DNA of 64,000 nucleotides from NCBI RefSeq assembly GCF_004123675.1, contig NZ_CP035417.1, forward strand, positions 797,501 to 861,500, in the 5' to 3' direction. The notes beneath the pieces are model-generated. The model worked only from the letters and a program-made list of their open reading frames with translations, was not told the DNA's origin and did no database searches. Positions 1 to 64,000 of this stretch are shown in pieces. Position 1 is the first letter of the stretch, and each line of letters opens with the position of its first letter. The DNA is from Leisingera sp. NJS204. GTDB taxonomy: Bacteria; Pseudomonadota; Alphaproteobacteria; Rhodobacterales; Rhodobacteraceae. A program made the position numbers and the translations under genes.

Positions 1-149
1 TTGCAGTGGTGGAGTTCCTGGAACCGATGCAACCGGGGAGCAGCCGCGACGATTTTATGGCGCAGCTGGAAATGCGGGTAGAAAGCCGGTCGGATGATCT
101 GATGCGGGAAGCCGGGTTTGACCCGGGCACGGCTGAGCAACGGGCCTGA
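1..149 (+). CDS. C-terminal end of a probable 1-acylglycerol-3-phosphate acyltransferase (PlsC-like), truncated by the window edge
   Basis: An open frame enters from the left edge (first full codon at 3) and ends with TGA at 147-149, giving about 48 residues. The tail contains SRDDFMAQLE, ESRSDDLMREAGF and an acidic end. This resembles the C-terminus of lysophospholipid acyltransferases, which make phosphatidic acid at the inner membrane. The catalytic HxxxxD motif lies outside the window, so the family call rests on tail resemblance only. Confidence 0.5.
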   Translation, partial: AVVEFLEPMQPGSSRDDFMAQLEMRVESRSDDLMREAGFDPGTAEQRA

Positions 150-162
150 CCAGCCGGAGCGG

Positions 163-245
163 GACTCCCGCCGGGGCCAAGAAAATTCGAATTTTCTTGG
201 CAAAATTCTTTGAAGATTTTTTTGCCCGGCGGGTGCCGGGCGGGC
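163..245. repeat. Intergenic palindromic element with a perfect 26-bp inverted repeat
   Basis: Downstream of the plsC-like stop is a GACTCCCGCC...GGCGGGTGCC element. Inside it, 176-201 is a perfect 26-bp palindrome: two 13-base arms (GCCAAGAAAATTC and its complement) with no spacer. An AT-rich run and a T7 stretch at about 217-223 follow, so it could end transcription from the left. The outer CTCCCG/CGGG ends resemble the repeats near 31.1, 45.3, 47.3, 55.4 and 56.7 kb. Confidence 0.55.
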
Positions 246-249
246 TGCA

Positions 250-558
250 TCAGCGCAGGACTTCGCCTATCAGAACCTGCGGCTGGACGTCCGTAAAGTT
301 CGCAATGTCGTCCAGAGCCGGCCCTGCTGCCTGCATCGCGGTATCCATGGCCGCCTGATCGGCAAAGGTCATCGTGGCGATAGCAAAAAACGGCGGCGGG
401 ACATCCGGTCCGCCCGCCAGCCCCCTCGTCACCACAATTGACTGCAGATGCGGCCCGAGGTGCTGGTCCACAACCTTCATGTGGGTGTCAGCGTAATAGG
501 CATAGTCGAATGTTTTTCCGTCACTGACGGGGTAGATGACTTGTAAAGAAACGGCCAT
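250..558 (-). CDS. EthD domain-containing protein
   Basis: A 102-residue protein starting MAVSLQVIYPV. It has the small dimeric alpha/beta-barrel pattern of the EthD family: a YYADTHMKVV segment near residue 22, a central PPPFFAIATMTF strand and a final strand near QPQVLIGEV. EthD proteins are ferredoxin-like-fold dimers, some needed for ether or aromatic degradation, but most have no known substrate. It lies alone downstream of lpdA on the same strand. The family call is good; the function is unknown. Confidence 0.7.
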   Translation of the reverse strand: MAVSLQVIYPVSDGKTFDYAYYADTHMKVVDQHLGPHLQSIVVTRGLAGGPDVPPPFFAIATMTFADQAAMDTAMQAAGPALDDIANFTDVQPQVLIGEVLR

Positions 559-677
559 AGCGGTGTCTCCTGCGGGGTGAAATCGAGGCTCAGTAAAGAG
601 CGGATCGCCAGCCGTGCCAATCGAAAAAGGGCAGCTGCGGTGAGCTGCGCCTTGTTATGTTCGGTGACTCGCCAGGT

Positions 678-2069
678 TTAGCTGTGAATCGGCCCGTCGC
701 CGCAGGCCAGGGCAGCCTCGCGCACCGCTTCGGAATAAGTCGGATGCGCGTGACAGGTCAGCGCCACATCTTCGGCGGAGGCGCCGAATTCCATCGCCAC
801 ACACAGCTCATGGATCATGTCGCCCGCGGCCGGACCGATGATCGCAGCCCCCAGGATGCGGTCGGTTTCCTTGTCGGCGATGATCTTGACAAAGCCGCCC
901 TCGGCCTGGCCGACGGCCTTGGCCCGCGCATTGCCCATGAACATGAATTTACCGGTCTTAACCTTCTTGCCCTCTGCCTTCAGCGCGTCCTCGGTGGCGC
1001 CCACGGTGGCCACTTCCGGCGTGGTGTAGACGACACCCGGAATGACGCCGTAATTCACATGGCCATGCTTGTCTGCAATAACACTGGCAACTGCCATGCC
1101 CTCATCCTCGGCCTTGTGCGCCAGCATCGGGCCTTCGATCACGTCGCCGATGGCATAGACGCCGGGCACATTGGTGCGCCAGTGATTGTCCGTGGCGATC
1201 TGGCCGCGTTCGGTCATTTTGACACCCAGCGCGTCCAGCCCCAAGCCATCGCTGTAGGGCTTGCGCCCGGTGGCAACCAGCACCACATCGGCGTCCAGGG
1301 TCACCTCATCGCCGCCTTTCTTGGGCTGGTATTTGACCTTGGCCTTGGTCTTGGTGGTCTCCACCCCCTGCACCGCAGCGCCCAGGATGATATTCAGCCC
1401 CTGCTTTTCAAGGATCCGCTTGAAGCTGCGCTGCACGTCCTTGTCCATCCCCGGACAGACCGCATCCATGTATTCGACCACGGTCACCTCAGATCCCAGA
1501 CGGGCATAGACCGAGCCCAACTCCAGCCCGATCACACCTGCGCCAATGACGGCCAGCTTCTTGGGGATCTTCGGCAGCTCCAGCGCGCCTGTGGAGGAGA
1601 CCACGATCTTCTCGTCGATCTCGACGCCCGGAATGGAGGCGGGGACCGAGCCGGAGGCGATCACGATGTTCTTTGCCTCATGCACGTCGTCGCCGACCTG
1701 CACCTTGCCCGCCGCAGGGATTGAGGCCCAGCCCTTGATCCAATCGATCTTGTTCTTCTTGAACAGGAACTCGATGCCGCCGGTGTTCTGGGTGATGACC
1801 TCATCCTTGTAGGTCTTCATCTGGTCCCAATCGACCGACGGCGATTTGCCCTTGAGGCCCATATGGGCAAAATTGTGCTCTGCCTCATGCAGCAGGTGGG
1901 TCGAGTGCAGCAGCGCCTTGGACGGAATGCAGCCCACGTTCAGGCAGGTGCCGCCGAGGGTTTCCCGGGCCTCGACCACAGCTGTCTTCAGTCCCAGCTG
2001 GGCGCAGCGGATGGCGCAGACATAGCCGCCGGGGCCGGCGCCGATTACGATGACGTCATATTGGGACAT
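678..2069 (-). CDS. lpdA: Dihydrolipoyl dehydrogenase (E3 of 2-oxo acid dehydrogenase complexes)
   Basis: A 463-residue flavoprotein that reoxidises dihydrolipoamide with NAD+, in the cytoplasm, as the E3 subunit of the 2-oxoglutarate dehydrogenase complex. The FAD-binding GAGPGG motif is at residues 10-15. The redox disulfide is C42/C47 in GGTCLNVGC. An NAD-binding [10 protein letters not shown] and the catalytic HAHPTYSEA histidine near the C-terminus are present. I chose ATG at 2069 because the protein then starts [12 protein letters not shown] and an AGAGGAAAA ribosome site lies just upstream. It is the last gene of the sucC-to-lpdA run. Confidence 0.95.
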
Positions 2070-2139
2070 GGGTTGGTTTTCCTCTGTTCTCCCCGGTTCC
2101 GTTTGGCGGAACACGCATTAGGGGATAGTGGTCTTAGGA

Positions 2140-2409
2140 TCAGACGGGGGTCAACATCTTGATCGAGATATTGGTGACCCCGTCGCGTTCTAGGTGCATA
2201 GCGAGCTCTTCCGATCCGAAAAAAGCACGGGCCTTCTCCGGATCGGTGATCGCGAACAGCGCCACGGCGTGGTTTGTGCGGTCCGGATCGCTCCATACGT
2301 TCATGTCGGTGATGCCTGCGGCCTGGCGGTTGGCCTTGTCCTGCCGGAAAACGGTCAGCCAAGCGGTGAAATCGGCCACATCGGCCTGCCAGAGAACATG
2401 GGTTGCCAT
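2140..2409 (-). CDS. Conserved hypothetical protein, small alpha/beta domain
   Basis: An 89-residue cytoplasmic protein starting MATHVLWQADVADF. The ATG at 2409 is favoured over an in-frame upstream extension because AAGGAGT lies seven to eight bases before it. The alternation of short strands and helices (VLWQADV, WLTVFRQ, AVALFAIT, ISIKMLTPV) suggests a dimeric ferredoxin-like or ABM-type fold, but I do not recognise a named family. It lies between the MAPEG gene and lpdA on the same strand. No function can be assigned. Confidence 0.65.
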   Translation of the reverse strand: MATHVLWQADVADFTAWLTVFRQDKANRQAAGITDMNVWSDPDRTNHAVALFAITDPEKARAFFGSEELAMHLERDGVTNISIKMLTPV

Positions 2410-2574
2410 TGGGGTTACTCCTTTATCCGTTCTGCAGGCAGAGTGCACTGCTTTGGCAAGGGAGCGCTTTGATGCCACTCAAGAAAGGCGGGTGCTGCCG
2501 CAGTTTCCGCAGAATTGCGGCGCTGGGCCCGGCTTGGGCGGAGCCAATTTGAGTATTTTGGGAAAGATGAATGG

Positions 2575-2982
2575 TCATGCGAGGAGCACCCCCGCGAGCA
2601 TCGCAGCAAGGCCGCTGGTGGCGATGAGCCAGATTGCGGTGCGCAGATAGGGCACGCCGCTGAGGTAGGCGGGCAGGTAGAGGGCGCGGCCCCCGAGATA
2701 GGTGTATATCCCGCCGGTGATCAGGGCGCCTTGCAGGCTGGCCAGTTCCGCGACCAGCGCCAAGCTGATGAAGATCGGTGCGGTTTCCAGGAAATTGGTG
2801 AAGGCGCGCCGCGCCCGGCCCGCCAGCGCGCTGCGGGAGACGGATGTGTCGCGCGGGCCTGCGGTCCAGGCGTTGCCGACCGAGAGCTTCAGCAGGAAGC
2901 TGTCGAAGCTCACGTGGATCAGGCCGAGGATCGAGAGGCAGACAAGGCCCCAGAGCGGGAGGGTCATTGGGTTGAACTGCAT
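2575..2982 (-). CDS. MAPEG family membrane protein
   Basis: A 135-residue protein with four predicted membrane helices (about 8-30, 58-80, 82-105 and 113-133). The central segment GRARRAFTNFLETAPIFISL is typical of the MAPEG superfamily, with the arginine-rich loop and N..E after helix 1. Bacterial members are membrane glutathione-related enzymes or are uncharacterised. The start at 2982 overlaps the preceding gene by 19 bases, so the two are probably translated from one transcript. An alternative start is ATG at residue 6. Confidence 0.8.
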   Translation of the reverse strand: MQFNPMTLPLWGLVCLSILGLIHVSFDSFLLKLSVGNAWTAGPRDTSVSRSALAGRARRAFTNFLETAPIFISLALVAELASLQGALITGGIYTYLGGRALYLPAYLSGVPYLRTAIWLIATSGLAAMLAGVLLA

Positions 2983-3416
2983 TCAAGTTTGACACTCTTG
3001 ACTTCTTCCCGGCGTCCATTGACAGCACTTATGATGCTGAAAATAGCTATTCCCATCAAAAGCCCGGCACCAAATGTTGGTTCGCCTTTGTTCGGCCCCT
3101 CAGCTGTCACCCAACCCAACCAGTTAAATGCGATTGAGGTGAGCACCATTACAGAGAAAAATATGGGTACGACTACTAGGAAGAAACTCCAATGGCGGGA
3201 TTTTCCGGTCAGAAAGAGGTGTGTGCCGCAGGTTCCGCAAAGGTGAAAATCGGTCTTGTTCACACCCCTCCAAGGGTTGGTCCGCATCATAGCCAGCGTT
3301 GACTGAATGCGCCCGCAATCGGGGCACTTTATCCCGCACCAGCGCGCCCAATAGCTGGGTCTTTCACCAATTTTGGGCGCGCTGATTTTGTAGGGCTGGC
3401 TAGGCTTTCCCCTCAA
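2964..3416 (-). CDS. Zinc-ribbon membrane protein of unknown function
   Basis: A 150-residue protein with two CxxC pairs (CPDC near residue 31 and CGTC near residue 60) that would form a zinc ribbon. Two hydrophobic helices follow (about 75-98 and 115-133), then a basic tail. The apparent start is TTG at 3416, five bases after the sucB stop codon, with no strong ribosome site; an internal ATG at residue 43 is possible. The gene is visibly AT-richer than sucB beside it, which may indicate later insertion. I do not recognise the family. Confidence 0.6.
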   Translation of the reverse strand: MRGKPSQPYKISAPKIGERPSYWARWCGIKCPDCGRIQSTLAMMRTNPWRGVNKTDFHLCGTCGTHLFLTGKSRHWSFFLVVVPIFFSVMVLTSIAFNWLGWVTAEGPNKGEPTFGAGLLMGIAIFSIISAVNGRREEVKSVKLECSSTQ

Positions 3417-3420
3417 TGGA

Positions 3421-4938
<1,518 letters not shown>

Positions 4939-4950
4939 GTCTCTTTATCC

Positions 4951-7902
4951 TCAGATGCTCAGCGCTTCGTTCACGAGGGCTGCTTGTTGTGCTTTGTGCT
5001 GGCTGGCCAGACCGGTTGCGGGCGAGGCCGAGGTGGCGCGGCCTGTATAGACCGGCCGGGTGTGCTTGGCCTTGATGCGGGTCAGCACCCATTCGATGTT
5101 GGGTTCAATGAAGCTCCAGGCGCCCTGGTTCTTGGGCTCTTCCTGGCACCAGACCATTTCCGCCTGTTTGAAGCGTTCCAGCTCCTTCACCATGGAAATG
5201 GCCGGGAACGGATAGAACTGCTCGACCCGCATCAGATAAACATCGTCGATGCCACGGGCATCGCGTTCTTCGAGCAGGTCGTAATAGACCTTGCCCGAGC
5301 ACATGACGACGCGCTTGATCTTGTCATCCGCCACCAGCCGGGTGTCGGAGTTGCCGTGCTGGGCATCATCCCATAGCACCCGGTGGAAGCTGGAACCGGT
5401 GGTGAACTCTTCCGCCTTGCTGACCGCCAGCTTGTGGCGCAGCAGGGATTTCGGAGTCATCATGATCAGCGGCTTGCGGAAGGTGCGGTGCAGCTGGCGG
5501 CGCAGGATGTGGAAATAGTTTGCAGGCGTGGTGCAGTTGGCCACAATCCAGTTGTCCTGGCCGCACATCTGCAGGAAGCGTTCAAGCCGGGCGGAGGAAT
5601 GCTCAGGGCCCTGGCCCTCGAACCCGTGCGGCAGCAGGCACACGAGGCCCGACATCCGCAGCCATTTGCTCTCGCCCGAGGAAATGAACTGGTCGAACAT
5701 GATCTGCGCGCCGTTGGCAAAATCGCCGAACTGGGCTTCCCACAGGGTCAGCGCGTTGGGTTCCGCCAATGAGTAGCCGTATTCAAAGCCAAGCACCGCA
5801 TATTCTGACAGGGCCGAGTCGATCACGTCGTATTGCGACTGGCCCGCGCGGATGTTGTTGAGCGGATAGTAACGCTCCTCGGTCTCCTGGTTGACGATGC
5901 CGGAATGGCGCTGCGAGAAGGTGCCGCGGGTGGCGTCCTGGCCCGCCAGGCGCACCGGGTAGCCCTCCAGCAGCAGCGAGCCGAATGCCAGCGCCTCGCC
6001 CGTCGCCCAGTCAAAGCCCTGGCCGGTTTCAAACATCTTGCCGCGGGCATCCAGGAAACGGCCCACGGTGCGGTGCATCGGGAAGCCGTCGGGCACCCGG
6101 CTGAGCGAGGCGCCGATCTCTGACAGGGTTTCCGGAGCGATCGCGGTGCGGCCGCGCTGGTAGTCGGCGTCTTTCTTATCCAGATGCGACCAGCGCCCGT
6201 CCAGCCAATCAGCCTTGTTGGGCTTGTAGTTCTTGCCGGTCTCAAACTCTTCGTTCAGATGCGCCTGGAAGGCGGCCTTCATGTCCTCGATCTCGCCTTC
6301 GGGGATCAGGCCATCCTTGACCAGCCGGTCGGTGTAGAGCGTCAGCGTGGTTTTGTGGCCCTTGATCTTCTTGTACATCAACGGGTTGGTGAACATCGGC
6401 TCGTCGCCTTCGTTGTGACCGAACCGGCGGTAGCAGAAGATATCGAGCACCACATCCTTATGGAACTTCTGGCGGAATTCGGTGGCAACGCGGGCGGCAT
6501 GGACCACCGCCTCCGGGTCGTCGCCGTTGACGTGGAAAATCGGCGCCTCAACCACCAGCGCATTGTCGGTGGGATAGGGGGAGGAACGTGAAAAATGCGG
6601 CGCAGTGGTGAAACCGATCTGGTTGTTCACCACGATATGCATGGTGCCGCCGGCCTTGTGGCCGCGCAGGCCCGACAGCGCAAAGCACTCCGCCACCACG
6701 CCCTGGCCGGCAAAAGCCGCGTCGCCATGCAGCAGGATCGGCAGCACCTTGCTGCGGTCCTTGTCACCCAGCTGGTCCTGCTTGGCACGGACCTTGCCGA
6801 TCACCACCGGGTTCACCGCCTCAAGGTGCGAGGGGTTGGCGGTCAGGCTGAGATGCACATTGTTGCCATCGAACGCGCGGTCGGACGACGCGCCAAGGTG
6901 GTATTTCACATCGCCGGAGCCATCCACGTCTTCGGGCTTAAAGCTGCCGCCCTGGAATTCGTTGAAGATGGCGCGGTAAGGTTTCTGCATCACATTGGCC
7001 AGAACCGACAGACGGCCGCGGTGCGGCATGCCGATCACGATGTCGCACACCCCCAGCGCACCGCCGCGTTTGATGATCTGTTCCATCGCCGGAATGAGGC
7101 TCTCGCCGCCGTCCAGGCCGAACCGCTTGGTGCCGGTGTATTTGACGTGCAGGAATTTCTCGAACCCTTCGGCCTCGACCATCTTGTTGAGGATCGCCTT
7201 ACGGCCTTCGCGGGTAAAGGTGATTTCCTTGTTGTAGCCCTCGATCCGCTCTTTCAGCCAGGCGGATTGCTCGGGGTCGGAGATGTGCATGTACTGCAGC
7301 GCAAAGGTGCCGCAGTAGGTGCGCTTCACGATGTCGACAATTTGCCGCATGGTGGCAACCTGCAGCCCCAGTACATTGTCGATGAAGATCGGCCGGTCCA
7401 TGTCGCCGTCAGTAAAGCCGTAGGTCTTGGGGTCCAGCTCCGGGTGGGCAGAGGCGGCACGCATGCCCAGCGGATCCAGGTCCGCTGCCAGATGGCCCCG
7501 GATCCGGTAGGCACGGATCAGCATCAGCGCCCGGATCGAGTCCAGCACCGCGCGCTGCACCTGATCGTCGGTGACCTCGACGCCCTTGGCGGAGGCCTTT
7601 TCCCTGATCTTCTTGCCTGCGCCCTTGGTCTCGGCCGGGGTCGGCCATTCGCCGGTCAGCGCGCCGGTGAGATCATCATCCAGCGCCGGCGGCCAGTCGT
7701 TGCGCGCCCAGGACGGGCCTGCAGCCTCAGCCTTTACGTCCAGTTCTGCATCGCCCATCTGGCGGAAGAACTCGGCCCAGGCGGCATCCACCGCGTTGGG
7801 GTCATTGGCGTATTGGGCATAGAGCTGCTCCAGATACTCCGCATTGTGCCCCTGCATGAAAGAGGAGGCGCGGAAGAGGTCGTTAGGGCTTTGTTCGGTC
7901 AT
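4951..7902 (-). CDS. sucA: 2-oxoglutarate dehydrogenase E1 component
   Basis: A 983-residue thiamine-diphosphate enzyme that decarboxylates 2-oxoglutarate and succinylates the lipoyl arms of SucB. It shows an N-terminal subunit-binding segment (EQLYAQYANDP), GMPHRGRL, the HGDAAFAGQG and NGDDPEA cofactor region, and the C-terminal transketolase-like part with LPHGFEGQGPEHSS. Length matches the family. The start ATG at 7902 overlaps the stop of the DUF805 gene as ATGA, implying translational coupling. sucB follows 12 bases downstream. Confidence 0.96.
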   Translation of the reverse strand: MTEQSPNDLFRASSFMQGHNAEYLEQLYAQYANDPNAVDAAWAEFFRQMGDAELDVKAEAAGPSWARNDWPPALDDDLTGALTGEWPTPAETKGAGKKIREKASAKGVEVTDDQVQRAVLDSIRALMLIRAYRIRGHLAADLDPLGMRAASAHPELDPKTYGFTDGDMDRPIFIDNVLGLQVATMRQIVDIVKRTYCGTFALQYMHISDPEQSAWLKERIEGYNKEITFTREGRKAILNKMVEAEGFEKFLHVKYTGTKRFGLDGGESLIPAMEQIIKRGGALGVCDIVIGMPHRGRLSVLANVMQKPYRAIFNEFQGGSFKPEDVDGSGDVKYHLGASSDRAFDGNNVHLSLTANPSHLEAVNPVVIGKVRAKQDQLGDKDRSKVLPILLHGDAAFAGQGVVAECFALSGLRGHKAGGTMHIVVNNQIGFTTAPHFSRSSPYPTDNALVVEAPIFHVNGDDPEAVVHAARVATEFRQKFHKDVVLDIFCYRRFGHNEGDEPMFTNPLMYKKIKGHKTTLTLYTDRLVKDGLIPEGEIEDMKAAFQAHLNEEFETGKNYKPNKADWLDGRWSHLDKKDADYQRGRTAIAPETLSEIGASLSRVPDGFPMHRTVGRFLDARGKMFETGQGFDWATGEALAFGSLLLEGYPVRLAGQDATRGTFSQRHSGIVNQETEERYYPLNNIRAGQSQYDVIDSALSEYAVLGFEYGYSLAEPNALTLWEAQFGDFANGAQIMFDQFISSGESKWLRMSGLVCLLPHGFEGQGPEHSSARLERFLQMCGQDNWIVANCTTPANYFHILRRQLHRTFRKPLIMMTPKSLLRHKLAVSKAEEFTTGSSFHRVLWDDAQHGNSDTRLVADDKIKRVVMCSGKVYYDLLEERDARGIDDVYLMRVEQFYPFPAISMVKELERFKQAEMVWCQEEPKNQGAWSFIEPNIEWVLTRIKAKHTRPVYTGRATSASPATGLASQHKAQQAALVNEALSI

Positions 7903-8390
7903 TGGGGTGCCTCGTGCGGGTTGGGACCGTATTTGTTCTCACCTGGCTGGGATTTCTTTGAGGTAAAGAAAAGGAACAAAACGAGCGGGATCATTGCGGC
8001 TGCGAAACCTATTCCACTTTGGAGCTGCTGCAGATTGGGTAGAGCTTTCAGTGCGAACATCAGGATTGCGAAGAGTGCAAATGGCACAACAAATATTGTA
8101 CTGGCTGTTATGCCTACATCGTGCAGACGCCGCGAAAGTGCAGCGAAAAACGGTATGGCGAACAATCCAGTAAAAAGACTAAAGAACCAGGGGTATTGGT
8201 GTCCGAGGTAGAAATAGACCCCAAAGTGAATTTTGAAACTGCCTTCGGGCTGATCCGTAGTCAGATTCAATCCAACGAACTGGACAAGTGCCAAAACCAA
8301 AACAAAAAACCAAAACTCGCTTCGGGCTGCGCGCCCGCCGAATTGTGCATAATTGCCCATGCAAGTTTTGACTGAGGCCCAAAAGCCCAT
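7899..8390 (-). CDS. DUF805 inner-membrane protein
   Basis: A 163-residue DUF805 protein. Family marks are GRAARSEFWFF near residue 18, RRLHDVG near residue 88 and the C-terminal PGENKYGPNP. About four hydrophobic helices surround these. DUF805 proteins are membrane proteins of unknown function. The gene shares an ATGA overlap with sucA, so both are expected from one mRNA. It is noticeably AT-richer than sucA and sucD, which hints at a separate origin. Confidence 0.85.
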   Translation of the reverse strand: MGFWASVKTCMGNYAQFGGRAARSEFWFFVLVLALVQFVGLNLTTDQPEGSFKIHFGVYFYLGHQYPWFFSLFTGLFAIPFFAALSRRLHDVGITASTIFVVPFALFAILMFALKALPNLQQLQSGIGFAAAMIPLVLFLFFTSKKSQPGENKYGPNPHEAPQ

Positions 8391-8416
8391 TGCTGCACCA
8401 TACCTTTTCTTGCGAG

Positions 8417-8454
8417 TTTGCCGCGCTCGCTCAAAACAAAGCTAGCGCGGCAAA
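8417..8454 (-). promoter_or_regulatory. Perfect 11-bp stem-loop between sucD and the DUF805 gene
   Basis: TTTGCCGCGCT at 8417-8427 pairs exactly with AGCGCGGCAAA at 8444-8454, with a 16-base loop. No T-run follows on the minus strand, so it is not a classical terminator. Within a polycistronic suc message it could be a processing or stability hairpin, or a partial attenuator setting the sucCD to sucAB ratio. The role is inferred. Confidence 0.5.
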
Positions 8455-8469
8455 TCCAGTTTCTTTGAC

Positions 8470-9354
8470 TTACTTGCCGATCGCTTTCAGAACCGCTTCA
8501 CCCAGGCCCGCCGGGCTTTCGGCAACGACGATGCCTGCGGATTTCATCGCTTCGATCTTGTCGTCAGCACCGCCTTTGCCGCCGGCGACAATCGCGCCCG
8601 CGTGGCCCATGCGGCGGCCCGGAGGGGCGGTGCGGCCGGCGATGAAACCTGCAACCGGCTTGGAGCGGCCCTTCTTGGCTTCGTCAGCCAGGAACTGGGC
8701 GGCCTCTTCCTCGGCAGAGCCGCCGATTTCGCCGATCATGATGATGCTTTCGGTTTCGTCATCGGCCAGGAACCATTCCAGCACGTCGATATGCTCGGTG
8801 CCCTTGATCGGGTCGCCGCCGATGCCCACACAGGTCGACTGGCCAAGCCCGACGTCGGTGGTCTGCTTCACCGCCTCATAGGTCAGGGTGCCGGAGCGCG
8901 ACACAACACCAACCGAACCGCGGCGGTGGATATGGCCGGGCATGATACCGATCTTGCAGGCGTCCGGGGTGATCACACCGGGACAGTTGGGGCCGATCAG
9001 GCGCGACTTGGAGGTCTCCAGCGCCCGCTTCACCCGCATCATGTCCAGCACCGGAATGCCTTCGGTGATGCAGACGATGACTTCCATTTCGGCGTCGATC
9101 GCCTCGAGGATGGAATCCGCGGCAAACGGCGGCGGCACGTAGATCACCGAGGCATTGGCTTCGGTCACATGCTTGGCTTCATGCACGGAATTGAAGACCG
9201 GCAGGTTCAGATGCGTCTGGCCGCCTTTGCCGGGGGTGACGCCGCCGACCATTTTGGTGCCATAGGCGATGGCCTGTTCAGAGTGGAAAGTACCCTGCGA
9301 GCCGGTGAAGCCCTGACAGATAACTTTGGTGTTTTCGTCGATGAGGACTGCCAT
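8470..9354 (-). CDS. sucD: Succinate-CoA ligase [ADP-forming] alpha subunit
   Basis: A 294-residue subunit of succinyl-CoA synthetase, the substrate-level phosphorylation step of the TCA cycle. It begins [21 protein letters not shown] with the CoA-binding Rossmann region, has [10 protein letters not shown] in the middle and the phosphohistidine segment GHAGAIV near residue 246. The ATG at 9354 fits the family start and has GAAGGAA upstream; an in-frame extension upstream is rejected. It is separated from sucC by two non-TCA genes. Confidence 0.95.
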
Positions 9355-9367
9355 GATGTCGGTTCCT

Positions 9368-10195
9368 TCAAGCGGTATGTGTCTGTTGGTTCTGCGGTGT
9401 GGCCAAGGATCGGCCGTCGAAGCGGATTTTTTCGAGGGTGGCCCGCCCCAGGACCACACTGGGAAATACTCTGAAGCCGCCGCGGAATTCATAGATCCCG
9501 CGCCGGAGTTTCTGGCGGATCAGCGGCCAGCCCTTGGGCCGGTGGCGCGCCGGGCCGATGGCATGTTCGCCGGGGGCCTCGTTGCCCTGTTCGGCCAAGG
9601 CCGGCTGGACCTGATAGACCTTGACGGCGCGCGCAGGTTTGGAGGCGTCGAAGTTGAACAGCAGGTTGTCCAGGGTGATCTCAAACGGGCGGCTGTCCAG
9701 AAGGTGCTGCGCTGCGCGGCGGGAGACCGCATAGGCTGCACCGCCCGCGTGGCGCGACAGCATCTGGCGCACCTCGCGGCCCATGTAGGTAAAGCCATCC
9801 TTGCCAAGCGCCACCTGCAGCTTTTTGGCCCGCCAGCGTTCGAATTTGACGATGCCGGCATCCTGCGGCCACCAGGACAGGTCGTTCAGCCAGGCGCCGG
9901 TGTCGGGCGACAGGAAAACATCGTCCTCCAGGATCAGCGCCACATCGGCGTCTGACGCCAGAAACGCCTCCCAGGCCTTGGCATGGCTGAGAGTGCAGGC
10001 CATGTCCTTGGTTTGGAAATAGCCCCAGTTGCCCTCAGGCGCGCACTGCTGCAGCATTTCCTCGCGGCTGACCTGTGTGCTGTCTACCGCATCGATGCGC
10101 GCAGCCGTAAGCCCGCACTGATCCAGCTCTTGCTGCATCAGTGCGGCCCGGCCTGTGGCCTGTTGCAAGCCTATGAGGTAGACGGATGCTTTCAT
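9368..10195 (-). CDS. Glycosyltransferase family 25 (LPS biosynthesis type)
   Basis: A 275-residue cytoplasmic glycosyltransferase. It has the family-25 features [10 protein letters not shown] at the N-terminus, a CTLSHAKAW segment near residue 67 and the LILEDDV acidic motif near residue 88 expected to bind the nucleotide-sugar metal. Such enzymes add sugars to lipopolysaccharide core or O-antigen. The gene ends 13 bases before sucD, so it is probably co-transcribed with the suc genes. The exact acceptor is unknown. Confidence 0.85.
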
Positions 10196-10300
10196 TGGAC
10201 ACGAGCCTCAAAAGCGAAACGTGCGTTAATTGGGTGGGACTGCCCAATTGGTTTCCATACATCTGTGCTTAGGAGGTGTGCCATAGCGGTAATCTCAGGG

Positions 10301-10825
10301 TCAGTCCGTCAAAAGTATCAGCTGGCTTTTTTCCCGGGCGTTATAGGATTGGCTCCAGGAAAAAGATGTCTCACCTAAAGTGATCTGAGTGTTTGTTCCG
10401 TCAAAAAAACCCAGTTCTTCGCGGCCTTGTATGCTGTGCATTTTGCGGAAAAACGCCTGCGAGCTGACTATGGCCACATTGTTTTCTGCTGTCCATTCCA
10501 CGCCGCATCTGGCCGATTTGTTCTTGAACTTTCCGATAACGAGGTTCTGGCGACTGCCAGGCTTTGTGTAGTAACCGTGGCCTTTTCCGTGGACTATGTA
10601 GGAAGCATTTTTGCTTTTCTTGAAACCGCGAGCTGCAGCCAGGCTTTTAGCCTTGGCAAGGCCCCCCTCCCGCCCGGCGCGCAAGCAAATGCTGTCATAC
10701 AGCGCAAAGGCTTCTGAGAAGTCTTGCTGACCCAGGCGGGCAACAGCCGGATCTGGCTCTTCCGGCGTTACACACGCCGAAAGAGCCATGCCAGCCACGC
10801 AAAGTGCAATAACTGTTCCTTTCAC
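10301..10825 (-). CDS. Putative lipoprotein of unknown function
   Basis: A 174-residue protein. It has a signal peptide with a lipobox LSAC at residues 15-18 and a mature domain carrying two further cysteines (CLRAG near 48, RCGVEW near 106). The start is GTG at 10825, four bases after the sucC stop codon, with GAAGGGG at good spacing inside the sucC end. This indicates translational coupling to sucC. It is AT-richer than sucC. No family is recognised; an outer-membrane or periplasmic location is inferred from the lipobox. Confidence 0.7.
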
Positions 10826-10829
10826 GGTT

Positions 10830-12023
10830 TTACCCCTTCACCGCTTTCACGATCTTCTCCGCGCCGTCTTTCAGGTTGTCGGCGGCGATCACGTCGAGGC
10901 CGGAGGTGTTGATGATCTCCTTGCCTTTCTCGACGTTGGTGCCTTCCAGGCGGACCACCAGCGGTACTTTCAGGCCGACTTCCTTCACTGCGGCAACCAC
11001 GCCTTCGGCGATGACATCGCAGCGCATGATGCCGCCGAAGATGTTGACCAGGATGCCTTTGACCTGCGGGTCCGAGGTGATGATCTTGAACGCCTCAGTG
11101 ACCTTCTCCTTGGTGGCGCCGCCGCCCACGTCGAGGAAGTTGGCAGGCTCGGCCCCGTAGAGTTTGATGATGTCCATGGTGGCCATCGCCAGGCCGGCAC
11201 CGTTCACCATGCAGCCGATCTCGCCATCCAGCGCGATGTAGTTCAGATCGTATTTCGAGGCTTCCAGCTCTTTCGGGTCTTCCTCGGTGGTGTCGCGCAG
11301 CTCGGCCACGTCGGCGTGGCGGTAGACCGCGTTGCCGTCAAAGCCGACCTTGGCGTCCAGCACCTTGAGGCTGCCGTCGTCCGCCACGATCAGCGGGTTG
11401 ATCTCCAGCATCTCCATGTCTTTCTCGACGAAGGCTTTGTAGAGCTGGCCCATCAGCTTGACGCATTGCTTGACCTGCGCGCCTTCAAGACCGAGCGAGA
11501 AGGCGATGCGGCGGCCGTGGTAGGCTTGGTAGCCGGTGGCCGGGTCGACGGAGAAGGACAGGATCTTTTCCGGGGTGGCGGCGGCCACTTCTTCGATATC
11601 CATGCCGCCCTCGGTGGAGCAGACAAAGGAAATGCGCGAAGTCTGGCGGTCTACCAGCAGCGCCAGGTACAGTTCGGTCTGGATGCCGGAGCCGGCCTCA
11701 ATATAGATGCGGTTCACCTGCTTGCCCGCCGGGCCGGTCTGATGGGTGACCAGGGTGCGGCCCAGCATCTTCTTGGCTTCCTCGGCGGCTTCCTCAACCG
11801 ACTTGGTCAGGCGCACGCCGCCCTTTTCGCCGGCGTCGGCCTCCTTGAAAGAACCCTTGCCGCGGCCGCCTGCGTGGATCTGCGCCTTCACCACCCAGAG
11901 CGGGCCGTCAAGTTCACCTGCGGCGGTTTTGGCGTCTTCGGCTTTCAGCACCACTTTGCCGTCTGACACCGGAGCACCGTAGCTGCGAAGGAGGGCTTTG
12001 GCCTGATATTCGTGGATGTTCAT
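10830..12023 (-). CDS. sucC: Succinate-CoA ligase [ADP-forming] beta subunit
   Basis: A 397-residue ATP-grasp subunit. It starts [16 protein letters not shown], with the nucleotide-binding [12 protein letters not shown] near residue 46, EINPLIV near residue 196 and [10 protein letters not shown] in the C-terminal ligase domain. ATG at 12023 is chosen over an in-frame extension because the family begins exactly here. It is the first gene after a 300-base spacer containing paired GTGATCAC palindromes, so the suc-odh transcript most likely starts here. Confidence 0.96.
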
Positions 12024-12079
12024 CTGAAACTGTCCCGTCTGGCTGCAATTGTCTGGCTTCAATAGGCCGTCTTAAAGCC

Positions 12080-12167
12080 AAGTGTTAAAGGCTTTTTTGA
12101 CAGGGTGCGGGGAAATGATGAAGATTTTCGAGTTTTGTGATCACGGTTTTTGGGGGTGTGATCACAA
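12080..12167 (-). promoter_or_regulatory. Candidate sucC operator/promoter: two GTGATCAC palindromes 21 bp apart
   Basis: Two identical 8-bp palindromes lie at 12137-12144 and 12158-12165, each embedded in TTGTGATCAC/GTGATCACAA. Their starts are 21 bp apart, two helical turns. The nearer site ends 113 bases before the sucC ATG. A TTTAACACTT string on the minus strand (12080-12089) lies between the sites and the gene. The same pair with 20-bp spacing, and the same TTTAACACTT, occurs before sdhC. I infer a shared dimeric regulator, possibly GntR/FadR-like. Confidence 0.65.
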
Positions 12168-12271
12168 ATTATCGGAAGCTTAACGGCGGTGATTCGAACC
12201 TGGCAGCTATGGACCGCTACCGCCGTATCATGGATCAAAAGCGTCAATCGCCGGTGTGGTCGTACCGGAGC

Positions 12272-12302
12272 AAAAGAAAAGGGCCCGCCGAAGCGGACCC
12301 CC
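12272..12302 (-). terminator. Rho-independent terminator of mdh
   Basis: On the minus strand GGGTCCGC, a TTCG tetraloop and GCGGGCCC (12281-12300) form an 8-bp stem with one G-T wobble, followed by TTTTCTTTT. It lies 26 bases past the mdh stop codon. It separates mdh from the sucC promoter. Confidence 0.88.
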
Positions 12303-12325
12303 TTATTAGTTCAAGGCTGAAAGGC

Positions 12326-13384
<1,059 letters not shown>

Positions 13385-13445
13385 TTATGTATGCTGCGCT
13401 GATATCGCTAAAGGGCGTGTAATTCAGGGCTTTCGGAGGCGGGCA

Positions 13446-14201
13446 ATGGCGGCATTTGACGCTATGTTTTTCGTTTTTGCCATCCCCGCGGTCGTTTTTG
13501 CGGGCGTGTCCAAGGGCGGTTTCGGTTCCGGCGCGGCCTTTGCATCCGCGGCGATTCTGGCGCTGGTGATTGAGCCGGGCGCTGCATTGGCGCTGATGCT
13601 GCCGTTGCTGATGCTGATCGATCTGGCAGCGCTGAAGCCATATTGGGGGCGCTGGAACCTGCGCGCCTCGTTGCTGCTGATTGCCGGGGGTTTACCCGGA
13701 GTGGCGCTGGGGGCCTGGCTGTATGCGGCAGTGAATGACGAAGCGATGCGGGTGCTGATCGGTGCCGTTTCAGTCGGTTTCGTGCTGTGGCAGCTGCGCG
13801 GCCGTTTTGGAGTAAGCCTGTCTTCCGGAACACCGTTTTCATCCGGGTCAGGGGCGCTGGCCGGGCTGGCAGTGGGCTTCACCAGTTTTGTCAGCCATGC
13901 GGGCGGGCCGCCGGCTGCGGTTTACCTCCTCAGCCTGAAGTTGCGGAAGACCGAGTATCAGGCCAGCACGGTTCTGATCTTCTGGGTTATCAATCTTGCT
14001 AAGGCGGTGCCCTATGCCGGGCTTGGCCTGTTTACACGTGAAACGCTGCTGCTGGATCTGATGCTGGCGCCCTTTGCGCTGCTGGGGGCGTGGCTGGGGG
14101 TGAGGCTGCACCACAGCATTCCGGAGCGCGGGTTCTTTGCGCTGACTTATGTGCTTCTGACCGCCACCGGAGCCAAGCTTATTTGGGACGGGCTGACCTG
14201 A
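13446..14201 (+). CDS. TauE/SafE family sulfite or anion exporter
   Basis: A 251-residue membrane protein with about eight hydrophobic helices and the TauE/SafE repeats: FAGVSKGGFGSG near residue 18 and FTSFVSHAGGPP near residue 145. Members export sulfite, sulfoacetate or other organosulfur anions. It is transcribed away from mdh with a 157-base spacer. That spacer holds GGTATACTTATGTATGC, a possible imperfect operator. Its substrate is unknown; the second TauE gene at 46.2-47.1 kb is a different subtype. Confidence 0.85.
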   Translation: MAAFDAMFFVFAIPAVVFAGVSKGGFGSGAAFASAAILALVIEPGAALALMLPLLMLIDLAALKPYWGRWNLRASLLLIAGGLPGVALGAWLYAAVNDEAMRVLIGAVSVGFVLWQLRGRFGVSLSSGTPFSSGSGALAGLAVGFTSFVSHAGGPPAAVYLLSLKLRKTEYQASTVLIFWVINLAKAVPYAGLGLFTRETLLLDLMLAPFALLGAWLGVRLHHSIPERGFFALTYVLLTATGAKLIWDGLT

Positions 14202-14291
14202 TACCTGTGTCAGGAGCAGCCCGCCGTGTCGTTTGCGGCCACTGTAACCGCAGCCTGGAAACCTGCCTCAATAGCTGCTCAGGATACTTGT

Positions 14292-14606
14292 TCAGGCGTC
14301 GCTGTCGGTGTCCGGCAGTGCTTCTGCGAGCACTTCGTAAGACTGGCCCGATGCCACCAGGCAGGTCATGCCGTTGGGGGTCGTGACTGTGATGGTCCAG
14401 CTGCCGGTCTTGCCGGAGGCAAAGGTTTCCATCACCATGCCCTTCTGGCCCACGCCGATGCTTTGACGGCTTTCGCCGTATTTTTCGGCCAGCCGTTTGA
14501 TCACCGTATCGCGCGGGGCGCAGTTACGGCTTTGTGCGGTGGCAGGTGCAGCTGCCAGGGTCAGTGCGGCAAAGGCTGCCGGCAGTGCGAATATTGACAT
14601 TTTCAT
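14292..14606 (-). CDS. Small exported protein of unknown function
   Basis: A 104-residue protein with a clear signal peptide, cleaved after about ATAQS near residue 25. The mature part has CAPRDTVIKRLAEKYGESRQ and a cysteine in GMTCLVASG, so a disulfide is possible. The C-terminus is acidic. It points away from the mcl2 operon. I recognise it only as a kind of small periplasmic protein found in roseobacters. Confidence 0.65.
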   Translation of the reverse strand: MKMSIFALPAAFAALTLAAAPATAQSRNCAPRDTVIKRLAEKYGESRQSIGVGQKGMVMETFASGKTGSWTITVTTPNGMTCLVASGQSYEVLAEALPDTDSDA

Positions 14607-14887
14607 CTTGTTTTACCCTTTCCGGAACGGCCGGACAGAGCCGGGTGCCTGACGGCAGCCCCCGGTACCCCTGTGCGGGCCGGTGTGTAACGCAATTCGA
14701 AATGCAGGCCCCATGCCTGCGGGCATCAGGTGCGGCCTGGGGCGGCGGCAGGGGTCCTGTGCCTTGGTATCTATCAGTTTGGCAATCAGGTGCTGATAAG
14801 TGGTTAATCCTGCGGGCGCCTAAAAAACACTAAATATATCAGTATCTTGCTGCGTACGCGGAGAAGCTTACGCTGCGCTGCGGCGGA

Positions 14888-14909
14888 ATTGTACTTGAAA
14901 GTATACAAT
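14888..14909 (+). promoter_or_regulatory. Inverted repeat upstream of mcl2
   Basis: The 349-base gap 14607-14955 holds no gene. ATTGTA at 14888-14893 and TACAAT at 14904-14909 form an inverted repeat with a 10-base spacer, 46 bases before the mcl2 start. AT-rich stretches around 14820-14850 could hold the promoter. An operator function is inferred only from symmetry and position. Confidence 0.35.
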
Positions 14910-14955
14910 CGAATCTGTACCGCTTTACGCAACAAAATAACTTTGGAGAGCCTTG

Positions 14956-15810
14956 ATGGACCCGCGCACGCGCCCGTACCGTTCGGTTTTGTACATTCCC
15001 GGCTCCAAGCCGCGTGCACTGGAGAAGGCCAGAACCCTGCCGGTGGACGCTGTGATCTTTGATCTGGAAGACGCGGTGTCGGTGGACGAAAAACCCAATG
15101 CCCGCGCGACTTTGACCCAGGCGCTGGAGACGGGCGGCTTTGGCGCCCGGATGAAGATCGTGCGGATCAACGGGCTGGATACGCCGTGGGGGCGTGAGGA
15201 TGCGAAAGCGGCGGCACAAATGGACTGCGACGCGATTCTGCTGCCCAAGGTGAATACACCTGCGGATCTGGATGCGCTGGCGGAAATCACCGGGGACATT
15301 CCGCTGTGGGCGATGATGGAAACCCCGCGCGGCATGCTGAATGCCGCCGCCATCGCGGCGCACCACAAGCTGCAAGGCATGGTGATGGGCACCAATGATC
15401 TGGCCAAGGAATTGCAGACCCGTTTCCGCCCCGACCGGCTGCCGATGATGGCGGGGCTGGGCCTGTGCCTGCTGGCTGCCAAGGCCGAGGGGCTGGTGAT
15501 TGTCGATGGGGTCTATAACGCTTTTAAGGATGTTGAGGGGCTGGCCGGGGAATGTGCGCAGGGCCGCGACATGGGATTTGACGGCAAGACACTGATCCAT
15601 CCGGCGCAGGTGGAGGTGGCCAATGCCGCCTTTGCCCCGACGGAGCGCGAGGCCGAGACTGCCCGCCGCCAGATCGCCGCATTTGATGAGGCGCAAGCCG
15701 CAGGCCAGGGTGTTGCCGTGGTCGATGGCAGGATAGTCGAGAACCTGCATGTGGTTACGGCGCGTGAAATCCTGGCAAAAGCGGATGCAATCGCCGCGCT
15801 TTCGGCCTAG
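14956..15810 (+). CDS. mcl2: (3S)-malyl-CoA thioesterase / HpcH-HpaI (CitE-like) family
   Basis: A 284-residue TIM-barrel enzyme of the CitE family. It has RSVLYIPGSKPRALEKA at the N-terminus, DAVIFDLEDAV with metal-binding residues, METPRG near 120 and KTLIHPAQ near 212. With mch in the same operon it fits Mcl2, which hydrolyses (3S)-malyl-CoA to malate at the end of the ethylmalonyl-CoA pathway. A lyase role cannot be excluded from sequence alone. ATG at 14956 follows TTTGGAGAG, and the TTG one codon earlier is rejected. Confidence 0.85.
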   Translation: MDPRTRPYRSVLYIPGSKPRALEKARTLPVDAVIFDLEDAVSVDEKPNARATLTQALETGGFGARMKIVRINGLDTPWGREDAKAAAQMDCDAILLPKVNTPADLDALAEITGDIPLWAMMETPRGMLNAAAIAAHHKLQGMVMGTNDLAKELQTRFRPDRLPMMAGLGLCLLAAKAEGLVIVDGVYNAFKDVEGLAGECAQGRDMGFDGKTLIHPAQVEVANAAFAPTEREAETARRQIAAFDEAQAAGQGVAVVDGRIVENLHVVTAREILAKADAIAALSA

Positions 15811-15844
15811 CTGTTTCCCTGGCTGACAGCATTTGGAGACTGAT

Positions 15845-16393
15845 ATGGCGTTACTGATCCTTGGCATCCTGTTGTGGTGGGGCGGCCACCTGTTCAAACG
15901 GCTGGCACCGGAGGCGCGCGCTTCCATGGGCAACGGCGGCCGCGGTGTGGTTGCGCTGGTGCTGGTTGCCGGCGTGGTGCTGATGGTGCTGGGCTACCGC
16001 AGCATGGAGTTCATCCACATCTGGGCGCCGCCGTCCTTCATGGTGCATATCAACAACCTGGCTGTGCTGATCGCCATCTGGATGATGAGTCCGGCGCCAA
16101 AGAAAGGCGCGCTGCTGAACGGCATGCGCCACCCGATGCTGGCGGGCTTCAAGCTTTGGGCTGCAGCGCACCTGCTGGTCAATGGCGACCTGGCGTCGAT
16201 CATCCTGTTCGGCGGTTTGCTGGCCTGGGCAGTGGCTGAGGTGATCGTGATCAACCGCTCCGAACCGGACTGGCAGCCGGGCCCCAAGGGATCCATCGCC
16301 AAGGACGGGATGTTCTTTGCCGCTTCGATTGTTCTGATGGGGGTGATCGGCTACGTCCACGCACTGGTCGGGCCTTCGCCCTTTCCGGGATAG
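15845..16393 (+). CDS. NnrU family membrane protein
   Basis: A 182-residue inner-membrane protein with five or six hydrophobic helices, starting MALLILGILLWWGGHLFKR. HLFKR and NGMRHPMLAGFKLWAAAHLLVNGD are typical of the NnrU family, first named from denitrifier gene clusters. The start at 15845 is chosen because GGAG lies six bases upstream; TTG at 15833 is rejected. It is in the mcl2-mch operon, where its role is unexplained. Confidence 0.85.
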   Translation: MALLILGILLWWGGHLFKRLAPEARASMGNGGRGVVALVLVAGVVLMVLGYRSMEFIHIWAPPSFMVHINNLAVLIAIWMMSPAPKKGALLNGMRHPMLAGFKLWAAAHLLVNGDLASIILFGGLLAWAVAEVIVINRSEPDWQPGPKGSIAKDGMFFAASIVLMGVIGYVHALVGPSPFPG

Positions 16394-16415
16394 GGGCTTT
16401 GCAGGGTAGGATGCT

Positions 16416-16619
16416 ATGAAACTTTACCGATTTTTGTCCGAAGACGACACCTCGGCCTTTTGCCACAAGGTCACGCAAGCGCTGAACAAGGGCTGGGAGC
16501 TGCATGGCAGCCCGACCCAGGCTTTTGATCCCGTGAAGGGGATCATGCGCTGCGGCCAGGCCGTGGTGAAAGAGGCGGACGGGACCTACACCCCTGAGAC
16601 CAAACTGGGAGAACACTGA
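16416..16619 (+). CDS. DUF1737 domain protein
   Basis: A 67-residue protein starting MKLYRFLSEDDTSAFCHKVTQ, with the NKGWELHGSP segment typical of DUF1737. AGGGTAGG lies seven bases upstream of the ATG. Its stop overlaps the mch start by one base (TGATG), so the two are translationally coupled. A role as a small accessory or stabilising factor for Mch is possible, but that is only inferred from coupling. Confidence 0.85.
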   Translation: MKLYRFLSEDDTSAFCHKVTQALNKGWELHGSPTQAFDPVKGIMRCGQAVVKEADGTYTPETKLGEH

Positions 16620-17665
16620 TGGCCAAGACCAGCCCGGCCAAAACCAATCCGGGACGCTTTTTCGAAGACTATACCGTTGGCGAGGTGATCCGCCATGCGG
16701 TGCCGCGCACGGTGTCGGGCGGCGAGCGGGCGCTGTATCATGCGCTTTATCCGGCGCGCCATGCGCTGTATTCTTCGGATGAATTTGCCCGGGCCGCTGG
16801 TCTGCCTTCGGCGCCGCTGGATGATCTGGCGGCCTTCCATGTGGTGTTCGGCAAGACGGTGCCAGACATTTCGCTGAATGCGCTGGCGAACCTTGGTTAT
16901 GCCGAGGGGCGCTGGCTGCTGCCGGTCTATCCCGGCGACACCTTGCGCTCAGAATCCGAAGTGATTGGTCTCAAGCAGAACTCCAATGGCAAATCCGGTG
17001 TGGTCTATGTGCGCACCCGCGGGTTGAACCAGCGCGATGACTGCGTGATGGAGTATGTGCGCTGGGTGATGGTGCGCAAAGGTGATCCGGACGTTCCGGC
17101 GCCGGAAACGGTGATCCCGGAATTGAACAAGGTGATCCCGGCGGACCAGCTGGTGATCCCGGCCGGGCTGGACTTCCGCAACTACGATTTCACCCTGGCC
17201 GGCGAGCCGCACCGCTTGGGCGACTACGCGGTGGGCGAGACCATCGACCATGTGGATGGCGTCACCATCGAGGAAGCCGAGCACATGATGGCGACCCGCC
17301 TGTGGCAGAACACCGCCAAAGTGCATTTCGACAATACTGCCCGGCCCGACGGCACCCGGCTGATCTATGGCGGCCATGTGATTTCAATGGCGCGCGCGCT
17401 TAGCTTCAACGGGCTGGCCAATGCGCAGATGATTGCGGGACTGAACGGCGGTGCGCATGCCAACCCTTGCCTGTCGGGTCTGACCGTGCGGGCCTGGTCC
17501 GAGGTGCTGGACAAGGCCGATACAAGCGCGCCTGGCGTTGGTGCGATCCGGCTGCGGCTGGTGGCGACCAAGGGCGGCGCGCCGTTTGAGCTGAAGGGCG
17601 AGGATGGCAAATACCTGCCGGACGTGCTGCTGGATCTCGATTACTGGGCGTTGATGCCGAAGTGA
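16619..17665 (+). CDS. mch: Mesaconyl-CoA hydratase (ethylmalonyl-CoA pathway)
   Basis: A 348-residue double hot-dog (MaoC-like) hydratase. It converts mesaconyl-CoA to beta-methylmalyl-CoA. Marks are GRFFEDYTVGEVIRHAV at the N-terminus, a first hot-dog domain to about residue 150, then a second with YAVGETIDHVDGVTIEEAEHM and IYGGHVISMARAL. Length and architecture match Rhodobacter Mch. It is the last gene of the mcl2-nnrU-DUF1737-mch operon, with tandem short hairpins after the stop. Confidence 0.92.
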   Translation: MAKTSPAKTNPGRFFEDYTVGEVIRHAVPRTVSGGERALYHALYPARHALYSSDEFARAAGLPSAPLDDLAAFHVVFGKTVPDISLNALANLGYAEGRWLLPVYPGDTLRSESEVIGLKQNSNGKSGVVYVRTRGLNQRDDCVMEYVRWVMVRKGDPDVPAPETVIPELNKVIPADQLVIPAGLDFRNYDFTLAGEPHRLGDYAVGETIDHVDGVTIEEAEHMMATRLWQNTAKVHFDNTARPDGTRLIYGGHVISMARALSFNGLANAQMIAGLNGGAHANPCLSGLTVRAWSEVLDKADTSAPGVGAIRLRLVATKGGAPFELKGEDGKYLPDVLLDLDYWALMPK

Positions 17666-17668
17666 CGC

Positions 17669-17700
17669 AAGGGGGCTTTGCCCCTTCGCGCCTTGGGCGC
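17669..17700 (+). terminator. Tandem hairpins after mch, possible weak terminator
   Basis: AAGGGG/CCCCTT (17669-17674 and 17681-17686) and GCGCC/GGCGC (17688-17692 and 17696-17700) form two adjacent short stems just after the mch stop. No real T-run follows, so termination may be Rho-dependent or incomplete. Confidence 0.4.
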
Positions 17701-18630
17701 TCATCCTCAGGGTTTACGTTTTCGTCATTGCCGTTGATGCGGCCGGTGCCAGATTGAGGGCGGCCGGTTTTCCGGGGAGCCATCCAGGGGACTGGCGGTG
17801 GGTGGCCGACCCCTGGAAAGACCTGACGCCGTCGGCATTGCGGTCGTAAAACATCCCGCCAGCCGCCGCGCCATATGTCCGGCCATCCGAACGGCAGATG
17901 ATTGCGCAGCAATCAATGAGAGGAGGCCAGCGGCCCTAAAAGCGCGGTCGAGCGGCCAACCCAATCGGTCAGCGTCGAGCGATCCAGATCGCCCCTTCGC
18001 GGGCATAGGTTTGCGACTGCCGGTACAGCGGGCAGTGACCGGTGTTCTTTCGGGGCTTGCGCCGCCCCACATCGGCGGTCCCCTTCGAACTTGCTGACCA
18101 GGACATGTGCCAAAATGCCAGGACCGGGACGCCGCGCCCGAGGGGCGTGACGGCAGCACGGATTGAACGATCCGGCCGCAATCGGCACAGGCCATGTGTT
18201 ACCCGGCAGGCGGTTTGCATGGCAAATCTGCCGAGAGGGCGCGGGCGGACAATGCGGTTCACCAGTGAGCCTTGCGGGCGCCATTGGTTCCAGACCCAAG
18301 GCGACCGCGGCCGTCCAGCAGGCTTTCTGCTGAGTTGCAGCCCACGTCACCGATGCCGCCATTGACCCCCGGAATGGGATGCCGAAGCCAGACCGTCCTT
18401 TTGCTGCGCGGTGTTTGAACCCGAAAGGTGCCGGACAGAGCCACCATTCGCTGCGGACAGGCCAATGGCAGCTATCCTGAGCGAAGCGCCATGGGGAGCC
18501 AGCGCTATTACATTGATCTCGCACTGCCGAAATAGTTCCTCCCAATACCGCCCAAAAAGCCAAATGAACTAGGGAGATGCGCGCTGGCGGCACCAACGCG
18601 TCCAAGTCGCCGGCAAGACTACTGGCAAGA
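17701..18630. other. Gene-poor debris region with a decayed transposase
   Basis: About 930 bases between mch and the tct-linked binding protein contain no intact gene. The centre (about 17913-18195) is an IS66 transposase wreck, listed separately. On either side, codon-like stretches shift frame and I recognise no family in them. The region looks like the residue of one or more insertion events. Confidence 0.6.
17913..18195 (-). pseudogene. Frameshifted fragment of an IS66-family transposase (TnpC)
   Basis: Three reading frames of the minus strand together spell an IS66 TnpC segment in order. CADCGRIVQSVLPSRPS comes from 18195 down in one frame, RRPGPGILAHVLVSKF in the second, CPLYRQSQTYAREG in the third, then LDRSTLTDWVGR..LLGPLA back in the second, ending at 17913. 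Intact IS66 transposases carry these blocks continuously in one frame. At least three frameshifts and loss of both ends mean it cannot be active. The catalytic DDE region after this block is missing. Confidence 0.8.
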
Positions 18631-19638
18631 CTACTGGAAAACGGCGCTTTCCCACTCTTCGAGAAATGTCCGCCGCTTCAGTTTGTCCAAATAGGTAAGC
18701 AGCGCGGGTTCCAGAGCAATAGCCGACTGGCGAACACTGTCTTGCGCTGAGCCAAGGGGCGGCAGCTTGATGTGTTTTTCGCCAGCCTTGCTGGATTGCA
18801 GGAAGATCAGGTGGCGGATGAACGCGGCTGCAATCTGGGGGTTTGGTGCGTCTTTTGAAATGAAGACGGTCCGCATTATTGTAGTCGGAAAATCGGAAGG
18901 CAGGATGATCTGCAAACCATCATCCGGATTGGGGCGCGCCGCAGCATAGCTGCCAAGCACGTTATAGGCAACTGCGATAGTACCATTGGCGAGGTCATCG
19001 ATCATCTCGCCCGAACAGCAATAGAGGCGCACGCCCAGGCTTCCCATCACTTCCGTCAACCTCCAGTAGGTCTCGGAGGCGCGAGCATCCTGGGTGGCAA
19101 ACAGATATCCGACGCCGGACTTGCGAACATCATAGGTGCCGATCCGGTTGCGGAAGAAATCCGGCCGATCACGCATGGCCTGGATCAATGCCTGCCTGGT
19201 TTTTGGAACTTCATGTCCGGAAAAAGCCGCGCGGTTTATCACAATGGCAGCGGGTTCGGTGGTGAAGGCAAAAAGACTTTGCCGCCATTGTGCCCAATCA
19301 GGGACTTCCAGCGCCGGAACGGCACGGGCGTAGCCATCATTGGCAAGTTTGAGCTGAAGATCCATCGCGCTGGAGACCGCCAGATCGAACGCCTGCGGCG
19401 CCTGCCGGATCAACCTGTCTACTTCGACGGTTCCGGTGACCAGATATTCAACCGAGACATTCGGGTTCACCGCTAGAAAACTGGTAATGATTGGGGCGAT
19501 GAACGAGGTGTCGGTGCTTGAAAGCACCCGCAGGGTCCGGGTCGCGGATTGCCCTTCAAAGACTTGCCGGTCTTCCCAGTCTTGCGCGGCCGCCAGCAAC
19601 GGCCAAAGACAGATGATTACGCCGAAAAGATAACGCAT
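18631..19638 (-). CDS. Periplasmic solute-binding protein linked to the TctDE regulators
   Basis: A 335-residue exported protein of the type-2 periplasmic binding fold, similar to iron(III)/ABC-type binding proteins. The signal peptide ends near LLAAAQDW. TLRVLSSTDTSFIAPII, FDLAVSSAMDLQLK and VAYNVLGSY are typical fold segments. A CC pair lies near residue 202. No ABC permease or ATPase is nearby. Its gene overlaps the end of the histidine kinase gene by 22 bases. I infer that it presents a ligand to TctE and does not serve transport. Confidence 0.75.
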   Translation of the reverse strand: MRYLFGVIICLWPLLAAAQDWEDRQVFEGQSATRTLRVLSSTDTSFIAPIITSFLAVNPNVSVEYLVTGTVEVDRLIRQAPQAFDLAVSSAMDLQLKLANDGYARAVPALEVPDWAQWRQSLFAFTTEPAAIVINRAAFSGHEVPKTRQALIQAMRDRPDFFRNRIGTYDVRKSGVGYLFATQDARASETYWRLTEVMGSLGVRLYCCSGEMIDDLANGTIAVAYNVLGSYAAARPNPDDGLQIILPSDFPTTIMRTVFISKDAPNPQIAAAFIRHLIFLQSSKAGEKHIKLPPLGSAQDSVRQSAIALEPALLTYLDKLKRRTFLEEWESAVFQ

Positions 19639-20984
19639 GCGCCGCCTTCCGGTCTATTTGAAAGATCCAATGTCCCGCCATGCGCAACCGCCACATCCCG
19701 CGCGATCGTCAAGCCAAGCCCGGAACCGATGATGTTTTTGGCGTTTGCACCCCGGGTAAAACGTGACGCCAGGGTGCCGATCTCGTCCGGAGGGAAACCT
19801 TGCCCCTGGTCGCGGACTTCAACCTGCGCCCGGGGTCTCGACCTGATGCGGATATGAATGACAGTTTCGCTTGGCGCGTATTTGAGCGCATTGTCGATGA
19901 TGTTGCGGAGGGCGTTCTGAAGCAGGATCGGGTCGCCTGAAATCGGCACCGTAGTTTCGGTATCCAATCGCAGCTCTACATCTTTCATCTCAGCCACCGG
20001 TGACAGGCGCTGCACAAGTTCCTTCGTCAGATCACCCAGGTCAAGGTTCTGGCGTTCCAGATGATCGGCGCGAAATGTAATCATCGCATGATCCAGCAGC
20101 TGTCCGGCAGCGCGCGAACTTTCGTCGATTGCGCGCACCATGGCCCTTAATGCCTGGCGGTTTTCCTCCTTGCCGACGCGCTGCAAAGTTGCCTCGGCAT
20201 GGGACCGGACCGTGGCCAGTGGCGTGCGCACCCTATGGGCGGCTTCGGCGATGAAATCTTCGGATTGCTGCAGGGAGTGGTCGAGGCGTGTCATAAACCT
20301 GTTCAGAGAGGAGACCAGCGGGGCCATTTCCGACGGCACCGGCTGCGAGACCGGCCGCAGGTCCTGCGGCCCGCGGCGGGTCACCGACAGGGCAAGCCGC
20401 CTGAGCTGTCCAATGGTTGTGGAGGTTGCCCAGAACGACAGCAGTGTAGCCAGCAGAAAGAACCCCAGACCAAAAATTGCGACGTTGCGGGAAATCACGT
20501 TCAGCGTTCCGGCCAGAGCATCCTGGGTCTGGGCAATTGAGACCGTAATCCGGGTTTTGGCATCTGCCCCGATCAAGACACGCGATGCCGTGGCCAGGCG
20601 CATTTCGGCACCGCGGAACGCAATAGTCTGAAAGCCGGCCCTCTTTCCGGGCGGTATTTGCAAGCGCGGCAGGTCTTCATATCCCGACAACACGGTGTCA
20701 TCCTGATAGATCGCATAAAAAATCCGGTCATCGGATGCCGTCGCCAGCATGGCGAAAGACGCATAGGGAAAGTCGATTTCAACGGCGCCGTCACGCAGGA
20801 TGGCCGCGTCCAGTATTGATGTCACCGAGGCGTTTATGATGTTGTCCTGACCTCGCTGTGCAATTTGCGCCGCATAGCTCCGCGCCACAAAAAATAACAG
20901 AATGGCAAGCAGTGCAGCGCCGCCGATCAGGGTGATCGCCAGGCGGTTCCGCAGCGATCCTGAAACACGGAACGCATCACTCAT
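19617..20984 (-). CDS. tctE: Sensor histidine kinase, TctE type
   Basis: A 455-residue membrane sensor. TM1 is at about 16-36, a periplasmic 2CSK-type domain follows, TM2 is at about 165-185, then HAMP, HisKA with AEAAHRVRTPLA carrying the phosphohistidine, and an ATPase domain with NIIDNALKYAP, RDQGQGFP and GSGLGLTIAR. The ATG at 20984 overlaps the response-regulator stop by eight bases. Divergent tctCBA genes suggest it senses a tri- or dicarboxylate, perhaps through the co-encoded binding protein. Confidence 0.88.
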   Translation of the reverse strand: MSDAFRVSGSLRNRLAITLIGGAALLAILLFFVARSYAAQIAQRGQDNIINASVTSILDAAILRDGAVEIDFPYASFAMLATASDDRIFYAIYQDDTVLSGYEDLPRLQIPPGKRAGFQTIAFRGAEMRLATASRVLIGADAKTRITVSIAQTQDALAGTLNVISRNVAIFGLGFFLLATLLSFWATSTTIGQLRRLALSVTRRGPQDLRPVSQPVPSEMAPLVSSLNRFMTRLDHSLQQSEDFIAEAAHRVRTPLATVRSHAEATLQRVGKEENRQALRAMVRAIDESSRAAGQLLDHAMITFRADHLERQNLDLGDLTKELVQRLSPVAEMKDVELRLDTETTVPISGDPILLQNALRNIIDNALKYAPSETVIHIRIRSRPRAQVEVRDQGQGFPPDEIGTLASRFTRGANAKNIIGSGLGLTIARDVAVAHGGTLDLSNRPEGGACVIFSA

Positions 20985-21642
20985 GGTCCAACCGGTATCC
21001 AAGACCGCGATGGGTGGTGATCTTGAGGCTGGAGTTTTCAAGATGTTTGCGAAGCCTGCCTATATACACTTCAATCGCGTTTTCCGACACGTCCTCATCG
21101 TAGGAAAAGAGGCTGTCGGCCAGCTTCTGTTTCGGGAAAATCCGGCCAGGAGAATTGATCAGAAGTTCAAGCAGCCGCAGTTCACGATTGCGCAGGTTGA
21201 CGGTCTCGCCGCCAACCGCGAGGCGGCCTGCCACCGGATCAAAGGTCACGTCGCCGATGCGCAATACGGTTTGCGCAGTACCGGTCTTGCGTCGCAGCAC
21301 GGCGCGGCAACGCGCCTGAAGCTCGGCGTGGTCAAAAGGTTTGGTGAGATAATCATCCGCTCCGAGATCCAGCAGGCTGATTCTGTCGGAAACCTGGGAA
21401 CGCGCGGTCAGAACGATAACAGGTGTGTCCTTCTCCCGGGCACGGTGCTGTTTGAGAAACGTCCGGCCATCCCCATCCGGCAGCATGATATCCAGCAGAA
21501 TCAGATCATAATCGCCAACTTCGGAATAAGTGATGGCATCCCGGATTTTACACGCATGGTCAACCACATGACCGTCAAATTTCAACCGTGAACAAATCGC
21601 ATTTGCCAGGTCGGCATTATCTTCGATCAAGAGAAACTTCAT
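20977..21642 (-). CDS. tctD: Response regulator, OmpR family, TctD type
   Basis: A 221-residue regulator with a receiver domain (MKFLLIEDNADLA, phospho-acceptor D51 in LILLDIMLPDG, K near 101 in LTKPF). It has a winged-helix output domain (LRNRELRLLELLINSPG, ENAIEVYIGRLRKHL). It is first in the tctD-tctE-binding-protein operon. It faces tctC across a 106-base spacer that it most likely binds to activate the transporter. Confidence 0.92.
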   Translation of the reverse strand: MKFLLIEDNADLANAICSRLKFDGHVVDHACKIRDAITYSEVGDYDLILLDIMLPDGDGRTFLKQHRAREKDTPVIVLTARSQVSDRISLLDLGADDYLTKPFDHAELQARCRAVLRRKTGTAQTVLRIGDVTFDPVAGRLAVGGETVNLRNRELRLLELLINSPGRIFPKQKLADSLFSYDEDVSENAIEVYIGRLRKHLENSSLKITTHRGLGYRLDHE

Positions 21643-21748
21643 CAGGATTTACCCCGCTTTTTGCGGCGTGACAGGTCTGTGTCAGGTTGGCGTGTTTGAA
21701 TGTCTCAACTGAGCCGTCTTGCGGACAGTTGTCAAATGGGAGGAAAAA
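21643..21748. promoter_or_regulatory. Divergent control region between tctD and tctC
   Basis: A 106-base spacer between two divergent starts. TGACAGG and TGTCAGG appear within 20 bases (about 21669-21686), and GGGAGGAAAAA just before tctC is its ribosome site. TctD is the obvious candidate regulator. No clear perfect operator is seen. Confidence 0.4.
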
Positions 21749-22735
21749 ATGACGACATTCAAAATCGGCCGTCGCGTCCTTATGGCGGCCGCTGTTGCGG
21801 CGCTTGGTCTTGGAGCGCCGGCATTTGCGGGCGAAGAACCAGTCCTCGACAGTATTCATTTTCTGATTCCAGGCGGTGCCGGCGGCGGATGGGACGGCAC
21901 AGCCCGCGGCACTGGCGAGGCCCTGACCAAGGCTGGGCTTGTCGGCAACGCATCCTACGAAAACATGTCCGGGGGCGGCGGTGGCAAGGCCATCGGCTAT
22001 CTCATCGAAAACTCTGAAAGCAACCACGGCACTTTAATGGTCAACTCGACACCCATCGTGATCCGGTCACTGACAGGTGTGTTTCCGCATAACTTCCGCG
22101 ATCTGACCTTGGTTGCCGGAACAATCGGTGATTATGCCGCGCTGGTCGTTGGCAAGGACAGCCCTATCGACTCGATGGAAGACCTTTTGGCCGCCTTCGA
22201 CGCCGATCCGCGCGCAACTGCGATTGGCGGTGGTTCGGTTCCCGGCGGCATGGATCATCTGGTCGCCGCGATGGTGATGGAAGCGGCGGGCAAGGATCCG
22301 CTGGACGTCAAATACATTCCGTACGATGCGGGCGGCAAAGCCATGGCCGCGCTTTTGTCGGGTGAAATTGCAGCCCTGTCGACCGGTTTTTCGGAAGCAG
22401 TGGACCTGGCGGCTGCGGGCGAGATCAAAATCATCGGGGTGACATCCGAGGAGCGCGTAGCGGCAGCGCCGGATGCAATGACGATGAAAGAACAGGGCAT
22501 CGGTACGACATTTGTGAATTGGCGCGGTTTCTTCGGCGCGCCGGGGCTGCCGGCGGACAAGGTCACCATGTACCAGGCGGCACTTTCAAAGATGTATGAC
22601 ACGCCGGAGTGGGAGGAAGTCCGGGGCCGTAACGGCTGGGTCAACATCCACAACTCGGGCGATGCGTTCAAAACTTTCCTGGAAGAGCAAGAGCAAGTCA
22701 TCGGCAATTTGATGAGAAAGCTGGGCTTCCTGTGA
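21749..22735 (+). CDS. tctC: Tripartite tricarboxylate transporter substrate-binding protein
   Basis: A 328-residue periplasmic receptor of the TTT family, with a signal peptide ending near GAPAFAGEE. DSIHFLIPGGAGGGWDGTARG near the mature start and YIPYDAGGKAMAALLSGEIAA are typical TctC elements for carboxylate binding. The ATG at 21749 is preceded by GGGAGG, and an in-frame extension is rejected. It heads tctCBA. Citrate or another carboxylate is the likely ligand; the exact one is unknown. Confidence 0.9.
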   Translation: MTTFKIGRRVLMAAAVAALGLGAPAFAGEEPVLDSIHFLIPGGAGGGWDGTARGTGEALTKAGLVGNASYENMSGGGGGKAIGYLIENSESNHGTLMVNSTPIVIRSLTGVFPHNFRDLTLVAGTIGDYAALVVGKDSPIDSMEDLLAAFDADPRATAIGGGSVPGGMDHLVAAMVMEAAGKDPLDVKYIPYDAGGKAMAALLSGEIAALSTGFSEAVDLAAAGEIKIIGVTSEERVAAAPDAMTMKEQGIGTTFVNWRGFFGAPGLPADKVTMYQAALSKMYDTPEWEEVRGRNGWVNIHNSGDAFKTFLEEQEQVIGNLMRKLGFL

Positions 22736-22789
22736 AGCCTGGACTGGCAGAGCGGGTGATCGCTCTGCTCGTTGCAACGGGAGGGGAAA

Positions 22790-23272
22790 ATGGCACTTGA
22801 TCGATGGATTGCACTGATATTGCTAGGTATTTGCCTGACCTATGGCTTTACCGCCTGGTTCACGATGGATATGGGGCTTGCACCGTTCATGCAGCGCAAC
22901 CCGATCTGGCCAAGCACCTTTCCCAAAGTGCTTTCAATCCTGGGCGTGCTTGCCTCGCTGGCTGTTCTTCTGGGGCTCGAAAAGGGCGACGTGACGATTG
23001 GCGAAATCGATTACCGGCGGCTGGGCGAATACAAGCTAGGGCAGGCCATCCTGCTGCTGGCGCTGATGGTTGCCTATGCGCTGTGCCTGCGGCCGCTGGG
23101 CTTTATCGTTTCAACCGCTGCCTTTCTGATCCTCGGCTCGTTCGTTCTGGGAGAGCGCAAGTGGCATATCATGATCATCGTTGCGCTGATCGCCACATTG
23201 GTTGTCTGGTACCTGGTGCAACAGGTCCTTGGCATTTACATGCGCCCGCTGCCGGGCTTTTTCGGAGGCTGA
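22790..23272 (+). CDS. tctB: Tripartite tricarboxylate transporter small membrane subunit
   Basis: A 160-residue membrane protein with four predicted helices, starting MALDRWIALILLGICL. LRPLGFIVSTAAFLILGSF is typical of TctB. The ATG at 22790 has GGGAGGGG upstream. It supports TctA in the inner membrane. Its stop codon is one base before the tctA start. Confidence 0.88.
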   Translation: MALDRWIALILLGICLTYGFTAWFTMDMGLAPFMQRNPIWPSTFPKVLSILGVLASLAVLLGLEKGDVTIGEIDYRRLGEYKLGQAILLLALMVAYALCLRPLGFIVSTAAFLILGSFVLGERKWHIMIIVALIATLVVWYLVQQVLGIYMRPLPGFFGG

Positions 23273-23273
23273 T

Positions 23274-24788
23274 ATGCTCGAAGGACTTCTCATCGGTCTG
23301 CAAACGGCGTTCTCAATCCAAAATCTTTTGATGGTGATCGGCGGTTGCCTGATCGGTACTTTTATCGGCATGCTTCCCGGTCTTGGGCCAATGTCGATCA
23401 TCGCCATCATGATTCCGGTGGCGATTTCAATGGGCGATCCATCGGCGGCATTGATTTTGCTGGCCGGTGTCTATTACGGGGCCATTTTTGGCGGTTCAAC
23501 CTCGTCGATCCTGCTGAACGCTCCAGGCGTCGCAGGAACGGTAGCTTCGAGTTTTGACGGATATCCGATGGCCAAGCAGGGCAAGGCCGGCAAGGCCCTG
23601 ACCATTGCTGCCATTGCCAGCTTTTGCGGCGGCACCGTGGGGGCGCTGCTGTTGATGGTTTTTGCCCCCGCCCTGTCCTCGGTCGCGCTTCTCTTTCACT
23701 CGGCTGAGTATTTTGCACTGATGGTCGTCGGTCTGTCGGCGATTGCGGCCTTCGCTGGCACCGGGCAGGTTGCCAAGGCTCTATTGATGACTGTGCTTGG
23801 CCTGATCATGGCGACAGTAGGGGAGGGCGCACTGTTTAACCTGCCGCGCTTCACGATGGGGATCATGGATCTGCAATCCGGCTTCGGTTTCATCACTCTT
23901 GCCATGGCGATGTTCGCCCTGCCCGAAGCGCTCTTTCTGGTGTTGAAGCCAAAGGAGACACATGACGGCAGCGATGACGAGATCAAGGATTTGCGGATCA
24001 ACCGTACCGAGGCCAAGGCGATCGCACCAGTGATTGGCAGGCAGTCGCTACAAGGGTTCTTCATCGGAGTTCTGCCAGGCGCAGGCGCCACGATCGCCAG
24101 CTTTCTTGGATATGCGGTCGAACGTAACATCGCAACCAAGGACGAGCAGGCTGAATTCGGCAATGGCTCGATCAAGGGCCTTGCCGCCCCGGAAACAGCC
24201 AATAACGCCGCCTGCACCGGTTCATTTGTGCCTTTGCTGACCCTGGGCATTCCCGGTTCGGGCACGACCGCGATTCTGCTGGGCGCGCTCATCGCGCTGA
24301 ACGTAACACCCGGCCCGCGTTTGATGATTGACGAACCGCAGGTGTTCTGGGCAGTGATTATGTCGATGTTTATTGGCAATCTGGTGTTGCTCGTACTGAA
24401 CCTGCCGTTGATCCCCTACATCGCCAAGGTGCTTTTGGTTCCGCGCAACTACCTGATCCCCTTCATTCTCTTTTTCACGCTGATGGGGGCGTATATCGGT
24501 CAAAACAACGCGACCGAATTGCTGATCCTGGTGGGGTTCGGCATCTGCGCCACGGCACTGAGGTTTGCGGACTATCCACTTGCCCCCCTGCTTATCGGGT
24601 TCATTCTCGGCGGCATGCTCGAAGATAATTTCGCCCGTTCGATGCAGCTCTATGATGGTGTTTCGTTCATTTGGGAACGCCCGATTACAGTCGGCCTTCT
24701 CGTGGTCGCGGGACTGCTTGTCGTTCTGCCCGGTTATCGGGCAAGGCGGGCCGCATTGCGTGCCTCAGGCATAGCTGATGGTGACTAG
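23274..24788 (+). CDS. tctA: Tripartite tricarboxylate transporter large permease
   Basis: A 504-residue permease with about twelve helices. FIGMLPGLGPMSIIAIMIP near residue 31 and the related GVLPGAGATIASF near 275 are the duplicated TctA signature. GGSTSSILLNAPG, TANNAACTGSFVP and GIPGSGTTAILLGA complete the family pattern. ATG at 23274 has GGAGG upstream. No terminator hairpin was seen after the stop codon. Confidence 0.93.
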   Translation: MLEGLLIGLQTAFSIQNLLMVIGGCLIGTFIGMLPGLGPMSIIAIMIPVAISMGDPSAALILLAGVYYGAIFGGSTSSILLNAPGVAGTVASSFDGYPMAKQGKAGKALTIAAIASFCGGTVGALLLMVFAPALSSVALLFHSAEYFALMVVGLSAIAAFAGTGQVAKALLMTVLGLIMATVGEGALFNLPRFTMGIMDLQSGFGFITLAMAMFALPEALFLVLKPKETHDGSDDEIKDLRINRTEAKAIAPVIGRQSLQGFFIGVLPGAGATIASFLGYAVERNIATKDEQAEFGNGSIKGLAAPETANNAACTGSFVPLLTLGIPGSGTTAILLGALIALNVTPGPRLMIDEPQVFWAVIMSMFIGNLVLLVLNLPLIPYIAKVLLVPRNYLIPFILFFTLMGAYIGQNNATELLILVGFGICATALRFADYPLAPLLIGFILGGMLEDNFARSMQLYDGVSFIWERPITVGLLVVAGLLVVLPGYRARRAALRASGIADGD

Positions 24789-25093
24789 CCGGCGAATTTT
24801 GGAACCTGGTCTGCCTCCGCAGGTCAGCGCTACGTACCAGTTCGAGCATGCCGCAGAAAACGTAGTTGGGGCTCTTGCCGGTTTTCTCTGCGTAGAAGAT
24901 GAGCGGCTGCTCTGCTGAAAATCGCATGGGCAAAGAGCGGTCCGGTATTTGGCGTCAACACGATCTTTGCCCCTGCTTACGGAGCGAACAGGTGTTGATC
25001 AAAGCAACACGGCAGAAATTTTCAGCCGGATGAACAGAGGAGGCTGGCAGAAATGTGATGACCCTTGGCGCGATTGCCGCTTAAGCTGGCTGC
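24789..25093. other. 305-base spacer without a recognised gene
   Basis: Between tctA and the DUF1194 gene no gene with convincing codon structure is seen. A minus-strand frame reads FYAEKTGKSPNYVFCGMLEL, but it runs into the tctA end and matches no family I know. It may be debris on the other side of the tct block, opposite the IS66 fragment. Confidence 0.4.
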
Positions 25094-25795
25094 ATGCGGG
25101 TTTTGCAGCTTCTGGTAATCTCGGCGCTCTCCCTCTGGCCGTTGCGGGCAGCGGCCTGCGATCTGGCATTGGTGCTGGCGGTGGATGTCTCCGGGTCGGT
25201 GGATGCCAAGGAATACCGCATTCAGATGGACGGGCTGGCGGCAGGGCTGCGCGACGGGCTGGTGTCAGAGGCGCTGGTCAAGGCGCGCGCGCAGGTGCTG
25301 TTGGTGCAATGGTCCGGCGAGTCACGGCAGGAGGTGACGTTGCCTTGGGTTCCGGTGCGCAGTTTTGCCGATGTCGAGGCATTGGCCCGGCAGATCGAAC
25401 AGGCGCCGCGGCCCTGGCGCAATTACTCCACCGCGGTGGGGGAGGCGCTGTTCCTGGCGCTGGATCAGTTTTCCTCAGTGCCGGACTGCAGGCGCAGGGT
25501 GATCGACATTTCCGGCGACGGATTTTCCAACGAAGGTGTTGAGCCGCGCGAAGCGCATGGGGCGCTGTCCGCCCTTGGGGTGACAGTGAACGCCATCGCC
25601 ATCGAGCAGAGCGAACCGGATCTGACAGCCTATTTTTTTGAAAACGTGATCCGCGGCGACGGGGCTTTTGTGGTCACCGCCTCCAGCTTTGACGACTACC
25701 CTTCGCGGATCCGCAAAAAGCTGGTGCGGGAGGTTGCCAAGCAGACCGCTGCGCTGCCGCCCGAGGCAGACAGGAGGGCGCTGGCTTTGCAGTGA
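25094..25795 (+). CDS. DUF1194 (von Willebrand factor A-like) exported protein
   Basis: A 233-residue protein with a signal peptide ending near LRAAACD. The MIDAS-like motif DVSGSVD near residue 30, a threonine/serine stretch NYSTAVGEAL near 116 and ISGDG near 138 give the vWA metal-binding pattern of DUF1194. It probably acts in the periplasm in protein-protein contact. It stands alone upstream of the sdh operon. Function unknown. Confidence 0.85.
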   Translation: MRVLQLLVISALSLWPLRAAACDLALVLAVDVSGSVDAKEYRIQMDGLAAGLRDGLVSEALVKARAQVLLVQWSGESRQEVTLPWVPVRSFADVEALARQIEQAPRPWRNYSTAVGEALFLALDQFSSVPDCRRRVIDISGDGFSNEGVEPREAHGALSALGVTVNAIAIEQSEPDLTAYFFENVIRGDGAFVVTASSFDDYPSRIRKKLVREVAKQTAALPPEADRRALALQ

Positions 25796-25840
25796 TTTGC
25801 AGATTGCCTTGTGATTCTGCAAAAATTTTCCAATTTGTAA

Positions 25841-25925
25841 ATTTGTGATCACTAATTATTTGCTGTGATCACAAGTCGTGGCCTTTTAGCGCCAACAGAG
25901 CAATTTCCCGTGTTTTTTAACACTT
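25841..25925 (+). promoter_or_regulatory. Candidate sdhC operator/promoter: two GTGATCAC palindromes 20 bp apart
   Basis: GTGATCAC occurs at 25845-25852 and 25865-25872, within TTGTGATCAC and TGTGATCACAA. The nearer copy ends 117 bases before the sdhC ATG. TTTAACACTT lies at 25916-25925. Core sequence, spacing and distance to the gene copy the sucC upstream region (113 bases, 21-bp spacing). I infer that one regulator controls sdh and suc. Confidence 0.65.
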
Positions 25926-25989
25926 CCTTCGGGTGACACGCCGTAAAAATCGGCTAAAACGTCGTCAGCCAACCTGAAAAGGAGCCAAC

Positions 25990-26373
25990 ATGGCCGATGT
26001 CAATCGGGGCAACCGCCCGCTTTCGCCGCATTTGCAGGTCTACCGGCCGCAGCTGACCTCCCTGACGTCGATCCTGACCCGGATCACCGGCAATGCGCTG
26101 ATCGTCTCGGCGCTGCTGATTGCCTGGTGGTTCCTGGCCGCCGCAACCTCGCCTGAATACTTCGCCATTGCCAATGGCGTGCTGACCAGTTGGTTCGGCG
26201 ATCTGGTGATGACCTTGTCGGCGCTGGGTCTTTGGTATCACACGCTTGCAGGTATCCGGCACCTGATCTGGGACAATGGCTATATGCTGGATCTGGACCA
26301 GGCCGAGAAGCTGGGCTGGTTTGTGATCACAGGATCAGTGATCCTGACCGTTCTGACCATCATTATCGTCTAA
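25990..26373 (+). CDS. sdhC: Succinate dehydrogenase cytochrome b556 subunit
   Basis: A 127-residue membrane anchor with three helices. RPLSPHLQVYRPQLTSLTSILTRITG is the quinone and heme region. The axial heme histidine is in WYHTLAGIRHLIWD near residue 85. It inserts complex II into the inner membrane. AAAAGGAG precedes the ATG. It is first in sdhCDAB. Confidence 0.94.
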   Translation: MADVNRGNRPLSPHLQVYRPQLTSLTSILTRITGNALIVSALLIAWWFLAAATSPEYFAIANGVLTSWFGDLVMTLSALGLWYHTLAGIRHLIWDNGYMLDLDQAEKLGWFVITGSVILTVLTIIIV

Positions 26374-26390
26374 GCTGAAGGACACACGCG

Positions 26391-26762
26391 ATGCGATTTC
26401 TGACTGACCGCAAGCGCGCCGTTGGCATGGGCGCTGCAAAATCCGGAACCAGCCACCATTGGGCGATGCAGGTGAGCTCGGTTGCTCTCTTGATCCTGGT
26501 GCCGCTGTTTGTCTTCACCTTCGGCTCAGCGCTGGGCGGATCTTACGAGGAGATCACCGCCTATTATGCGCGCCCGTTCCCGGCGCTTGTGGCGGCGCTG
26601 ACCATCTGGGTCGGCATGATGCACTTCAAGTCCGGCGCCCAGATCATGATCGAAGACTATGTTCACGGCGTCAAAGGCCGCCTGACGATCATTCTGGTCA
26701 ACTGCCTGTCTTATGCCGTCGCCGCGACCAGCGCCTATGCGCTGATCCGCCTGGCCCTGTAA
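26391..26762 (+). CDS. sdhD: Succinate dehydrogenase membrane anchor subunit
   Basis: A 123-residue second anchor with three hydrophobic helices. SGTSHHWAMQVSSVAL lies at the first helix and MHFKSGAQIMIEDYVH near 78-93 is typical of alphaproteobacterial SdhD. It is spaced 17 bases after sdhC with GAAGGA before the ATG. Confidence 0.93.
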   Translation: MRFLTDRKRAVGMGAAKSGTSHHWAMQVSSVALLILVPLFVFTFGSALGGSYEEITAYYARPFPALVAALTIWVGMMHFKSGAQIMIEDYVHGVKGRLTIILVNCLSYAVAATSAYALIRLAL

Positions 26763-26780
26763 TCTCCGAGGTTTCCATCA

Positions 26781-28586
26781 ATGGCTGCTTACGAATACGA
26801 AACACATGAATATGACGTGGTCGTGGTTGGCGCCGGCGGGGCTGGCCTCCGCGCGACGCTGGGCATGGCGGAACAGGGGCTGCGTACTGCATGCGTGACC
26901 AAGGTGTTCCCGACCCGCTCCCACACCGTGGCGGCGCAGGGCGGTATTGCCGCCAGCTTGGGCAACATGGGTCCCGACAGCTGGCAGTGGCATATGTATG
27001 ACACCGTCAAGGGCTCCGACTGGCTGGGCGACACCGACGCGATGGAGTATCTGGCGCGCGAAGCCCCCAAGGCGGTTTACGAGCTGGAACACTATGGCGT
27101 GCCGTTCTCGCGCACTGAGGAAGGCAAGATCTACCAGCGCCCGTTCGGCGGCCACACCACCGAGTTCGGTGAAGGCCCCGCCGTGCAGCGCACCTGTGCC
27201 GCCGCTGACCGCACCGGCCACGCGATCCTGCACACGCTTTATGGCCAAAGCCTAAAGAACAACGCCGAATTCTATATTGAGTATTTCGCCATCGACCTGA
27301 TCATGTCCGACGACGGGCAGTGCCAGGGCGTGGTGTGCTGGAAGCTTGATGACGGCACCATGCATATCTTCAACGCCAAGATGGTGGTGCTGGCGACCGG
27401 CGGTTATGGCCGCGCCTATTTCTCCGCCACTTCGGCGCATACCTGCACCGGCGACGGCGGAGGCATGGTGGCCCGTGCCGGCCTGGCGCTGCAGGACATG
27501 GAGTTCGTGCAGTTCCACCCGACCGGTATTTACGGCTCCGGCTGCCTGATCACCGAGGGCGCGCGGGGCGAGGGCGGCTACCTCACCAACTCCGAAGGCG
27601 AACGGTTCATGGAGCGCTATGCGCCCCAGTACAAAGACCTGGCGCCGCGCGACTATGTTTCCCGCTCGATGACGATGGAAATCCGCGAAGGCCGCGGTGT
27701 GGGCGCCGAGGGCGACCATATCCACCTGAACCTTTCACATCTGCCCGCCGAGGCGCTGGCGGAACGGCTGCCGGGCATTTCCGAGAGCGCCAAGATCTTT
27801 GCCGGTGTGGACGTCACCAAGGAACCGATCCCGGTTCTGCCCACCGTGCACTACAACATGGGCGGCATCCCGACCAACTATTGGGGCGAGGTGCTGAACC
27901 CGACGGCTGACGATCCGACCGGTGTTGTGCCGGGCCTGATGGCCGTGGGCGAGGCTGGCTGTGCCTCAGTGCATGGCGCCAACCGGCTTGGCTCCAACTC
28001 GCTCATTGACCTGGTGGTCTTTGGCCGTGCCTCGGCCATCCGCGCGGGCAAGGTTGTGGATCCTGAGGCGGCGAACCCGGTGCTGAACACGGCTTCTGTT
28101 GATAAGGCGTTTGACCGTTTTGATGCCCTGCGCAATGCCAAAGGCAGCATCCCGACTGCGGATCTGCGGCTGGAGATGCAGAAATGCATGCAGGCCGACG
28201 CCGCTGTGTTCCGCACTGCGGAAACCATGGCCGAAGGCGTCGAGAAGATGACCGCGATCGCCGCCAAGCTGGACGACCTGCAGGTGACCGACCGGTCGCT
28301 GGTCTGGAACTCCGACCTGATGGAAACGCTGGAGCTGACAAACCTGATGCCAAGCGCGCTGGCCACCATTGTTGGCGCCGAGGCCCGCAAGGAAAGCCGC
28401 GGCGCCCACGCGCATGAGGATTTCTCGACCCGCGACGATGAAAACTGGCGTGTCCACACCGTTTCCCGCGTGGCGGGCAACAAGGTAGAGCTCAGCTACC
28501 GTCCGGTGATCACCGACCCGCTGTCCACCGAAGAAGAAGGCGGCATCAGCCTTGCCAAAATCGCGCCCAAGGCGCGGACGTTCTAA
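26781..28586 (+). CDS. sdhA: Succinate dehydrogenase flavoprotein subunit
   Basis: A 601-residue flavoprotein that oxidises succinate to fumarate. [12 protein letters not shown] near residue 15 binds [14 protein letters not shown] near residue 47 carries the histidine for covalent flavin. [21 protein letters not shown] and the conserved [13 protein letters not shown] are active-site segments. Length is normal. It is third in sdhCDAB. Confidence 0.96.
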
Positions 28587-28597
28587 GGAGACAGATC

Positions 28598-29377
28598 ATG
28601 GTACAATTCAGCCTCCCGAAGAACTCTAAGATCACCACGGGCAAAACCTGGCCCAAGCCGGACGGCGCCAGCAATGTGCGCAAGTTCAAGATCTACCGCT
28701 GGAACCCGGATGACGGCCAGAACCCGCGTGTCGATACCTATTTCCTGGACATGGACAGCTGCGGGCCGATGGTGCTGGACGCGCTGATCAAGATCAAGAA
28801 CGAGATTGATCCGACCCTGACCTTCCGCCGGTCCTGCCGCGAAGGGATCTGCGGCTCCTGCGCGATGAACATTGACGGCATCAATACGCTGGCCTGTATC
28901 TATGGCATGGATGAGATCAAGGGTGATGTGGCAATCTATCCGCTGCCGCATATGCCGGTGGTCAAGGACCTTATTCCCGACCTCACGCATTTCTATGCCC
29001 AGCATGCTTCAATCATGCCTTGGCTGGAAACCAAGACCAACCGCCCCGCAAAGGAGTGGAAACAGTCGATTGAGGACCGCAAGAAGCTGGATGGGCTTTA
29101 TGAGTGCGTGATGTGCGCCAGCTGCTCGACCTCCTGCCCAAGCTACTGGTGGAACGGCGACCGGTACCTTGGGCCCGCAGCCCTGCTGCATGCTTACCGC
29201 TGGATCATCGACAGCCGCGATGAGGCCACGCCTGAACGTCTGGATCAGCTGGAAGACCCGTTCAAGCTTTACCGCTGCCACACCATCATGAACTGTGCCA
29301 AGACCTGTCCCAAGGGTCTGAACCCGGCCAAGGCGATTTCGCATATCAAGCAAATGATGGTCGAGCGCAGCGTTTGA
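28598..29377 (+). CDS. sdhB: Succinate dehydrogenase iron-sulfur subunit
   Basis: A 259-residue subunit with three Fe-S clusters. [15 protein letters not shown] ligates the 2Fe-2S centre, [13 protein letters not shown] the 4Fe-4S centre and [21 protein letters not shown] the 3Fe-4S centre. It passes electrons from SdhA to quinone. AAGGAG lies before the ATG. A strong terminator follows. Confidence 0.96.
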
Positions 29378-29435
29378 TATGCAACACGACTGATCCGCAA
29401 GGATCCGCTGTCCAGCAGCGATGAAAATTGCACCA

Positions 29436-29470
29436 CCCCCGGTTTCCTGCGAAACCGGGGGTATTGTTTT
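29436..29470 (+). terminator. Rho-independent terminator of sdhCDAB
   Basis: CCCCCGGTTTC (29436-29446) and GAAACCGGGGG (29451-29461) form a perfect 11-bp stem with a four-base loop, followed by TATTGTTTTT. It ends the sdh operon 59 bases after the sdhB stop. Confidence 0.93.
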
Positions 29471-29496
29471 TCCCCAGGCAAACGGCAGGCACAGAA

Positions 29497-29766
29497 ATGA
29501 AAACCATCTTTCCGGCCATTGCGGCCTTAAGCATTCTTTCAGGCTGCTTGTCGGCGGCAGACAATGACCGCTTGGGCGCGCAGCTTGCGGCCACCGACGC
29601 CCGCATCCCCGGTTGTATCGACGCGGCAGGCATTACCGGGCAATACCGGGTGCGGACCGAGTTCCTGGGCCATGGGGCCGGGGCAATTGTCTTGCGGACC
29701 GTGCAGTCCGGGCAAAATGTGACGGACGGGCAGGCGGCGCAGGCAACCTCCTGCATTAACGCCTGA
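29497..29766 (+). CDS. Small putative lipoprotein
   Basis: An 89-residue protein starting MKTIFPAIAALSILSGC, with lipobox LSGC and lipidation at C16. The mature part has CIDAAG and a terminal TSCINA cysteine. ATG at 29497 is chosen because it gives a clean signal peptide; the upstream in-frame start lies inside the sdh terminator. No family is recognised. Confidence 0.65.
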   Translation: MKTIFPAIAALSILSGCLSAADNDRLGAQLAATDARIPGCIDAAGITGQYRVRTEFLGHGAGAIVLRTVQSGQNVTDGQAAQATSCINA

Positions 29767-29811
29767 CGCAATCGGGTTGAGGTTCGGTAGAGCCGCCCCT
29801 AGGCTGCAGGC

Positions 29812-30522
29812 ATGCAACCACATGTTTTTGCCATTCTTTTAGCCGGGCTTGCCGGTCTCGCCATGCCGCTGGGCGGCTTCCTTGCCTGGTGCGAGCATAT
29901 CCGCAACCCGATGCTACGGGACGAAGTGCTGCACACCATCGGGGCCTTTGGCGGCGGGGCGCTGGCCTCGGCAGTGGCGCTGGTGCTGGTGCCGGAAGCG
30001 GCCGGGGTGCTGCCGCCCGCTTGGGCGGTTGGCCTGTTTGCCGCTGGCGGAGCGGTGTTTTATGCGGTCGATACGCTGTTACAGCGCCATGGCGGCAGCA
30101 GTGCATTGCTTCTGGCGATGCTGCTGGACTACCTGCCGGAGGCGATGGCGCTTGGCGCAATGCTGGTGGCCGATGCTGCCACTGCCAAGTTGCTGGCGCT
30201 GATGATCTTCCTGCAGAACCTGCCCGAAGGCTTTGCCGCCTTCCGCGAAGTCTGGAATGGCAGCAGCCCGGCCTGGCATGTGTTGCTGGCCTTTCTCGGG
30301 CTGGCCGCGCTGGGGCCGGTCTGCGCGCTGGCAGGACTTGTTTGGCTGGCGGACGCCCGCGCCGCCTTGGGGGCGATCATGATCTTTGCGGCTGGCGGAA
30401 TCCTCTATCTGTTGTTTCAGGATATCGCGCCCAAGGCCCATTCCAGCCGCAGCAGCGTGCCGGCACTGGGTGCGGTTGCGGGATTTGCGCTGGGGCTGGC
30501 CGGGGAGCTTCTGACCGGCTGA
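29812..30522 (+). CDS. ZIP family metal transporter
   Basis: A 236-residue inner-membrane protein with about eight helices. The paired metal-path motifs are LDYLPEAMALGAML near residue 105 and LQNLPEGFAAFRE near 130, as in ZIP zinc/iron permeases. DIAPKAH near the C-terminus is also typical. Zinc or another divalent metal is the likely substrate. It appears to be single. Confidence 0.85.
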   Translation: MQPHVFAILLAGLAGLAMPLGGFLAWCEHIRNPMLRDEVLHTIGAFGGGALASAVALVLVPEAAGVLPPAWAVGLFAAGGAVFYAVDTLLQRHGGSSALLLAMLLDYLPEAMALGAMLVADAATAKLLALMIFLQNLPEGFAAFREVWNGSSPAWHVLLAFLGLAALGPVCALAGLVWLADARAALGAIMIFAAGGILYLLFQDIAPKAHSSRSSVPALGAVAGFALGLAGELLTG

Positions 30523-30651
30523 GACTTTCCCGCCGGGTTTGCAATGCGGTGCCTGCATGGCGCCTTTGCACAATCATCTGCTGCAGCGGGTTTGGCCTGC
30601 GCCTATCCTCCTCCGCGAGGGAGGATATTGCCAGACTATGGAGGCAACCAG

Positions 30652-30804
30652 ATGAACCCCGTGAAACCAAAAAAGAAGCAGGCCGCACAAGACGCACTGG
30701 AAGCGCTGGAGCAAGCCTTCGCCTATTACACCCCGGAACCGCTGCCGGCGGTTGAGGAGGCTGACCCCGGCGAATGGGTGATCGAATACTATCAGGCGGC
30801 TTGA
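30652..30804 (+). CDS. Short conserved protein of unknown function
   Basis: A 50-residue protein starting MNPVKPKKKQAAQDALEAL. It has a basic N-terminus, then EQAFAYYTPEPLP and an acidic end EWVIEYYQAA. ATGGAGGCAACCAG places a good GGAGG site before the ATG at 30652, which supports translation. The upstream in-frame extension is rejected. Function unknown. Confidence 0.6.
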   Translation: MNPVKPKKKQAAQDALEALEQAFAYYTPEPLPAVEEADPGEWVIEYYQAA

Positions 30805-30851
30805 GGTTCATAGCGGTTGAGCTTGCTGCTGCCGCCGCATAGACAAGGGCC

Positions 30852-31049
30852 ATGCCCCTATTGCTGCTGCTTCTCCTCGCCGGTGTGTTCGGCTATTTCC
30901 TGTGGCGCCGCAGCGCCTCCGGTCTGACCCGGAATTGCCGCTGGCGCCAGCAGCGCGCCAAAAGTCAATGGCGCTGCAGCTATTGCGGCGCGGTTGCGCC
31001 GGGCGGGGAAGCCCCGCGGATCTGCGGCAATCCGCAGCGTAAGCCCTAG
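30852..31049 (+). CDS. Small single-helix membrane protein with a zinc-ribbon-like end
   Basis: A 65-residue protein. One N-terminal helix (MPLLLLLLLAGVFGYFLW) is followed by a basic segment and WRCSYCGAVAPG, with another cysteine in PRICGNP. CxxC plus a third Cys suggests metal or redox binding. A palindromic repeat starts just past its stop codon. Function unknown. Confidence 0.6.
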   Translation: MPLLLLLLLAGVFGYFLWRRSASGLTRNCRWRQQRAKSQWRCSYCGAVAPGGEAPRICGNPQRKP

Positions 31050-31054
31050 GGAAA

Positions 31055-31190
31055 CTCTCCCGCGCCCGCAGGCGCACCGGCTGCGCCGGAGCGCCTTCCG
31101 TGCGGCCTTGGGCCCGGCACCGCGCCAAGGCGCGGTGCCGGGCCCAACTGCGGCGGGGCTTTGCAAAGCCCTTGAAACAGGCGGGAGCGC
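31055..31190. repeat. Dispersed palindromic element, copy A
   Basis: The element is bounded by CTCTCCCGCGCC and GGCGGGAGCGC. The core has a perfect 19-base inverted repeat at 31108-31126 and 31129-31147, with only two bases between. It shares a 16-base block CTCCCGCGCCCGCAGG with copy B (47247-47262). GGCTTTGCAAAGCCC follows the core. It lies between a small gene and ornithine decarboxylase. A large RNA hairpin or protein-bound REP-like role is inferred. Confidence 0.65.
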
Positions 31191-31385
31191 ACCGGTCTGC
31201 CGGTCTGCTGCAGGCATGGCAAAGAAAACACTTGAACGACTCAGGCACATGCCCGATATGGACGCCCAAGACGCCAACGCACGCGCCTCTGGCGAAAGGG
31301 GTTACGCCCCTACGGTTACGTAGCGACGGTAACGTCTCTGACAGAACTGAGCGGTCATATATGGCCGGGTCTTTTGGAGATGACC

Positions 31386-32555
31386 ATGAACGCAAACGTA
31401 GCCGGGCTGGCTGCCCGTAATTGCGAAACTGTATCCCGCACTTCGAGCTTCATCGCCGCAAGCCGGTTCGAGCGGCCGACATTGGTGGTGGACGCCGAAG
31501 CGGTTGCCGCAAAATACCAAGCATTGGCCCGCGGGCTGGGCCGCGCCCGCATTCACTATGCGGTCAAGGCCAATCCGGCAGCTGGCATTCTTGAGCGGCT
31601 GGTGCAGGAGGGATCCAATTTCGACGCGGCCAGCCGGGCGGAAATCGAAATGTGCCTGGCGGCGGGGGCCGCGGCCAGCCGGATCACCTTTGGCAACACC
31701 ATCAAACGGCCTGCCGACATTGCCTTTGCCCACAGCATCGGCATCACCCATTTTGCCGCCGATGCGCGTGAGGAGCTGGATAAGCTGGCTGCCCATGCGC
31801 CGGGTGCCAAGATCTGCCTGCGGCTGATTGTTGAGGCCAGCGAAGCCGATTGGCCGCTCAGCCGCAAATTCGGCTGCACGCCGGAAAAGGCGCTGAAGCT
31901 GATGGATTATGCTGCCGCCCGCGGCTTGCAGGTCGAAGGCCTGTCTTTCCATGTCGGCTCGCAAACCCGCGAACCGCAGATGTGGCAGGGCACGCTGGAG
32001 CAGGTGGCGCGGGTCTGGCGGCAGGCGCATGAGGCAGGCCATAAGCTGAACCTGCTCAATATCGGTGGCGGTTTTCCGGCCTCTTATGGTTCGGACATGA
32101 TGCCGGCCGAAGATTACGCCCGCGCAGTGATGGCGCAGGTTGGCGCGTATTTCGGCGATGTGCCGGAGATCATGGCCGAACCGGGCCGCGGGTTGGTGGC
32201 CGAGGCAGGCGCCATTGCCGCCGAGGTGCTGCTGGTCTCGCGTAAGCATGACGATGACTTGCACCGTTGGGTCTATCTCGATATCGGCATGTTCTCGGGT
32301 TTGGCCGAAACCATGGGCGAGGCGATCCGCTACCGGATCACCACGGACCGTGACCACGAGAACACCGGCCCCTGCATTCTTGCCGGACCTTCCTGCGACA
32401 GCGCGGATGTGCTGTACGAGCGCAAGCCCTACCAGCTGCCGCTGGGGCTGAGGGGCGGGGACCGCGTGGTGATCCATTCCTGCGGCGCCTATACCTCGAC
32501 CTATGCGTCGGTCGGCTTCAACGGCTTCCCGCCGCTGGATGTTGTGGTGATCTGA
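31386..32555 (+). CDS. Ornithine/lysine decarboxylase, fold-III PLP type
   Basis: A 389-residue alanine-racemase-fold decarboxylase that makes putrescine (or cadaverine). HYAVKANP near residue 58 carries the PLP lysine. LSFHVGSQ, NIGGGFP and EPGRG bind the cofactor. SCDSADVLYE holds the catalytic cysteine, and CGAYTSTYASVGFNGF is typical of the C-terminus. ATG at 31386 is chosen because GGAG lies six bases upstream; alternatives are 31380 and TTG 31374. Ornithine is the most likely substrate. Confidence 0.9.
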   Translation: MNANVAGLAARNCETVSRTSSFIAASRFERPTLVVDAEAVAAKYQALARGLGRARIHYAVKANPAAGILERLVQEGSNFDAASRAEIEMCLAAGAAASRITFGNTIKRPADIAFAHSIGITHFAADAREELDKLAAHAPGAKICLRLIVEASEADWPLSRKFGCTPEKALKLMDYAAARGLQVEGLSFHVGSQTREPQMWQGTLEQVARVWRQAHEAGHKLNLLNIGGGFPASYGSDMMPAEDYARAVMAQVGAYFGDVPEIMAEPGRGLVAEAGAIAAEVLLVSRKHDDDLHRWVYLDIGMFSGLAETMGEAIRYRITTDRDHENTGPCILAGPSCDSADVLYERKPYQLPLGLRGGDRVVIHSCGAYTSTYASVGFNGFPPLDVVVI

Positions 32556-32626
32556 CGGTTGTGATGCGGCCGGGTGTTCCGGCCGTTGCGGCGGGGCTTG
32601 CAAGCCCGCGGCGATGCGGTCTTGAT

Positions 32627-32654
32627 GGGGCAAACAGACAGGAAGGCTTGCCCC
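32627..32654 (+). promoter_or_regulatory. Leader stem-loop abutting the DUF1989 start codon
   Basis: GGGGCAA (32627-32633) pairs with TTGCCCC (32648-32654), and the ATG follows at once. The ribosome-site-like GGAAGG lies in the loop. GC-rich hairpins just upstream (about 32571-32612, including GGGCTTGCAAGCCC) may end the decarboxylase message. Translational control is inferred only. Confidence 0.4.
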
Positions 32655-33509
32655 ATGACCGACATACCCGCAGCCCCCGCCGATGCGGAGGCCCGCCGCG
32701 CCGTCCAGCCCGTGGTCTGCTATCCCAACGAGACCCTGCCTAAGCCCGATCTGGCACTGTATCATCAGGCCCGGCTGGGCGCAGTGAAAACCGGCGAGGT
32801 GCTGGCGCAGCCCCGCGAAGCCGCTTGTTTTGAGGTGCCGGCCGGGCATTTCTTCCGGATCAGCTCAGTGGAGGGGCCGCAGGTCGGCGACCTTAACCTG
32901 TGGAACAGGAACGACCTGAGCGAGCGGTTCTATTCCGGCAAGACCCGTGCCTTGCATGGCACCCATATCACCACGGGCGAGCGGATGTGGACCAGTTTCC
33001 CGCATCTGCGCCCCATGGCCACGATTACCGCAGATACCTTGGGCTGGTACGGGATCGATGATTTCGGCGGCTCGGTGCATGACGTGATCGGCACCCGCTG
33101 CGATCCTTACACCGGCAACCTGCTGGCCGGCAGCCAGTACCACCACTGCTGCCATTCCAACCTGACACGCGCATTGGCGGAACATCTCGGCCTTTCCCTG
33201 GCGGAGGCGGAACCGCATGTGCATGACGTGCTTAACGTCTTCATGTGTACCGGCTTTACCCGGGATACCGGCCAGTACTTCATGAAGGCCAGCCCGGTGC
33301 GGCCCGGTGATTATCTGGAGTTCTTTGCCGAAATTGATCTTCTCGGCGCCCTCAGCGCCTGTCCCGGCGGCGATTGCTCGGCTGAGCATTCCAGCGATAC
33401 CGCTGCCTGCCATCCGCTGCTGGTCGAGATCTTCGCACCCGCAGCAAGCGCGCTGAAGGGCTGGCAAAGCCCGCCCCGCAATGGTTATGACCGCAGCCAT
33501 GGCCGGTAG
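32655..33509 (+). CDS. DUF1989 (urea carboxylase-associated family) protein
   Basis: A 284-residue protein with the DUF1989 pattern. FEVPAGHFFRISSVEGPQVGDLNLW near the start, HDVIGTRCDPYTG, a cysteine-histidine cluster YHHCCHSN near residue 160 and DVLNVFMCTGF are visible. Metal binding by these Cys/His residues is likely. Members accompany urea carboxylase or amino-acid catabolism, but their reaction is not established. It lies 99 bases downstream of the ornithine decarboxylase gene on the same strand. Confidence 0.85.
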   Translation: MTDIPAAPADAEARRAVQPVVCYPNETLPKPDLALYHQARLGAVKTGEVLAQPREAACFEVPAGHFFRISSVEGPQVGDLNLWNRNDLSERFYSGKTRALHGTHITTGERMWTSFPHLRPMATITADTLGWYGIDDFGGSVHDVIGTRCDPYTGNLLAGSQYHHCCHSNLTRALAEHLGLSLAEAEPHVHDVLNVFMCTGFTRDTGQYFMKASPVRPGDYLEFFAEIDLLGALSACPGGDCSAEHSSDTAACHPLLVEIFAPAASALKGWQSPPRNGYDRSHGR

Positions 33510-33702
33510 CGGTCAGAAAAGGAAAGCTGCAGTTTCACCGGAAGCGCCAATATTGGCGTGAATTCTGGGGAGATAGGGATTTTCTGGAATGCAGCGGCGT
33601 CACACGCGTTCAGCCTTAAGGGCACCATGAGGCAATGCAGGCAGAGAATGCATTCAAAGTGGCTCTTGGCCGCATTGGTCAAAAATTCAGGCTGGCAATA
33701 AA

Positions 33703-33735
33703 AAGGGCAGAGGAAAACCGCTGCCCTTACTTTTT
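33703..33735. terminator. Bidirectional terminator between DUF1989 and deoD
   Basis: AAGGGCAG (33703-33710) and CTGCCCTT (33721-33728) form an 8-bp stem. ACTTTTT follows on the plus strand and TTTTATT on the minus strand, so it can serve both converging genes. Confidence 0.85.
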
Positions 33736-33752
33736 AATGAATTAAAGCGACA

Positions 33753-34457
33753 TCAGGAAAATGCGGCTTCCAACGCAATTTCCACCATGTCGCCAAAGCT
33801 GCGTTCCCGCTGATCGGACGGCAAGGCTTCGCCGGTGCGCAGATGGTCAGACACCGTCAGCACTGCCAGAGCCCGGCAGCCATGCCGGGCCGCAAGCGTG
33901 TAAAGCTCTGCGGCTTCCATCTCCACGCCGAGAATGCCGTGACGCACCATCTGTTCATTCAGATCGGGGCGCTCGTCATAGAACACATCTGACGAGTAGA
34001 TGCCGCCGATATGTGTTGCGCCATCACGTTTCGCCGCAGCTTGCGCCGCCGCCTGCAGCAGGCCCCAATCAGCGCAGGGGGCAAAGTTCAGCTCCCGGAA
34101 GATGCCGCTGGAGGGGCTGTTCAGAGTGCTGGCAGTCATCGCCAGAATCACTTCGCGGACCTTGACCCTGTCCTGCATGCCACCGCAGGAGCCGATGCGG
34201 ATCAGCGTCTTGGCGCCGAAATCACGGATCAGCTCATTGACGTAGATCGACAGCGAGGGCATCCCCATGCCGCTGCCTTGAATGGTCACCGGATGCCCGT
34301 TCCAGCTGCCGGTGTAGCCCAGCATGCCGCGCACTTCGTTAACCAGTTTGGCGTCTTTCAAAAATGTCTCAGCAGCCCATTTCGCCCGGTAGGGGTCGCC
34401 AGGCATCAAAACAGTTTCCGCAATATCGCCTTTTGCAGCGCCAATATGAATGGTCAT
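33753..34457 (-). CDS. deoD: Purine-nucleoside phosphorylase, DeoD type
   Basis: A 234-residue hexameric phosphorylase. It splits purine nucleosides with phosphate. [26 protein letters not shown] starts the protein. GSGMGMPS and RIGSCGG form the phosphate site. EMEAAELY binds ribose, and SDHLRTGE carries the catalytic aspartate. GGAGCAAAACC precedes the ATG. It follows the H-NS-like gene by 21 bases. Confidence 0.94.
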
Positions 34458-34478
34458 GGTTTTGCTCCGCGGTCAGGT

Positions 34479-34796
34479 TCAGATTTCCAGGTCGGAAATA
34501 TCCATACCTGCAGTCAGCGCAGCATGCACCCAATGCGGTTTGCGGCCGCGGCCGGTCCAGGTTTCGTCATGGTTGCTGGGGTTGCGGTATTTGGGGGCCG
34601 CTTTGTTTTTCTTTACGCCCTGGCGCGAAGCACCGGCGATTTCGTCCAGGGAGAAGCCGTATTTCGCAGCCGCTTCTTCAGCCGCTTTCAAAGCTTCCTG
34701 GCGTTCGCGCAGTTCTGCTGTGCGCAGCGCTTCTTCCACATCGCTTTGCAGCTGAAGAAGTTCTTTTCTGGTCATTGCCGAAAGATCGAGGGTCAT
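34479..34796 (-). CDS. H-NS/HvrA-family nucleoid protein
   Basis: A 105-residue protein. The N-terminal half (SAMTRKELLQLQSDVEEAL, then ERQEALKAAEEAAAKYG) is a coiled-coil dimerisation region. The C-terminal TWTGRGRKPHWV is the H-NS DNA-binding loop. Members silence AT-rich DNA; HvrA in Rhodobacter controls photosynthesis and nitrogen genes. ATG at 34796 is chosen because GGAG lies six to seven bases upstream. A perfect 13-bp hairpin precedes it. Confidence 0.9.
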   Translation of the reverse strand: MTLDLSAMTRKELLQLQSDVEEALRTAELRERQEALKAAEEAAAKYGFSLDEIAGASRQGVKKNKAAPKYRNPSNHDETWTGRGRKPHWVHAALTAGMDISDLEI

Positions 34797-34812
34797 TCTG
34801 CACTCCACATTA

Positions 34813-34843
34813 AATGACATACCGGAAGCCCCGGTATGTCATT
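34813..34843 (-). promoter_or_regulatory. Perfect 13-bp stem-loop upstream of the H-NS-like gene
   Basis: AATGACATACCGG (34813-34825) and CCGGTATGTCATT (34831-34843) are exact complements with a five-base loop. It lies 16 bases before the H-NS-like start and 70 bases after the ecm stop. On the minus strand it is followed by TTTAATG, so weak termination after ecm, a leader hairpin or a DNA operator are all possible. Confidence 0.55.
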
Positions 34844-34913
34844 CCTTATGGCGCAAATGCCAGACGCGTTTCAGCATCTTTTTGGAAATTCGCGGAAAAT
34901 TGCCTAAGAAAGA

Positions 34914-36881
34914 TCAATTTGCTGCAATTTCCGGTGGCCTTGCCAAGTTCACAATGTCGCTCATAATTGAATTGAGCTCAAAGTCTTTGGGGGTGTAAAC
35001 GCGAGCCACGCCCATGGTTTTCAACCTTGCCGCGTCGTCATCGGGGATGATCCCGCCGACAATCACCGGGATGTGGCCAAGACCGGCCTCTTGCATCCGG
35101 CTCATCATTTCCTCGACCAGCGGCAGGTGGCTGCCGGACAGGATCGACAGGCCAACCACATGGGCGTCGTCTTTTTGCGCGGCTTCGACCAGCTCTGCCG
35201 GGGTCATACGGATGCCGTCATAGGTGATGTCCATGCCGCAATCGCGGGCACGGAAGGCGATTTGTTCGGCGCCGTTGGAATGGCCGTCCAGCCCCGGCTT
35301 GCCAACCACAAATTTGATCCGGCGGCCCAGGACGTCGCTGACCGCATTCACCGCATCGCGCAGGTCGTCCAGTCCTTCGGTCTTATTGGAAACGGACGCC
35401 GACACGCCGGTCGGACCGCGGTAGGTGCCGTGGACCTTGCGCATCTCCTCGGCCCATTCGCCGGTGGTGACGCCAGCCTTGGCAGCGGCGATGGACGGCT
35501 CCATGATATTGGCGCCGCTTTTCGCCGCAGCCCGCAGGGCGGCTAGTGCAGCTTCGACCGCCGCAGTATCGCGTTCAGCGCGCCAGGCGTTCAGGCGGTT
35601 GATCTGCTCCTGCTCGACTGCCGGGTCCACAACCATGATGCCGCCGTCTTCGGTCTGCAGCGGCGAAGGCTCGCCCTCGGTCCATTTGTTGACGCCGACC
35701 ACAACGGTCTCGTTCTTTTCAATCCGGTTCAGACGCTCGGCGTTGGAGTCGACCAGGCGGCCCTTCATGTACTCGATCGAGGCGACGGCGCCGCCCATCG
35801 ATTCCAGGTTGGCCAGTTCGGCCCGGGCGCCGTCCTTCAGCTCTTCGACCTTGGCATCCACCGCCGGGTTGCCATCGAACAAGTCGCCATACTCCAGCAG
35901 ATCGGTCTCATAGGCCAGAATTTGCTGCATCCGCATCGACCACTGCTGGTCCCAGGGGCGGGGCAGGCCAAGTGCTTCGTTCCAGGCGGGCAGCTGCACC
36001 GCGCGGGCGCGGGCTTTTTTCGACAGGGTCACCGCCAGCATCTCGATCAGGATGCGGTAGACGTTGTTTTCCGGCTGCTGTTCGGTCAGGCCCAGCGAGT
36101 TGACCTGCACGCCATAGCGGAAGCGGCGGAATTTCGGATCGCCCACGCCGTAGCGGTCGCGGCAGATCTCATCCCACAAATCGACAAAGGCGCGCATCTT
36201 GCACATCTCGGTGACAAAGCGGATGCCCGCATTCACAAAGAAGGAGATCCGCCCGACCATCGCCGGGAAGTCTTCCGGCGCGATGCGCGGCTTCAGCTCG
36301 TCCAGAACCGCCTGGGCGGTGGCCAGTGCAAAGGCCAGCTCCTGCTCCGGCGTGGCACCGGCCTCCTGCAGGTGGTAGGAACACACGTTCATCGGGTTCC
36401 ACTTGGGCACGTTGGTATAGCAATACTCGGCCACATCCGCGATCATCTTGAGGCTGGGTTTGGGCGGGCAGACATAGGTGCCGCGGCTCAGGTACTCCTT
36501 GATCAGATCGTTCTGCACCGTGCCCTGCAGTTTGGCGACATCCGCGCCCTGTTCCTCGGCCACCGCGATGTAAAGCGACAGTAGCCAGGGCGCCGTCGCA
36601 TTGATGGTCATCGAGGTATTCATCTGCTCCAGCGGGATCTGATCGAACAGCGCCCGCATGTCGCCCAGATGGCCGACCGGCACGCCGACCTTGCCCACTT
36701 CGCCGCGCGCCAGCACGTGGTCGCTGTCATACCCGGTCTGTGTCGGCAGGTCGAAGGCCACCGACAGGCCGGTCTGTCCCTTGGCCAGGTTGGCGCGGTA
36801 CAACGCGTTGGACGCCGATGCCGTGGAGTGGCCGGCATAGGTGCGGATCAGCCAGGGGCGGTCTTTTTGCATCTGCGGCAT
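34914..36881 (-). CDS. ecm: Ethylmalonyl-CoA mutase
   Basis: A 655-residue coenzyme B12 mutase that turns ethylmalonyl-CoA into methylsuccinyl-CoA. DRPWLIRTYAGHSTASASNALYRANL and FDLPTQTGYDSDH are mutase core segments distinct from methylmalonyl-CoA mutase. The C-terminal B12 domain has GLDGHSNGAEQI with the cobalt-ligand histidine, then LSILSGSHLPLV and IPVIVGGIIPDDD. Length fits Ecm (meaA). The pathway partner ccr lies 2.9 kb away, with two acyltransferase genes between. Confidence 0.94.
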   Translation of the reverse strand: MPQMQKDRPWLIRTYAGHSTASASNALYRANLAKGQTGLSVAFDLPTQTGYDSDHVLARGEVGKVGVPVGHLGDMRALFDQIPLEQMNTSMTINATAPWLLSLYIAVAEEQGADVAKLQGTVQNDLIKEYLSRGTYVCPPKPSLKMIADVAEYCYTNVPKWNPMNVCSYHLQEAGATPEQELAFALATAQAVLDELKPRIAPEDFPAMVGRISFFVNAGIRFVTEMCKMRAFVDLWDEICRDRYGVGDPKFRRFRYGVQVNSLGLTEQQPENNVYRILIEMLAVTLSKKARARAVQLPAWNEALGLPRPWDQQWSMRMQQILAYETDLLEYGDLFDGNPAVDAKVEELKDGARAELANLESMGGAVASIEYMKGRLVDSNAERLNRIEKNETVVVGVNKWTEGEPSPLQTEDGGIMVVDPAVEQEQINRLNAWRAERDTAAVEAALAALRAAAKSGANIMEPSIAAAKAGVTTGEWAEEMRKVHGTYRGPTGVSASVSNKTEGLDDLRDAVNAVSDVLGRRIKFVVGKPGLDGHSNGAEQIAFRARDCGMDITYDGIRMTPAELVEAAQKDDAHVVGLSILSGSHLPLVEEMMSRMQEAGLGHIPVIVGGIIPDDDAARLKTMGVARVYTPKDFELNSIMSDIVNLARPPEIAAN

Positions 36882-37086
36882 GTCGGGCCTCGCGAGTCAG
36901 TGTGGCGGTAATTTTATTTCGTCACGCAGATGTAAACTGCAATTTTCGACCCATGTCAATTCGCTGCGTTGCGGCATTTCCCTTAGCGGTATCAATTTCT
37001 TCAGTTTCTCCAAAAGGTAGATTGCGGCAAAGCCGCCTCCCGCATAGGGTCCGCGGTATTTATATCTAATTTTCATTGAGGGCATT

Positions 37087-38175
37087 ATGGCTGAAACCAG
37101 CAGGCTGACCGAATTTGACGGGTTGCGCGCCATTGCCTTGCTGTCCGTCGTTCTGTTCCACTACTTTCAGCGTTTTCCAGAATTCTACCCCTATGGGGAC
37201 AGCCTTCTGCCCGTGGCGGGTTACGGCTACCTTGGTGTTCACCTGTTCTTTGTCATTTCCGGTTTTGTCATTTCGGTCTCGCTCAGGTCCGGAAGCGGCT
37301 TGCACGTGTTTCTGTTCAAGCGCCTGCTGCGGCTGTGGCCGCCTCTGGCGGTCTGCGCGGTCATCACTTTTATGGCTATGCACCTCGTCGACAGCGCATT
37401 CAGCAACTCTGTGCAGACCGGCTTCAGCGGCTTTGCGGCATCGCTAAGCTTTATCCCCCCAGCCTTCTGGCGGTTCAATTTCGGCTTCGACGGCTACATA
37501 GACGGGGTGTACTGGACATTGACCTGTGAAGTGCTGTTTTACCTCTGGGCGGCGGTTTTGTTTGCAGTCTTCGGGCCCCGCCGGTTTGCCGAAGGTGCAG
37601 CCCTGGTGCTTTTGGCCGGGCAATCTGTCTTGTTAGCGGCGGACTTCATTTTTCCGGACCTTGTGCCTTTGCAACTGAACATGCTGCTGCTCGTGGGCTA
37701 CGCGCATTTGTTTGCGGCCGGTGTCCTTTTTGCCCAGGTATACAGCCATGGCGCCTGCACCCGTACGCTTGCGCTGCTGGGGGCAAGTTTTGCGGTGGCG
37801 CTGGGCATGGCGCAGGACACGGGAGAGGCTGCAATACTGACGCTGATCTACCTGATTGTTTCCGCCTGCGCCTGGCGCCTGCCTGCGGCGCGGCTGCTGG
37901 GATGGCGGCCTTTGTCCTGGATCGGGCTGGTCAGTTATTCGGTTTATCTGCTGCACAACAATATCGGTATCACGCTGTTGTCCCTGTTACCCCCAGGCCT
38001 GCCCGGCGCGGTGTATCTTGCCAGCGCTGCGGGGGTGCTGGGCGGGATAGTGCTGCTGTCCTGGGGTGTCTTCACCTGGGTCGAGAAGCCCTCGCAATCT
38101 CTTGCCAGACGATTGGGTGCGTGGTTCCAGGAGCCCAGACCGGCGGATGTGCCGGACGGCCTGCAACGGGAGTAA
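37087..38175 (+). CDS. Acyltransferase family 3 (OafA/YrhL-type) membrane protein
   Basis: A 362-residue membrane protein with about ten helices. LTEFDGLRAIALLSVVLFHY at the N-terminus is the family hallmark, with the conserved histidine. GYGYLGVHLFFVISGFVIS and FLFKRLLRLWPPL follow. It likely acylates a surface polysaccharide or other glycan. It is divergent from ecm across 205 bases. The acceptor is unknown. Confidence 0.87.
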   Translation: MAETSRLTEFDGLRAIALLSVVLFHYFQRFPEFYPYGDSLLPVAGYGYLGVHLFFVISGFVISVSLRSGSGLHVFLFKRLLRLWPPLAVCAVITFMAMHLVDSAFSNSVQTGFSGFAASLSFIPPAFWRFNFGFDGYIDGVYWTLTCEVLFYLWAAVLFAVFGPRRFAEGAALVLLAGQSVLLAADFIFPDLVPLQLNMLLLVGYAHLFAAGVLFAQVYSHGACTRTLALLGASFAVALGMAQDTGEAAILTLIYLIVSACAWRLPAARLLGWRPLSWIGLVSYSVYLLHNNIGITLLSLLPPGLPGAVYLASAAGVLGGIVLLSWGVFTWVEKPSQSLARRLGAWFQEPRPADVPDGLQRE

Positions 38176-38256
38176 TGCGCGGCAGCATTGCGGCAGGACC
38201 GGTGCGCGCCTTCAATTTCCCTTGTAACACCCTGCGGCCTGCGCAACTGTCCTGAT

Positions 38257-39687
38257 ATGACGCAAACCGTGGAAATTCCGCTGTGGTTATTCATGCTGAT
38301 CGTGGGCTTCGCCGCGGTGACTTTTGCCTCGCATTTTCTGTTTCCTTCGGTGCGCTGGTTTTTCCGGCGGCGTCTGGAGCGCGCGGTGGCGCGGCTGAAC
38401 AAGCGGCTTGAACGCCCGATTGAGCCGTTCAAGCTGGCCCGGCGCCACGACATGATTCAGCGGCTGATCCACGATCCGCAGGTCGCGCAGGCAGCGGCGG
38501 ATCACGCAGCGGCAGAAGGTATTCCCGAAAACGTGGCGTTTGAACAGGTGCGCCGCTATGCCCGCGAGATCGTGCCCGGGTTTTCCGCTTTTGCCTATTT
38601 CGGCCTCGCCATCCGCGCGGCGCGGCTGTTGTCCAATACGGTCTACAGGGTGCGGCTGGGCCATCAGGACGAGGCGGCGCTGCGCGCCATCGACCCAAAT
38701 GCAACGGTGGTCTTTGTGATGAACCACCGTTCGAACATGGACTATGTGCTGGTCACTTATCTGGCGGCGGATCGCACGGCGCTGTCTTATGCGGTGGGGG
38801 AGTGGGCGCGGGTCTGGCCGCTGTCACGTCTGATCCGGGCGATGGGCGCCTATTTTATCCGCCGCCGTTCGCGCAATGATCTCTACCGCAAAGTGCTGGC
38901 CTCCTATGTGCGGCTGGCAACCCGCGGCGGATCCACCCAGGCGATGTTTCCCGAAGGGGGCCTAAGCCTGGACGGTGCCATTGCTGCACCCAAGCTGGGC
39001 CTGCTGAAGTATATTGTCGAAGGTTATGACCCGGAGGGGCGCGATGTGGTCTTTGTGCCGGTGGCGTTGAATTACGACCGGGTGCTGGAAGACAGGATCC
39101 TGACCTCTGCTGCCAAGGATGGCGATCGCAGGTTCCGGGCCCGCATCGGCCTGGTGGCGCTGCGGCTGCTGCGGCTGTTGTGGCTGTGGATGACCGGGCG
39201 TTACCACCGTTCGGGCTATGCCGGAGTGAACTTTGGCCGCCCCCTCAGCCTGGCCACGTTTGGCGCCGGGCGGGACGGGGACATGACCAAGCCGCTGGGG
39301 CGTGAATTGATGGCACGGATCAGCACCATTGTCCCGGTTCTGCCGGTGCCGCTGATTGCCGCCATCCTGCAGCAGCACGGTCCCCTCAGCCGTGCCGCGG
39401 TTGAGCATCAGCTGGCGGATCTGATTGCGGCGATGCCGCTGGCCCATGTCCACATGCCGCGGGAAAACCTGGCCTATGCCGCGGACGCAGGGCTGAGGCA
39501 GCTGGCGCGGCGCGGTCTTATCACCGAGAACAACGGGCGGTTCAGCCCGGTCGCGGCGCGGCGCGATCTGCTGGCCTTCTATGCCAATTCGATCCGCCAC
39601 CTGTTGCCTCGAAACGGTCCGAACGCGGATGGCGGCGACGGTTTTTCTGCACCTGCCAAGGACAATGCTGCATCTGCAGGGTCATAA
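38257..39687 (+). CDS. Glycerol-3-phosphate acyltransferase-like (PlsB family)
   Basis: A 476-residue protein with an N-terminal membrane helix. The acyltransferase motifs are NHRSNMDYVL (HxxxxD) near residue 150, then GAYFIRRRS, and FPEGGLSLDG near 232. The C-terminal half with VPLIAAILQQHG and ARRGLI resembles the PlsB-type helical tail. It probably acylates glycerol-3-phosphate for membrane lipid. ATG at 38257 is favoured because the helix starts there. Confidence 0.78.
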   Translation: MTQTVEIPLWLFMLIVGFAAVTFASHFLFPSVRWFFRRRLERAVARLNKRLERPIEPFKLARRHDMIQRLIHDPQVAQAAADHAAAEGIPENVAFEQVRRYAREIVPGFSAFAYFGLAIRAARLLSNTVYRVRLGHQDEAALRAIDPNATVVFVMNHRSNMDYVLVTYLAADRTALSYAVGEWARVWPLSRLIRAMGAYFIRRRSRNDLYRKVLASYVRLATRGGSTQAMFPEGGLSLDGAIAAPKLGLLKYIVEGYDPEGRDVVFVPVALNYDRVLEDRILTSAAKDGDRRFRARIGLVALRLLRLLWLWMTGRYHRSGYAGVNFGRPLSLATFGAGRDGDMTKPLGRELMARISTIVPVLPVPLIAAILQQHGPLSRAAVEHQLADLIAAMPLAHVHMPRENLAYAADAGLRQLARRGLITENNGRFSPVAARRDLLAFYANSIRHLLPRNGPNADGGDGFSAPAKDNAASAGS

Positions 39688-39799
39688 AGTTACCCATACT
39701 TGCCAAAAGAGGTTGCAATATTACCTTCTCAATCCTATCCCTCAGGTAACCGCTGCGATTCTGCACCGCGGCAATTGACAGGATGCAAAGGAGGCCATC

Positions 39800-41086
39800 A
39801 TGGCATTGGATACCCAGACTGACGTCATGTCGTACGAGGCGCCCGAGAAAGATCTCTATGAGATGGGCGAAATGCCCCCGATGGGATATGTGCCCAAAAA
39901 GATGTACGCATGGGCGATCCGCAAGGAACGCCACGGCGAGCCGAACACTGCGATGGAGCAGGAAGTGGTCGACGTGCCCGAGCTGGACAGCAACGAAGTG
40001 CTGGTTCTGGTGATGGCGGCGGGCGTCAACTACAATGGCGTCTGGGCCTCCCTCGGCACGCCGATCTCACCCTTTGACGGCCACAAGGCGCCTTATCACA
40101 TTGCCGGTTCCGATGCTGCCGGCATCGTCTGGGCGGTCGGCTCCAAAGTCACCCGCTGGAAAGTCGGCGACGAGGTGGTGATCCACTGCAACCAGGACGA
40201 CGGCGACGACGAGGAATGCAACGGCGGCGATCCGATGTTCTCGACCAGCCAGCGGATCTGGGGCTATGAGACCCCGGACGGTTCGTTCGCTCAGTTCACC
40301 AATGTGCAGGCCCAGCAGCTGATGCCGCGCCCCAAGCACCTGACCTGGGAAGAAAGCGCCTGCTACACGCTGACGCTCGCCACCGCTTACCGGATGCTGT
40401 TCGGCCACGAGCCGCATGACCTGAAGCCGGGCCAGAACGTGCTGGTCTGGGGCGCTTCGGGCGGCCTGGGGTCTTATGCGATCCAGCTGATCAACACGGC
40501 CGGCGCCAACGCCATCGGCGTGATCTCGGATGAAAGCAAGCGCGACTTTGTCATGGGGCTGGGCGCCAAGGGCGTTCTGAACCGCAAGGACTTCAATTGC
40601 TGGGGACAAATGCCCACAGTGAACACCCCCGAATACGCTGCCTGGTTCAAGGAAGCGCGTAAATTCGGCAAAGCGATCTGGGACATCACCGGCAAAGGCG
40701 TAAACGTCGACATGGTGTTCGAACATCCCGGCGAGAGCACTTTTCCAGTCTCGACTTTCGTCTGTAAAAAGGGCGGCATGGTTGTGATCTGCGCGGGCAC
40801 CACCGGCTATAACCTGACCTTTGACGTGCGCTACATGTGGATGCATCAGAAACGTTTGCAGGGTTCGCATTTTGCCCATCTCAAGCAGGCCGCGTCTGCA
40901 AACAAACTGATGGTCGAGCGCCGCCTGGATCCCTGCATGTCCGAAGTCTTTACCTGGAACGATCTGCCGGAGGCGCATATGAAGATGCTGCGCAACGAGC
41001 ACCTTCCCGGCAACATGTCGGTACTGGTTCAGGCGCCGAAGACCGGCCTGCGCACCCTTCAGGATGTGCTCGACGCCAAAGGCTGA
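39800..41086 (+). CDS. ccr: Crotonyl-CoA carboxylase/reductase
   Basis: A 428-residue MDR-superfamily enzyme that reductively carboxylates crotonyl-CoA to ethylmalonyl-CoA with NADPH and CO2. AAGVNYNGVWASLGTPISPFD and HIAGSDAAGIVW are typical of Ccr. WGASGGLGSYAIQL binds NADPH. The acidic CNQDDGDDEECNGGDPM loop is also characteristic. AAAGGAGG lies before the ATG. It is the key entry step of the ethylmalonyl-CoA pathway. A hairpin with a T-run follows. Confidence 0.96.
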   Translation: MALDTQTDVMSYEAPEKDLYEMGEMPPMGYVPKKMYAWAIRKERHGEPNTAMEQEVVDVPELDSNEVLVLVMAAGVNYNGVWASLGTPISPFDGHKAPYHIAGSDAAGIVWAVGSKVTRWKVGDEVVIHCNQDDGDDEECNGGDPMFSTSQRIWGYETPDGSFAQFTNVQAQQLMPRPKHLTWEESACYTLTLATAYRMLFGHEPHDLKPGQNVLVWGASGGLGSYAIQLINTAGANAIGVISDESKRDFVMGLGAKGVLNRKDFNCWGQMPTVNTPEYAAWFKEARKFGKAIWDITGKGVNVDMVFEHPGESTFPVSTFVCKKGGMVVICAGTTGYNLTFDVRYMWMHQKRLQGSHFAHLKQAASANKLMVERRLDPCMSEVFTWNDLPEAHMKMLRNEHLPGNMSVLVQAPKTGLRTLQDVLDAKG

Positions 41087-41119
41087 TTTGCCGGCGCGTC
41101 CAGGATGGACTGAAATCTC

Positions 41120-41154
41120 CCCGCGAATCACATATGTGCTTCGCGGGTTTTTTT
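41120..41154 (+). terminator. Rho-independent terminator of ccr
   Basis: CCCGCGAA (41120-41127) pairs with TTCGCGGG (41140-41147), and the loop contains CACATATGTG. TTTTTTT follows at 41148-41154. It ends ccr before the quorum-sensing genes. Confidence 0.93.
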
Positions 41155-41440
41155 GTAATTTTATCCGTTTCAGGAAGTTAACCGCTGCGCCCTCCCTATT
41201 TCTGGGGAGGCGCGGTTCGCAGGCCGCGAAATTATGTTGTTGGTGTTGCGCTCCCGGCGCAATACCCGCGCAATCGGATGCCTGGCAGCAGTAAACTGCC
41301 CAAACCCTTGAGGTTGTCATTGACCGCACAAAGCCCCGCACTGCAAAAGAACAACAGTTGTCTGCAACGAACCCCGAGACAGCCTTGCTGGTTGTGAATA
41401 GCCGGATCGGGCAGGCTCTGGACTGAACTGGTATACGGCA
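41155..41440. other. Spacer between ccr and luxR
   Basis: About 286 bases with no gene. A GCGCCCTCCC...GGGGAGGCGC stem-loop lies at about 41187-41213. ACAACAGTTGT at 41351-41361 is an 11-base palindrome 79 bases before luxR and might be an operator, although it is shorter than a classical lux box. Nothing else is recognised. Confidence 0.4.
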
Positions 41441-42160
41441 ATGGCACATAAGGCAGAGTTGGACCGCATTCTGGAGGCGCTTGACGCCACCAAGACCCTT
41501 GACGGGCTGCAATTGATTATTGACCAGGTGCGCGGCGTGTTCGGGGTTGATCATGCCATGTATCACTGGGTCGACAGCGCCGGCGACCACTACCATTTCG
41601 GCACCTATCCGCAGGCTTGGGTCGAGCGCTACCAGGAAATGGCCTATGTGCGGGTCGATCCGGTGGTGGCCGGCTGCTATCAGCGGTTCCACCCGGTTGA
41701 CTGGAAGCGGCTGGACTGGTCGCCGAAACCGGCTCGCGAGTTCCTGAAAGACGCGCTGGAGCATGGGGTCGGCAACCAGGGCTACTCAATTCCGATCCGC
41801 GGGCCGAACGGGCAATTTGCGGTGTTTACCGTCAGCCATAATTGCGACGACGAGACCTGGGAAAAGCTCACGGAACGCTGCAGCCGCGATATGATCCTGA
41901 TGGCACATTATTTCAACCGGAAGGCGCTTGAGTTTGAGCCCAGCCGCAGCCCGGAGCAGGCTCAGCCGCTGTCGCCGCGTGAAGTGGACGCCCTGACATT
42001 GCTGGCTATCGGTTACAGCCGTGCACAGGTGGCAAAAACCCTGTCAATCTCCGAGCACACGCTGCGTGTCTATATTGAAAGTGCCCGGTTCAAGCTTGGT
42101 GCAATCAATACGACGCACGCCATTGCCCGGGCCATGACACTCGGTTTTATTGTAGTTTAA
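41441..42160 (+). CDS. LuxR-family acyl-homoserine-lactone-responsive regulator
   Basis: A 239-residue quorum-sensing regulator. The autoinducer domain (about 10-160) has FGTYPQAWVERYQEMAYVRVDPV with the conserved W, Y and D residues. The C-terminal LuxR helix-turn-helix is LSPREVDALTLLAIGYSRAQVAKTLSIS near 176-203. It is followed 93 bases later by luxI, so the pair is a complete circuit. The ribosome site before the ATG is weak. The regulated genes are unknown. Confidence 0.9.
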   Translation: MAHKAELDRILEALDATKTLDGLQLIIDQVRGVFGVDHAMYHWVDSAGDHYHFGTYPQAWVERYQEMAYVRVDPVVAGCYQRFHPVDWKRLDWSPKPAREFLKDALEHGVGNQGYSIPIRGPNGQFAVFTVSHNCDDETWEKLTERCSRDMILMAHYFNRKALEFEPSRSPEQAQPLSPREVDALTLLAIGYSRAQVAKTLSISEHTLRVYIESARFKLGAINTTHAIARAMTLGFIVV

Positions 42161-42162
42161 CG

Positions 42163-42196
42163 TCAGAGTGTGACGGTCTTTGTAAATACACTCTGA
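42163..42196 (+). promoter_or_regulatory. 9-bp inverted repeat just after the luxR stop
   Basis: TCAGAGTGT (42163-42171) and ACACTCTGA (42188-42196) are perfect complements with a 16-base spacer. It starts two bases past the luxR stop codon and 58 bases before luxI. No T-run follows. It could be an operator for the LuxR protein or a leader hairpin. Confidence 0.45.
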
Positions 42197-42220
42197 AATT
42201 GCATTTCGCAGGCGTAATCT

Positions 42221-42247
42221 GTCCCCACTGATCTACCAGAAGGGGAC
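42221..42247 (+). promoter_or_regulatory. Leader hairpin covering the luxI ribosome site
   Basis: GTCCCC (42221-42226) pairs with GGGGAC (42242-42247), with a 15-base loop. The right arm overlaps the AAGGGG ribosome site (42240-42245) of luxI at 42254. Folding would hide the site, so translation control is possible. Function is inferred. Confidence 0.45.
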
Positions 42248-42253
42248 TAATCA

Positions 42254-42895
42254 ATGCTTCGCTATATCTACGGCCATGATCTTCACAACCATGCAGACCT
42301 TGCACACACAATGTTCCGCGACCGTGCGGATCAATTCCAGGCCCGGCTGGGCTGGGAGGTGCAGGTGGACCGCAAGGGGGAGGAGCGCGACCAGTACGAC
42401 CAGCTGGATCCGCTCTATGTGGTCTGGGAAATGCCGGATGGCAGCCATGGCGGCTCGATGCGGTTTCTTCCGACCACTGGCCCGGTGATGGTCAATGACG
42501 TCTTTCTTGACCTGGCCGGCGGGGTGCCGATCTGCAGCCCGCTGATCTGGGAATGCACCCGCTTCTGCCTGTCACGCGACGCGGGCGTCAATGTGGCGGG
42601 GGCGCTGACCCTGGGCGGGGTCGAGATCATGCGCAATTTTTCCGTCGCGCATTTCGCCGGGGTCTTTGACCGGCGCATGGTGCGGATCTACCGCAGCCTC
42701 GGCTTCAGCCCGGACATCATCGGCACCCAGGGCGAAGGCCGTGAACGGATCTGCCTCGGCCTGTGGGAATACACGCCTGAGGTCTATCTGAACGTCGCCT
42801 CCAAGGCCGGGATTGCCCCTGATCTGTCGCAGCTCTGGTTCGATCGGTCCTTTGGCAGTGCCAGTGCAGCAGCACCCATGGCTCTCACCGGCTGA
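42254..42895 (+). CDS. Acyl-homoserine-lactone synthase, LuxI family
   Basis: A 213-residue LuxI enzyme that makes an N-acyl-homoserine lactone from SAM and acyl-ACP. The conserved residues are in place: R24, F28, W34, D46, D49, R70, F84, E100 and R103. AAGGGG lies before the ATG but inside a hairpin. It is the partner of the LuxR gene upstream. The acyl chain cannot be read from sequence. Confidence 0.93.
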   Translation: MLRYIYGHDLHNHADLAHTMFRDRADQFQARLGWEVQVDRKGEERDQYDQLDPLYVVWEMPDGSHGGSMRFLPTTGPVMVNDVFLDLAGGVPICSPLIWECTRFCLSRDAGVNVAGALTLGGVEIMRNFSVAHFAGVFDRRMVRIYRSLGFSPDIIGTQGEGRERICLGLWEYTPEVYLNVASKAGIAPDLSQLWFDRSFGSASAAAPMALTG

Positions 42896-42958
42896 TTGAG
42901 GCGAAATCCGGGGCCGGATCCTCTGGCGGACCCGGTCCCGCGGCTGTAGGGTCGCGCA

Positions 42959-44497
42959 ATGACAGCTCTGCCCGTACAGTTCTCCGACGACCAGGCCACC
43001 GCTTTTGACAGCGTGACCGAACTCCTGCGCAAGGCAGGGGTGGATCTTGATGACGGGTTGCTGCACCCGCCCCGCGGCGACGCCGGGGTGATGGCAGTGA
43101 TCGGCAAGGCTGGATCGGGCAAGACGCTGCTGCTGGCCGAGCTGTACAAGGCGCTGGAGCAGGCCGGGGTCGAGGTCGTCTCCGGCGACTATGAAAGCCG
43201 CAAGAAGAGCGACGACCGCCGCACCCTGGCGATCCTGGCGCCAACCAACAAGGCCGCCAGCGTGCTGCGCCTGCGCGGCGTGCCCGCGACCACCATTCAC
43301 CGCATTCTTTACACACCGGTCTATGACCCGGAATACGAACGCATCGCTGAATGGCTGGCGGGGCAGGGGGACAAGCCCGAGATTGAAGGGCTGACCGAGG
43401 AAGCCCTGGCCCGCGCGGCTGCGTTCTTTGAGAAAAACAAATCGATCCCCGGCGCCCTGGCGGCCGCGGGCCTGCGCGGCTCGGACTTCATCACCGGCTG
43501 GAAACGGCGTGAGGAGCCACTGGACATCGGCTTTGTCGACGAAGCCTCGATGCTGGACGACCGCCAGTTCGAGGACCTGAAGGAGATTTTCCCCAATCTG
43601 GTGCTGTTTGGCGACCCGGCGCAGCTGGCCCCGGTCAATCAGTCAGGCTCAATGGTGTTTGATACGCTGCCGGAGCCGCAGCGCCTGATCCTGAACCGCA
43701 TCCACCGGCAAGAGGCTGGCAATCCGATCCTGGATCTTGCCCACGCATTGGCCGACCCGGAGCTGCGGTTCGAGGATTTTGAGCGGATGATCGAAGACAC
43801 CGCCCGGCGCGACGACCGTGTGGTTTGGGGCCAGCGGGTTGAGGTTGACCTGATGGCGCGCTCACCGGTGCTGGTATGGCGTAACAACACAAGAATCCGG
43901 CTGATCAATGCCTTCCGGAATGTCCACGGCGCTCCGGAGGATGCGCTGATCGCCGGAGAGCCATTGATTTGCGACGGTATCGAACTGCCGATGAAACACC
44001 GCAAGAAACGCTTGGATCTGGAGGCCCGCGGGCTGATCAAGGGCGCCCAGGTGATCTTTCTCGGCGCCGGCCGTAAACCCGGATTCTCCCGCTTGCATGT
44101 GATGGGGGCCGAGGATCCGCAGGTCTCTGCGGCCTCTATCGTGAAAATCGAAAAGCCGGACGAGGAAGAGCCGTTCATCCCCTACGCCGCCCGCATGGGC
44201 GCCACTTTCCTGCATGGTGCGGCGGTGACCATCCACAAGGCGCAAGGCTCGCAATGGGACACCACTCAGGTGTTTGCCCCGGATATCTATGCCGCCGCCC
44301 GCATGGGCCGGGTCGAAGCAGGCCAGCCGCTGTGGAAGCGCCTCGCCTATGTGGCGATCACCCGGGCGCAGGAGCGGCTGATCTGGGTGGTGCGCAACCG
44401 ATTGGCCAAACCGTCGGGCCCATTGCAGGTGGATGACCTGAAGGCGGTGCCAGCCGCCGCGCTGACGCTGGAGACGCAGGAGAATACCCCGGCATGA
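42959..44497 (+). CDS. RecD/Dda-like SF1 helicase
   Basis: A 512-residue ATPase. Walker A is VIGKAGSGKTLL near residue 46 and Walker B is IGFVDEAS near 190. APTNKAA, FGDPAQLAPV, an RIHRQ motif, IHKAQGSQWD and YVAITRAQERL complete the RecD-type SF1 set. It likely unwinds DNA 5' to 3'. It is followed by an SDR gene with an ATGA overlap. Cellular role is unknown. Confidence 0.85.
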   Translation: MTALPVQFSDDQATAFDSVTELLRKAGVDLDDGLLHPPRGDAGVMAVIGKAGSGKTLLLAELYKALEQAGVEVVSGDYESRKKSDDRRTLAILAPTNKAASVLRLRGVPATTIHRILYTPVYDPEYERIAEWLAGQGDKPEIEGLTEEALARAAAFFEKNKSIPGALAAAGLRGSDFITGWKRREEPLDIGFVDEASMLDDRQFEDLKEIFPNLVLFGDPAQLAPVNQSGSMVFDTLPEPQRLILNRIHRQEAGNPILDLAHALADPELRFEDFERMIEDTARRDDRVVWGQRVEVDLMARSPVLVWRNNTRIRLINAFRNVHGAPEDALIAGEPLICDGIELPMKHRKKRLDLEARGLIKGAQVIFLGAGRKPGFSRLHVMGAEDPQVSAASIVKIEKPDEEEPFIPYAARMGATFLHGAAVTIHKAQGSQWDTTQVFAPDIYAAARMGRVEAGQPLWKRLAYVAITRAQERLIWVVRNRLAKPSGPLQVDDLKAVPAAALTLETQENTPA

Positions 44498-45231
44498 GCA
44501 AATCCATCCTGATCACCGGCGCCAGCTCAGGCATCGGCCGTGCCGTCGCAGAACTGTTCCTGACGGAAGGCTGGCAGGTTGGCCTGCTGGCGCGCCGCGC
44601 GGACAAGCTGCAGCAGGTGGCACAGGGCCGCACGGGCGCCCATGTGCTGCCAGCGGATGTGACCGACCCGGCGGCTGTGGATCATGCGGTGAACAGCTTT
44701 GCCATGGCGGCGGGGCGGCTGGACGTTCTGTTCAACAACGCTGGCATCTTCACCCCGCCCGGCACCATTGATGAAATCCCGTTGGAAGACTGGTTTGCCT
44801 CCGTCAATGTGAACCTCACAGGCATGTACCTGACCGCCCGAGCGTGTTTCCGACAGATGCGGCAGCAATCGCCGCAGGGCGGGCGGATCATCAACAACGG
44901 CTCAATCGCCGCCCATGTCCCGCGGCCCCATTCGGCGCCTTATGCGGCCACCAAGGCAGCGATCACCGGCCTCACCAAAAGCCTGTCACTGGACGGCCGC
45001 CCCTTTGATATCGCCTGCGGCCAGATCGATATCGGCAACACCAGGACCCCGATGGTCGAAGACCTGAGCCAGCGTCACGCCGTCGCCAACCCTGGTGCCG
45101 AACCGATGCATACATTTGCGGTGGAGGATGCAGCAAACTCAGTGCTGCATATGGCAAGTTTGCCGCTGGAGGCGAATGTTCAGTTCATGACGGTGATGGC
45201 GGCCAAGATGCCCTATATCGGCCGCGGCTGA
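44494..45231 (+). CDS. Short-chain dehydrogenase/reductase
   Basis: A 245-residue SDR oxidoreductase. TGASSGIGRAVAE at the N-terminus binds NAD(P). NNAG near residue 82, then a serine in NNGSIAAH and the catalytic YAATKAAI complete the active site. ATGA overlaps the helicase stop, so the two are translationally coupled. Substrate unknown. Confidence 0.9.
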   Translation: MSKSILITGASSGIGRAVAELFLTEGWQVGLLARRADKLQQVAQGRTGAHVLPADVTDPAAVDHAVNSFAMAAGRLDVLFNNAGIFTPPGTIDEIPLEDWFASVNVNLTGMYLTARACFRQMRQQSPQGGRIINNGSIAAHVPRPHSAPYAATKAAITGLTKSLSLDGRPFDIACGQIDIGNTRTPMVEDLSQRHAVANPGAEPMHTFAVEDAANSVLHMASLPLEANVQFMTVMAAKMPYIGRG

Positions 45232-45234
45232 TGT

Positions 45235-45324
45235 CTCCCGCCCGTCACCGGCGCATTGGATATGCGCCGCTCCCGTCGGGCGTGGCGCTGCGCTGGCGCG
45301 CTGCGCGCCTCCGGCGGGAGTACT
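45235..45324. repeat. Dispersed palindromic element, copy E, with adjacent hairpins
   Basis: Starts CTCCCGCCCGTC and ends CCGGCGGGAGTA. The inside holds GCGC-rich stems. Roseobacter genomes often carry such GGCGGGAGTA ends between genes. Further hairpins (GGCCGTACGGCC, AGGGGCAGGCCCCTCT) continue to the TIGR02186 stop at 45410 and may terminate the converging genes. Confidence 0.5.
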
Positions 45325-45409
45325 TCCGCAAAGAAGGACCAGGGGGCTTCTTTCTGGTCAAAATACCCCGGGGTGAATTGGCCGTACGGCCAAGAGGGGC
45401 AGGCCCCTC

Positions 45410-46195
45410 TTACCGGTTCCGAAGCAGGCTGAAGGCCGCGGAGGCGCCCCAGCCGGAGGCGATCGCAATGGCCAATGCCATCAGGCCATAGAGAAACGGT
45501 TGCTCGCGGGACATCGAAAACAGGAACCGTTCCAGCCCCACTTTGCGCACATCGATTGTGGTCTCGTAACTGGACACAACCTCGCCGCCGCGGGTCAGAA
45601 AGATGCGGGTCTGGTAATCGCCTTCAGTCAGGTCCGCCGGCATTTCGATGGCGGTGCGGAACAGGGTCTGCTCATCCACTGCGACAGTGTTTTCCCGCAG
45701 CGAGTAGAGCCCGTTGTCCTCGCGGATGCGCACCACCGCGTCAGCAAAGGACTGGGCGCCGCGGATGTGCATTGCCGCACCGACCGATCGGATGGCCCGT
45801 TCGATGGACACCCGGAAACGCAGATCTTCGGTATCCGTCAGCACCTGGGCAAACGGTGCGCTGGTGGCTACCGCATAGAAAGCCGGGGCCGAGTCGACCA
45901 GCACGCTGTCCACATTGACCCAGATGCCCAGTTTCTTTTCCTTGCGGCGCACCATGACTGCCGGGGCAGGGCCGGACACTGTGACGATCACTTCCAGCGG
46001 ATCCTCCGACGGGATCGGGCTTTCGCGCTTCACCGCGCCAAAAATCAGAATCTCCGAACCATCGAAAGTGGCGGTGATCGCAACGCGGTCCTGGCTGAGG
46101 CCCAGAACAACTTCTTCCTTGGCGGCCTGGGCCGCTGACTGCGGCAGCAGTGCCAGGGCGGCAGCTGTGAGGGCGGACATAAGCAGCTTGCGCAT
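45410..46195 (-). CDS. TIGR02186 family protein, partner of a TauE exporter
   Basis: A 261-residue exported, membrane-anchored protein. The signal peptide ends near AAQAAKEE. LSQDRVAITATFDGSEILIFGAVKRE and RRKEKKLGIWVN are typical of TIGR02186. A C-terminal helix at about 233-255 anchors it. It starts two bases after the TauE stop. The family is known to accompany TauE exporters; its role is unknown. Confidence 0.88.
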   Translation of the reverse strand: MRKLLMSALTAAALALLPQSAAQAAKEEVVLGLSQDRVAITATFDGSEILIFGAVKRESPIPSEDPLEVIVTVSGPAPAVMVRRKEKKLGIWVNVDSVLVDSAPAFYAVATSAPFAQVLTDTEDLRFRVSIERAIRSVGAAMHIRGAQSFADAVVRIREDNGLYSLRENTVAVDEQTLFRTAIEMPADLTEGDYQTRIFLTRGGEVVSSYETTIDVRKVGLERFLFSMSREQPFLYGLMALAIAIASGWGASAAFSLLRNR

Positions 46196-46197
46196 GA

Positions 46198-47121
46198 TCA
46201 GTGGCCTCCCGCAGCGCCAAGCGAGTACAGCTCAGCCGGTTGCAGCAGCAGCTCAAGCCCCAGCTTGACGCAGACGATGATCACCATCAGCGCCAGCAGG
46301 ATGCGCAGCTGTTCGGCCTTGAGGTAGACACCGATGCGGGTGCCGATCTGGGCGCCGATCACGCCGCCGACCAGCAGCAGCACTGCCAGAACGATGTCCA
46401 CCGTATAGTTGGTGGTGGCATGCAGCATGGTGGTGAAAGCGGTGACCGTGATGATCTGGAACAGCGAGGTGCCAACAACCACTTTGGTCGGCATGCCGAG
46501 GATGTAGATCATCGCAGGCACCATGATGAAACCACCGCCGACCCCCATGATCGCGGCCAGAATGCCGACGCAGATGCCGACCAGCACCGGCGGGATCACC
46601 GAGATATAGAGGCCCGAGGTGCGGAACCGCATCTTGAATGGCAGCGCATGCACCCAGCTGCGCTGGCGCCGTGCTGCAGGGGCCGCGCCGCCCGCTTTCT
46701 TGGATTTGCGGATGGCATTCAGGCTTTCGATGAACATCAACGCGCCGACCACACCCAGGAAGACGACATAGCAAAGCTTGACCAGCAGATCGACTTGGCC
46801 AAGCGCCTTGAGGTAGTTGAACACCACCACCCCAAGCGCCGCGCCCATCAGGCCGCCGGCCTGCAGCACAAGTCCCATCTTGATATCGACGGTGCGCCTT
46901 CGGAAATGCGCCAGCACCCCGGAAAAGGACGAGGCGACAATCTGGTTCGCTTCCGTGGCCACCGCCACGGCCGGCGGGATGCCGATGAAAAACAACAGCG
47001 GTGTCATCAGAAAGCCGCCGCCGACTCCGAACATGCCCGAGAGAACCCCGACCATTCCCCCGAGGCCCAGGAGAAGGAAGGCATTGACCGAGACCTCAGC
47101 TATGGGAAGGTATATCTGCAT
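46198..47121 (-). CDS. TauE/SafE family exporter
   Basis: A 307-residue membrane protein with about eight helices. The duplicated motif GMFGVGGGFLMTPLL near residue 29 and AIMGVGGGFIMVPAM near 195 is the TauE/SafE signature. AAGGACC precedes the ATG closely. With the TIGR02186 protein it likely exports sulfite or an organosulfur anion. It differs from the shorter TauE at 13.4 kb. Confidence 0.9.
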   Translation of the reverse strand: MQIYLPIAEVSVNAFLLLGLGGMVGVLSGMFGVGGGFLMTPLLFFIGIPPAVAVATEANQIVASSFSGVLAHFRRRTVDIKMGLVLQAGGLMGAALGVVVFNYLKALGQVDLLVKLCYVVFLGVVGALMFIESLNAIRKSKKAGGAAPAARRQRSWVHALPFKMRFRTSGLYISVIPPVLVGICVGILAAIMGVGGGFIMVPAMIYILGMPTKVVVGTSLFQIITVTAFTTMLHATTNYTVDIVLAVLLLVGGVIGAQIGTRIGVYLKAEQLRILLALMVIIVCVKLGLELLLQPAELYSLGAAGGH

Positions 47122-47240
47122 GGTCCTTGTTAAACCGCAGTTCGTTCAGAAATCAATGATCTATGCCGCTCTGCAGCGTGCAGGACTGATTTGACGCATC
47201 AAACTGGACTTATCGCTGGGTTTGCGGAACGGGGACAGGC

Positions 47241-47340
47241 GGGACGCTCCCGCGCCCGCAGGAGATGGCTGCGCCAATCCCCTTGGCGGCCTTGGGCCGG
47301 GCACCGCACTGCGTGCGGAGCAACGGGGGCCTGCTGTGAC
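47241..47340. repeat. Dispersed palindromic element, copy B
   Basis: Contains CTCCCGCGCCCGCAGG (47247-47262), identical to copy A. CCCCTTGGCGGCCTTGGGCC then matches copy C closely. Long stems are less perfect than in copy A. It lies between the TauE and the nucleoside transporter operons. Confidence 0.55.
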
Positions 47341-47361
47341 GCCTCTGAGGGGCAGAAAAGG

Positions 47362-47388
47362 AAACGCCCGGCGCGGGGCCGGGTGTTT
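47362..47388 (-). terminator. Terminator of the nucleoside transporter operon
   Basis: AAACGCCCGGC (47362-47372) and GCCGGGTGTTT (47378-47388) form an 11-bp stem with one mismatch and a five-base loop. On the minus strand TTTCCTTTT follows the stem. It lies 20 bases past the last permease stop. Confidence 0.7.
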
Positions 47389-47408
47389 CAGCAGGGCAGA
47401 CGCAGGGC

Positions 47409-48374
47409 TTAACGCTCCTTGACGTAAGGCTCGCCGCCAGCGCGGGGCGGAATCGCCTTGCCGACAAAACCTGCAAGAATCACCACCGTCAGCACATAAG
47501 GCAGTGCGTCCATCGCCTGCACCGGAATGGTGATGCCGCCCAGTTCGATGTTTTGGAACCGCAGCGCGACGGCCTGCAAAAGGCCGAACAGCAGGCAGGC
47601 GCCCATCGCGTGCCAGGGCCGCCACTTGGCGAAGATCAGCGCCGCAAGCGCGATGAACCCGCGCCCCGCTGTCATGTCCTTGACAAAACCTGCCTGCAGG
47701 GCGGTGGCCAGATAAGCACCGGCAATGCCGCACAACAGGCCGCAGATCATCACTGCCGCGTATCGCAGGCCAACAACCGAGACGCCGGCGGTATCTACCG
47801 CCGCCGGGTTTTCCCCCACCGCACGCAGGCGCAGTCCAAAGCGGGTGCGGAACAGCACCCACCAGGTGGCAGGCACCGCCAGAAAGGCGATGTAGACCAG
47901 GATTGAATGCCCCGATAGCAGCTCGGAATAGACCGGTCCCAGTCCCGGCACGCCGGACAGGCTGTCGGCAAAAGGCAAGGAGACCGGGCCAAACCGGCCG
48001 CCGCTGATCAGCGACGGTGTGCGGCCGCCCTGCTGGAACCAGTCCTGTGCGATCAGCACGGTCATGCCTGCCGCGAGGAAGTTGATGGCCACGCCGGAAA
48101 TCAGCTGGTTGCCGCGGAAGGTGATCGACGCCACCCCGTGCAGGCCCGCCAGCACCAGCGAGGATCCGATACCGGCCAGCAGCCCCAGCCAGACATTGCC
48201 GGTGACGGCAGCGACAGCGGCGGAAAAGAAGGCTGCCATCAGCATCTTGCCTTCCAGGCCGATGTCAAAAATGCCTGCGCGTTCGGAAAAGAGGCCCGCG
48301 AGGCAGGCCAGCAGCAGCGGCGTCGCCAGGCGGACGGTGGAATCCAGCAGTTGGATGATCGTCAGGAAATCCAT
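47409..48374 (-). CDS. Nucleoside ABC transporter permease (NupQ-like)
   Basis: A 321-residue permease with about nine helices of the BPD_transp_2 type. SERAGIFDIGLEGKMLMAAF near residue 30 and LRAVGENPAAVDTAGV near 185 are the conserved coupling segments. It shares one base with the upstream permease stop. It forms the channel with the second permease. Confidence 0.9.
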   Translation of the reverse strand: MDFLTIIQLLDSTVRLATPLLLACLAGLFSERAGIFDIGLEGKMLMAAFFSAAVAAVTGNVWLGLLAGIGSSLVLAGLHGVASITFRGNQLISGVAINFLAAGMTVLIAQDWFQQGGRTPSLISGGRFGPVSLPFADSLSGVPGLGPVYSELLSGHSILVYIAFLAVPATWWVLFRTRFGLRLRAVGENPAAVDTAGVSVVGLRYAAVMICGLLCGIAGAYLATALQAGFVKDMTAGRGFIALAALIFAKWRPWHAMGACLLFGLLQAVALRFQNIELGGITIPVQAMDALPYVLTVVILAGFVGKAIPPRAGGEPYVKER

Positions 48375-49468
48375 CAGCTCCGCCCCTTCCGCGCCGCCAG
48401 GAAGATCTTTTCAAGCGGCATCCGAACCATGTTGTCCAAAGCGCCAGTGAACAGGATCACCAAGGCCTGGATCACCACAATCAGCTCACGCGGGATCGAG
48501 GTCCAGAGCGCCAGCTCGGCGCCGCCCTGGTACAGGAACCCGAACAGGATCGCCGCCAGGAATACGCCGAACGGATGGTTGCGGCCCATCAGTGCCACCG
48601 CGATGCCGATGAAACCGGCGCCTTCTGTGGCATTCAGCACCAGCCGTTCAGCCTCGCCCATCACATTGTTGACCGCCATCATGCCGGCCATCGCGCCGGA
48701 GATCAGCATCGCGATCATGACAGTGCGCACCGAAGAAATGCCGGCATAGCGCGCGCCCGGTTCCGATTTGCCAAGCGAGCGGATTTCATAGCCCAGCGGC
48801 GTGCGCCAGATCAGCAGCCAGATAAACAGGCAGGCACCGACGGCAACCAGCAGGCTGACATTGGCCGGTGCCGATTTGGAAAAGCTGATGCCGACCGGGG
48901 CCAGCAGCTCATGCAAAGACGGCAGATGCACAGCTTCGGGAAACCGCGCGGTGGCCGGATCCATCGAGCCTTGGGGGCGCAGCACATTGACCAGCACATA
49001 GTTCAGCACCGCTGCTGCAATGAAGTTGAACATGATGGTGGTGATCACGATATGGCTGCCGCGCTTGGCCTGCAGATAGGCAGGGATCGCAGCCCAGGCG
49101 GCGCCGAAAATCCCGGCGCCGAGGGCGGCAAAGACCAGCGCCAGCGACCAATGCGGCCAGGGGATCAGCAGGCAGACCAGCGCCACGCCAAGCCCGCCCA
49201 GCATCGCCTGGCCCTCGCCGCCGATGTTGAACAGGCCTGCATGGGCAGCAACCGCCACCGCAAGGCCGGTGAACATGAAGTTGGTGGCATAATAGAGCGT
49301 GTAGCCCCAGCCATAGGTGGACCCCAGGGCGCCATCGACCATCAGTTTGACCGCGGCGACCGGGTCTTCGCCAATCCCGAGGATCACCAGGGCTGACAGG
49401 ATCGCGGCCAGCAACAGACTGATCAGCGGGATCAGGACCACATCGGCCCATTTCGGCATCTTTTCCAT
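48374..49468 (-). CDS. Nucleoside ABC transporter permease (NupP-like)
   Basis: A 364-residue BPD_transp_2 permease with about nine helices. FNIGGEGQAMLGGLGVALVC near residue 80 and IRSLGKSEPGARYAGI near 232 are the family marks. The start follows the ATPase stop with no gap (TAAATG). It pairs with the next permease. Confidence 0.9.
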   Translation of the reverse strand: MEKMPKWADVVLIPLISLLLAAILSALVILGIGEDPVAAVKLMVDGALGSTYGWGYTLYYATNFMFTGLAVAVAAHAGLFNIGGEGQAMLGGLGVALVCLLIPWPHWSLALVFAALGAGIFGAAWAAIPAYLQAKRGSHIVITTIMFNFIAAAVLNYVLVNVLRPQGSMDPATARFPEAVHLPSLHELLAPVGISFSKSAPANVSLLVAVGACLFIWLLIWRTPLGYEIRSLGKSEPGARYAGISSVRTVMIAMLISGAMAGMMAVNNVMGEAERLVLNATEGAGFIGIAVALMGRNHPFGVFLAAILFGFLYQGGAELALWTSIPRELIVVIQALVILFTGALDNMVRMPLEKIFLAARKGRS

Positions 49469-50998
49469 TTACGCGGCCTCCCCCGCGACACCGGCCATCA
49501 ACAGGCCCAGCTCTTTTTCGTCGGTCTGATCGGCGGGGCGTTCCCCCATGATCATGCCGTCAAACATCACCGCAACCCGGTCCGCCAGCGACAGGATTTC
49601 CTCCAGCTCGACCGAGACCAGCAGGATCGCCTTGCCCTGATCGCGCAAGGCCACGATCTGCTTGTGAATGAATTCAATGGCGCCGATATCGACGCCGCGG
49701 GTCGGCTGGCCGATCAGCAAAAGCTCCGGGTTGCGCTCAATCTCGCGCGCGACGACGATTTTCTGCTGGTTGCCGCCGGAAAAGCTTTTGGCGGCCAGCC
49801 AGGGATCCGGCGGGCGCACGTCGAACTTTTCCATCTTGGCTTCGGTATCCGCCCGCAGGGCGGCATTATCCAACAGCAGTCCGTTTTTGTAGGCCGGATC
49901 GCGGTGATAGCCAAAGGCCACGTTTTCCCAAGCGTGGAAGTCCATGATGAGGCCCTCGCGCTGGCGGTCCTCCGGCACATGGCCGATATGGGCGTCCCGC
50001 CGCGCACGTGCATCCGCGCCATGGCCTTGAAGCGGCAAAGTGGTGCCATGCAGTTTGATGCTGCCGCTGCCCGCGCGCATGCCGCCCAGAACCTCCAGCA
50101 GCTCCGACTGGCCATTGCCGGCAACCCCTGCGATGCCGACAATCTCGCCTGCGCGCACCGTCAGGTTGATACCCTTGACGCGTTCAACGCCGGCTTCATC
50201 CACCACCCGCAGGTTTTCAATCTCAAGGATCGGCGCCCCGGGCCGGGCGGGCACCTTATCCACCCGCAGCAGCACCTTGCGGCCGACCATCAGCTCGGCC
50301 AGGTGTTCGGGGCTGGTTTCAGCCGTTTTGACGGTGGCTGTCATCTGGCCGCGCCGCATCACTGACACCGTGTCGGTATACTCCATAATCTCCCGCAACT
50401 TGTGGGTGATCAGGATGATGGTTTTGCCTTCGGCGCGCAGCCGGTCAAGGATGCGGAACAGCTGATCTGCCTCGGATGGCGTCAGAACGCCAGTCGGCTC
50501 GTCCAGGATCAGGATCTCGGCCTTGCGGTACAGCGCCTTGAGGATTTCGACACGCTGCTGCATGCCGACGCCGATCTCGTCGATGCGGGCGTCGGGGTCC
50601 ACAAACAGCTCATACTCCTCCTCCAGCGCCTTCAGCTCCTTGCGGGCGCGGCGCAGAGAGGGCATCAGCATGCCGCTGTCCTCGGCGCCCAGCACGATGT
50701 TCTCCAGAACGGTGAAGTTCTCCACCAGTTTGAAATGCTGGAACACCATGCCGATGCCGGCAGCAATCGCCGCCTGGCTGTCGGGGATCGCAGTCCGCTG
50801 CCCCTTGATCCAGACCTCGCCTTTGTCGGCCTTGTAAAACCCATAGAGGATCGACATCAGCGTTGATTTGCCGGCGCCGTTTTCCCCGATGATCCCGTGA
50901 ATGGTTCCGGGGGCGACGCTGATCGAGATGTCCTTGTTCGCCTGGACCGGGCCAAAGGCCTTGGAGATACCTTTGAGTTCAATGGCGGGGGCGGTCAA
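49469..50998 (-). CDS. Nucleoside ABC transporter ATP-binding protein, dual domain (NupO-like)
   Basis: A 509-residue protein with two ABC domains, as in sugar/nucleoside importers. First Walker A is GENGAGKSTLM near residue 39, with ILILDEPTGVLTP. The second domain has AGVAGNGQSELL and FSGGNQQKIVVAREIERNPELLLIGQPTRGVD. The start is TTG at 50998, overlapping the NTF2-like stop as TTGA, with GGGAG upstream. Residues right after TTG match the family start. Confidence 0.9.
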   Translation of the reverse strand: MTAPAIELKGISKAFGPVQANKDISISVAPGTIHGIIGENGAGKSTLMSILYGFYKADKGEVWIKGQRTAIPDSQAAIAAGIGMVFQHFKLVENFTVLENIVLGAEDSGMLMPSLRRARKELKALEEEYELFVDPDARIDEIGVGMQQRVEILKALYRKAEILILDEPTGVLTPSEADQLFRILDRLRAEGKTIILITHKLREIMEYTDTVSVMRRGQMTATVKTAETSPEHLAELMVGRKVLLRVDKVPARPGAPILEIENLRVVDEAGVERVKGINLTVRAGEIVGIAGVAGNGQSELLEVLGGMRAGSGSIKLHGTTLPLQGHGADARARRDAHIGHVPEDRQREGLIMDFHAWENVAFGYHRDPAYKNGLLLDNAALRADTEAKMEKFDVRPPDPWLAAKSFSGGNQQKIVVAREIERNPELLLIGQPTRGVDIGAIEFIHKQIVALRDQGKAILLVSVELEEILSLADRVAVMFDGMIMGERPADQTDEKELGLLMAGVAGEAA

Positions 50999-51348
50999 TC
51001 GGGCTCTCCCATGCCTGTAAACCCGATCAGCCGCACCACTTTGCCGTCTTCAAGATCAGCAAAATACTGGCCGCGCACCATGCGCTTGCCATCCTTTTCG
51101 AAATCCACCGTGGCGCGCACGTGGCCGTGGTGTTCCGAGACGGCAACCACCTTGGCCGCGGCACCGGGCATCATCGCGCTGAACTGCGCAACATATTCCA
51201 GATAGGCATCGCGCCCTTCGATTGGGGCAGGAGAGTTGGGATCGGAGTAGTAAAAACGAGGCCCGATGGCCGCGTCCGTTTTTGAAGCGCGGCCTTCAGG
51301 CGTTGGGTCGCCCCAGGCCGCAAACAGAGTGTGAAGTGAATCCGTCAT
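50995..51348 (-). CDS. NTF2-like/SnoaL-type protein inside the nucleoside transporter operon
   Basis: A 117-residue cytoplasmic protein starting MTDSLHTLFAAWGDP. RFYYSDPNSPAPIEGRDAYL and RGQYFADLEDGKVVRLIGFTGMGEP are typical of the NTF2-like cone fold. It lies between the binding-protein and ATPase genes and overlaps the ATPase start. Ligand unknown; it is not a known transporter part. Confidence 0.75.
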   Translation of the reverse strand: MTDSLHTLFAAWGDPTPEGRASKTDAAIGPRFYYSDPNSPAPIEGRDAYLEYVAQFSAMMPGAAAKVVAVSEHHGHVRATVDFEKDGKRMVRGQYFADLEDGKVVRLIGFTGMGEPD

Positions 51349-51365
51349 GGCCTGGGGCTTTCTCT

Positions 51366-52361
51366 TTAGAAGCTCAGCGCGGGGCAGCTGTCATCCGCCA
51401 TGTAATCGTGCACCTTGATCTCGCCCGAGGCGATCTTGGCGGCAGCTTCATCCACGGCGGACTGCATCTCAGCCGAGACCAGGGAGGCGTTGTGCTCGTC
51501 CATGGCATAGCCGACACCGCCATTGGACAGGCCCATGACAGAGAAGCCGGTCTCCATGTCCGCGCCGTCGGTGAAGGCCTCAAACACGGCGTTGCCGACC
51601 TTCTTGGTCATCGAGGTCAGCACTTTGCCCGGATGCAGGTGGTTCTGGTTGCTGTCCACGCCGATCGACAGAATGCCTTCATCGGCCGCGGTCTGCAGCA
51701 CGCCGACGCCAGTGCCGCCTGCCGCGGCATAGACCACGTCAGCGCCTTGGCTGATCTGCGCCTTGGTCAGCTCTGAGCCTTTGACCGGGTCGTTCCAGGC
51801 CGCCGGGGTGGTGCCGGTCATGTTGGAAATCACATTGGCGTCCGGATTGGCGGCCTTGACCCCTTCGGCATAGCCGCAGGCGAATTTGCGGATCAGCGGG
51901 ATGTCCATGCCGCCGATAAAGCCGACGGTGTTCGATTTCGACGCCATCGCCGCCATCATGCCAACCAGATAGGAACCTTCGTGCTCGTTGAACACAACCG
52001 AGCGCACATTGTCGCCCTCAACCACCATGTCGATGATGGTGAATTTGGTGTCCGGGTAATCGGCTGCCACCTGGCCCAGGGCATCGGCAAAGGCAAAACC
52101 CACCATCACGATCGGGTTGGCGCCGGCCTCGGCAAAGCGGCGCAGCGCCTGTTCGCGCTGGGCTTCGGACTGCAGCTCGATCTCGCGGTAGCTTTCGCCG
52201 GTTTCCGCGGCCCAGCGCTGGGCGCCGCCGTGTGCTGCCTCGTTAAAGCTTTTGTCGAACTTGCCGCCCAGGTCGAAGATCAGCGCAGGCTCGGCCAGTG
52301 CGGCGCCTGCGGTCAGGGCCAGCGACGCGGCTGCGCCCATCAGCGATTTCATCAGGGTCAT
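51366..52361 (-). CDS. BMP family nucleoside-binding lipoprotein-like periplasmic protein
   Basis: A 331-residue periplasmic receptor with a signal peptide ending near GAALAEPA. IFDLGGKFDKSFNEAAHGG is the BMP-family start, then VGFIGGMDIPLIRKFACGYAEG and YAAAGGTGVGVLQTA follow. No lipobox cysteine is seen. GGGAG eight bases before 52361 supports this start over the one seven codons upstream. It likely binds purine nucleosides. A GCAGCGG/CCGCTGC hairpin lies in the leader at 52394-52414. Confidence 0.88.
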   Translation of the reverse strand: MTLMKSLMGAAASLALTAGAALAEPALIFDLGGKFDKSFNEAAHGGAQRWAAETGESYREIELQSEAQREQALRRFAEAGANPIVMVGFAFADALGQVAADYPDTKFTIIDMVVEGDNVRSVVFNEHEGSYLVGMMAAMASKSNTVGFIGGMDIPLIRKFACGYAEGVKAANPDANVISNMTGTTPAAWNDPVKGSELTKAQISQGADVVYAAAGGTGVGVLQTAADEGILSIGVDSNQNHLHPGKVLTSMTKKVGNAVFEAFTDGADMETGFSVMGLSNGGVGYAMDEHNASLVSAEMQSAVDEAAAKIASGEIKVHDYMADDSCPALSF

Positions 52362-52516
52362 CAGGTTAACTCCCACTGTCATTATTGTTGGATGCAGCGG
52401 GGGTTCTCCGCTGCCCGGCCCCGTTCAGGCCTTAAAGGGTGCGGCAATTTAGCCTGCAGGTCGGGGAGGGGGTCAACCGCTTTTTGACCAAATGGTGCGG
52501 AATCCGCGCAACTGGC

Positions 52517-52942
52517 CTAAGGTAACGCTTTACGCATCAGGATCGCGTCCGCTGCGGCGGCACCCTGGCGGAGGTAGTAGCCCTTCCGGCGGCCGCACTC
52601 CGCGAATCCGCCGGCCCGGTACAGTGCCTGCGCCGGGGCATTGTCCTCGGCCACCTCAAGGAAGGCTTCGGCGGCCCCGCGATCCCGGACGGCTGATTCC
52701 CACTCGGCCATGCAGCGCCGCGCCAATCCCTGGCGCTGATGCGCGGGATCGGTGGCAATTGTCAGCAGTTCCGCCTCATCCGCAATTACCCGAACCAGGG
52801 CAAAACAGCGCGCATCACCGGCGGCGAAAACCAGCGGGCTGTCCAGCAGGGAGGCGAATTCAGCAGCGCGCCACGGGCGGGACCGGGTAAAGGCCGCGGC
52901 ATGGGTCGCGGCCATCTTCTTTGGTGTCAGCGGTTCACTCAT
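52517..52942 (-). CDS. rimI: Ribosomal-protein-alanine N-acetyltransferase-like
   Basis: A 141-residue GNAT enzyme. ATDPAHQRQGLARRCM near 65-80 binds acetyl-CoA and VAEDNAPAQALYRAGGF near 97 is typical of RimI. It likely acetylates ribosomal protein S18. ATG at 52942 overlaps the tsaB stop by eight bases. tsaB-rimI pairs are common. Confidence 0.88.
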   Translation of the reverse strand: MSEPLTPKKMAATHAAAFTRSRPWRAAEFASLLDSPLVFAAGDARCFALVRVIADEAELLTIATDPAHQRQGLARRCMAEWESAVRDRGAAEAFLEVAEDNAPAQALYRAGGFAECGRRKGYYLRQGAAAADAILMRKALP

Positions 52943-53531
52943 CAATCAGCGCAGGCGGAACATCACTGGACGGCGCCGCATCTGCAGCACGCAGGTACAG
53001 CGGTGCAGGCGGATCAGTCACGGTGCGGAACCGTGCAGCGGCAATGCGCGCAACAGCTTCGGCAATCCCTGCCGGGCTTGCCACGGGCGCAAAGGCCAGC
53101 CCGGCACCGCGGGCGGCATCTTCAGCCTCCTGGCGCGGCATCAGACGCGGTGCTTCGCCGGGCAAGGCGGCATAGACCTGATCGCGCGGAGCGGGCACGG
53201 CGGGCAGGGTGCCCTCGGCGGCGCGGGCCTCAAACCCATCGACGCCCACCGTCGGCACCTCCAGCCCCAGCGCCAGGCCGCGGGCGGCGGAAACGGCGAT
53301 GCGGATGCCGGTGAAATTGCCGGGGCCGATGCCAACACCAATCGCATCCAGATCCTGCCAGACGGCGCCGCCTTCGGCCAGCACCTCCTCCAGCAGCAGC
53401 ATCAGCCGCTCAGCCTGGCCGCGGGTCATTTCCTCAAGCCGGGAGGCCAGCACTGCGTCGCCGCGCAGCAAAGCGGCCGCACAATGCGCGGCCGATGTGT
53501 CAAAACCCAGAACCAGTGGTTCGGACGTCAT
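52935..53531 (-). CDS. tsaB: tRNA threonylcarbamoyladenosine biosynthesis protein TsaB
   Basis: A 198-residue ASKHA-fold protein. LVLGFDTSAAHCAAALL at the N-terminus, GVGIGPGNFTGIRIA near 66 and GVDGFEA are typical of TsaB. It is the TsaD partner in making t6A37 on ANN-decoding tRNAs. ATG at 53531 is preferred to the one seven codons upstream. Overlaps rimI downstream. Confidence 0.9.
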   Translation of the reverse strand: MTSEPLVLGFDTSAAHCAAALLRGDAVLASRLEEMTRGQAERLMLLLEEVLAEGGAVWQDLDAIGVGIGPGNFTGIRIAVSAARGLALGLEVPTVGVDGFEARAAEGTLPAVPAPRDQVYAALPGEAPRLMPRQEAEDAARGAGLAFAPVASPAGIAEAVARIAAARFRTVTDPPAPLYLRAADAAPSSDVPPALIDE

Positions 53532-53552
53532 GGTTTGTCCTTTCGCAGCCAA

Positions 53553-54119
53553 TCAGACAGCAACCGGGCGCACCTCGGTGACTTCCGGGATGTAATGGCG
53601 CAGCAGGTTCTCGATGCCCATCTTCAGTGTCAGGGTCGAAGACGGGCAGCCGGCGCAGGCGCCCTGCATATGCAGATAGACCACACCGCGGTCAAAGCCG
53701 TGGAAGGTGATGTCGCCGCCGTCCTGGGCCACCGCCGGGCGCACGCGGCTGTCCAGCAGCTCCTTGATCTGGTTGACGATCTCTGCGTCCTCGCCGGAAT
53801 GTTCGGCATGGCCCGAGGCCGGGTCGGCAGAGCCGTCCGCCATCACCGGCTGGCCGGACTGGTAATGTTCCATCACCGCGCCCAGGATGGCGGGTTTGAT
53901 ATGATCCCACTCAATGCTGTCCGCCTTGGTCACGGTCACAAAGTCGTTGCCGAAAAACACACCGGTCACGCCGTCTACCGCAAAGATACGGGAGGCCAGC
54001 GGCGATTTGCCAGCGGCATCAGCACTGGGGAAATCAGCGGTGCCTGCTTCCAGAACGGTCTGGCCCGGCAGGAATTTCAGCGTCGCCGGGTTGGGCGTGG
54101 ATTCAGTCTGAATGAACAT
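53553..54119 (-). CDS. NifU-like Fe-S scaffold/carrier (NfuA-like)
   Basis: A 188-residue protein. The N-terminal Nfu domain starts MFIQTESTPNPATLKFLPG. The C-terminal NifU domain has RPAVAQDGGDITFHGF and the cluster motif GACAGCPSS. It delivers Fe-S clusters to apoproteins. It lies 21 bases upstream of tsaB on the same strand. Confidence 0.92.
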   Translation of the reverse strand: MFIQTESTPNPATLKFLPGQTVLEAGTADFPSADAAGKSPLASRIFAVDGVTGVFFGNDFVTVTKADSIEWDHIKPAILGAVMEHYQSGQPVMADGSADPASGHAEHSGEDAEIVNQIKELLDSRVRPAVAQDGGDITFHGFDRGVVYLHMQGACAGCPSSTLTLKMGIENLLRHYIPEVTEVRPVAV

Positions 54120-54188
54120 GTCGGGTCTCCGTTAAGCGTGCCCCCGATATGCGCTCTGCGGCCCGCCAAGTCAAGATTTGGAACTATT

Positions 54189-54788
54189 CTAAATCGTTCG
54201 GGCTGCGGCGTGATCCAAAGCCTGTTCCAGCCGGTCGTCGCCCCAGAACAGTTCTGTGCCGCTGGTGAAGCTGGGCGCGCCGAAAATGCCTGCGACACTG
54301 GCCGCTTCGGTCTGTGCGCGCAGTGCCGATTTGATTTCAGGCGATTGCGCGCGGTCCAGCAGGTTCGCATCCAGTCCAGCTTTGTGCAAACAGTCCAGCA
54401 GAATGGGTTCAGCGGAGATATCGGCCCCGTCGCCGAACTGGGCCAGATACACGGACTGGGCAAAGGCTTGGATCCGGTCCTGTTCCGATGCGGCCAGCGC
54501 CAGCCGTGCGGCCATCAGCCCGTTTTGCGGAAACGGATCCGGGTGGCAAAAGGGCAGGCCGCGGGCTGCGCAGATCCGCTGCATGTCGCGCCACATATAG
54601 CGCCCTTTGGCCGGATAGAGGTTGAACGGCGACGTGTCCCAGCCCTGGGCGGCAAAGATAGGACCCAGCAGAAACGGCCTCCAGATAACAGCAATGCCGC
54701 GCGCTTTGGCGGCGCTGCTGATCCTCATTGCGCTGAGATAGGAGTAGGTGGAGGCAAATTCGAACCAGAAAGCGACACTGCGTTCCAT
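54189..54788 (-). CDS. 2-hydroxychromene-2-carboxylate isomerase-like (DsbA fold)
   Basis: A 199-residue protein of the DsbA/HCCA isomerase family. FWFEFASTYSYLSAMRI has the serine-type active site in place of CxxC. RPFLLGPIFAAQGW and the C-terminal VAGIFGAPSFTSGTELFWGDDRLE are typical. Likely glutathione-dependent. Naphthalene catabolism is not implied here, and the true substrate is unknown. Confidence 0.87.
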   Translation of the reverse strand: MERSVAFWFEFASTYSYLSAMRISSAAKARGIAVIWRPFLLGPIFAAQGWDTSPFNLYPAKGRYMWRDMQRICAARGLPFCHPDPFPQNGLMAARLALAASEQDRIQAFAQSVYLAQFGDGADISAEPILLDCLHKAGLDANLLDRAQSPEIKSALRAQTEAASVAGIFGAPSFTSGTELFWGDDRLEQALDHAAARTI

Positions 54789-54811
54789 TGGCTTTGCCCC
54801 CCAAAAGACTG

Positions 54812-55267
54812 TCAGGTGATGGCTTCCAGCTTTTCTTTCGACAGATCGCCCGGCACAATCGTGATCGGCACCGGCAGGGCGCCGGATGTTTTGGTCAGCT
54901 GAGTGACCAGCGGTCCCGGTCCTTTGCGCCCGGTGCCGGCACCTAGAACAAGCACGCCGATTTCCGCGTCGTCCTCAATGTACTTCAGAATTTCGGGCAC
55001 CGGTTCGCCTTCGCGGATCACCAGATCGGGGTCGACGCTTTGGCGGTCGCGCATCCATTTGGCAAAGACTTCGAAATGGGCGTGGATCCGCTCGCGCGCC
55101 TCTTCCCGCATCACTTCGCCGACACCGATCCAGTGGTTGAACTCGTCGGGCGGGATGACTGACAGGATGGTCACGCCCGCGCCGGTATGCGCTGCCCGCA
55201 TCGCGGCAAAGCGCATTGCGTTCAGGCATTCGCGGCTGTCATCCAGGACCACTAGGAATTTGCGCAT
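54812..55267 (-). CDS. Universal stress protein
   Basis: A 151-residue UspA-family protein. MRKFLVVLDDSRECLNAMRFA starts the fold. VLGAGTGRKGPGPLVTQL near 110-127 is the nucleotide-binding G-x2-G-x9-G(S/T)-type loop. ATG at 55267 is preferred to an upstream extension because the family begins there. It lies 23 bases before the isomerase gene. Confidence 0.87.
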   Translation of the reverse strand: MRKFLVVLDDSRECLNAMRFAAMRAAHTGAGVTILSVIPPDEFNHWIGVGEVMREEARERIHAHFEVFAKWMRDRQSVDPDLVIREGEPVPEILKYIEDDAEIGVLVLGAGTGRKGPGPLVTQLTKTSGALPVPITIVPGDLSKEKLEAIT

Positions 55268-55390
55268 CTTCGCTCTCTCGTTGTTCCGCCGCGGATCATG
55301 AACCAAGCAGGCGCATCAGGCAATAGAGCCACAACTGCTTGGCCGTTGCGTTCATCTGGCTCTAGGCATACCGCCAGTCAGGCTTGAAGG

Positions 55391-55553
55391 GGCGCTCCCG
55401 CTCCCGCAGGATTTTCCGGCTGTGCCGGAACCCCCTTGGCGGCATTGGGCCGGGCGCCGCGCAGATGCGCGGCGCGGCACCGTGCGCAGGCACGGTGCAA
55501 TGCCCAACCGCTTCACGGGCTTTTGCAAAAAAGGTCGCAGGCGGACGGGAGCC
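55391..55553. repeat. Dispersed palindromic element, copy C
   Basis: Bounded by GGCGCTCCCG and GCGGACGGGAGCC. CCCCTTGGCGGC.TTGGGCCGGGC in the middle matches copy B. The core holds several nested stems (CCGTGCGCAGGCACGG, TTGGGC/GCCCAA arms). GGGCTTTTGCAAAA recalls the end of copy A. It fills the 313-base spacer between the usp and aminotransferase loci, in which no gene is seen. Confidence 0.6.
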
Positions 55554-55580
55554 TCCGCCAGCAGCGGTGCGCGCAGAACG

Positions 55581-56444
55581 TTATCGCTGGCCGGACGCCC
55601 AGTCCCAGTACATTTCGCGTACCCGCTTGGCCACGGGGCCGATCTGATACTGGCACCCGTCAAAGGCGGTGACTGGGGTGATCTTGCTCATATTGCCGGA
55701 GAGACAGACCTCGTCGGCCTCTTCGAAGTCCTGATAGCCTAGCACGCACTCATGTACCTTGATACCGTCTGCGCGCATGTGGCCGATGTGGCGGGCACGG
55801 GTGATGCCGGCCAGAAACGTGCCGTTTGGGATCGGAGTGAACACCTCGCCATCGCACACCATGAAGACATTGCTGGTCGCGGTTTCCGCCGCATTGCCCA
55901 TCGCATCCAGCGCCAGCGCATTGGAGGACCCTTTGCTGCGTGCCTCCCGCAGCATCCGGGCGTTGTTGGGGTACAGGCAGCCGGCCTTGGCATTCACCAC
56001 CGCGTTTTCCAGGACGGGACGGCGGAAGCGGGTGCGGGTGAGCGTTGCCGCAGCAGCTCCCGGCGCCATCGCGATTTCCTCCAGACTGACCGCAAAGCAG
56101 GTGCTGTCCGCCTTGGGGGCGATCAGGGTTTCATCCCCGCCGGCCGCCTAGTACATGGGCCGGATTTAGACCGTAGCACCTGGCGCAAACGCCTCCAGCC
56201 CTTCGCGGACGACCTCCACCATCTGCTCTGCCGAAAGCGTTGGTGTTATCATCAGCGCCTGGGCCGAAGCATTGGTGCGGGCGCAGTGCAGGTCCAGATC
56301 CGGGGTCGCCCCGTCAAAGAGCCGGGCGCCGTCAAACACCGAAGATCCCAGCCACATCGCATGATCCTCGGCCCGCAACACCGCCAGGTTGCCATCATGC
56401 CATTTGCCTTCGAAACAAGTCCGGATGGTGCTGCCCGCGGCCAT
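55581..56444 (-). pseudogene. Branched-chain aminotransferase interrupted by two in-frame stop codons
   Basis: The frame from ATG at 56444 to 55581 encodes a class-IV (branched-chain type) PLP aminotransferase of 287 codons. SVFDGARLFDG lies near residue 35, NAKAGCLYPNNARML carries the PLP lysine, and ETATSNVFMV and PNGTFLAGITRARHI follow. Two stops break it: TAA at 56168-56166 and TAG at 56150-56148, flanking IRPMY. Homologues read Tyr and Trp there, so each stop fits one base change. No frameshift is seen. It is probably inactive. It would follow the phenylacetate genes on the same strand. Confidence 0.85.
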
Positions 56445-56608
56445 TTCATCGCTCTCGCTTCACGCGGCGAAACCCAGGCAAAGTTGGCGCGGCCGTTCAG
56501 GCAGGCTTGCGTTCCAGATGGCTGAAAGAGCGGCCTTGAGATGCGTAAGTGTCATGTTTTTCAGTGCTTTGTGCGGCGTTCGTCGCGGACCTGAGGTGGC
56601 GTCTTGCA

Positions 56609-56666
56609 GGTCAGTATTGCTGCCCATTTGTTTCGCGCGCGAAACATTCGGACAGTAATGCTGACC
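56609..56666. repeat. 58-bp concentric palindrome
   Basis: An 18-bp perfect palindrome TGTTTCGCGCGCGAAACA (56629-56646) sits exactly in the centre of longer arms GGTCAGTATTGCTG (56609-56622) and CAGTAATGCTGACC (56653-56666). In all, 23 of 29 pairs match, and several others are G-T. It lies in a 342-base gene-free spacer (56445-56786). A cruciform site, stable RNA hairpin or mobile element end is possible. Confidence 0.65.
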
Positions 56667-56712
56667 TGATCAGCTTTTACCTGTGCTGCCGGCAGGGTCC
56701 TGCGCGCCGCAA

Positions 56713-56773
56713 GGCGCTCCCGGCCCAACCGGGCAAGCGCATCTTGATGCGTGCAGGCCCGGACGGGAGTGCC
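56713..56773. repeat. Dispersed palindromic element, short copy D
   Basis: Starts GGCGCTCCCG and ends CGGACGGGAGTGCC, like copies C and E, with GGCCC...GGGC arms and ATCTTGATGCG inside. At 61 bases it is the shortest copy. It ends 14 bases before the stop of the ferritin-like gene at 56787. Confidence 0.5.
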
Positions 56774-56786
56774 TGGCTCCGGTTTG

Positions 56787-57548
56787 CTACGCAGCCGGTT
56801 TCAGCCCGGCCTTGTCAAGAATGGCCCCGGCGTCCTGCTGCCATCGGGCTTTCAGCCCGGCATTCGGGGTGCGGCGCAGCCCCATGGCCTTGAGCCCTTC
56901 GAACTTCTCCGAGGCCTCCTGGCCAAAGCTTGCGGCGACCCGCGGCCACCAGTAATCTGCCAGCTCCTGCAGGGCATCGGCACCTTGCGCCTCCACCAGC
57001 ACCATCAGGCCTTCTTCGGCCAGTTCAGCATGGTGCGCCTCGACGGGCAGAATGGCGCGGAAGGCTTCGGCCAGCGGCTGGTAGGAGACATGGGACAGCT
57101 CCTCCAGCTGCAGTGCCACCGCACGGCCCATCAAGAGGTTCATCATCACCGCATCGGCCCAGCCTTCCAGCGGGTAGTTGAACACGGCAAGCCGCATGTC
57201 GTGCTTGGTCCGGCTCTGGCCGATATCCGCGCCGCGTTCCAGCCGGGCGGTCCAGGGGTGGTGGTCGGCATAACGCTCAATATCCGCGCCGAAGTCGCCC
57301 ATGATGCGCAGGACTTTTTCGGCGCTGTCGTTTTTCTCCAGCACGATCCTGGCGGCGGCGATGCGCGCCTTGATGCCCGGACCTTCGTTGATGATGTCGG
57401 CAAAGCCGGCGGCCCCTGCCAGTTCGCTGTCGACAAAGGTTGCCATCATCTTCATCAGCTCGGCGCGGTAGCGCGGCGGCACGTTGGAAGGGTTGCTGAG
57501 CACGCCGCCCTGAGCCAAGTAGTTCTCAATACTCATGTCATCAGTCAT
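56787..57548 (-). CDS. Ferritin-like protein of the phenylacetate catabolic operon
   Basis: A 253-residue helical protein of the PaaA/PaaC (Phenylacetic acid catabolic) family. EELSHVSYQPL near residue 150 and VEAHHAELAEEGL near 170 give ExxH-like metal motifs. An earlier EKND near residue 71 lacks the expected histidine. GGGAG precedes the ATG at 57548. It is the gene after paaE and is not one of the five standard epoxidase subunits. Diiron function is uncertain. Confidence 0.7.
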   Translation of the reverse strand: MTDDMSIENYLAQGGVLSNPSNVPPRYRAELMKMMATFVDSELAGAAGFADIINEGPGIKARIAAARIVLEKNDSAEKVLRIMGDFGADIERYADHHPWTARLERGADIGQSRTKHDMRLAVFNYPLEGWADAVMMNLLMGRAVALQLEELSHVSYQPLAEAFRAILPVEAHHAELAEEGLMVLVEAQGADALQELADYWWPRVAASFGQEASEKFEGLKAMGLRRTPNAGLKARWQQDAGAILDKAGLKPAA

Positions 57549-57572
57549 GATCCGTTCTCCCTTGGGCAGGCG

Positions 57573-58646
57573 TTACTGGTCGTAATCGACCACGACGTTG
57601 TCAGTGACCGGATAGGCCTGGCAGGACAGCACATAGCCCTTCTCTACTTCGTAATCCTCCAACGCATGGTTGGCGACCATCTCGACCTCGCCCTCCAGCA
57701 CCTTGCAGCGGCAGGTGGAGCAGACGCCGGCCTTGCAGGCGTAGGGCGCATCCATTGCGTTCTCCAGCGCTGCATCCAGCAGGGTCATGTCCTTGCCCAT
57801 GTCGATGGTCTGGGTCGCGCCGTCCAGGGTAATCGCAGCCTTGGTCTGATTGGCGCTGCTGGCAGCATCACTTGCGGCGGCCTTGCGTTTGGCGCGGCCC
57901 GGCTGGGCAGAGGCGAACAGCTCAAACTTGATCTGGCTGTCGTCCAGACCGGCAGTGCGCAGCGCGGCGGCGATGCCCAGCATCATCGGTTCCGGGCCGC
58001 AGATGAAGGCGGTGCCGACCGATTTGATATCTATCCAACGCTCAAACAGCTGGGCGCATTTCTCCTCGGTCACCAGACCGGTGAACAGGTCGATCTCCTG
58101 GGCGTCCGTTTCCAGCACATGGATCACGTTGAAGCGGCCCATGTAGAGGTTTTTCAGATCCTCCAGCTCCTCGCGGAACATGATCGTGTTCACACCCTTG
58201 TTGGCGTAGACCAGTGTGAAGGAGGCGTTCGGCTCTGCCGCCAGCGTGGTCTTAAGGATCGACAGAACCGGGGTGATGCCGGAACCGCCGGCAAAGCCCA
58301 GATAGTGCTTCTCGGCCGCCTCATTAAGCGGGGTGAAGAAACTGCCCATCGGCGCCATCGCCTGCAGGGTGTCACCTGCTTGCAGATCAGTATTGGCCCA
58401 GGTTGAGAAGGCGCCGCCGTCGACGCGTTTGATGCCGACCTGCAGGATGCCTTCGTCACGGCCGGCACAGATCGAGTAGCTGCGGCGCAACTCCTCGCCG
58501 TCAAAGTCGCGCCGGAAGGTCAGATACTGGCCTTGGGTGAAATTGAACGTCTCCGCGGCGCCGCCTGCGGGCTTCAGGGTGACGACCACCGCATCGCGGA
58601 TGGTTTTTCGGACGTCGGTGACTTCAAGGTCGTGAAAGCGCGCCAT
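57573..58646 (-). CDS. paaE: 1,2-phenylacetyl-CoA epoxidase reductase subunit
   Basis: A 357-residue reductase. The N-terminal FAD domain has RRSYSICAG near residue 54, the NAD domain GGSGITPVLSIL near 110, and the C-terminal plant-type 2Fe-2S ferredoxin has CKAGVCSTCRCKVLEGE. It passes electrons from NAD(P)H to PaaA. ATG at 58646 fits the family start. It is 10 bases after paaD. Confidence 0.94.
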   Translation of the reverse strand: MARFHDLEVTDVRKTIRDAVVVTLKPAGGAAETFNFTQGQYLTFRRDFDGEELRRSYSICAGRDEGILQVGIKRVDGGAFSTWANTDLQAGDTLQAMAPMGSFFTPLNEAAEKHYLGFAGGSGITPVLSILKTTLAAEPNASFTLVYANKGVNTIMFREELEDLKNLYMGRFNVIHVLETDAQEIDLFTGLVTEEKCAQLFERWIDIKSVGTAFICGPEPMMLGIAAALRTAGLDDSQIKFELFASAQPGRAKRKAAASDAASSANQTKAAITLDGATQTIDMGKDMTLLDAALENAMDAPYACKAGVCSTCRCKVLEGEVEMVANHALEDYEVEKGYVLSCQAYPVTDNVVVDYDQ

Positions 58647-58656
58647 CAGGGTCTCC

Positions 58657-59130
58657 TCAGATGCACTTGAAATAATCAAAGGGTTCTAGGCAGTCCTGGC
58701 AGCGCCAGTGGGCCTTGCAGGGAGTCGAGCCGAACTGGCTGACTTTGGTGACTTCTGTACTGCCGCAGTTGGGGCATTTTTCCGGGCCGCCTGCGGCCTG
58801 GGGCGGGGCGATGCCGTAATCCTCCAGCTTGGCGCGGCCTTTCTCGGACAGCCAATCGGTGGTCCAGGCGGGGGATATTTGGGTCTTCAGTTTCAGATCG
58901 GTGATGCCGCGGTCCCGCAGGGCGGTTTCGATATCCAAGGCGATCACAGTAGTTGCCGGGCAGCCGGAGTAGGTCGGGGTGACGCTGACCACGAGGGTTT
59001 CCCCTTCCCAGGCCACATCGCGGATGATGCCCAGATCCACCAGCGAGATCACCGGGATTTCCGGATCCGGCACGGCGTCGAGCCACTCCCAGATCTGGTT
59101 GATGCTTGGCTGAGTTGTCACTTGGCTCAT
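58657..59130 (-). CDS. paaD: 1,2-phenylacetyl-CoA epoxidase assembly subunit
   Basis: A 157-residue protein. The N-terminal DUF59/MIP18-type domain has VPDPEIPVISLVDLGIIRDV and TPTYSGCPATTV. The C-terminal zinc ribbon has KCPNCGS and WRCQDCLEPF cysteines. It is thought to help mature the Fe-S or diiron parts of the epoxidase. It is preceded by a hairpin-rich 122-base gap. Confidence 0.93.
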   Translation of the reverse strand: MSQVTTQPSINQIWEWLDAVPDPEIPVISLVDLGIIRDVAWEGETLVVSVTPTYSGCPATTVIALDIETALRDRGITDLKLKTQISPAWTTDWLSEKGRAKLEDYGIAPPQAAGGPEKCPNCGSTEVTKVSQFGSTPCKAHWRCQDCLEPFDYFKCI

Positions 59131-59159
59131 GCGGTTTATCCTTGCTATGCACCGCCCGG

Positions 59160-59235
59160 ACGATAGGCCGGGCAGCCCCCGACCTCCCCCACGGGAGGGG
59201 GCTTCACCCCCACCCGAGGCCGGGGGGCGCCCTCA
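59160..59235 (-). promoter_or_regulatory. Stacked hairpins inside the paa operon between paaC and paaD
   Basis: GCCCGG/CCGGGC, CCTCCC/GGGAGG and long GCCCCC/GGGGGC arms fold this gap into very stable stems. No T-run follows on the minus strand. It could slow transcription or protect RNA between paaC and paaD. Confidence 0.45.
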
Positions 59236-59252
59236 GTTCTTTGGCTGTGGCC

Positions 59253-60026
59253 TTACCACTTGGCGCCGGGATAGGCGCGCTGCAGCCATTGCATCTGGGT
59301 CAGCAGATGGCCCAGATGTTCCGTGTGCATGGCACCGGTGCGCCCGCCCTTGTGGGCGAAACGGCTGTCCGGGACGGCGAGCGTTGCGTCGCCCAGGATG
59401 CGGGAGACCAGCGCGTCATATTCCTCGCGCAGGGAGGCCGGATCGGGTGCGATGCCCGCTTTGACCATTTCGGCGTCCACATCGTCGGACTGGAACATCT
59501 CGCCCACATAAGGCCACAAATAGTCCAGCGCTTCCTGCATGCGCCGGTGGCTTTCCTCAGTACCGTCGCCCAGGCCCACCACGGTATCGGCGGAACGTTC
59601 CAGGTGATAGGCCACCTCTTTCGAAGCCTTCTCAGCAATCGCGGCAACGCGTTCGTCCGAGGATTTCATCAGCCGGCCCAGCTGGATCGAGTGCCAGGCG
59701 TCAAACAGGAACTGGCGCATCAGGGTGCGGCCGAAGTCGCCGTTCGGCACCTCCACCAGCAGCACGTTGCGGAAATCCCAGGCGTCACGCAGGAAGGCCA
59801 GGTCGTCGGCAGATTTGCCGTCACCTTGTACCTCAGCCGCGAGGCCGAGCCACATCTGGGTCTGGCCGATCATGTCCAGCGCGGTGTTGGCCAGTGCAAT
59901 GTCTTCTTCCAGCACCGGCGCATGGCCGCACCATTCGCTGACCCGGTGGCCGAGGATCAGGGTGTTATCGCCCATCCGCAGCAGAAACTGGGTGAACGCC
60001 TCGTCCTTGTTAAGCGGGGCGGTCAT
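59253..60026 (-). CDS. paaC: 1,2-phenylacetyl-CoA epoxidase structural subunit
   Basis: A 257-residue ferritin-like subunit. LILGHRVSEWCGHAPVLEEDIALAN starts the helical bundle, with FLFDAWHSIQLGRL and KEVAYHLERSADTVVGLGDGTEESH following. It binds and orients PaaA without its own diiron centre. It overlaps the paaB stop by one base. Confidence 0.93.
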   Translation of the reverse strand: MTAPLNKDEAFTQFLLRMGDNTLILGHRVSEWCGHAPVLEEDIALANTALDMIGQTQMWLGLAAEVQGDGKSADDLAFLRDAWDFRNVLLVEVPNGDFGRTLMRQFLFDAWHSIQLGRLMKSSDERVAAIAEKASKEVAYHLERSADTVVGLGDGTEESHRRMQEALDYLWPYVGEMFQSDDVDAEMVKAGIAPDPASLREEYDALVSRILGDATLAVPDSRFAHKGGRTGAMHTEHLGHLLTQMQWLQRAYPGAKW

Positions 60027-60310
60027 TACATTGCCCCCACTTCTTCGGGGATGTCGAAGAAGGTCGGGTGGCGGTAGACCTTGGACTCGGACGGCTCATA
60101 AAGCGGGCCCTTGTCGCTGGGAGACGACGCGGCGATGTGGTTGGCTTCCACCACCCAGATCGACACGCCCTCATTGCGGCGGGTATAGACGTCGCGGGCG
60201 TTCTTGATCGCCATTTCGGCGTCCGGCGCGTGCAGGGAGCCGACGTGGCGGTGGCTCATCCCGTGCTGGCCGCGGATGAAGACTTCCCAGAGGGGCCATT
60301 CGTTTTTCAT
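60026..60310 (-). CDS. paaB: 1,2-phenylacetyl-CoA epoxidase subunit PaaB
   Basis: A 94-residue protein. WEVFIRGQHGMSHRHVGSLHAPDAE and NARDVYTRRNEGVSIWVV are typical of PaaB. It bridges the PaaAC heterodimers. TAATG joins it to paaC. Confidence 0.95.
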   Translation of the reverse strand: MKNEWPLWEVFIRGQHGMSHRHVGSLHAPDAEMAIKNARDVYTRRNEGVSIWVVEANHIAASSPSDKGPLYEPSESKVYRHPTFFDIPEEVGAM

Positions 60311-60383
60311 GTCTTAAATCCTCTTGGCTGAGGGGGCGCCGCCGCAGTGTTCAAGAACGGGCAGAGCGCCGGAATGCTTGGGG

Positions 60384-61361
60384 TTATTCGGCAGCGTGCT
60401 TTTGCGCGGCCTTCTTTTTAGCATGCGCCAACAGTCCGTCGCGGACCCAGGCGCCGTCGTCCCAGGCCTTGTTGCGGGCGGCAAGGCGATCCACGTTGCA
60501 GGGGCCGTTGCCCTTGATCACGTCAAAAAACTCGGACCAGTCCGGGTCGGTGTAGTCATAATGGCCGCGTTCCTCGTTCCACTTCAGGTCCGGGTCGGGG
60601 ACGGTGAGGCCAAGGTATTCGGCCTGCGGCACAGTCTGGTCGACGAACTTCTGGCGCAGCTCGTCGTTGGTGTTCATCTTGATCTTCCAGGCCATCGACT
60701 GGGCGGAATGGACCGAGTCCTTGTCGGACGGTCCGAACATCATCAGCGACGGATACCAGAGGCGGTTCAGAGCATCCTGGGCCATTTTCTTTTGCGCCTG
60801 CGTGCCCTCGGCCATCTGGCGGATGGCGTCATAGCCCTGGCGCTGGTGGAAGCTTTCTTCCTTGCAGACGCGGATCATCGCGCGGGAATAGGGGCCGAAG
60901 GAGGTTCGCTGCAGCGGCACCTGGTTCATGATTGCGGCCCCATCGACCAGCCAGCCCACCGCGCCGATGTCGGCCCAGTTCAGTGTCGGATAGTTGAAGA
61001 TCGAGGAATACTTCATGCGGCCGTCCAGCAGCATTTCGGTCATCTCGTCGCGGGACACGCCCAGCGTTTCCGCCGCACAATACAAGTACAGGCCATGCCC
61101 GGCCTCATCCTGCACCTTGGCCAGCAGGATCGCCTTGCGTTCCAGCGTCGGCGCGCGGGTGATCCAGTTGCCCTCGGGCAGCTGGCCGACGATTTCGGAA
61201 TGCGCGTGCTGGCCGATCTGGCGGATCAGCGTCTTGCGGTAGCCTTCGGGCATCCAGTCCTTGGGCTCGATCTTCTCGCCCGCGTCGATGCGCGCCTGAA
61301 AGGCGGCCAGCTTTTCCGGATCGTCCTGGGTCGCTTCGGATTTGACCATCTGAGCATACAT
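60384..61361 (-). CDS. paaA: 1,2-phenylacetyl-CoA epoxidase catalytic diiron subunit
   Basis: A 325-residue ferritin-like oxygenase. It epoxidises the ring of phenylacetyl-CoA. [20 protein letters not shown] and [15 protein letters not shown] carry the ExxH diiron ligands. ATG at 61361 is preferred to a 27-codon extension because GGGAGG lies before it and the protein starts [10 protein letters not shown]. It precedes paaB by 73 bases. Confidence 0.95.
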
Positions 61362-61384
61362 GTCTGGGACCTCCCTTGGGTTTG

Positions 61385-62587
61385 TTACACGCGTTCCAGG
61401 ATCAGGGCGGTGCCCTGTCCGACGCCGACGCACATGGTGCAAAGCGCATAGCGCCCGCCGGTGCGTTGCAATTGATAGGCAGCGGTCAGCACCAGCCGGG
61501 CGCCGGACATGCCAAGCGGGTGGCCCAGTGCAATTGCACCGCCATTGGGATTAACATGGGGCGCGTCGTCGGCAACGCCAAGTTCGCGCAGCGTCGCAAG
61601 CCCCTGCGCGGCGAAGGCCTCGTTCAGTTCGATCACGTCCATCTGGTCGATGGTCAGGCCGGTGCGGGCCAGAACCTTGCGGGTGGCGGGCACCGGGCCG
61701 ATGCCCATGATGCGCGGCTCAACCCCGGCAGCGGCCATGCCAACGATGCGGGCCATGGGCTTCAGGCCGTTTTTGGCAGCGGCAGCCTCATTCGCCATCA
61801 GGATCGCCGCAGCGCCGTCGTTGACGCCGGAGGCATTGCCGGCCGTCACAGTCTTGTCCGGTCCGTTGACGCCCTTCAGGCTTGACAGCTTTTCAGCCGA
61901 AGTGCCGGGGCGGGGGTGTTCGTCGGTGTCCACCACCAGCGGATCACCTTTGCGCTGGGGGATTGTCACCGGGGTGATCTCGCCGCTGAAAATGCCTGCC
62001 TCATGTGCTGCGGCCCAGCGGGCCTGGCTGCGGGCGGCAAATGCGTCCTGATCTTCGCGGGAAATGCCATAATCCGCCGCGACGTTGTCGGCAGTCTGCG
62101 GCATGGAATCGGTGCCGTACATCTCGTGCATCTTCTTGTTCACGAAGCGCCAGCCGATGGTGGTGTCATAAACCGCATTATCGCGGGTGAAGGCGGAGGT
62201 TGCCTTGGGCATCACAAAGGGCGCGCGGCTCATGCTTTCAACACCGCCGGCGATGGCCATGTCATAGTCGCCCGCCTTGATACCGCGCGACGCCATGCCG
62301 ACCGCGTCCATGCCGGAGGCGCAAAGCCGGTTGATGGTGGTGCCGGGCACGGTGGCAGGCAGGCCTGCTAGCAGGGCGGCCATGCGGGCCACGTTGCGGT
62401 TGCTTTCGCCGGCCTGGTTGGCGTCGCCCAGGATCACGTCATCCAAGGAACCCCAGTCCGCATCCGGGTTGCGAGCCGCCAGGGCGGCAATCGGCAGAGC
62501 AGCAAGGTCATCGGTCCGCACCTGGCTCAGCGCGCCGCCGTAGCGGCCGATCGGGGTGCGGGTGGCATCGCAGATGAAAGCATCCAT
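61385..62587 (-). CDS. 3-oxoadipyl-CoA/acetyl-CoA thiolase
   Basis: A 400-residue thiolase. [19 protein letters not shown] holds the acyl cysteine near residue 90. [19 protein letters not shown] and [14 protein letters not shown] hold the catalytic histidine and second cysteine. In this operon it most likely cleaves 3-oxoadipyl-CoA (PaaJ/PcaF role). AGGAG precedes the ATG at 62587. It is the first gene of the paa run, 23 bases from paaA. Confidence 0.92.
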
Positions 62588-62624
62588 GGGTGTTCGCGTC
62601 TCCTGTGGCGGCGGCAGGGATAAG

Positions 62625-62640
62625 CCGACCGTTGGGTCGG
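62625..62640 (-). promoter_or_regulatory. Candidate operator of the phenylacetate operon
   Basis: CCGACC (62625-62630) and GGTCGG (62635-62640) form an inverted repeat with a four-base spacer. It lies 37 bases before the thiolase start, in the promoter-proximal region. The shape resembles TetR-family operators such as those of PaaR. No regulator gene is in the window. Confidence 0.5.
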
Positions 62641-62761
62641 TGATACGCTGGAAGATGATTCGCGGCAAGTTAAATGTAACGGAAAAATTCCAGGATCTGA
62701 AATTGTGTAACGAGTCTCGCAGATTTCAATCCTTCGCCGATACATGCGCTGTGATCCGGTT

Positions 62762-63292
62762 TTAAAAATCAATGCAGTGCAGGACGTCGTTGGGGCAGCG
62801 TCTGTCCTGAACCTGAAAATGAGTGAGGCCCGATTTCTTAAAGCCGCGGCTGAGATAGAAGGCGATGGCGCCTTTGTTTTCTGAGTTGGTGGCCAGCCAC
62901 GGGGCGTCCCAGCCGTTGGTGCGGCACGCCTCGATCCCTGCAGCAAGCAGGGACTGTCCCAGGCCCTTACCCTGGTGCCGGGGCTGCACGTAAAGCGTGG
63001 AGATCTCAGTTTCTGAGCTGCTGCCGCCTGGGCACGGGTTGCCATGTGACACCCGGATGTAGCCGTCTATTCCTTCCCTGTTTTCTGAAACAAGCAGCGT
63101 TTCTGCAGGTTGGTTCACAAGATCAAGAAAGTGTTCGCGGGTGAATTGGCCAAGCGCATAGTCCGCAAAGATACTGCTGATGCCTTGGCGCAAATATGTG
63201 CCAATCCACACTTCGATGGAGAGCGCCGCCAGACAGGAGGCGTCTTCGCTCCGGGCTGCGCGGATGGTTCCGGGATCGGGTGTATCGTTCAT
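62762..63292 (-). CDS. GNAT family N-acetyltransferase
   Basis: A 176-residue acetyltransferase. STLYVQPRHQGKGLGQSLL binds acetyl-CoA near residue 112, and NKGAIAFYLSRGFKKSG follows near 145. The start at 63292 is chosen because the domain begins soon after. Longer in-frame starts reach 63373, and the ribosome site is unclear. Substrate unknown. It is divergent from the sulfatase. Confidence 0.82.
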   Translation of the reverse strand: MNDTPDPGTIRAARSEDASCLAALSIEVWIGTYLRQGISSIFADYALGQFTREHFLDLVNQPAETLLVSENREGIDGYIRVSHGNPCPGGSSSETEISTLYVQPRHQGKGLGQSLLAAGIEACRTNGWDAPWLATNSENKGAIAFYLSRGFKKSGLTHFQVQDRRCPNDVLHCIDF

Positions 63293-63419
63293 GTTGTGTC
63301 TTGCCTCTGGAAAAACTGCGGGCAGGGAGTGCGCCGCGGGGGCTTGGCTGTTGAGGTAATTCATCCTCGCCATTTTGCTTCACGTGTTCAATAATCCCGG
63401 AACTTACCGGGAGGCGCCG

Positions 63420-64000
63420 ATGAACATCCTCTACATCATGTTCGACCAGCTGCGGTTCGATTATCTAAGCTGCGCTGGCCATCCGCATCTGCACACGCCC
63501 CACATTGATGGGCTGGCGGCCAAGGGCGTGCGGTTCACCCGCGCCTATGTGCAATCGCCCACCTGCGGCTCGTCGCGGATGTCGAGCTATACCGGGCGCT
63601 ACCCTTCCAGCCACGGGGTGCAGTTCAACAGCTACCCCTTGCGGGTGGGGGAGTGGACCATGGGCGACCACCTGCGCAAGGCGGGCATGGGCTGCCACCT
63701 GATCGGTAAGACGCATATGGTGGCGGACGCCGAAGGGATGCAGCGGCTGGGGCTGGCGCCGGACAGCGTGATCGGTGTGCGCCAGTCGGAATGCGGGTTC
63801 GACCCGTGGGTGCGGGATGACGGGCTGTGGGCGGAAGGGCCGGATGGATTCTATGACCAGAAACGCAGCCCTTATAATGAGTACCTGAAGGAAAAAGGCT
63901 ACCCCGGCCAAAACCCCTGGAAAGACTTTGCCAATGCCGGCGCCGAAGGCAAGGAGATCGCCTCGGGCTGGTTCATGGCAAATGCGGATAAGCCTGCCAA
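63420..64000 (+). CDS. Sulfatase-like hydrolase, truncated at the right edge
   Basis: ATG at 63420 opens a frame that runs off the window after about 193 codons. MNILYIMFDQLRFDYLSCAGHP and TPHIDGLAAKGVRF are sulfatase N-terminal segments with metal-binding aspartates. PTCGSSRMSSYTGRYPSSHG is the formylglycine site, here C-x-S-x-R where C-x-P/A-x-R is usual. GGGAGG lies six bases upstream. It may act on a sulfate or phosphonate ester. The C-terminal half is not visible. Confidence 0.85.
   Translation, partial: MNILYIMFDQLRFDYLSCAGHPHLHTPHIDGLAAKGVRFTRAYVQSPTCGSSRMSSYTGRYPSSHGVQFNSYPLRVGEWTMGDHLRKAGMGCHLIGKTHMVADAEGMQRLGLAPDSVIGVRQSECGFDPWVRDDGLWAEGPDGFYDQKRSPYNEYLKEKGYPGQNPWKDFANAGAEGKEIASGWFMANADKPA

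Follow-up and report, generated by a model that had tools for sequence, protein, structure and literature searches.

Paired GTGATCAC sites before sucC and sdhC in Leisingera: probable AkgR-type operators followed by an operator-phased A/T-tract ladder

The TCA cycle is a hub of carbon and energy flow, and the Rhodobacteraceae are abundant in the sea. Two TCA operons of Leisingera sp. NJS204, headed by sucC and sdhC, lie in the 64,000-nucleotide stretch of DNA analysed here (the window), and each is preceded by two identical copies of the palindrome GTGATCAC. This arrangement raises the question of which protein binds these sites and how it could act on promoters that start several helical turns away. 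A preliminary description of the window had proposed one operator common to both operons and a single regulator encoded elsewhere. The features of the two promoters, in window coordinates, are as follows.

12158-12165, minus strand: distal GTGATCAC of the sucC operator, exact match; pair kept in 23/24 sucC upstream regions
12137-12144, minus strand: proximal GTGATCAC of the sucC operator, exact match; pair kept in 23/24
12089-12136, minus strand: A/T-tract ladder from the sucC operator to the -35 box; operator-phased A/T with a period of ~10 bp in 50 regions
12083-12088, minus strand: probable sucC -35 hexamer TTAACA, deduced from column conservation; overlaps TTTAACACTT
12060-12065, minus strand: probable sucC -10 hexamer CTATTG, deduced with a 17 bp spacer; weak match
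10830-12023, minus strand: sucC, succinate-CoA ligase beta subunit (NCBIfam NF001913, above cut-off)
25845-25852, plus strand: distal GTGATCAC of the sdhC operator, exact match; pair kept in 71/73 sdhC upstream regions
25865-25872, plus strand: proximal GTGATCAC of the sdhC operator, exact match; pair kept in 71/73
25873-25932, plus strand: A/T-tract ladder from the sdhC operator to the -35 box; operator-phased A/T with a period of 10.5 bp in 92 regions
25933-25938, plus strand: probable sdhC -35 hexamer GTGACA; RTGA(C/T) box in 88/92 regions
25955-25960, plus strand: probable sdhC -10 hexamer TAAAAC, from column conservation; 16 bp spacer
25990-26373, plus strand: sdhC, succinate dehydrogenase cytochrome b556 subunit (TIGR02970, above cut-off)

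The palindromes are spaced by 21 bp before sucC (12137-12144 and 12158-12165) and by 20 bp before sdhC (25845-25852 and 25865-25872). By coordinate arithmetic, 113 bases separate the nearer site from the sucC start codon (minus-strand ATG at 12023), and at sdhC (ATG at 25990) the gap is 117 bases, so that the positions, spacings and distances first described all hold. The gene before sucC was identified as malate dehydrogenase (mdh) with a curated model, and the sucC operator sits within the mdh-sucC gap. The window contains 8 copies of GTGATCAC against 0.90 expected from shuffles, and the 5.04 Mb genome contains 228, about three times the 71 scaled from the window shuffles; the reversed motif was a weak control for genome and family counts, since it holds CTAG, which is rare in many genomes. 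Searching the 5.04 Mb genome for GTGATCAC-N8-16-GTGATCAC (spacing 16-24) returned exactly two places, the sucC and sdhC sites, compared with 0.09 pairs expected by chance if 228 sites were placed randomly. The earlier remark that the paired arrangement is peculiar to these two operons can thus be extended to the whole genome for exact pairs at these spacings. The extended motif TTGTGATCAC occurs at 22 places in the genome, five of which are outside open reading frames: two at sucC, two at sdhC and one at the candidate regulator gene introduced below. The remaining 17 fall inside frames, which were picked by length and third-position GC, a rough method that leaves some of them doubtful. Codon use (such as Val-Ile-Thr) may be part of the cause of the genomic excess of GTGATCAC.

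To assess conservation independently of the motif, a search with SdhB served to collect loci of relatives, of which the 80 closest among 591 were kept; SdhC was found in 73 of these and in none of the other 7. A pair with a spacing of 19-21 precedes sdhC in 71/73 of these loci, and a pair precedes sucC in 23/24 of those with SucC. Loss of the pairs in relatives had been named in advance as the result that would speak against a shared operator, and the pairs proved to be kept. Together, the window and genome counts, the 0.09 expected pairs and this conservation rule out chance as the origin of the pairs, and the conservation and the sole genomic occurrence support one operator and one regulator for both operons. 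One locus without a pair at sdhC (L043) has one at sucC, while single sites only were present at sdhC in L051 and at sucC in L088. The larger totals of 92/94 for sdhC and 50/51 for sucC are inflated by loci chosen for containing a pair (L131-L160 and L193-L215), and 71/73 and 23/24 are the fair figures.

On a wider scale, an exact pair (spacing 19-21) was present in 265/295 genomes of the family, nearly all from different genera, and most of them hold two. Among genomes of the class outside the Rhodobacteraceae it was found in 2/380 (385 searched, of which 5 belong to the family), once inside an open reading frame and once ahead of a gene for a GntR protein that shares 30% identity with the candidate regulator. 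This last pair (L191, genome G440, positions 992-1020) has a spacing of 21 bp; motif and pairing thus occur with a distant relative of the candidate. When two mismatches were allowed at spacing 21, at least 23 of 28 selected genomes gave matches, mostly in coding-like letters, so that this search was of little use; among the matches listed, G040 alone showed two clear near-pairs. In this genome, which has the orthologue described below and no exact pair, the two near-pairs have one mismatch each and lie on the same contig at a distance of 7.5 kb.

We then considered what is known of the palindrome. Rhodobacter sphaeroides, presumably of the same bacterial family as Leisingera, has a regulator, AkgR, which we take to be RSP_0981 and which, in a 2015 study (Imam et al., mBio), reportedly directly activates TCA genes. 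GTGATCAC is listed among the AkgR binding sites in R. sphaeroides, where AkgR is termed a transcriptional activator, and the same palindrome is proposed for a Pseudomonas GntR regulator 32% identical to AkgR (PMC6365646). RSP_0981 is a GntR regulator predicted to control sucCD, sdh and sucAB-lpd (PMC4344238). The regulator left unnamed in the preliminary description is therefore already known in outline, since AkgR is reported to bind this site and the genome encodes a likely orthologue of AkgR: as that description had anticipated, the gene lies outside the window, at G000:C1:607114-607764. Of 26 GntR-domain matches in the genome, each taken with its locus of ~3 kb, this one alone holds two GTGATCAC, 44 bp apart and directly before the gene. 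Its product combines an N-terminal GntR winged helix (PF00392, 52.9 bits) with a C-terminal FCD domain (PF07729, 60.1 bits), both above cut-off, which is the layout of the FCD (FadR) branch of the GntR superfamily. In Gemmobacter aquatilis (L054), a gene 77% identical to the candidate follows sdhB at a distance of ~6.4 kb, which fits the nearness in number of RSP_0974-6 and RSP_0981.

The candidate and the pair also occur together across the family. A match at E <= 1e-20 was found in 277/295 genomes, and the pair was present in 262/277 genomes with the gene versus 3/18 without it. At E <= 1e-70, a threshold chosen after seeing the match list, the pair was present in 258/265 genomes with the orthologue versus 7/30 without it (Fisher P = 3e-22 from a hand count, with genomes treated as independent and phylogeny uncorrected). 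The exceptions comprise 7 genomes with the orthologue and no exact pair, and 7 with a pair and no orthologue, three of which are at least 90% complete. In the class draw, a threshold of 1e-40 gave matches in 6/289 genomes, four from the family and two at 39-42% identity, the latter about as distant as the genome's own paralogue of the candidate, which is 38% identical and lies at G000:C1:4198039-4198653. Judging from motif, function, co-occurrence and the sdh-linked Gemmobacter homologue, the candidate is most likely the orthologue of AkgR. The sucC and sdhC pairs are in this respect most likely a further case of a known regulon, with regulator and motif known in outline from R. sphaeroides.

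The regulator gene carries the motif in a different setting. In each of the 30 most similar orthologue loci, a GTGATCAC precedes the start codon used by 16-22 nt. With a search form allowing 13-23 nt between TTGAC (or a close variant) and GTGATCAC, 27 of the 32 given regions fitted, at 18 nt (25), 17 nt (1) or 19 nt (1), and in these 27 the start codon follows GTGATCAC by 8-11 nt. GTGATCAC thus fills the space from the -35 box to the start codon of the regulator gene, which is the place of a repressor, and a site inside the regulator's own promoter would fit autorepression. Among less similar orthologues, no GTGATCAC was found in the 150 nt before the gene in L054 or in the 3-kb locus of L239 (78% identical).

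The geometry at sdhC and sucC was derived from upstream regions aligned on the proximal site. For sdhC, this alignment revealed a conserved GTGACA-N16-TAAAAC-like promoter; for sucC, the conserved columns suggest TTAACA-N17-CTATTG, a less sure assignment than that of sdhC. Transcription starts estimated by hand near 25967 (sdhC) and 12053 (sucC) would place the centres of the operator sites at about -98 and -118 for sdhC and at about -88 and -109 for sucC. The preliminary description had also pointed to TTTAACACTT between site and gene at both operons. It is indeed present at both window promoters, where it overlaps the probable sucC -35 box and lies upstream of the conserved sdhC -35 box, but it is not conserved, being absent from the last 160 nt upstream of the genes in relatives (0/73 sdhC, 0/24 sucC). 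We therefore rejected TTTAACACTT as a shared third element and regard it as a coincidence of the Leisingera genome, confined to the window promoters.

Spacing between the two sites is narrowly distributed, with values of 21 (76), 20 (15) and 19 (1) in 92 sdhC regions; the 50 sucC regions with a pair gave 53 spacings of 21 (50) and 20 (3), three of these regions being triple arrays of 21+21. For pattern-chosen loci the range of 19-21 is fixed by the search pattern, and the SdhB-chosen loci, with free spacing, also gave 19-21. At sdhC, the -35 box follows the proximal site at a distance of 57-60 (76), 69-71 (6), 77-80 (5) or 48 (1) in the 92 regions, with nothing at 49-56, 61-68 or 72-76, so that the groups are about one helical turn apart; no box was found with the search form in 4/92 regions. 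This form was chosen with the alignment in view, and its minimum distance of 45 nt served to skip early chance matches. In 88/92 regions the operator therefore lies upstream of the -35 box in fixed helical phase, as at class I-type promoters. On a tree built quickly, with a simple model, from SdhC, SdhD and the first part of SdhA, the distance class changes at least 8 times (48 left out). The corresponding P of 0.0026 for 8 in-phase changes is rough: it treats the changes as independent, uses classes named after the distances had been seen, includes one member (77) that deviates by 2-3 nt, and excludes the sequence at 48.

Between operator and promoter, A/T content rises and falls in register with the operator. 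Peaks after the proximal site were located at about +1, +11, +21, +31 and +42 in 92 sdhC regions and at 0, +11, +21, +31 and +41 in 50 sucC regions, and extra peaks near +53 and +63 are present in the longer sdhC classes (6 and 5 regions). At period 10-11 the amplitude was 0.120 for sdhC and 0.151 for sucC, compared with maxima of 0.041 and 0.055 over 2000 rotations as the null, and none of 2000 column permutations (0/2000) reached the amplitude of the ladder. Among the periods tried, the best were 10.5 at sdhC and 9.5 (0.154) to 10 (0.151) at sucC. The ladder holds in 80 sdhC and 41 sucC regions under 60% identity. Its steps are A-tract-like, with AA+TT making up 71% of A/T-only steps versus 57% across the loci, and TA 9.4% versus 11.4%. 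Against shuffles that keep the runs, A-tract phasing reached a mean percentile of 0.86 at sdhC (57/92 over 0.9) and 0.83 at sucC (21/50 over 0.9). In estimated numbering, the hand-placed peaks would lie near -52, -63, -73, -83 and -93 at sdhC and near -42, -52, -62, -72 and -83 at sucC, positions that match the known helical phase of polymerase alpha contacts. Degenerate further AkgR sites were rejected as the cause of the ladder: in the column consensus after the proximal site, no GTGATCAC-like block stands where a further 21-bp step would put it, and the placing of the A/T peaks differs from that in the spacer between the two sites.

Several observations bear on whether the ladder belongs to AkgR at all. 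It might instead be a general feature of strong promoters in the family, or a binding region for nucleoid proteins. Some periodicity above the rotation null does persist when regions are anchored on the start codon (0.027-0.043 for sdhC, 0.068-0.075 for sucC) and upstream of the distal site (0.032 and 0.040, respectively), and mdh upstream regions, among the few other promoters compared, are more periodic than random pieces (single-region medians: sdhC 0.180, sucC 0.153, mdh 0.140, random pieces 0.120). The excess over mdh was nonetheless clear for sdhC (P = 9e-10) and smaller for sucC (P = 0.014), in regions that are also richer in A/T. Operator anchoring gives the higher amplitude (0.120/0.151 versus at most 0.043/0.075 with start-codon anchoring), and no ladder was seen after 69 unpaired GTGATCAC in 80 loci (185/500 rotations as high) or, in 27 akgR promoters, over the 60 nt leading up to the -35 box (208/500 rotations as high). 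We therefore regard a ladder unrelated to AkgR as a serious but less favoured reading. Alternatively, the operator might work by repression or DNA looping: GntR regulators are mostly repressors, and at the regulator gene GTGATCAC overlaps the core promoter, as a repressor site would. At sdhC and sucC, however, a long stretch of DNA separates the sites from the conserved promoter boxes downstream, the ladder and the whole-turn distances fit contact with polymerase, and the 2015 study reportedly also calls AkgR an activator. The same term is used in PMC6365646. On balance, repression or looping at these two operons appears unlikely.

The identity of the binding protein invites a similar comparison. 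Another GntR regulator of the same specificity, for instance the 38% identical paralogue at G000:C1:4198039, could occupy the sites in place of AkgR as the main binder, given that specificity appears to be shared beyond close relatives: GTGATCAC is also proposed for the Pseudomonas regulator only 32% identical to AkgR (PMC6365646), and the L191 pair precedes a 30% identical GntR gene outside the family. Against this, family genomes such as G001, G006 and G011 have two pairs yet a single match at E <= 1e-20, which is the orthologue, and the paralogue locus (L024) has no GTGATCAC within ~1.5 kb, whereas the orthologue has GTGATCAC in its promoter. A main binder other than AkgR is accordingly quite improbable. 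We thus favour, with good though not complete confidence, the reading in which the paired GTGATCAC are operators of the AkgR orthologue, a GntR/FCD protein, with two bound dimers, far-upstream activation, a ladder towards the promoter and autorepression at the regulator's own gene.

In this model, each GTGATCAC would bind one dimer of the AkgR orthologue, and two dimers, separated by two turns of the helix and so facing the same side of the DNA, would probably bind cooperatively. The sdhC and sucC operators would then serve as far-upstream activator sites in a class I manner, and the far-upstream position, the whole-turn distances and the ladder together fit activation by polymerase contact. 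The A/T ladder may hold operator and polymerase on one face, either through intrinsic bending or by offering minor-groove footholds for the alpha C-terminal domains, while GTGATCAC inside the promoter of the regulator gene would lead to autorepression. More tentatively, and short of even odds in our estimation, these features could amount to a grammar used throughout the family, in which a two-dimer AkgR operator is joined to polymerase by an A/T track that changes only by whole turns; the ladder, and not the operator alone, would make a site an activator site, and a lone site in the regulator's own promoter would act as a repressor site.

In class I activation and at UP elements, the activator site is helically phased with the promoter and A-tracts lie in phase with polymerase alpha contacts, and the class I sites known so far are in most cases closer to the promoter than -88. 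The Leisingera promoters share the helical phasing, and differ in a ladder 4-6 turns long whose length varies between species by whole turns. A functional parallel among FCD-type GntR proteins is CitO of Enterococcus faecalis, an activator of a carboxylic-acid pathway with sites upstream of its promoters (PMC4746285). CitO protects one region per promoter, at -41 to -65 or -51 to -74 (PMC4746285), whereas the Leisingera sites are paired, lie at an estimated -88 to -118, and have a phased A/T ladder between them and the promoter. NanR of Escherichia coli also places GntR dimers on a repeated operator, but as three dimers on a three-fold hexamer repeat and for repression (PMC8012715), while in Leisingera there are two (in relatives rarely three) palindromes ~21 bp apart. 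The AkgR regulon of R. sphaeroides is alike in target operons (sucCD, sdh), GTGATCAC sites and a GntR regulator (PMC4344238, PMC6365646); in Leisingera, TTGTGATCAC outside frames marks only sucC, sdhC and the promoter of the candidate regulator. The accessible text of the AkgR and GTGATCAC literature searched, a survey to which the original AkgR study did not belong, held no description of the paired spacing, the autoregulatory site or the ladder, and the promoter grammar, that is, the operator-phased A/T ladder with whole-turn distances, may be the new part of this regulon.

These results give the sdh and suc operons a named candidate regulator and define an operator for which any genome can be scanned. 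They also suggest a geometry, open to experimental test, by which an FCD-type GntR protein could activate transcription across about nine helical turns, and the whole-turn variation of the ladder amounts to a helical-phasing experiment already carried out by evolution on a natural collection of promoters.

A few further arrangements were observed among the loci. By sucC or sdhC lay 28 of the first 30 pair loci, the exceptions being L157 (positions 1501-1529), where the pair lies between mdh and a gene reading as sucA and not before sucC, and L153 (genome G042, positions 1501-1529), where it precedes a gene reading by eye as fumC. The latter suggests that the regulon can recruit another TCA step, fumarase (FumC). 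Among 8 genomes listing three pairs, three have a triple array at sucC and one has the pair before the fumC-like gene; the extra pair of G238 is located within a gene, and G230 and G276 each have one pair next to genes reading as unrelated. The triple GTGATCAC at 21+21 bp before sucC was seen in L201, L205 and L215 (genomes G285, G135 and G191). A third GTGATCAC 56-57 bp upstream of the sdhC pair was present in nine loci, mostly from Ruegeria (L031, L032, L035, L039, L048, L056, L064, L077 and L081). In the window itself, positions 18631-24788 between the two TCA operons hold, by reading, a two-component system beside tripartite tricarboxylate transporter-like genes.
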